Shown one piece after another: positions 1-24,499 of a DNA stretch of 24,499 nucleotides. The DNA lies in assembly GCA_017547315.1 (NCBI GenBank), contig JAFYQA010000086.1, forward strand, positions 1 to 24,499. The letters are read 5' to 3'. How positions within the stretch are numbered: position 1 is the first letter of the stretch; every line of letters starts with the position of its first letter. The position numbers and the translations under genes are program-made. Below the pieces are notes generated by a model. It was not told the origin of the DNA and made no database searches. It saw only the letters and a list, made by a program, of their open reading frames with translations. Source of the stretch: Roseburia sp. Its GTDB lineage: Bacteria > Bacillota_A > Clostridia > Lachnospirales > Lachnospiraceae.

Positions 1-3000
1 ATCACCAAAACGGTCGATTAACTCTTCTAACATTTCATCGATTTCTTCTTCCGTTTCTAGACTGGCAATACGCTTGTAAATATCCAGTTTTTGATATTCG
101 TTCGGAATATAAGTCATTGGAATATAAGCATCAATTTCCACGTCGATAAAGGTATCAAAACTTGCTTCTGTGACAATACCTTTTGCTTCCTTTACCGCCT
201 CATTTAACATCTTACAGTACAAGTCATAACCGATGGCTTCCATGTGCCCATGCTGCTCAGCGCCAAGCAGATTACCGGCACCTCGGATTTCAAGGTCTCG
301 CATGGCAATCTTAAATCCACTGCCAAGTTCCGTATATTCTTTAATAGCCGCTAAACGTTTCTCTGCGATTTCTTTTAACATCTTATCACGCTTATACATT
401 AAGAATGCATAAGCAGTTCTGTTCGAACGCCCTACACGTCCACGCAACTGATACAACTGAGAAAGTCCCATATTATCTGCATCATGAATAATCATTGTGT
501 TTACATTAGAAATATCAAGTCCCGTCTCGATAATCGTCGTAGAAACCAATACATCAATCTCACCATTGATGAACTTATACATAATGTTTTCCAGTTCCGT
601 TTCCTTCATCTGACCATGCGCAAAGGCAACGTTTGCCTCCGGCAGCATCTTTGAAATCTTCGTCGCCACATCCCCGATTTCTTTTACACGGTTATAAACA
701 TAATATGCCTGACCGCCACGGGCTAATTCTCTAGATATCGCCTCTCGCACCAGTTCCTCATTATACTCCATAACATAAGTCTGAATCGGAAGTCGGTCCA
801 TTGGTGGCTCTTCCAATACACTCATATCACGAATACCAATTAAACTCATGTGAAGTGTTCTTGGAATCGGTGTCGCTGTTAAAGTCAATACATCAATATT
901 ATTTTTTAACTGTTTGATTTTCTCTTTGTGAGTTACACCAAAGCGCTGTTCCTCATCTACCATAAGAAGGCCTAAGTCTTTGAACACTACGTCTTTTGAT
1001 AAAAGGCGGTGGGTTCCAATGATGATATCCACCTGACCTTTTTTCAAATTTTCTAAGGCTCTCTTCTGTTCAGACGGACTACGAAAACGACAAAGCAGTT
1101 CAATATTCACCGGAAAATCTTTCATTCTCTGTAAGAAATTGTTATAGTGCTGCTGCGCTAAAATCGTGGTCGGCACCAAAAATGCTACCTGCTTGCCATC
1201 CTGTACCGCCTTAAATGCTGCACGGATTGCAATCTCTGTCTTACCATAACCAACGTCACCACAGATGAGACGGTCCATGATTTTATCACTTTCCATATCG
1301 CGCTTAGTAGCTTCGATAGCAAGTTCCTGATCCTCTGTTTCTTCGAACGGGAACATCTCCTCAAACTCTCTTTGCCATACGGTATCCGGTCCATAGACAA
1401 AACCTTTCTGACTCTGTCGCGCCGCATAAAGTGCCACTAAATCCGATGCAATCTCTTTCACTGCTGTGCGAACTCTCGTCTTGGTTTTATTCCACTCCTG
1501 ACCACCGAGTTTGTTTAATTTTGGTTTCTTTGCATCGGAACCAGCATACTTTTGGATGAGTTCCAACTGTGTCGCCAAAATATACAAATTGCCACTACCG
1601 GCATATTCGATTTTAATGTAATCTTTTTCCACACGGTCAACTACGATTTTCTCAAGGCCCCGGTAGATACCCAGACCATGATTTTCGTGTACCACATAAT
1701 CGCCAATACTCAAATCCGTAAAGCTTGCTATCTTTTCACCCTCATAAGTACGATGGCGCTTTTTCTTCTTTTTTTCGCCTCCAAAAATATCACTTTCGGA
1801 GATAACGACAAACTTAATCATCGGATACTCATATCCTTTTTTGAGTTTGCCGTGTCCAGTCATAATCTCGCCCGGCTTCACCTCTCTGTCAAAATCTTCG
1901 GTGTAGAAAGCATTCAATCCTTCTTCCATCAAATCTTCTGCCAAACGTTTCGCTCTAGTCTTAGAACTTGAAAGCAAAACTGCACGATAACCGTTTTTCT
2001 TATATCTGGTCAAATCCTTTACCAAAAGTTCAAAACTATTATTATATGGATTGACTGTTTTACTCTCGATTGCAATGTGTTCTTTTATATCCAGGTAACT
2101 ATTTTTCAAATCCAGTGCAACCAATGACACACATTTTCTCGCAGTAATTTTCGCCAGAATTTCTTTATACGAAAAAAGTTCTTTCATCTGTCCCGGCAGA
2201 ATGTAGCCTTTTTCGAGACGCTGCTTCATGCTCTCTGAAAACTCTGTCTCCGTTGCTACACCACGTTCAATGGTACGCGCTGCTTCATCCAAAAAAACAA
2301 TGGTATTCTCTTTATCAAAATAATCCAGCAAAGAGGCTCTCTCTTCACAAAAATAAGACAAGTACGCATCCAGACCCGCACTTACATGATACTCGATGGT
2401 CTGCTCTGCAAACTGTTCCGCAGTCGATAATGCACGGTGTGCTTCTTCCGTCTTCATCTCCTTACGAAGCTTCTCATGAACGTTTTTCGCCTCTGCTAAA
2501 ATTCTATCCACACCGGCCTGACGCTCTTCTTTAGACAGCACCAATTCACAAGCCGGGTAAATGTGAATCTCATCTAAGTTCTCAATCGAACGCTGACTTT
2601 CCGGATCAAACGAACGAATCGAATCTATCTCATCGCCCCATAATTCCACACGGAACGGATTCTCTTCTGTCAGCGGGAAAATATCAATGATACCACCGCG
2701 TACCGAAAACTCTCCTCGCGTCTGGGCCTGATAATTTTTCTCATAGCCAAGTTCTACCAAACGCTTTACCAAATCATCTAAATCCACTTCTTCACCAGAT
2801 TCTAATTTGATAACCTCTTTTACAAATCGTTCCGGCGCAGGCATCGGATTCATCAATCCATCAAAGGTCGTGATAATGGTACACTCCTCTTCCTCTGCAA
2901 TCATTTTTAACGCATTGATTCGTTCTGCCGTCAATACGTTACCGCGAATATCAGACTGATAGAACAAAATATCCTTAGCAGGGTAATAAGCCGTTCTTTT

Positions 3001-3219
3001 ATCAAAAAACAGGTACTCTTCATATAATTCCTTGGCCTTTTGCTCATGAAACGTAACAATGATTCGGTTCCCCTTACCACCTCTCATGCTATGAATCATA
3101 TGTGGTTTTACAGCATCAATACACCCCGATATCTGAATCGGTCCAGTCGCTTTCTTTAGCGCATCATTTGCTTCTTCATATCCTTGCAATTCCTGCAACG
3201 GTGCAGTAAAACTTTTCAT
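1..3219 (-). CDS. mfd: Transcription-repair coupling factor Mfd (partial, C-terminus beyond window)
   Basis: Mfd is an ATP-driven DNA translocase that removes RNA polymerase stalled at lesions and recruits UvrA for nucleotide excision repair. Reading from ATG at 3219, the frame is open for 1073 codons to the left edge without a stop; the family is usually about 1150-1180 residues, so roughly the last 80-110 residues (part of the C-terminal UvrA-inhibitory region) are missing. Visible in order: UvrB-like N-terminal region, an RNA-polymerase-interacting segment near residue 500 ([18 protein letters not shown]), Walker [10 protein letters not shown] near residue 655, DEEQ box near 755, TATPIPRTL motif, and the helicase motif QLRGRVGRS. 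The start is supported by AAAGGACAGG just upstream. It lies 49 bp downstream of pth on the same strand, a pairing conserved in Firmicutes; the fin (yabK) gene that separates them in Bacillus is absent. Identity is certain. Confidence 0.98.
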
Positions 3220-3268
3220 GATACTACCTGTCCTTTCTCTTTGTATTACTTCTCACCAACACAAGCTG

Positions 3269-3868
3269 TTAATTACTTTTCTCTGTGTTTTCCACTTCAC
3301 GTTTCTTGCTATTGTAATCATTCATAGCCTTGTCCACATCATCCCATACCATAAGGGCACATGCATTCATAGCATCTCCAATCGCATCCTCTACATACTT
3401 ACGATCTTCCTCACTAAAACGCCCCAGTACATAATCTGCCAAATCCCAGTTCTTCGGCTTCTCACCGACGCCTACTTTGATACGCAAAAATGTCTGTGTA
3501 CCTGTCAATGCAATGATATTCTTGATACCATTGTGACCTCCAGCGCTTCCTTTTTTGCGAATGCGGATATTCCCAGGCGCAAGGCTGATATCATCATAAA
3601 TGACAATCATCTCCGTCTCCGGGTCCATCTTATAATAATTCAATAATTCAACAACACTTTCACCACTAAGATTCATAAAAGTCTGAGGCTTCGCCAACAC
3701 TACTTTTTGTCCTTCGATAGCACCTCGTCCACACAAAGCTTTGTGTTTCTTCTCTGTCACACTAATATTATATTTATCCGCCAAAGCATCTATCACATCG
3801 AAACCAATATTGTGTCTGGTTTTTTCATACTGCTTGGTCGGATTTCCAAGTCCTACAATTAAATACAT
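3269..3868 (-). CDS. pth: Peptidyl-tRNA hydrolase
   Basis: Pth cleaves the ester bond of peptidyl-tRNAs that drop off the ribosome, recycling tRNA in the cytoplasm. The 199-residue product has the full family pattern: GLGNP (Asn9), TRHNIGFDVID with catalytic His19, TFMNLSG (Asn66), YDDISLAPG (Asp92) and GGHNGIKNI (Asn113). Its length is normal (about 185-205). The ATG at 3868 has GGAG eight bases upstream. The gene follows a strong terminator behind spoVG, so it probably starts its own transcription unit with mfd (candidate promoter at 3907-3935). In Bacillus the same gene (spoVC) sits between ctc and fin-mfd, close to spoVG. The C-terminal tail is lysine- and glutamate-rich and not conserved in the family. 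Confidence 0.97.
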   Translation of the reverse strand: MYLIVGLGNPTKQYEKTRHNIGFDVIDALADKYNISVTEKKHKALCGRGAIEGQKVVLAKPQTFMNLSGESVVELLNYYKMDPETEMIVIYDDISLAPGNIRIRKKGSAGGHNGIKNIIALTGTQTFLRIKVGVGEKPKNWDLADYVLGRFSEEDRKYVEDAIGDAMNACALMVWDDVDKAMNDYNSKKREVENTEKSN

Positions 3869-3906
3869 TTTCTTTTCTCCATAAAAACATTATTCACAGT
3901 ATCGTT

Positions 3907-3935
3907 ATTATAATGGCAAATAAAAAAGCAAGCAA
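3907..3935 (-). promoter_or_regulatory. Candidate sigma-A promoter for pth-mfd
   Basis: On the minus strand TATAAT (3907-3912) is preceded by a 17-base spacer and TTGCTT (3930-3935). The -35 element falls inside the spoVG terminator stem, so terminator and promoter overlap. The -10 octamer ATTATAAT is itself palindromic; the minus orientation is chosen because pth starts 39 bases downstream. The -35 match is only moderate. Confidence 0.4.
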
Positions 3936-3958
3936 GAACATTTTTATTCTTGCTTGCT
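3921..3958 (-). terminator. Rho-independent terminator after spoVG
   Basis: A perfect 12-bp stem (3927-3938 with 3947-3958, AGCAAGCAAGAA) closes an 8-base loop and is followed on the minus strand by TTTTTA. It lies between the spoVG stop and the pth start, separating glgC-glgD-spoVG from pth-mfd. Confidence 0.9.
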
Positions 3959-3974
3959 GGATGAACAGTCACTT

Positions 3975-4241
3975 TTATTCTTCTGCAACAACAGTTTCCT
4001 GATATTTTTCAAGAATCAGTTTCTGTATCTGCTCTCTTGTCTCGGAGTTGATAGGATGAGCAATGTCACGATATTCTCCGTCTGCTGCCTTTCTGCTAGG
4101 CATCGCAATAAATAATCCTTTTTCGCCTTCAATGACCTTGATATCATGAACTACGAATTCCTCGTCGATTGTAATCGAAACGACGGCTTTCATCTTCCCT
4201 TCTTTCTCTACTCGTCTGATTCTAACATCTGTAATCTGCAT
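3975..4241 (-). CDS. spoVG: SpoVG septation/regulatory protein
   Basis: SpoVG is a small nucleic-acid-binding regulator known in Bacillus, Staphylococcus and Listeria; it influences asymmetric division in sporulation, capsule and other traits. The 88-residue protein shows the family core: [19 protein letters not shown] at the N-terminus, [17 protein letters not shown], the highly conserved [10 protein letters not shown], and [17 protein letters not shown]. Length is typical (84-97). ATG at 4241 has AAAGGGG nine bases upstream. It follows glgD by 75 bp and ends in a clear terminator, so it is probably the last gene of a glgC-glgD-spoVG unit, though the gap could hold its own promoter. The acidic VVAEE tail is unremarkable. 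Confidence 0.98.
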
Positions 4242-4278
4242 AAATGTATGCCCCTTTCATTTCTTCTCTGCTATACAC

Positions 4279-4312
4279 CCTGCTGTCATACCCTGTTGTC
4301 GTTATCCTGTTG
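4279..4312. repeat. Three short degenerate tandem repeats between glgD and spoVG
   Basis: CCTGYTG occurs at 4279-4285, 4292-4298 and 4306-4312, that is at 13- and 14-base steps (CARCAGG on the coding strand). The repeats fill the centre of the 75-bp glgD-spoVG gap. They may be regulatory or simply slippage; nothing in the sequence decides. Confidence 0.45.
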
Positions 4313-4316
4313 TTAT

Positions 4317-5435
4317 TTATAGCACGTATCTGTGATTTTTTTCAGATACAATTTTAATGCCATTTTCTCCATGGTAGTAGGAATTGGCATTTAACGTACC
4401 GCGGCTTTCCACGATACAATTCTCAATATGTGTGTTGTCTCCTATATATACGTCATTCAAAATTATTGAGTTCTTAATCACACAGTTCTTACCAACGAAT
4501 ACCTTTTTAAATAAAATAGAATCTTCTACTTTACTATTGATAATGCATCCGCTCGAAACCAAACTGTTACGAACTTCTGAACCCGGATTATACTTTGCAG
4601 GTGGCAAATCATCCACTTTAGAATAAATCGCTGGCTCTTCTTTGAAGAAGAACTTTCTGACTTCCGGATTTAAGAAATCCATATTTGTTTTAAAATAAGA
4701 ATCTACGGTCGCGATATTACTCCAGTACTCGTTCATCTTGTATCCGTACATACGCTTCATATTCTTATAACGAATCAAAATGTCAGTAACGAAATCATAT
4801 CTGCCTTCTACTGCACTTCTCTCTAACATCTCTATTAACTGTCTTCGGCGTACTACATAGATACCGGTAGAAATCATGGTTGAATCCGTAACCATTGGTT
4901 TTTCTTCAAAATCTACAATTCGTGAATCCTCATCCATACGGATAACACCAAAACGATTCACATCTTCTCCATATCCCATATTTTTACAAACTACGGTTAT
5001 GTCTGCTTTCTTTTCAACATGGTAATCTAATACCTTATTGAAATCCATCTTGTAAACACAGTCACCGCTACAAATAATAACGTATGGCTCATGGCTTCTC
5101 TTTAAGAAATCAATATTCTGATACATCGCATCTGCAGTTCCGCGATACCACCAACTATTATCTACGGTAACCGTTGGATTAAACACATACAATCCACCCT
5201 GTTTTCTACCAAAATCCCACCATTTAGAAGAACTCAAATGTTCATTCAAAGAACGGGCACTGTACTGTGTCAACACAGCCACTGTCTGCACATGAGAATT
5301 GCTCATATTACTAAGTGCAAAGTCGATACTTCTAAAACTACCTGCGATAGGCATTGCTGCAATCGCTCTTTTATTCGATAATTCCTGCATACGGCTGTTA
5401 TTACCGCCAGCTAAAATAATACCTACTGCTTTCAT
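4317..5435 (-). CDS. glgD: GlgD, regulatory subunit-like glucose-1-phosphate adenylyltransferase
   Basis: GlgD is the partner of GlgC in Firmicutes: it usually has little activity alone but stimulates ADP-glucose synthesis from glucose-1-phosphate and ATP, the committed step of glycogen formation. The 372-residue protein has a nucleotidyltransferase fold (residues 1-250) and a C-terminal left-handed beta-helix of hexapeptide repeats (about 285-365). Its active-site loop is altered: GGNNSRM (11-16) replaces the GGxGxRL signature, and KRAI replaces KPAV. Asp125 in SGDCVYKMD and Lys179 in FEEKP are kept. The start ATG overlaps the glgC stop by four bases (ATGA), so the two are translationally coupled. 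GlgD is shorter than GlgC, as usual. The pairing and loop changes make GlgD more likely than a second GlgC. Confidence 0.95.
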
Positions 5436-6706
5436 TCTGCGTCACCTGCCTTAATAATTACTTCACCGCTAGGAAGTACTCCGTCCGGGTAATCATCCCT
5501 TGTCGTAAAACCGGAAATCGCAGTATTTTTTCCTACTGATACATTTGGAGGTATGTTAGAATCTTCTCCTACTACAACCAAACCAAACCCGTATACTTTT
5601 TCGTTATATTTATTTGGAACTTCTTCTCCGACACCTAAGGTTACATTATCACTAATCACGCTATTCTCAGCAATAATCGCACGGTCTATGGTAGTATTAT
5701 TACCAATTGTAACACCTTTCATGATAATAGAATCTCTAACCACTGTTCCATGCCCGATCGTAACTCCGGCACCAATTACACAATTATAAACCTCACCGTA
5801 TATCTCTGTTCCTTCTCCAATAATGCTTCGCTGCACTACTGACTCAGGCGCAAGATACTGCGGTTCAATAATATCACATTTGGTGTAAATCTTCCAATAC
5901 TCTTCATATAAGTTAAATTCCGGAATCAAATCAATCAATTCCATGTTAGCTTCCCAATAAGAGCCTAATGTACCTACGTCCTTCCAGTATCCATTATACT
6001 CGTACGCAAAAAGACGTTGTCCGCGTTCATGACAATAAGGAATGATATGTTTACCAAAATCACAATTACTCTGGTCTTTCATTGCAATTAAAGCATCTTT
6101 TAATGCTTTAAAATTAAATATGTAAATACCCATAGAAGCCAGATTACTTCTTGGATTGGCAGGTTTTTCCTCAAAATCACTGATTTTCTTATTCTCATCT
6201 GCGATTACAATACCAAAACGCTTTGCTTCTTCTAATGGTACAGGCATCGTGGCAATCGTTACATCTGCATTATTTTCCTTATGGAAATCAAGCATCACTT
6301 CATAATCCATTTTATAAATATGATCACCGGATAAAATCAAAACGTATTCCGGGTTATACTGTTCCATATAAACCAAATTCTGATAAATAGCATTTGCCGT
6401 TCCCGTATACCACTCACTATTCTGACTCTTTTCATATGGCGGTAATACTGTTACACCACCATAGTTACGATCTAAATCCCATGGAATACCGATTCCAATA
6501 TGCGTATTCAGACGTAATGGCTGATACTGTGTCAAAACCCCTACTGTATCGATACCAGAGTTAATACAGTTACTAAGCGGAAAATCTATAATGCGGTATT
6601 TCCCACCAAAGGCAACTGCCGGCTTTGCTACGGATGCTGTTAAGACACCAAGACGGCTACCCTGTCCCCCAGCCAGTAACATTGCGATCATCTCTTTTCT
6701 AACCAT
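5432..6706 (-). CDS. glgC: Glucose-1-phosphate adenylyltransferase, catalytic subunit GlgC
   Basis: GlgC makes ADP-glucose and pyrophosphate from ATP and glucose-1-phosphate for glycogen synthesis. The protein has [12 protein letters not shown] (nucleotide loop, residues 8-19), [37 protein letters not shown] with catalytic Asp128, FEEKP with substrate Lys181, and a C-terminal beta-helix of hexapeptide repeats from about residue 285. I chose ATG at 6706 (424 residues) because [14 protein letters not shown] lines up with known GlgC N-termini and GAGAGG lies eight bases upstream; a GTG at 6715 would add three residues and cannot be excluded. It is the first gene of glgC-glgD-spoVG and is divergent from murC. 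No glycogen synthase, branching enzyme or phosphorylase is present in this window. Confidence 0.97.
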
Positions 6707-6780
6707 GTCACTCACCTCTCCTCATTTCCTGTTATCCACTTTTGTAGAGAATAACATTCACCTTACTAGGTATTATTTTA

Positions 6781-6809
6781 AGTATAACACATTGCTGAAA
6801 ATGGCACAA
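6781..6809 (-). promoter_or_regulatory. Candidate sigma-A promoter for glgC operon
   Basis: TTGTGC (6804-6809), a 17-base spacer and TATACT (6781-6786) read on the minus strand; TG one base before the -10 gives an extended -10. The leader to the glgC ATG would be about 70 nt. An 8/9 DnaA-box match (TTATCCACT, 6732-6740) lies within that leader. Confidence 0.5.
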
Positions 6810-6837
6810 GATTTTTCACAATTTAAACATATTTCAC

Positions 6838-6866
6838 TTCCCAAATTCTGAATATATCGTTATAAT
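6838..6866 (+). promoter_or_regulatory. Candidate sigma-A promoter for murC
   Basis: TTCCCA (6838-6843), a 17-base spacer and a perfect TATAAT (6861-6866) stand about 58 bases before the murC ATG. This promoter and the glgC promoter are back to back in the 218-bp divergent intergenic region. Confidence 0.55.
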
Positions 6867-6924
6867 TACCTATATAAATAAATATTTAGATTCAGATACT
6901 TTTTGCAGGAAAGGATGCATCGTT

Positions 6925-8304
6925 ATGTATAAAATTAATTTCAATCAGCCAATACATGTCCATTTTATTGGAATTGGCGGTATCAGCATGAGTGGTCTTG
7001 CCGAAATCCTACAGGGTGAACACTTTACCATTTCCGGTTCCGACGCCAAAGAATCCGCACTCACGAAACATTTAGAAGAAAAAGGCATGCAGATTTTCTA
7101 CGGCCAGACTGCCGCTAATATTATAGATGGCATTGAACTTGTCGTATACACTGCTGCTATTTCAGAAGATAATCCTGAGTTTGCCTGTGCAAAGGAAAAG
7201 GGCATTCCTATGTTAAGCCGTGCCGAACTTCTTGGACAGATTATGGATAATTACAGCCATTCTATTGCTGTTTCCGGAACTCACGGAAAAACTACTACCA
7301 CTTCCATGATTAGCCAGATTTTATTATCTGCAAGCTGTGACCCTACTATCACAGTCGGTGGTATCTTAGAAGCCATTAACGGCAACCTGCGTGTAGGTTC
7401 CTCAGAATATTTTATTTCTGAAGCTTGTGAATATACCAATAGTTTTTTACATTTTTATCCAAAGTACAGCATTATTTTAAATGTTGAAGCAGAGCACCTT
7501 GACTTTTTCAAGGATTTAGAAGATGTTCGTAATTCATTCCATTCTTTTGCAGGTAATACCAAAGAAGATGGTGTCATTATTATCAATGGCGAAATTGAAA
7601 ATTACGAAGCCATCGTTGCCGGTCTTCCTTCTAAAGTAATTACTTATGGTCTTACCGAAGGTTTTGACTATTATCCGGCTAATATTACTTTTAATGAAAA
7701 AGCATGTGCTTCTTATACAGTTATGTGCCATGGTGAACCGCTTATGGACGTTACTCTCGGCGTACCGGGCATGCATAACGTATCCAATTCCCTTGCAGCA
7801 ATTGCATTATCCATGGAATTGAACTTAGAAAAAGAAGATGTACTGGCCGGACTTTTAGCATTCGGTGGTGCCAACCGTCGTTTCCAGTACAAGGGAACCA
7901 AAAATGGCGTTACCATCGTTGATGATTACGCACATCATCCGACAGAGATTCGTGCTACCTTAAATTCCGCTGCCAATTATCCACACGAACGCTTAGTACT
8001 GGTATTCCAGCCACATACCTATTCCCGTACAAAAGCTTTCCTTGATGAGTTTGCAGAAGTATTAAGTTCCGTAGATGTAGTGGTATTAGCAGACATTTAC
8101 GCAGCACGTGAAAAGAATACCTATGGCATCTCTTCCGAAGACTTACTGAACAAATTAAAAGATTTCGGTACAGAATGCTATTATTTCCCAACTTTTGAAG
8201 AAATCGAAAACTTTTTAGAAAAAAAATGTATGAACGGTGACTTGTTGATAACTATGGGTGCCGGAGACGTAGTAAATATCGGAGAAAATCTTCTTTCTAA
8301 ATAA
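6925..8304 (+). CDS. murC: UDP-N-acetylmuramate--L-alanine ligase
   Basis: MurC adds L-alanine to UDP-MurNAc using ATP, the first amino acid of the peptidoglycan stem peptide, in the cytoplasm. The 459-residue protein has the three Mur-ligase domains: an N-terminal Rossmann domain with HFIGIGGISMSG (13-24), a central ATPase domain with the P-loop GTHGKTT (118-124) and the metal-binding region SEACEYTNSF plus NVEAEHLDFF (165-195), MHNVSNSLAA (283-292), GGANRRFQ (314-321), and a C-terminal domain with DDYAHHP (333-339). Length is normal. AGGA lies nine bases before the ATG. The gene has its own promoter and a strong terminator and stands alone between the glycogen and replication genes. Confidence 0.98.
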   Translation: MYKINFNQPIHVHFIGIGGISMSGLAEILQGEHFTISGSDAKESALTKHLEEKGMQIFYGQTAANIIDGIELVVYTAAISEDNPEFACAKEKGIPMLSRAELLGQIMDNYSHSIAVSGTHGKTTTTSMISQILLSASCDPTITVGGILEAINGNLRVGSSEYFISEACEYTNSFLHFYPKYSIILNVEAEHLDFFKDLEDVRNSFHSFAGNTKEDGVIIINGEIENYEAIVAGLPSKVITYGLTEGFDYYPANITFNEKACASYTVMCHGEPLMDVTLGVPGMHNVSNSLAAIALSMELNLEKEDVLAGLLAFGGANRRFQYKGTKNGVTIVDDYAHHPTEIRATLNSAANYPHERLVLVFQPHTYSRTKAFLDEFAEVLSSVDVVVLADIYAAREKNTYGISSEDLLNKLKDFGTECYYFPTFEEIENFLEKKCMNGDLLITMGAGDVVNIGENLLSK

Positions 8305-8305
8305 T

Positions 8306-8323
8306 TTATCCACATTATCCACA
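8306..8323 (+). promoter_or_regulatory. DnaA-box pair 1 (two abutting perfect boxes)
   Basis: TTATCCACA occurs twice with no gap, at 8306-8314 and 8315-8323, both exact matches to the consensus DnaA box and in the same orientation. The first begins one base after the murC stop codon. A half-degenerate inverted copy (TGTGGATTT, 8354-8362) follows as the other arm of the terminator stem. Confidence 0.85.
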
Positions 8324-8371
8324 TTTGGAATGTTGAAAACATCAACTTCCGAATGTGGATTTCTTTTGTTT
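8317..8371 (+). terminator. Rho-independent terminator of murC, built on a DnaA box
   Basis: Bases 8317-8336 pair with 8342-8360 in a stem of 19 bp with one bulge (8331) and one G-T pair, closing a 5-base loop (8337-8341), followed by TTTCTTTTGTTT. Seven bases of DnaA box 2 form the foot of the 5' arm. Confidence 0.85.
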
Positions 8372-8471
8372 ACATAATTCTTTACCAAAATTTTCAAGGA
8401 TTTCGCATTTTGCTTGATTTTTCGACATTCTTCTCATTTACATAAATTGCTTTCTGAAGTTTTCTACAAAC

Positions 8472-8489
8472 TTATCCACATTATCCACA
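8472..8489 (+). promoter_or_regulatory. DnaA-box pair 2 (two abutting perfect boxes)
   Basis: TTATCCACA is repeated at 8472-8480 and 8481-8489 with no gap, identical over 18 bases to pair 1 and in the same orientation. It ends 46 bases before the candidate dnaD -35 element and 155 bases before the dnaD ATG. Confidence 0.85.
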
Positions 8490-8535
8490 ACTCCGCAAAC
8501 CCTTGATTTTACTGGACTTTTGTAATTTTTTCTTC

Positions 8536-8564
8536 TTCTCTTTTTAAAACTCTTGTGCTATACT
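8536..8564 (+). promoter_or_regulatory. Candidate promoter for the dnaD-loader-prs genes
   Basis: TATACT (8559-8564) is preceded by TG one base upstream (extended -10) and, at 17 bases, by a weak -35 TTCTCT (8536-8541). The predicted leader is about 75 nt. Confidence 0.5.
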
Positions 8565-8644
8565 CAGTACACAAAGTTGCCGGTCTGTGCGTTTTATTGG
8601 CAGACTGACATTCTTTTTCTGTGTTTTAGAAAGGTGTAAGTTTC

Positions 8645-9709
8645 ATGGCAAAAATTAATTTATATTCAGATAATAATAATACCTCTACCAGCGTCTCTAA
8701 TATATTTATTGACGAATATATGTCAGGCGCCAATGGAGAGTTTGTTAAAATATATTTGTATTTGCTTCGTCAGCTGAATTCTTCTGAGGCAGATTTTTCT
8801 CTTTCAGAAATTGCAGACAAGTTTGAACATACCGAAAAAGACGTGAAACGTGCACTCTGTTACTGGGAGCGTATGCAGCTTTTGCACTTAGATTATGATA
8901 CGAACGAGAATTTAATTGCTATCCGTCTGATGGATGCGCTTTCTAAGAGTAAAACCTCTGATACGGATATCGTATCTTCTGACGCTGCAGTGTCTACTCC
9001 TCAACCGACAACTGTTTCTAACGAAACACCCGCAGCAAAATCCTATTCAGCAGATGCTATCAAACAGTTTACTGAACAGGAAGCAGTAACCGAACTAGTC
9101 TTTATCGCAGAACAATATCTCGGTCGAACATTGACAGCTACGGATTTAAATGCTATCTTCTATTTTTATGACGAATTGAAGTTATCCGTAGAATTAATCG
9201 AATACTTAATTGAATACTGTGTATCAAACCGACATACTAGTATTCGATACATAGAAAAAGTAGCCCTTTCCTGGTACGAAAATGGTTATCAAACCATCGA
9301 ACAGGTAAAACAAGCGAATGGACAATATAACCAGTTATACTCAGCCGTTATGAAATCGTTAGGTATTTCTGGCCGTAACCTTGTTTCTGCTGAGATTTCC
9401 TATATCGAAAAATGGAAAAATGAATTTGGTTTCTCCATAGAATTAATCCAGAAAGCTTGTGAAAAAACCATTCAAGCCATTCACGAGCCAAGTTTCGAAT
9501 ATACCGACCGCATTATAAGCAACTGGAAAGACCATCACATCTCCTCTTTAGAAGAGGTAAACAAAGCAGATGAGGAACACCAGAAACGCAAAAAAACGGC
9601 TACGCCGAATCCAAAAACGGTTACCAAAAATAAATTTACTACATTTGATCAGCGCAGTTATGATGACAACCGCCTGGAAAAAATGCTTTTAAATACTTCA
9701 ACTCAGTAA
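8645..9709 (+). CDS. dnaD: DnaD-like primosome protein with two DDBH2 domains
   Basis: DnaD-family proteins remodel DNA and bridge DnaA with the helicase loader at the start of replication and at restart. The 354-residue product has a winged-helix-like DDBH1 domain (about 18-98), a Ser/Thr/Ala-rich linker (100-137), and two DDBH2 (DnaB_2) domains (about 138-225 and 235-310). Each DDBH2 ends in the signature Y-x3-[IV]-x3-W: Tyr202-Trp210 and Tyr286-Trp294. B. subtilis DnaD has one DDBH2 and is about 232 residues; the double arrangement recalls Bacillus DnaB, so one protein may cover both roles, which is inference. The tail FTTFDQRSYD is of a type common after DnaD in Clostridia. The ribosome-binding site is AGAAAGG. 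It is 18 bp ahead of the helicase-loader gene. Confidence 0.9.
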   Translation: MAKINLYSDNNNTSTSVSNIFIDEYMSGANGEFVKIYLYLLRQLNSSEADFSLSEIADKFEHTEKDVKRALCYWERMQLLHLDYDTNENLIAIRLMDALSKSKTSDTDIVSSDAAVSTPQPTTVSNETPAAKSYSADAIKQFTEQEAVTELVFIAEQYLGRTLTATDLNAIFYFYDELKLSVELIEYLIEYCVSNRHTSIRYIEKVALSWYENGYQTIEQVKQANGQYNQLYSAVMKSLGISGRNLVSAEISYIEKWKNEFGFSIELIQKACEKTIQAIHEPSFEYTDRIISNWKDHHISSLEEVNKADEEHQKRKKTATPNPKTVTKNKFTTFDQRSYDDNRLEKMLLNTSTQ

Positions 9710-9727
9710 CATAAAGGAATTACTATT

Positions 9728-10708
9728 ATGGCATTAACAAATTCACAATATGATGAAATACAACGTGGCTATGATGACAGACAATTGCATAACAAAGATC
9801 TCTTAGCCGCCCGCACAAAAGATGCCTATCAAAAGGTTCCTCAATTACAGCAGATTGAACATTCTATCGCAGAATGTTCCGTAATGTCTGCAAGGAAATT
9901 TTTCGATGGTGACGAAGCAGCTATTTCCAATTTAAAACAACAACTTGCTGCTCTGCGTGCACAAAAAACTAATTTATTAAAATCCAACGGTTATCCGGAA
10001 GATTATTTGCAGCCGATTTATACCTGCAAAGACTGCCGTGATACCGGTTTTATCGATGGAAAACACTGTCATTGCTTTACACAACAGGCAATTGACATGA
10101 TATATACCCAGTCAAATATCAAAGATGTTTTACAATCAGAGAATTTTTCGACTTTTTCGTTCGACTACTACTCTGATATTGAAATAAATCCGAATACAGG
10201 TCTTACATCTTTAGACACTGCGAAAGCAGCTTATACAACCTGTCAGGATTTTGTAGAAAGCTTTAACGATTCTTTTTCAAACATTCTTTTCTATGGAGAC
10301 ACCGGAACCGGTAAAACATTCCTCTCTAACTGCGTAGCAAAAGAATTATTAGACAAAGGATATTCCGTTATCTACTTTACGGCTTTCCAATTATTTGATA
10401 TATTAAGTAAGGGGATTTTTGACAAAGATAATAAAGCAATCGATGCACATCAGAACATTTTCGACTGCGATTTATTAATTATTGATGACCTCGGTACCGA
10501 ATTAGTGAATTCTTTTACCACTTCACAGTTATTTCTGTGTTTAAATGAGAGAATTCTCCGTAAAAAGGCTACGATTATCTCTACGAATTTAAATCTCGGT
10601 CAAATAGCCGATATTTATTCTGAGCGTGTCCTTTCGCGTATTGCTGGTCACTATAAAATCATTAAAATGTTTGGCGATGATATCCGTATGAAAAAACGGG
10701 TACATTAA
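9728..10708 (+). CDS. DnaI/DnaC-type replicative helicase loader (AAA+ ATPase)
   Basis: This AAA+ protein is expected to load the replicative DnaB-type helicase onto DNA. Its 326 residues comprise a helical N-terminal region (1-95), a probable zinc site (Cys100, Cys103, Cys114, Cys116, with His113 and His115 nearby), and a C-terminal AAA+ domain: Walker A GDTGTGKT (190-197), Walker B LLIIDD (249-254), sensor-1 Asn287 in STN, and the SERVLSRI segment with arginine-finger candidates Arg300 and Arg304. The zinc site is also found in B. subtilis DnaI, where it modulates DNA binding; this is what separates it from IstB transposition ATPases, as does the absence of a transposase. AAAGGA precedes the ATG. 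It follows dnaD closely and precedes prs by 43 bp. Confidence 0.92.
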   Translation: MALTNSQYDEIQRGYDDRQLHNKDLLAARTKDAYQKVPQLQQIEHSIAECSVMSARKFFDGDEAAISNLKQQLAALRAQKTNLLKSNGYPEDYLQPIYTCKDCRDTGFIDGKHCHCFTQQAIDMIYTQSNIKDVLQSENFSTFSFDYYSDIEINPNTGLTSLDTAKAAYTTCQDFVESFNDSFSNILFYGDTGTGKTFLSNCVAKELLDKGYSVIYFTAFQLFDILSKGIFDKDNKAIDAHQNIFDCDLLIIDDLGTELVNSFTTSQLFLCLNERILRKKATIISTNLNLGQIADIYSERVLSRIAGHYKIIKMFGDDIRMKKRVH

Positions 10709-10751
10709 TATATAACTACACATTAACATAAACACATGGAGGATCACCCAA

Positions 10752-11933
10752 ATGCCAATTAACGAAAGAATTTTAGAAACCACACCTGACGGTATCCTTG
10801 GTCTTATTCCTTTGCAGAGCTGTAAAGAGCTTGGAGACAAAGTTGATGAGTACCTTGTTGAATGGAGAGAAAAAAGAGAACATGAGCATCAGAATGATGT
10901 AGCTTTCCAGGGCTATCGTCGCGACTCTTACATCATCAATACTTCTGTACCACGTTTCGGTACAGGTGAAGCCAAAGCAGTTATCAAAGAATCTGTTCGT
11001 GGTTACGATTTATATCTCTTAGTTGATATTACCAACTACAGTATTACTTATACAGTATCTGGTCATCAGAACCATATGTCTCCAGATGATCACTATGCTG
11101 ATTTAAAACGTATCATTGCAGCCGCAGGCGGTAAAGCAAGACGTATTACAGCTATCATTCCATTCTTATATGAAAGCCGTCAGCACAAACGTACTTCACG
11201 TGAGTCATTAGACTGTGCTATCGCTTTACAGGAATTAACAGCTATGGGCGTTGATAATATTATTACTTTTGACGCACATGACCCTCGTGTACAGAATGCA
11301 ATTCCTTTAAAAGGATTTGAAACTGTTCAGCCAGCATACCAGTTTATTAAAGGTATCTTGAATAATGTAGATGACTTAAAGATTGACAGCGATCACTTAA
11401 TGATTATCAGCCCGGACGAAGGTGGTACAAACCGTGCCGTATACCTTGCAACTGTTCTTGGCGTTAATATGGGTATGTTCTATAAACGCCGTGACTACAG
11501 CCGTATCGTTGATGGACGTAATCCTATCGTTGCACATGAATTCTTAGGAACAGATGTAGAAGGCAAGGACGTTATCATCGTTGATGATATGATTTCTTCT
11601 GGCGAAAGTATGATTGACGTTGCTACAGAATTAAAGAGAAGAAAAGCAAACCGTATCTTCGTAGTTTCTACATTCGGTTTATTCACAAATGGTTTAGAGA
11701 AATTCGACAAAGCTGTAGAAGAAGGTACAATTTATCGTGTTGTTACAACAAACCTTACTTACCAGACACCAGAACTTCTCGCAAGAGATTACTACATCAG
11801 TTGTGATATGAGCAAATACATTGCTTACATCATTGATACTTTAAATCATGACTGCTCTATCAGCGATTTATTAAATCCATACGATAGAATTCAGAAATTA
11901 GTTGCAGAATACAAAGCAGCTCATAACGCTTAA
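10752..11933 (+). CDS. prs: Ribose-phosphate pyrophosphokinase, long divergent form
   Basis: PRPP synthetase transfers pyrophosphate from ATP to ribose-5-phosphate, supplying purine, pyrimidine, NAD, His and Trp synthesis. The 393-residue protein keeps the PRPP-binding loop DVIIVDDMISSGES (273-286), the ATP region with FDAHDPRVQ (His176), the loop SRQHKRTSRE (142-151) in place of the usual YARQDRK, and SPDEGGTNRA in place of SPDxGG-R. It is about 75 residues longer than the usual 310-320, mostly an N-terminal extension, and FSDGE is replaced by FGTGE. All this marks a divergent subfamily that I associate with Clostridia; enzyme identity is very likely but the allosteric site may differ. GGAGG precedes the ATG by nine bases. 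It is last in the dnaD operon and ends in a strong terminator. Confidence 0.93.
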   Translation: MPINERILETTPDGILGLIPLQSCKELGDKVDEYLVEWREKREHEHQNDVAFQGYRRDSYIINTSVPRFGTGEAKAVIKESVRGYDLYLLVDITNYSITYTVSGHQNHMSPDDHYADLKRIIAAAGGKARRITAIIPFLYESRQHKRTSRESLDCAIALQELTAMGVDNIITFDAHDPRVQNAIPLKGFETVQPAYQFIKGILNNVDDLKIDSDHLMIISPDEGGTNRAVYLATVLGVNMGMFYKRRDYSRIVDGRNPIVAHEFLGTDVEGKDVIIVDDMISSGESMIDVATELKRRKANRIFVVSTFGLFTNGLEKFDKAVEEGTIYRVVTTNLTYQTPELLARDYYISCDMSKYIAYIIDTLNHDCSISDLLNPYDRIQKLVAEYKAAHNA

Positions 11934-11940
11934 TATCATT

Positions 11941-11975
11941 CAGGTCACATCATTCCGATGTGACCTGTTTTTATT
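11941..11975 (+). terminator. Rho-independent terminator of prs
   Basis: Perfect 11-bp stem CAGGTCACATC / GATGTGACCTG (11941-11951 and 11957-11967), 5-base loop, then TTTTTATT. It closes the plus-strand block. Confidence 0.95.
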
Positions 11976-12013
11976 CCCAATAACCAACCCTATACGAACT
12001 CATTGCAAAAGTC

Positions 12014-12045
12014 AAAAAAGGGTACCCCATATTTGGGATACCCTT
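12014..12045 (-). terminator. Rho-independent terminator of the HPr-like/lysine-rich operon
   Basis: On the minus strand AAGGGTATCCC pairs with GGGGTACCCTT (12018-12028 and 12035-12045) through one G-U pair, with a 6-base loop and a TTTTTT run (12014-12019). On the plus strand the wobble becomes an A-C mismatch and there is no T-run, so the minus orientation is right. It faces the prs terminator. Confidence 0.85.
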
Positions 12046-12083
12046 CATTCATTCTATAAAATTCAAGTAAGATATGTAAGTGA

Positions 12084-12548
12084 TTAGAATAAGTTGATTC
12101 TACCAGATACACCATTGATTACGTAGTAAGCTGCGTATTCTTCTGGTTTTACATAAATCTGGAATTCTTTGATTTCAGATTCTTTGTGTCCTTCTGCTAC
12201 AAATGCATTCTTTGCATTTTCTACTACTGCGTCCATGTTTACTTCCTGTCCGCCAAACTGTAAAACTACTGCTGGAGCAACTGCTTTTTTAGCTGTTGTC
12301 TTTGTAGCTGCTTTCTTTGTTGTTTCTTTCTTTACAGTTTCCTTTTTAGCTGTTTCTGTCTTTGTAGCTGCTTTCTTTGCAGGAGCTTTCTTAACTTCTT
12401 CTTTTACTTCTACTACTGGTTCAGCTTTAACAGCTTCTACTTTTACTTCAACTTCCTTAACTGGAGCTTCTACTTTTGTTTCAACTTTAGCTTCTACTTT
12501 TTTAGTTTCTACTTTTGCTGCAGATGCAGTTGTTTTCTTTGTTGCCAT
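12084..12548 (-). CDS. Lysine/alanine-rich protein with C-terminal DUF6465-like domain
   Basis: Function unknown. The 154-residue protein has two parts. Residues 1-93 are low complexity, made almost wholly of Lys, Ala, Glu, Thr and Val: first alternating KVEAKVE-type stretches, then a strongly basic run of KKxxxKK units, resembling histone H1 or the tails of some bacterial nucleoid proteins. Residues 94-154 form a compact conserved domain (LQFGGQEVNMDAVVENAK, then FQIYVKPEEYAAYYVING and GRINLF) that I believe matches DUF6465, a family I know only from Lachnospiraceae-type genomes. Strong GGGAGG lies nine bases before the ATG. It is 27 bp behind the HPr-like gene and shares its terminator. Nucleic-acid binding through the basic half is an inference from composition only. 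Confidence 0.85.
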   Translation of the reverse strand: MATKKTTASAAKVETKKVEAKVETKVEAPVKEVEVKVEAVKAEPVVEVKEEVKKAPAKKAATKTETAKKETVKKETTKKAATKTTAKKAVAPAVVLQFGGQEVNMDAVVENAKNAFVAEGHKESEIKEFQIYVKPEEYAAYYVINGVSGRINLF

Positions 12549-12575
12549 TTTTCTTTTCCTCCCTAAAAAATGTAC

Positions 12576-12830
12576 TTACTCACAAATCAAAAATTTTTCC
12601 ATTGCTACTATTGCTTCTTCTTCATCGCTTCCAGTAGCTATAATATTTACTGTCATTCCTTTTGATGGATTGAATGCCATAATTCCCATAATGCTCTTAG
12701 CATTGATGCGACGATTATTGCTTTCTAATATAATCTCACTCTCAAAACGACAAGCTACCTGAACGAGCTCTGCGACTGGGTTGCTATGTCCTTCAGCAAC
12801 ATTAGATACTACAACTTCTTTCGTACTCAT
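12576..12830 (-). CDS. HPr-like protein with altered active-site loop
   Basis: HPr carries phosphate from PEP via enzyme I to sugar permeases of the PTS, and in Firmicutes Ser46-phosphorylated HPr is the catabolite co-repressor. With the start at 12830 the 84-residue product aligns without gaps to HPr: His15, Pro18, Ser46 and the KSIMGIM helix fall at their canonical positions. The loop around His15 is EGHSNP rather than GLHARP, so Gly13, Leu14, Ala16 and the phosphate-stabilising Arg17 are replaced (Arg17 by Asn). ATG 12830 is preferred over ATG 12851 because AGAGGAAG lies eight bases before it, the upper ATG would sit at the transcript end, and the numbering fits. It may be a Crh-like regulator rather than a PTS carrier; that is inference. 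It heads a two-gene operon. Confidence 0.88.
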   Translation of the reverse strand: MSTKEVVVSNVAEGHSNPVAELVQVACRFESEIILESNNRRINAKSIMGIMAFNPSKGMTVNIIATGSDEEEAIVAMEKFLICE

Positions 12831-12865
12831 GCCATTCACTTCCTCTTTCATTTTTTACTTTACAA

Positions 12866-12894
12866 AATATACATGATAAAACCAAATTTTGCAA
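12866..12894 (-). promoter_or_regulatory. Sigma-A-type promoter for the HPr-like operon
   Basis: TTGCAA (12889-12894), 17-base spacer and TATATT (12866-12871) on the minus strand. Transcription would start close to 12859, about 30 nt before ATG 12830. Confidence 0.6.
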
Positions 12895-13002
12895 GATGTT
12901 TCATGCAAATCTGTTAAACTTCAACTAAGGATAGTCTTTATCCTCACTTTTTTTAGTCATTTTTCAGGTCTTTTTATACAAATTTAAACCCTTTTTCCTA
13001 TT

Positions 13003-15528
13003 TTATCTAAGATACGTAAAGAAAATATTTCCTGCCTTTGCAAACATTTCTTCTGCATCTACAACACTCTTACGATAAGATACACCCTTCATAGGATCAT
13101 AGATTGTAATATGGCTGGCATCATATCCAATAATTAATGCCGCATTATATCCATCCGTCATAGCAAATATAGAAGCACCATTACTGATATAATATAAAAT
13201 ATCATCCACCCTACATCCAGTCAAATCTAATACCTTCGCATCACGTAGTGCATTTTTGATAATGTCCTTTGGTACTTCGCCCTGTTCTAATAATGCACTT
13301 ACATTTACATTACTTCCTTCACGTTGCAACATAGCATTGATACTTTTTGCAATACTACCGGCATTTTTATCCTCTTCTCCAACAGACATGCCTTTAAACG
13401 CCGTCTGTGCCGTTTTTCTGGAGCGTTTCCATATATACTGCTGACTTTTATCGAGAACTACTCCCATGCTCTCATTCGCCTTAGAAACGGCGTCAGCAAC
13501 ATTATCCGTAGACAATAGTACTTTTCCCTGTGCGTAAACATAATACTCGCTCTCTAACGAGGCTTTCTCAAACGCCACTTCTCTTGGTTCTTCTAGGATA
13601 GTATCCTTCGGTGTCAAAAGCTTTGGTGCCTTCTCTTCTACTGTCTTTTTTAATACCAGCTGCATTTGTGCCTGTTTCATAGCATGCTGCGTTTTCTGCA
13701 CCGTTATAGTCTTATTCGTATCGCCTTCACGATTCATAATCATATCCTGTGAAGGATTCACATAACCGCTGCCATTATACTGCATACGATTCAAATAGAT
13801 TGTAAAATCTTCTATTTCAATACTAAAAATATACTGACCTTCTTTTTCGTAGTTCTTTAAAATCTTCACATCTCCGGCAACGAGGTTCGCAATATTGATT
13901 CGGTACATCGGATAGATTGGTTTTCCAGCAGCATCTTTTTGCACATCTGCCTTTTTCACTGCACCGTACACAAAATCCTCCCCCAAAAATCCCAATGGCA
14001 TCAGATATTCTTCCGCACTCCCGTTTATTTTTGCTACACGTTCCGTAGTAAAATCTACCATTGAAATTTCTCGGCTTCCAAGCTCTTCTGATGGCGTTAC
14101 CCAAGCAAACAATCGATTCGATTCCGAAATAGCATAACTGTTCTCGTTTAGTCCCGTAATGACTTCTTTAATCTCATAAGTGCTCAAATCAATACCATAT
14201 ACCGTTCCACCTAACATAATGAAGAATACGCCACCCTCATTTACATACATCAATTCGCCCAAATCCGCTTTCATAACTTCGTAAGACTGATCCGACGCTA
14301 TAAATAATGTCTCCTCGTTGGTATTGGCCAGACTGTCATAATGGTAAATAGCAGTTCCTACTCGTCCTTCATGTAATCCACGATTCATATAACCGTACAC
14401 AATATACGTAATACTTCCCGCTTCATCTACATTTACGATTTTAATATCATGTGCATTATAGTTTTCACGTTCATCGATACCTTCATAGCCACGGAAACTA
14501 AATACCTTGGCAAGTGTATTCTCACTCTGGTTATAACTCCAAAGTTCACCTTCCTGTACAAATGCTACTGTATTGCCTGCTTCGCTCGATTTGTACTCAA
14601 TATTCTCAGACCTTACACCAAGTTGAATATACTTACCTGCAAAATCTGCTGTTTCGCCTCTGAAAATCTCATTTACCGTACGTTCAAAATCTAACAGGTA
14701 CATACGCTGTCTGGTATATCTGACACGGTAATTCTCCTCCACGTTAAAATACTCACTAACACCTTCTTCATCCACTCTCGTCATTACATAGTTCATTGTA
14801 ATCACATTATAAGTTGACGTAATTTCTTTTATGGATGGAATTGCCGTAGTAAAACGCTTTCCCTCGAAATCTGCCCAACTAACCTGCTTTAGTGAAGAAT
14901 TTAATGTCGTATACTGTAAGGTCGTATTGTCTCCTGTTACACGCTCTAAATAAGTACTTATCTCGCCGGCTTTTTCCTTATCAAACGTATTATCATGGAA
15001 CTGTTGTACAAAGATTAATGACTCTGTCACATAACAGTCTATCGGTTCAACAATACGCGTGTAATAGTATATGTTTTCCTCATCGCTTTCAAGACAAATA
15101 ATAAAAAGATATTCCTCATTATCCTCTAAAAAATTCTGAATTGGAATTGTTACATAAATCTGCCCGTATTTCTCCTCAAATGACTCTACCACACCATCTG
15201 CAACCAAGCGTGTTCCATCGAGACTTCGAATCTCATAAGAAATACCCGTAATCGACTTAAAGTAAGTTGTAATTTTTACCGGAAGGATACGTTCTTCTGA
15301 AATCGGGGTAATCGTATCTCTGATAAATGCAGCATCCATTTTTTGTGTGTATCCATGAAGTTCATTTATCTCCATGTTTTCGCTATATAAACTTATAATC
15401 GGTAACGACGCTTCCGCCATTTCTGTAGTCAAGTCTTCATTTACCTGATTCGTAAAAATACTAAAAATGACAACTGATACAAAAAATATCACGGATAATA
15501 CAATTGCTTTGATAACTCCTTTTTGCAC
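13003..15528 (-). CDS. Large membrane-anchored protein, extracytoplasmic, with degenerate C39-peptidase-like tail
   Basis: Not recognised as a named protein. The start is taken as GTG 15528 (841 residues) because AGGAGG lies six bases before it; an ATG at 15606 lacks such a site. Residues about 4-26 form one transmembrane helix after a short basic N-terminus, so the rest is probably outside. The middle (about 30-640) is beta-rich, with successive blocks such as GTVYGIDLSTYEIKEV and NRLFAWVTPSEELGSREI that suggest a propeller-like sensor or scaffold. The last 110 residues resemble peptidase_C39-like domains: a helix where the Cys motif should be (AGSIAKSINAMLQREG, no Cys) and DGYNAALIIGYDASHITIYDP, with Asn instead of the catalytic His. 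It is therefore likely inactive. It has its own promoter and a structured leader. Domain calls are by eye. Confidence 0.85.
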   Translation of the reverse strand: MQKGVIKAIVLSVIFFVSVVIFSIFTNQVNEDLTTEMAEASLPIISLYSENMEINELHGYTQKMDAAFIRDTITPISEERILPVKITTYFKSITGISYEIRSLDGTRLVADGVVESFEEKYGQIYVTIPIQNFLEDNEEYLFIICLESDEENIYYYTRIVEPIDCYVTESLIFVQQFHDNTFDKEKAGEISTYLERVTGDNTTLQYTTLNSSLKQVSWADFEGKRFTTAIPSIKEITSTYNVITMNYVMTRVDEEGVSEYFNVEENYRVRYTRQRMYLLDFERTVNEIFRGETADFAGKYIQLGVRSENIEYKSSEAGNTVAFVQEGELWSYNQSENTLAKVFSFRGYEGIDERENYNAHDIKIVNVDEAGSITYIVYGYMNRGLHEGRVGTAIYHYDSLANTNEETLFIASDQSYEVMKADLGELMYVNEGGVFFIMLGGTVYGIDLSTYEIKEVITGLNENSYAISESNRLFAWVTPSEELGSREISMVDFTTERVAKINGSAEEYLMPLGFLGEDFVYGAVKKADVQKDAAGKPIYPMYRINIANLVAGDVKILKNYEKEGQYIFSIEIEDFTIYLNRMQYNGSGYVNPSQDMIMNREGDTNKTITVQKTQHAMKQAQMQLVLKKTVEEKAPKLLTPKDTILEEPREVAFEKASLESEYYVYAQGKVLLSTDNVADAVSKANESMGVVLDKSQQYIWKRSRKTAQTAFKGMSVGEEDKNAGSIAKSINAMLQREGSNVNVSALLEQGEVPKDIIKNALRDAKVLDLTGCRVDDILYYISNGASIFAMTDGYNAALIIGYDASHITIYDPMKGVSYRKSVVDAEEMFAKAGNIFFTYLR

Positions 15529-15563
15529 CGCTCTCCTCCTATTTGGGGTAATCTCTTTACAAT

Positions 15564-15620
15564 GGAAAAAACATAAAAAATGTTTCTGGCAAAAAACCAC
15601 ATACATTTTTTATGTTTTCC
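15564..15620 (-). repeat. Long inverted repeat in the leader of the 841-residue protein gene
   Basis: CATAAAAAATG (15572-15582) pairs perfectly with CATTTTTTATG (15604-15614); outside this GGAAAA pairs with TTTTCC with two bulged A. A 21-base loop can form a further TGG/CCA stem. The element lies between the promoter and the ribosome-binding site, so it would be in the 5' leader. T-runs on the minus strand allow an attenuator reading, but the stem is AT-rich. Confidence 0.6.
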
Positions 15621-15637
15621 CTCATAATATTTCTTTT

Positions 15638-15666
15638 ATTTTATTCGTATTTACAGTTTTGCGCAA
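15638..15666 (-). promoter_or_regulatory. Candidate sigma-A promoter for the 841-residue protein gene
   Basis: TTGCGC (15661-15666), 17-base spacer, TAAAAT (15638-15643) on the minus strand, giving a leader of about 100 nt that contains the inverted repeat. Confidence 0.5.
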
Positions 15667-15683
15667 TCATTTCTTTTAAAATC

Positions 15684-16136
15684 TTACCACCAACGATTAC
15701 AGCGTCTGTGTCTGCATCGTCTGCGGTACATTTCATGATTTAACAACACACCTATCAAATTACGCAAATCATCCCTTGGTCCTACTGGAGGCCGAAATGG
15801 CGGAAGTTCATCCCTTCTCTGGCTTGCTTCCATCTCTCCTCGTTCTGCGTCTCTCATTTTTTCTGCAATACGGTCTGCTATCTGCTCTAACATGAAACGG
15901 TCCGGATACTCATCAAACATAAGACTTCCTTCATATTCCATCTTATCACACTCTTCTTCGACCGCTTCTAAGATACGCTTCACTTCTCTTGGATAAAGTT
16001 CTTTCATCCGTTCCATATCCTTTTCATATTCCATCTCTGTCAGATAAAGGTTCTGCATCGGGTATGTCATATAAAAAGGCATTCTATTTACATCCATTTG
16101 CTGCATATAAGAGTATGGCTGATATTTATAGTCCAC
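15684..16136 (-). CDS. Conserved hypothetical protein, possible spore-associated protein
   Basis: Function unknown. The 150-residue product starts at GTG 16136 with AGGAG six bases upstream. Three parts are visible: a Tyr/Met-rich N-terminus (about 1-32), a charged helical middle (about 33-105) with MERMKELYPREVKRILEAVEEECDKMEYEG followed by MFDEYPD, and a proline-rich hinge leading to a basic end with Arg/Cys/Trp (MYRRRCRHRRCNRWW). No signal peptide or membrane segment is seen. The middle block is of a kind I recall from uncharacterised Clostridial proteins. Tyr/Met-rich ends with a basic Cys-containing tail are seen in spore coat proteins, and the upstream sequence carries a sigma-K-like -10, so a coat role is possible, not shown. 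Confidence 0.8.
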   Translation of the reverse strand: MDYKYQPYSYMQQMDVNRMPFYMTYPMQNLYLTEMEYEKDMERMKELYPREVKRILEAVEEECDKMEYEGSLMFDEYPDRFMLEQIADRIAEKMRDAERGEMEASQRRDELPPFRPPVGPRDDLRNLIGVLLNHEMYRRRCRHRRCNRWW

Positions 16137-16165
16137 GTAATGCTCCTACATTTTTAACATCACTA

Positions 16166-16193
16166 TACTCTATGCACAAAGCAAAATCCTGTG
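16166..16193 (-). promoter_or_regulatory. Possible sporulation (sigma-K/E-like) promoter
   Basis: Minus strand CATAGAGTA (16166-16174) fits CATAnnnTA, the sigma-K -10 pattern, with AC in CACA about 16 bases upstream (16190-16193). The overlapping TATAGT could also serve sigma-A, but no good -35 accompanies it. A GCACA/TGTGC inverted pair overlaps the site. Confidence 0.3.
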
Positions 16194-16199
16194 CCAGTC

Positions 16200-16430
16200 T
16201 TATCTTCCAATATTCTGCAATTGCTGTACTAGTTCTAAATCTGACTGCTGCACTTTCAAATTGGTAGTAATCGGTTCTTCTCCCGGTCTTGTTACTGTAA
16301 TCTCAATAATTGTGCCTTCTTCTATCGGTCTTGAAAATACCGCTTTTAAAAATGCGGAAAACTTTGGATGATTTGAATCAAATTTATTTTTGGCATTCAT
16401 AATTTTCATCATGTCTGCTGGGTTCATCAT
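16200..16430 (-). CDS. Small conserved hypothetical protein
   Basis: Function not recognised. The 76-residue product begins MMNPADMMKIMNAKNKF, an amphipathic helix, and continues with NHPKFSAFLKAVFSRPIEEGTIIEI followed by a beta-strand region (TVTRPGEEPITTNLKV) and a short C-terminal helix. No membrane span, signal peptide or cysteine is present. The pattern of helix, strand, strand, helix suggests a small soluble fold. CAGGA lies seven bases before the first of two adjacent ATG codons. It follows pdp by 42 bp on the same strand and could be cotranscribed with it, but nothing ties it to nucleoside metabolism. Confidence 0.8.
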   Translation of the reverse strand: MMNPADMMKIMNAKNKFDSNHPKFSAFLKAVFSRPIEEGTIIEITVTRPGEEPITTNLKVQQSDLELVQQLQNIGR

Positions 16431-16472
16431 ATTCTAATCCTGCCTTTACTTTTTCATCTGTCTTTCTAATAT

Positions 16473-17798
16473 CTATGCAAATTTCTGCACACCATCTTTA
16501 GTTACGCGAGCATAGATAAGTGGCTGTGCTTTTGGCTTCTCGTCCGCAATTACAATCGCTTCCTGATAGCGTTTTACTGCAGCATCAAACAATTCCGGTT
16601 TGGTAGTATACATCGTAGCTAAAACATCCCCCTTTGCTACCTGCGCGCCTGTTTTTTTATGAATAATAATACCTGCTGTAAAATCAATTTCACTATCAAT
16701 CGTTACACGTCCGGCACCTAACATAGAAGATGCAATACCACAGCTTTCTGTATTCATAGAGGTAATGTAACCATCTCTTTCGGCCAAGACATCCAACGTA
16801 TGTGTTGCCTTTTCAAACTTCTCTGTATCTAAAATATAACTTGCATCGCCGCCCTGTGCTTCTACCATTGCAGCCAGACGTTTTAATGCACTACCATCTG
16901 CAATCGCTTCCTTTGCTTTTTCAATACACTCCTCGATTGTTCCTGCACCAGCTAAATAAAGCATATTTCCCGCAAGGTTTAAGCATACTTCTGTAAAGTC
17001 TGCAGGTCCATTTCCTTTTAATGTATTTACTGCTTCAATTACTTCTAAGCTGTTACCAATATTATTCCCCAAAGGAATATCCATATTCGTAATCAACGCA
17101 GCCGTTCTTCTGCCAGCATTTTCACCGATTTTAACCATTTCTTCCGCTAAGGCGATAGAATCCTCTACTGTCTTCATAAAAGCGCCGCTTCCGGTCTTTA
17201 CGTCCAATAAAATACTATCATTTCCTGCTGCTAACTTTTTACTCATGATAGATACTGCAATCAGTGGAATACTATCAACCGTAGCAGTAACATCACGAAG
17301 GGCATATAGTTTCTTATCGGCCGGTGCCAGATTGCCTGACTGGCCAATAATACTTAAACCGGTTTTATTTACTACTTCAAAAAATTCTTCCTGTGTCAAA
17401 GAAGTTCTCATACCAGGAATGGATTCCATTTTATCTACTGTACCGCCTGTGTGTCCTAAACCTCTACCAGACATCTTTGCCACCTTAGCACCACATGCAG
17501 CCACGATTGGTCCAATTACAAGAGAAGTCTTATCACCCACACCACCTGTCGAATGTTTGTCTACTTTCATACCTGAAATGCCGGATAAATCCACCATATC
17601 GCCAGAATGTGCTACTGCCTGTGTCATAGCTACCGTTTCTTCTTCTGTCATTCCATTAAAATAAACTGCCATAAGAAAAGCAGACATCTGATAATCCGGA
17701 ATATTACCTGCAACATATTCGGTAATCATGTAGTTAATCTCAGCTTCTGTTAAAGCCCCACCATTTCTTTTTTTTGCAATCAAATCATACATTCTCAT
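16473..17798 (-). CDS. pdp: Pyrimidine-nucleoside phosphorylase
   Basis: This enzyme splits uridine, thymidine and deoxyuridine with phosphate into base and (deoxy)ribose-1-phosphate, for salvage. The 441-residue protein has the family signature VDKHSTGGVGDKTS (79-92), AKMSGRGLGHTGGT (107-120), QSGNLAPADKKLYALRDVTATVDSIP, and the C-terminal beta/alpha domain with a barrel-sandwich segment (GIIIHKKTGAQVAKGDVL). Lys108 before MSGRG is, as I recall, the residue that marks broad-specificity PyNP against Met in strict thymidine phosphorylase (DeoA), so Pdp is preferred. The N-terminus MRMYDLIAKKRNG matches Bacillus Pdp, and AAGGAGA lies eight bases before ATG 17798. No other deo gene is nearby. 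Confidence 0.96.
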   Translation of the reverse strand: MRMYDLIAKKRNGGALTEAEINYMITEYVAGNIPDYQMSAFLMAVYFNGMTEEETVAMTQAVAHSGDMVDLSGISGMKVDKHSTGGVGDKTSLVIGPIVAACGAKVAKMSGRGLGHTGGTVDKMESIPGMRTSLTQEEFFEVVNKTGLSIIGQSGNLAPADKKLYALRDVTATVDSIPLIAVSIMSKKLAAGNDSILLDVKTGSGAFMKTVEDSIALAEEMVKIGENAGRRTAALITNMDIPLGNNIGNSLEVIEAVNTLKGNGPADFTEVCLNLAGNMLYLAGAGTIEECIEKAKEAIADGSALKRLAAMVEAQGGDASYILDTEKFEKATHTLDVLAERDGYITSMNTESCGIASSMLGAGRVTIDSEIDFTAGIIIHKKTGAQVAKGDVLATMYTTKPELFDAAVKRYQEAIVIADEKPKAQPLIYARVTKDGVQKFA

Positions 17799-17839
17799 AG
17801 TCTCTGTCTCCTTATAATAAAAGTCTATCTCAAATCAAT

Positions 17840-17901
17840 ACAAAAACCTTGCAATTATCTACTATCATTATGCACTAACACCAGATAAAATTGCAAGGTT
17901 T
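17840..17901 (-). terminator. Terminator after the CPA1 antiporter gene
   Basis: AAACCTTGCAATT (17844-17856) pairs perfectly with 17889-17901; after a two-base bulge (17887-17888) four more pairs follow (17857-17860 with 17883-17886). The loop is 22 bases and the minus-strand 3' side reads GGTTTTTGTATT. It lies in the antiporter-pdp gap. Confidence 0.75.
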
Positions 17902-17924
17902 CTTCCTAATATTTCTTCTATTTT

Positions 17925-19514
17925 CTACTTATAAAGTACTACAATATCTTTTTCACAGATAATTGTTTTGCCATCCGGAATAATCGTTTCATCTCCACGA
18001 ATAACCATAGCAATCAATTCGTCTGCCCCCAGTTCCAACTCTGCAATCTTTTTATTGCACCATGCATCCTTTTTTGAAATATAACGTTCTTCTAACTGCT
18101 CATCCTCAGAAGGAATATATGGAGGTACACTTAAAATCACATTATCACCCGGACGCACCAACGTGTCTCCTTTTGTGATAATCGTTTCCTCATCACGCTT
18201 AATCATAATCGCCAATGCTCCCGTTGGCATTGTAATGTCCTTTATCATTTTGTTTGACCAGCCATGATATTCCGGAATATGTATGGTTATCAATTGTAAG
18301 GCAGTCTCTTCCTGATAATCGTTGAACGTCTTGCGAACATCTGCATCATTATCTACCATATCAAGTTTCTGTGCCACATAAGGCAGTAAAGTTCCCTGAA
18401 TGGAAACGGAAAACAATGATACCATGAAAACGATATGGAACAAGTCCTGCTTCATAGAGATTCCTGCAGCCACCGCCATAATCGCAAATACCGAAGAAGA
18501 TGCCCCTCTTAATCCCGCCCACGCAATCAACAGATTTTGTCTGATGCTGCACTTAAATGGCAGCATCAGAACATACACTGCGATAGGTCTGGCTATCATA
18601 GTAAGTGTTACCACAATTACAAGTGCCAACGGCACGATTTGTGGCATCTGGTGTGGAAAACTCAAAAGTCCTATCAAAAAGAAAATCAAAATCTGTGACA
18701 AACTGGTAACACCATCAAAAAATGGAATGAGCATCTGTTTATTACGGATGCGACTGTTACCAATCATAATTCCAAATAAATACAAACTTAAGTATGCATT
18801 ACCATTTAACATACTGGCTGTACCGTAACATACTAATACCATAGCTATCATGAAAATTGTATCCAATCCCTCTGATATTAACTTTGTCTTTGTCATTATA
18901 AACAGCGATATCTTAGACATCATAACACCAATCAAGATACCGAATACCATCTGAAGCACAATAAGTCCCCAAACGTTCATCGACTCACCCTTGCCTAACA
19001 TACTTATTGCAATAATCGTCAGCATATAAGCAACCGGGTCGTTACTACCGCTTTCAACCTCTAGAATGGACGCCGTACCATCTTTTAAATTCAGTTTATG
19101 TTTTCTTAAAATCGCAAACACACTGGCAGCATCCGTAGATGACAATACAGAACCAATTAAAAAGCTTTCCTGTATGCTCAGCCCTATGGCAAATCTACAT
19201 ATAACAGTTGTAATTCCTGCAGTTAACAAAACACCTAATGTAGATAGCGTAACCGCCTTTATAGCCACTGGTTCTGCCACGCTCCATTTCGTATTAAAAC
19301 CACCATAAAACATAATAAATACTAGTGCAATAGAGCATATATTTTCCGCAAGTTCAAAGTTATCGAATGGTATCTTAAAAATACCATCACTTCCAAAGAG
19401 CATACCAATAAACATAAATAATATTAATGCCGGCATGCCAAACTTATCCGAAAATTTTTCTGCTAATACACAAAGTAGGATTACCAATGCAATCCCAAGA
19501 ATCATAACTGTCAT
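17925..19514 (-). CDS. CPA1-family K+(Na+)/H+ antiporter with two RCK_C domains
   Basis: A membrane antiporter expected to exchange a monovalent cation for protons. The first 390 residues form 12-13 hydrophobic segments with the CPA1 core: GSVLSSTDAASVFAILRKHKL (Thr127, Asp128) and EVESGSNDPVAYMLT, where Asn158-Asp159 are the cation-binding pair. The cytoplasmic tail carries two TrkA_C/RCK_C-type domains (about 400-465 and 475-529), each with the D-x-[IV]-[IV]-[LV] ending (DNVILSV, DIVVLYK), which usually bind small regulators. This layout fits NhaP2/CvrA-type K+/H+ antiporters; the ion cannot be read from sequence. ATG 19514 has AGGAAGGA. It starts 14 bp after popT, so the two are cotranscribed, and ends in a hairpin terminator. 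Confidence 0.93.
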   Translation of the reverse strand: MTVMILGIALVILLCVLAEKFSDKFGMPALILFMFIGMLFGSDGIFKIPFDNFELAENICSIALVFIMFYGGFNTKWSVAEPVAIKAVTLSTLGVLLTAGITTVICRFAIGLSIQESFLIGSVLSSTDAASVFAILRKHKLNLKDGTASILEVESGSNDPVAYMLTIIAISMLGKGESMNVWGLIVLQMVFGILIGVMMSKISLFIMTKTKLISEGLDTIFMIAMVLVCYGTASMLNGNAYLSLYLFGIMIGNSRIRNKQMLIPFFDGVTSLSQILIFFLIGLLSFPHQMPQIVPLALVIVVTLTMIARPIAVYVLMLPFKCSIRQNLLIAWAGLRGASSSVFAIMAVAAGISMKQDLFHIVFMVSLFSVSIQGTLLPYVAQKLDMVDNDADVRKTFNDYQEETALQLITIHIPEYHGWSNKMIKDITMPTGALAIMIKRDEETIITKGDTLVRPGDNVILSVPPYIPSEDEQLEERYISKKDAWCNKKIAELELGADELIAMVIRGDETIIPDGKTIICEKDIVVLYK

Positions 19515-19528
19515 GTAAACTATCCTTC

Positions 19529-20377
19529 CTATTTTTCTCCTAATTTATTTGAAACATATAATCCACAAAGTAACGCCATCACTCCTGTTATTATACTGAC
19601 TAAATTTATCTCATAAAAAGTAGCTACCATTAAAATAGCAATCGGCGAACCAAAAAGCAATCCAATAATCGCCCAATACGCATAACTCGGAAAACGCTCA
19701 AACACCATTTCAATTATTTTTGCAATGACAACCATTCCCACTAACACACCGATGCCAAAAGGAGCCAGCAATAATACTGTCCCAAACAATGTCGGAAAAT
19801 CAAAATCCAGCACTGCCACAAAAAATGCTTTTATTGTATCTAAAATAGGATTGTAATATCCCAATAAAAGTAACATCATAGAGCCGCTAACACCTGGTAT
19901 CACCATTGTTGCAGATGCCACTACTCCTATGAAAAACAATAAAATCATCCCTGTTACATTCGCCTCTAACTGCACATAACTGCCACCAGCGCCATTCAGC
20001 ACTGCCATCCCAACTACGATGGCAAAGAAAATCACCGCTGCCAGCACATGGCCTAAGCGCATAGTGACTGCTTTGACTTTTCCATAAATAGTCGGAAGAC
20101 TTCCCATAATCAAACCAACAAACAATAAGTTGGTCTGTAACGGAAATGTTTCAAAAAGATAATCTATTCCAAATGCACTTGCAATAATAGCAATTCCCAT
20201 TCCAATTGCAATCGGGAACAAAAATAACAGGTTATTTTTCAAATCCTTAAACGGATGACTGATGCAGCGAATTAGCTTATCATAAATTCCCATGGATACT
20301 GCCATAGTTCCTCCACTGACACCAGGAATAATATTTGCAATTCCAATCAACATACCTTTACAAATATTTTTTAGCAT
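19529..20377 (-). CDS. popT: PopT (DUF368) polyprenyl-phosphate transporter
   Basis: DUF368 proteins, now named PopT, return undecaprenyl phosphate from the outer to the inner leaflet so that the lipid carrier of wall synthesis can be reused. The 282-residue membrane protein has about eight to ten hydrophobic segments and two copies of the hallmark re-entrant motif, IANIIPGVSGGTMAV (13-27) and TMVIPGVSGSMMLLLLG in the second half, in agreement with the internal repeat of the family. Length is typical. AAGGAG lies four to five bases before ATG 20377. It is directly upstream of a CPA1 antiporter; PopT has been linked to fitness at alkaline pH, so the pairing makes sense, though that is inference. 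Confidence 0.93.
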   Translation of the reverse strand: MLKNICKGMLIGIANIIPGVSGGTMAVSMGIYDKLIRCISHPFKDLKNNLLFLFPIAIGMGIAIIASAFGIDYLFETFPLQTNLLFVGLIMGSLPTIYGKVKAVTMRLGHVLAAVIFFAIVVGMAVLNGAGGSYVQLEANVTGMILLFFIGVVASATMVIPGVSGSMMLLLLGYYNPILDTIKAFFVAVLDFDFPTLFGTVLLLAPFGIGVLVGMVVIAKIIEMVFERFPSYAYWAIIGLLFGSPIAILMVATFYEINLVSIITGVMALLCGLYVSNKLGEK

Positions 20378-20410
20378 AGTTCTCCTTATTTAATAAACCT
20401 ATTTTAATTA

Positions 20411-20464
20411 TTTAGAGCACACATTCGCAAAATCGCATTTGCAATGCTTTCCTTTTGCTCTAAA
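20411..20464. repeat. Imperfect nested hairpin overlapping the CaCA gene stop codon
   Basis: TTTAGAGCA (20411-20419) pairs with TGCTCTAAA (20456-20464), enclosing a second hairpin CATTcGCAAA / TTTGCAATG (20422-20431 with 20438-20446). The minus-strand stop codon of the exchanger lies in the outer stem. No T-run follows on either strand, so it is not a classical terminator; it may stabilise a 3' end. Confidence 0.5.
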
Positions 20465-21383
20465 TCATTAACAAATACACAAAATATGCAGCGTAGGAAA
20501 GCAGCATCACAATACCCCAAGGACGTCTTAATTCTAATTTCTTACATACAGCTATCCACAATAGTATGCCTGCGCCAACTGCAATAATACCATCAATAAT
20601 AAAACCTGGTGCATACGGAACAGGAATAATAAGTGCTGCTGTACCAATTACAAATAAGATATTAAAAATATTACTTCCTACAATATTACCGATAGCAATA
20701 TCTGCATTTCCTTTTCGTGCTGCAGTAACAGAGGTTACAAGTTCTGGAAGTGATGTTCCAAGTGCTACAATTGTAAGACCGATAAAACGTTCACTCATAC
20801 CGAGAATCTGTGCAATCGTAGTCGCTGCATCTACCGTCACATCACTTCCCCATACAACTACAACACCACCTACGATAGCATAAAGAATTAATTTCCATGT
20901 AGGTGTCGTTACTTCTTCATTCTCCTCTTTTCCATTCTTTGCTAATACAAATAAATATGCCAGATATGCGATAAACATTACCCAAAGAATGATACCTTCC
21001 ACACGAGATACCGTTCCATCCAATCCCATGACAATAAGCACAATCGTCACTACTAACATATAAGGAATCTCAATCCACAACGTTGATTTCTGAATTGCAA
21101 CTGACGTAATTACTGCTGTAAGGCCTAAAATAATCAGGATATTCAAAATATTACTTCCAACTACATTACCAATCGCAATACTGGCATTCCCTTTTAAAGC
21201 AGCCGTAACGCTCACCGCTGCTTCCGGTGCACTCGTCCCCATCGCAACAATTGTAAGACCTACTACTAACTGAGGAATCCCTAATTTTCTGGCAACACCA
21301 GATGTACCGTCTACAAACCAGTCTGCACCTTTTACAAGCATTGCAAATCCTAATGCTAATAATAATAATTCTACAATAATCAT
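20460..21383 (-). CDS. CaCA-family Na+/Ca2+ exchanger (YrbG-like)
   Basis: A membrane exchanger that moves Ca2+ out in return for Na+ or H+. From ATG 21383 the protein has 307 residues with about ten transmembrane helices in two inverted halves. Both alpha-repeats are complete: GTSAPEAAVSVTAALKGN (from residue 49) followed by NVVGSNILN, and GTSLPELVTSVTAARKGN (from residue 209) followed by NIVGSNIFN; the Glu in each GTS-x-PE motif binds calcium. I chose ATG 21383 because GGAGG is just before it and the protein then opens directly with the first helix; a longer reading from 21446 would overlap the upstream gene by 38 bp and add a basic, unconserved leader. It lies 25 bp behind the phosphate transporter gene. 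Confidence 0.94.
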   Translation of the reverse strand: MIIVELLLLALGFAMLVKGADWFVDGTSGVARKLGIPQLVVGLTIVAMGTSAPEAAVSVTAALKGNASIAIGNVVGSNILNILIILGLTAVITSVAIQKSTLWIEIPYMLVVTIVLIVMGLDGTVSRVEGIILWVMFIAYLAYLFVLAKNGKEENEEVTTPTWKLILYAIVGGVVVVWGSDVTVDAATTIAQILGMSERFIGLTIVALGTSLPELVTSVTAARKGNADIAIGNIVGSNIFNILFVIGTAALIIPVPYAPGFIIDGIIAVGAGILLWIAVCKKLELRRPWGIVMLLSYAAYFVYLLMI

Positions 21384-21408
21384 ATAACCTCCAAAAATAA
21401 CTAGAACC

Positions 21409-23052
21409 TTAACTATTTTCTGCCATCGTAATCGCAAGCATTTCACTTGAAATATTTAATGCATGGTCACCAATTCGCTCAAAATCTGTCAACATCTCAG
21501 AGAATAAAATGCTACCTTCATCTGAGCAGGAACCTTTTTGAATTCTTTCAAACATACTATTGCGGTAAGCTACTGTTAAATCATCTATTTTCTGTTCCAT
21601 CGCAGACACTTTTCCATGCCATTCGATGACATCTTCCGGATTTTCCTCTAATAACACAAGCAAATTACCACAAACCGCCTTCATTTCCGCAATGTCCTTT
21701 ATTGCCTGCTCCGAAAAATGTATTTTCTTTTCTTCAATCATTTCAATATATTCTGCGATGTTCATTGCATGATCACCAATTCGCTCCACATTACTGGTAA
21801 TCGTAAACAATGCATTAAACACCTGACTGGCGCTATTGGTTTTCTCAAATACTGCTACATTGGTGATATACTTAGAAATCTCCCTATTTAAAAAGTCTAC
21901 ATATTCTTCCCGTTCTTTAATTTCCTCATACTTTGCAGTATTGCCTCCTGCAAATACATCAAATGCACCAAGTACATTTTCTTTTGTCATACCAATCATA
22001 CGATTCAATTCTTTTTTGATACTCTCTACCAAAATAACCGCACCACCGATTTTTTCAACATTCACAAGTTTCATATCCAACAGATATTGTGTGCGTATTC
22101 CTTCGGTCTGTTCGTCTTTGTCCTTTAAAATAAAAGTTGCTATCTTTGGCAGCATCGTTCCGAGTGGTATCAATAAACAAGTAGTCACGATATTAAATAA
22201 TGTGTGCAAATTCGCAATCTGTTTCGATACATCGCCCGGCGACCAACCTTCTACCATCAAAACAATTGGTGTTACCAGACATAATATCGTAAATACAACC
22301 GTTCCAAACACATTAAATGTAATGTGTATAATCGTCGTTCTTTTTGCATTTCTACTTGCACCTACCGCCGCTAACAATGCCGTTACACAAGTACCGATAT
22401 TCTGGCCAAATAGTACATATGCTGCACTCTGTAGTGTTACCGCTCCGCTCATCGCCAGTGCCTGTAAAATACCTACTGATGCCGAAGATGATTGAATCAA
22501 GGCTGTAAATACCGTACCTGCTAAAATACCAAGAATTGGATTTTCAAACTTGCTTAACAATCCCACAAATTCTTCAACCTCTGCTAATGGTTTCATTGCA
22601 CCGCTCATCATGCCCATACCAATAAACAAAATTCCGAGTCCTGCAATAATTTCCCCAATATGATGCACTCTCTCGTTCTTCATAAAAACGATTCCCGCCA
22701 CTCCAAAAAAGGCAAGCAATGGCGCCAGTTCCCCTACATCCAGCGCAATCAACTGACCGGTAATCGTCGTACCGATATTCGCACCCATGATAATCCATAC
22801 TGCCTGTTTTAGCGTCATCATTCCGGAATTAACAAATCCAACTACCATAACCGTTGTAGCTGATGACGACTGAATAATTGCTGTAATAAATGCACCTATC
22901 AAAACCCCTACAAAACGGTTCGCAGTAATTTTTTCTAAAATGAGCTTCATTTTATTTCCAGCTGCCGCTTCCAATCCGGTACTCATCATCTGCATACCGT
23001 ATAAGAATAACGCCAAGCCGCCTAACATGCTCAATATATTTGTCATTGACAT
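21409..23052 (-). CDS. Na+/phosphate symporter (NptA/PNaS family) with PhoU-like C-terminal domain
   Basis: Probably imports phosphate with Na+. From ATG 23052 it has 547 residues. The membrane half shows the inverted repeat of the family: QSSSAT (61-66) with MGANIGTT, and QSSSAS (187-192) with FGQNIGTC. After the last helix (about residue 310) follows a helical PhoU-like region of about 220 residues with two metal-binding signatures, NVERIGDHAMNIAEY and DFERIGDHALNIS. Such tails are usual in NptA-type proteins and may couple transport to phosphate state. ATG 23052 is chosen over a TTG at 23088, since GGAGGA precedes it, although 12 bases is a long spacing. Substrate could also be another anion. 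Confidence 0.93.
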   Translation of the reverse strand: MSMTNILSMLGGLALFLYGMQMMSTGLEAAAGNKMKLILEKITANRFVGVLIGAFITAIIQSSSATTVMVVGFVNSGMMTLKQAVWIIMGANIGTTITGQLIALDVGELAPLLAFFGVAGIVFMKNERVHHIGEIIAGLGILFIGMGMMSGAMKPLAEVEEFVGLLSKFENPILGILAGTVFTALIQSSSASVGILQALAMSGAVTLQSAAYVLFGQNIGTCVTALLAAVGASRNAKRTTIIHITFNVFGTVVFTILCLVTPIVLMVEGWSPGDVSKQIANLHTLFNIVTTCLLIPLGTMLPKIATFILKDKDEQTEGIRTQYLLDMKLVNVEKIGGAVILVESIKKELNRMIGMTKENVLGAFDVFAGGNTAKYEEIKEREEYVDFLNREISKYITNVAVFEKTNSASQVFNALFTITSNVERIGDHAMNIAEYIEMIEEKKIHFSEQAIKDIAEMKAVCGNLLVLLEENPEDVIEWHGKVSAMEQKIDDLTVAYRNSMFERIQKGSCSDEGSILFSEMLTDFERIGDHALNISSEMLAITMAENS

Positions 23053-23091
23053 CTTATTAACTTTTCCTCCAATTTTTATCGTACGCAAATA

Positions 23092-23111
23092 AGCCTATGT
23101 CTCCATAGGCT
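23092..23111 (-). terminator. Short hairpin after the 131-residue protein gene
   Basis: Perfect 8-bp stem AGCCTATG / CATAGGCT (23092-23099 and 23104-23111) with a GAGA tetraloop on the minus strand, followed by TTATTTG. The T-run is poor, so termination may be partial and the phosphate transporter gene could be read through. Confidence 0.5.
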
Positions 23112-23128
23112 GACAACAAAAATCAGAA

Positions 23129-23524
23129 CTATTTTTTCCCGTCCGTATTGTGGATAAATTTAAGAACAGCAGTCCGCATACTCAAGCGTGGATACTCTAC
23201 CACACGTTCCACTGTATAGAAATTTGAGAGTAGCAGGGCAAACACCGCTACACATAAAAAGACCATCGATAATTTTATGGTTTTTCTGACATTTATAATC
23301 TGTGCTGCAATCTGTCGACTAGAGATTGCATTTCTAGTACATAAAAGCTGTGTTGTTTCTATTGTAACATCAGTCAGTACTGCATCTGCTTTCTCCACAT
23401 TTGTCATAACCACAGTCTGAGGGCATAAAAACATAGAATCTGCCTTGACGTCGTCAACACACATTCCTGTCAAAAGAATAATCAACGCTATGAAATTACA
23501 AATCCATTGTTTATTCTTGAACAT
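23129..23524 (-). CDS. Small exported or membrane protein of unknown function
   Basis: Not recognised. The 131-residue protein has a typical signal sequence (KNKQWICNFIALIILLTG, cleavage possible after the Ala near residue 28), an extracytoplasmic stretch of about 50 residues (29-80) with two cysteines (CPQT, LLCTRN), then one hydrophobic helix (about 84-103) and a short basic C-terminal tail of some 28 residues. If the signal is not cut, it spans the membrane twice. GGAGGG eight bases before ATG 23524 and an extended -10 (TGATATAGT, 23545-23553) support expression. It is separated from the upstream genes by a strong terminator. A perfect but isolated DnaA box (TGTGGATAA, 23149-23157) lies in its last codons and is probably chance. 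Confidence 0.75.
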   Translation of the reverse strand: MFKNKQWICNFIALIILLTGMCVDDVKADSMFLCPQTVVMTNVEKADAVLTDVTIETTQLLCTRNAISSRQIAAQIINVRKTIKLSMVFLCVAVFALLLSNFYTVERVVEYPRLSMRTAVLKFIHNTDGKK

Positions 23525-23598
23525 AACAATTTCCCTCCAATTTAACTATATCATGAATTTTCGAGATATTCTAGTTCAAGTTCACTCGTTATGTGCAC

Positions 23599-23637
23599 AA
23601 AAAAAGAAGACACCAAAATTCTTTTTTGGCATCTTCT
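23599..23637 (-). terminator. Rho-independent terminator of the FMN-protein operon
   Basis: A 14-bp stem (23605-23618 with 23624-23637) including two G-U pairs, a 5-base loop and a TTTTTT run on the minus strand. It lies 17 bases after the stop of the six-cysteine membrane protein gene. Confidence 0.9.
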
Positions 23638-23653
23638 ATACGTTTTCTATCTT

Positions 23654-24085
23654 TTATAAAATCCATCCTGCAAAGCACTGACATGCTAAGAACAAGCCAA
23701 ATGCCGCTGGAATCACTGCACATTTGCAAGTAGCAGCTAATTCCATTCTCTGTACCATTGCTGTAAACATTGCATTTAATACAGCAAATACGATACCGCC
23801 TACAAGTGCTAACTGCCATACTGGAGCAGATGCTAAACCGGCTGCCATTGGCAATACTGCAAATGTTACTGCTGCTAAGATTGCCTGACAAATCGGACAA
23901 CCTTCTTCTGTTTTCACAAAATGTGTCAATACTAAAGCCACTAAACTTACTGCAGCAATATATGGAATATTCATCTCCGGTAAAATAAAATGTGGAGAAA
24001 CTGTTTTTACAATGATAGATACCAGCAATACCACACCAAGTACAGCAGCAAGGATTGTATTTAAAATTGTTGTTCTATTTTTCAT
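23654..24085 (-). CDS. Small membrane protein with three Cys-x-Cys/Cys-x2-Cys pairs
   Basis: Function unknown. From ATG 24085, with AAGGAGG five bases upstream, the protein has 143 residues and four to five hydrophobic segments (about 9-27, 40-57, 67-84, 91-110, 123-143). Six cysteines occur in three pairs placed at the ends of helices: CPIC (63-66), CKC (120-122) and CQC (135-137). This is a striking number for a small membrane protein and suggests a metal, heme or disulfide redox role. It begins 10 bp after the FMN-binding protein gene, shares its terminator, and so probably works with it, perhaps passing electrons across the membrane to the flavin. No family name is offered. Confidence 0.82.
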   Translation of the reverse strand: MKNRTTILNTILAAVLGVVLLVSIIVKTVSPHFILPEMNIPYIAAVSLVALVLTHFVKTEEGCPICQAILAAVTFAVLPMAAGLASAPVWQLALVGGIVFAVLNAMFTAMVQRMELAATCKCAVIPAAFGLFLACQCFAGWIL

Positions 24086-24095
24086 AATGCCCTCC

Positions 24096-24499
24096 TTACC
24101 AACTTGTTGCACTTGTAGTTGCATCTACACCTGTCATAAATCCAACTGCAGAGTTTACACTACGGGTTACTGCTTTTGAAGTTACAGTTGCTCCTGTGAT
24201 TGCATCTACATTCGTACCAATTTCAGCGTCACCCTCGGTCCATAAATACTGTGCCAGGAAATCTACATCGCTCAGTGCGTTTGCGCCAAGACCGTAAGTT
24301 TCTGCCATCTCACGAACTACAAGACCTTTTACATCGCCATCGTTGTCTACACCAATAAGCATTACGATATCGCCTGCATATCCGTAAGTAGATGTCATGA
24401 TAACACAACCATTATCTGCTCTGTATACTGCCTTAATATTCGCATCTTCCCCTTCATAAGCTTCTTCTGTAAAAGAAGTACTGCCTGGTAATAATGCTA
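24096..24499 (-). CDS. FMN-binding domain protein, flavinylated RnfG/NqrC-like (partial, N-terminus beyond window)
   Basis: The frame is open from the right edge to the stop at 24096 (134 residues visible). It shows an FMN_bind domain: YGYAGDIVMLIGVDNDGDVKGL, then the conserved REMAETYGLG, and DAITGATVTSKAV, which fits the D-x-[ST]-G-A-T flavinylation signature where FMN is attached to the Thr by ApbE outside the membrane. RnfG and NqrC carry the same domain, but the next gene is not RnfE/NqrD, so this is probably a stand-alone extracytoplasmic flavoprotein rather than part of an Rnf complex. The N-terminal signal or anchor must lie beyond the window. It is followed after 10 bp by the six-cysteine membrane protein gene. 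Confidence 0.9.
   Translation of the reverse strand, partial: ALLPGSTSFTEEAYEGEDANIKAVYRADNGCVIMTSTYGYAGDIVMLIGVDNDGDVKGLVVREMAETYGLGANALSDVDFLAQYLWTEGDAEIGTNVDAITGATVTSKAVTRSVNSAVGFMTGVDATTSATSW

Follow-up and report, generated by a model that had tools for sequence, protein, structure and literature searches.

In a contig of Roseburia sp., the region between murC and dnaD carries what sequence comparison identifies as a real and conserved DnaA-box promoter element of the Lachnospiraceae type, whose function we infer. It consists of two identical zero-gap doublets of DnaA boxes, one (D1) fused to the end of murC and the other (D2) held at a near-fixed distance from the predicted dnaD promoter. 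We consider it likely that the region acts as a conserved DnaA-responsive control element of the Lachnospiraceae, in which D2 would control the dnaD-dnaC helicase-loader operon, by activation more readily than by repression, and D1 would serve as a second platform.

DnaA boxes between murC and dnaD

The window, i.e. the whole stretch of 24,499 nucleotides analysed here, contains on its + strand murC (6925-8304; three Mur ligase Pfam domains, stop codon at 8302-8304), followed by a dnaD-type gene with a DnaB_2 domain (8645-9709; PF07261, E 7.8e-42), by a gene for a dnaC/dnaI-type (IstB/DnaI-type) helicase-loader ATPase that begins 18 bp after dnaD (9728-10708; PF01695, E 3e-18) and, another 43 bp further on, by a ribose-phosphate pyrophosphokinase-like gene (10752-11933; PF13793, E 1.2e-20), which is possibly co-transcribed with dnaD and the loader gene. 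D1 (8306-8323) starts 1 bp after the murC stop codon, and D2 lies at 8472-8489; both read TTATCCACATTATCCACA. The original prediction had placed two such doublets ahead of the dnaD and loader genes, and it holds in its coordinates, in the shared + strand, in the zero gap within each pair and, by the Pfam domains, in the assignment of the genes.

The single box TTATCCACA occurs in exact form six times in the window, on the + strand at 7977 (within murC), 8306, 8315, 8472 and 8481 and on the - strand at 23149, against 0.26 and 0.07 copies expected on the respective strands under an order-1 Markov model; for the 18-mer TTATCCACATTATCCACA the same model expects 3e-6 copies on the + strand. With one mismatch permitted there are 22 boxes, as compared to a mean of 8.6 (sd 2.65) in shuffled sequences, none of which (0/100) reached 22. 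A chance repeat of TTATCCACATTATCCACA is ruled out by these expectations and shuffles together with its recurrence at related dnaD loci. An Rfam search of the window returned no match. Matches to the murC-dnaD region at 66-73% identity also turned up in 13 unannotated records of a phage collection; we read these as bacterial DNA within such records.

A protein search found 6010 DnaD relatives, 120 of which were listed, and 32 sequences, including that of the window, were aligned. A scan of genome contigs confirmed 351 dnaD loci, of which we retained the best 80; these come from Roseburia, other Lachnospiraceae and unclassified Clostridiales. We asked whether close relatives lack the doublets and found the opposite, so that the original prediction stands this check: among these best 80 of 351 loci, the 1 kb ahead of dnaD contains one or more exact doublets in 53 and two or more in 19, while the reverse-strand doublet is found in the same interval at 0/80. 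For measurements we dropped three near-duplicates (L008, L023 and L029) and a locus with only 65 bp upstream (L003), and added the window, which gave 77 loci. With up to four mismatches allowed, D1 is present in 66 of them, D2 in 66 and both in 61; loci without an exact doublet include L050, L058, L061, L063, L066, L069, L070, L072, L075, L076 and others. In L075 (Eubacterium ramulus) dnaD follows straight after murC, with the terminator, the boxes and the promoter all gone, and this locus represents a natural deletion.

The arrangement had been discussed earlier in terms of Bacillus. This frame does not fit, since the closest relatives that turned up belong to Roseburia and other Lachnospiraceae rather than to Bacillus, and since the arrangement was not found at any of 25 dnaD loci without a murC neighbour at the level of the class. 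The latter belong to the best 30 class-level dnaD loci, five of which adjoin murC (one of the five being the genome of L077); all five have the doublet with at most one mismatch, two of them in exact form, whereas the remaining 25 show nothing closer to the doublet than five mismatches.

Position of the D2 array relative to the predicted dnaD promoter

Downstream of D2 we predict a sigma-A-type dnaD promoter (8536-8564, +), with the -35 hexamer TTCTCT at 8536-8541, a 17-bp spacer and an extended -10 element TGCTATACT, whose hexamer occupies 8559-8564. The -10 is the top-scoring extended -10 of the interval from D2 to the start codon, picked without regard to distance; the prediction thus rests on a simple best-match score and is not a mapped start site, and a generic promoter consensus scan of the window did not list it.

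D2 starts 87 bp upstream of this -10 in the window, and 77-97 bp upstream in all 66 loci that have D2. The individual values are 96 bp (23 loci), 87 (19), 86 (8), 97 (5), 85 (5), 88 (3), 77 (2) and 78 (1), which fall into groups of 96-97 bp (28 loci), 85-88 bp (35) and 77-78 bp (3). The D2 array comprises two or three zero-gap boxes, many relatives adding a third, degenerate box in the 9-bp register; the three distance groups therefore represent one 9-bp register, to which, modulo 9, 43 of the 66 loci conform exactly, 18 with a deviation of 1 bp and five with a deviation of 2 bp. The promoter register is occupied by a box with no more than one mismatch at 70/77 loci, and by one with no more than two at 76/77 (all but L075); reversed 9-mers are found in this register at none of the 77 loci. 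When mapped onto a tree of DnaD from 61 loci, the distance from D2 to the -10, in raw form, takes seven values and requires 16 parsimony steps; the distance from D1 to D2 takes 29 values and 41 steps, and that from the -10 to the ATG takes 44 values and 48 steps. Raw distances were used here, since a reduction by multiples of nine in itself narrows the range. Consensus boxes thus lie beside a predicted promoter, and the simplest reading of their constrained spacing is that the position relative to the promoter has been under selection in the relatives; both are features looked for in a DnaA-regulated promoter.

In a later, more distant set of 17 further murC-dnaD loci, 13 of which were found via the exact doublet itself, the array deviates from the register by no more than 2 bp in 12 cases, the last good box preceding the -10 by 67-79 bp; the other five, L143, L149, L174, L175 and L176, are out of fit. 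This set backs the distance more than the register, as 2 bp either way covers five of nine residues.

Other short motifs accompany the arrays. TTTACATAA follows D1 at 8369-8377 (+) and is found in 37/61 loci, mostly 61-63 bp from the start of D1, with 0.05 expected in shuffles; a second copy lies at 8437-8445 (+), 35 bp before D2, where 25/61 relatives have TTACCATAA. The interval from D2 to the promoter contains a conserved block CCTTGATTTTACTGG (8501-8515, +), situated 58 bp before the -10 and present within four mismatches in 50 of 66 loci, and in 48 of those 50 at 29-30 or 38-39 bp from the start of D2.

In the mechanism we propose, DnaA would fill the zero-gap array at D2, about -99 to -82 from the predicted start site, and through the fixed geometry would control the promoter of the dnaD-dnaC operon, which combines a weak -35 with an extended -10. 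The DnaA proteins of eight related genomes all carry DH[ST]T[VI], which we take to be the box-recognition signature of DnaA. Activation is the more likely sign of control, since the D2 boxes stop short of the promoter on its upstream side. Repression by DnaA boxes in such an upstream position can also occur.

The repressive variant, in which a DnaA filament seeded at D2 and D1 would, at high levels of free DnaA, spread across the promoter or loop over it, is possible, though we regard it as distinctly less probable. Zero-gap boxes on the same strand could seed a filament towards the promoter, and looping would be suited by the distances from D1 to the -10 (D1 precedes the dnaD -10 by about 250 bp in most relatives), which cluster in steps of about 11 bp. 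On the other side, the boxes are clear of both the -35 and the -10 in all 66 D2 loci, and the 11-bp signal is weak: the best period is 11.3 bp, with P of 0.026 for 11 clusters and 0.017 with the later set included, with R at 10.5 bp below R at 11.3 bp and the clusters not fully independent. Given this weak periodicity, helical looping between D1 and the promoter is kept only as a lead.

We find it improbable that the four boxes merely form a DnaA reservoir, which would titrate DnaA or alter its nucleotide state and leave dnaD unaffected. They are perfect and form a cluster outside oriC, as a titration site would, dnaA lying 279 and 480 kb off in two related genomes, and in B. subtilis the removal of six extra-origin clusters is described as leading to early initiation in the accessible sections of PMC5295017. 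A reservoir has no need for a fixed distance to a promoter, yet D2 holds one in 66/66 loci, and degenerate boxes remain in the promoter register even in relatives without D1. Of the earlier claim that DnaA controls or is titrated at the operon, the fixed distance favours the first half more than the second, and the two functions can coexist. Control of the dnaD-dnaC promoter by D2 would be the preferred reading.

The D1 doublet and the probable murC terminator

D1 starts 0 bp after the murC stop codon in 32 loci and 1 bp after it in 29, i.e. in 61 of the 66 loci with D1; in the other five the extrapolated stop codon was not resolved. Its second box is contained in the 5' arm of a hairpin (8317-8360, +) with a T-rich tail (8361-8371), probably the intrinsic terminator of murC. 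The RNA fold of 8315-8370 has an energy of -25 kcal/mol (z -6.7), and in 65/66 D1 loci (all but L039) TGTGGAT is the pairing partner of the second box, the two making up the foot of a hairpin that is followed by a T-rich tail; this partner is absent after D2 in 66/66 D2 loci. D1 and D2 are thus not equivalent, D1 being fused with the murC terminator, a point that the original prediction had missed, as it had the distance of D2 from the -10. Among 26 chosen loci, representing 25 distinct sequences, 12 of the 19 pairs of the hairpin show changes on both sides, and the covariation score was reached by none of 500 shuffles. Hence a stable hairpin, a T run and compensatory changes, as looked for in an intrinsic terminator, are all found here. 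The quality of the T-tail is uneven (lowest in L026, with three T in eight), a generic terminator scan of the window did not list the hairpin, and the strict terminator form of D1 was found in 34/150 genomes of a second family draw.

The role of the second box in the stem at 65/66 loci would suit a D1 that is just a terminator, its likeness to DnaA boxes being incidental. We judge this very unlikely, given that the first box is conserved although it lies outside the stem, and that the seven box bases within the stem pair invariantly in 24 or 25 of the 25 sequences while the inner pairs covary. As a second platform for DnaA, D1 could loop to D2 or could halt RNA polymerase arriving from murC.

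The idea that murC-dnaD holds a second origin of replication, or a site of origin unwinding, is suggested by the AT-rich DNA after the box array; it is rejected on GC skew, which stays negative without a change of sign through all 24 of the window's 1-kb steps and which, in the two related genomes mentioned above, flips at dnaA (279 kb from the doublets in G002, 480 kb in G004). The skew around the doublets in both is negative or near zero, and the locus is therefore not their skew origin. The stretches of 20 kb holding dnaA contain no zero-gap pair. A scan for DnaA-trios found none in 8300-8650, and is a weak test, with trio-like runs near dnaA in G002 and none in G004. The genes from murC to the pyrophosphokinase-like gene (6925-11933) are on the + strand, while the other main genes of the region are on the - strand; together with the strong negative skew, this indicates that the cluster, or operon, is probably oriented head-on to the replication fork.

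Other DnaA-box loci and relation to known systems

Eight whole genomes contain 14 exact doublets, 11 at murC-dnaD and three at another recurrent place, with none at dnaA. Exact doublets are present in 94/150 family genomes (reversed control 0/150) and in 28/196 genomes at the class level, a draw that includes G002; ten loci inspected from the latter lie in varied places. In 800 kb sampled from two genomes, zero-gap pairs with at most one mismatch per box occur at murC-dnaD only.

The second recurrent array has the form TTATCCACA, then TTATRCACNRAN immediately before one or two TTATCCACA. It is found with hpf downstream in L082 and in similar loci (L146, L148, L154, L161, L162, L169, L170, L171), and with an NlpC/P60 gene upstream in L158, L159, L088 and L090. 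Among 19 doublet loci outside dnaD, nine have hpf downstream, ten have an NlpC/P60-type gene (one reversed) and four have neither. The pattern TTATRCACNRANTTATCCACA occurs in 50/150 family genomes, with none for its reversed control, and TTGAC is located 124-138 bp past the start of the second array in 22/27 non-duplicate loci. We tentatively suggest, as an idea that may well prove wrong, that the Lachnospiraceae have a small DnaA regulon, in which zero-gap arrays would act as rulers at the dnaD-dnaC and hpf promoter regions and a DnaA-box terminator would stop murC transcription when bound by DnaA.

We found no published description of the murC-dnaD DnaA-box element in the open-licence literature, and the accessible parts of the reviews and of the B. 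subtilis binding study do not name DnaA control of dnaD. The known systems offer partial likenesses. The E. coli DnaA regulon (nrdA, purH, polA and others; PMC11317965, accessible sections) also has same-strand box pairs upstream of genes tied to replication, and there DnaA prefers pairs 2-3 bp apart and requires both boxes; the murC-dnaD element differs in its 0-bp gap, in its dnaD-dnaC loader target and in its fixed register between array and promoter, and its zero-gap geometry appears, in view of that preference, to be a variant. The B. subtilis box clusters (DBCs; PMC5295017, PMC4447404) are likewise intergenic and away from oriC, some of them at regulated genes, whereas the accessible text on them places none at dnaD, in contrast to the murC-dnaD junction described here; in the same text dnaD regulates the binding of DnaA rather than serving as a target. 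DnaD is described there as an inhibitor of cooperative DnaA binding (PMC5295017), so that control of dnaD by DnaA would close a possible feedback loop. E. coli datA, in the descriptions accessible, resembles the element as a strong DnaA site outside oriC, while the conserved feature at murC-dnaD is the spacing to the promoter. In Caulobacter (PMC8203912) DnaA boxes lie upstream of a gene of the helicase stage, dnaB, which is under DnaA control, but this is the helicase and not the loader, in another phylum, and the accessible sections describe no comparable architecture. In S. aureus a WalR ChIP peak is reported upstream of dnaD, with regulation not detected, in the part of PMC10746227 that was accessible.

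The murC-dnaD region offers a zero-gap geometry to set against the 2-3 bp pairs described for E. coli in the accessible text, as well as a box within a terminator stem. DnaD and the loader do their work once DnaA has acted; with an element of near-fixed geometry directly ahead of their genes, a circuit from DnaA to the loader becomes open to experiment in one of the major families of gut bacteria. If the small-regulon reading is true, free DnaA would set the supply of the helicase loader, insulated from transcription of the cell-wall gene, and ribosome hibernation (hpf) would be tied to the state of replication.
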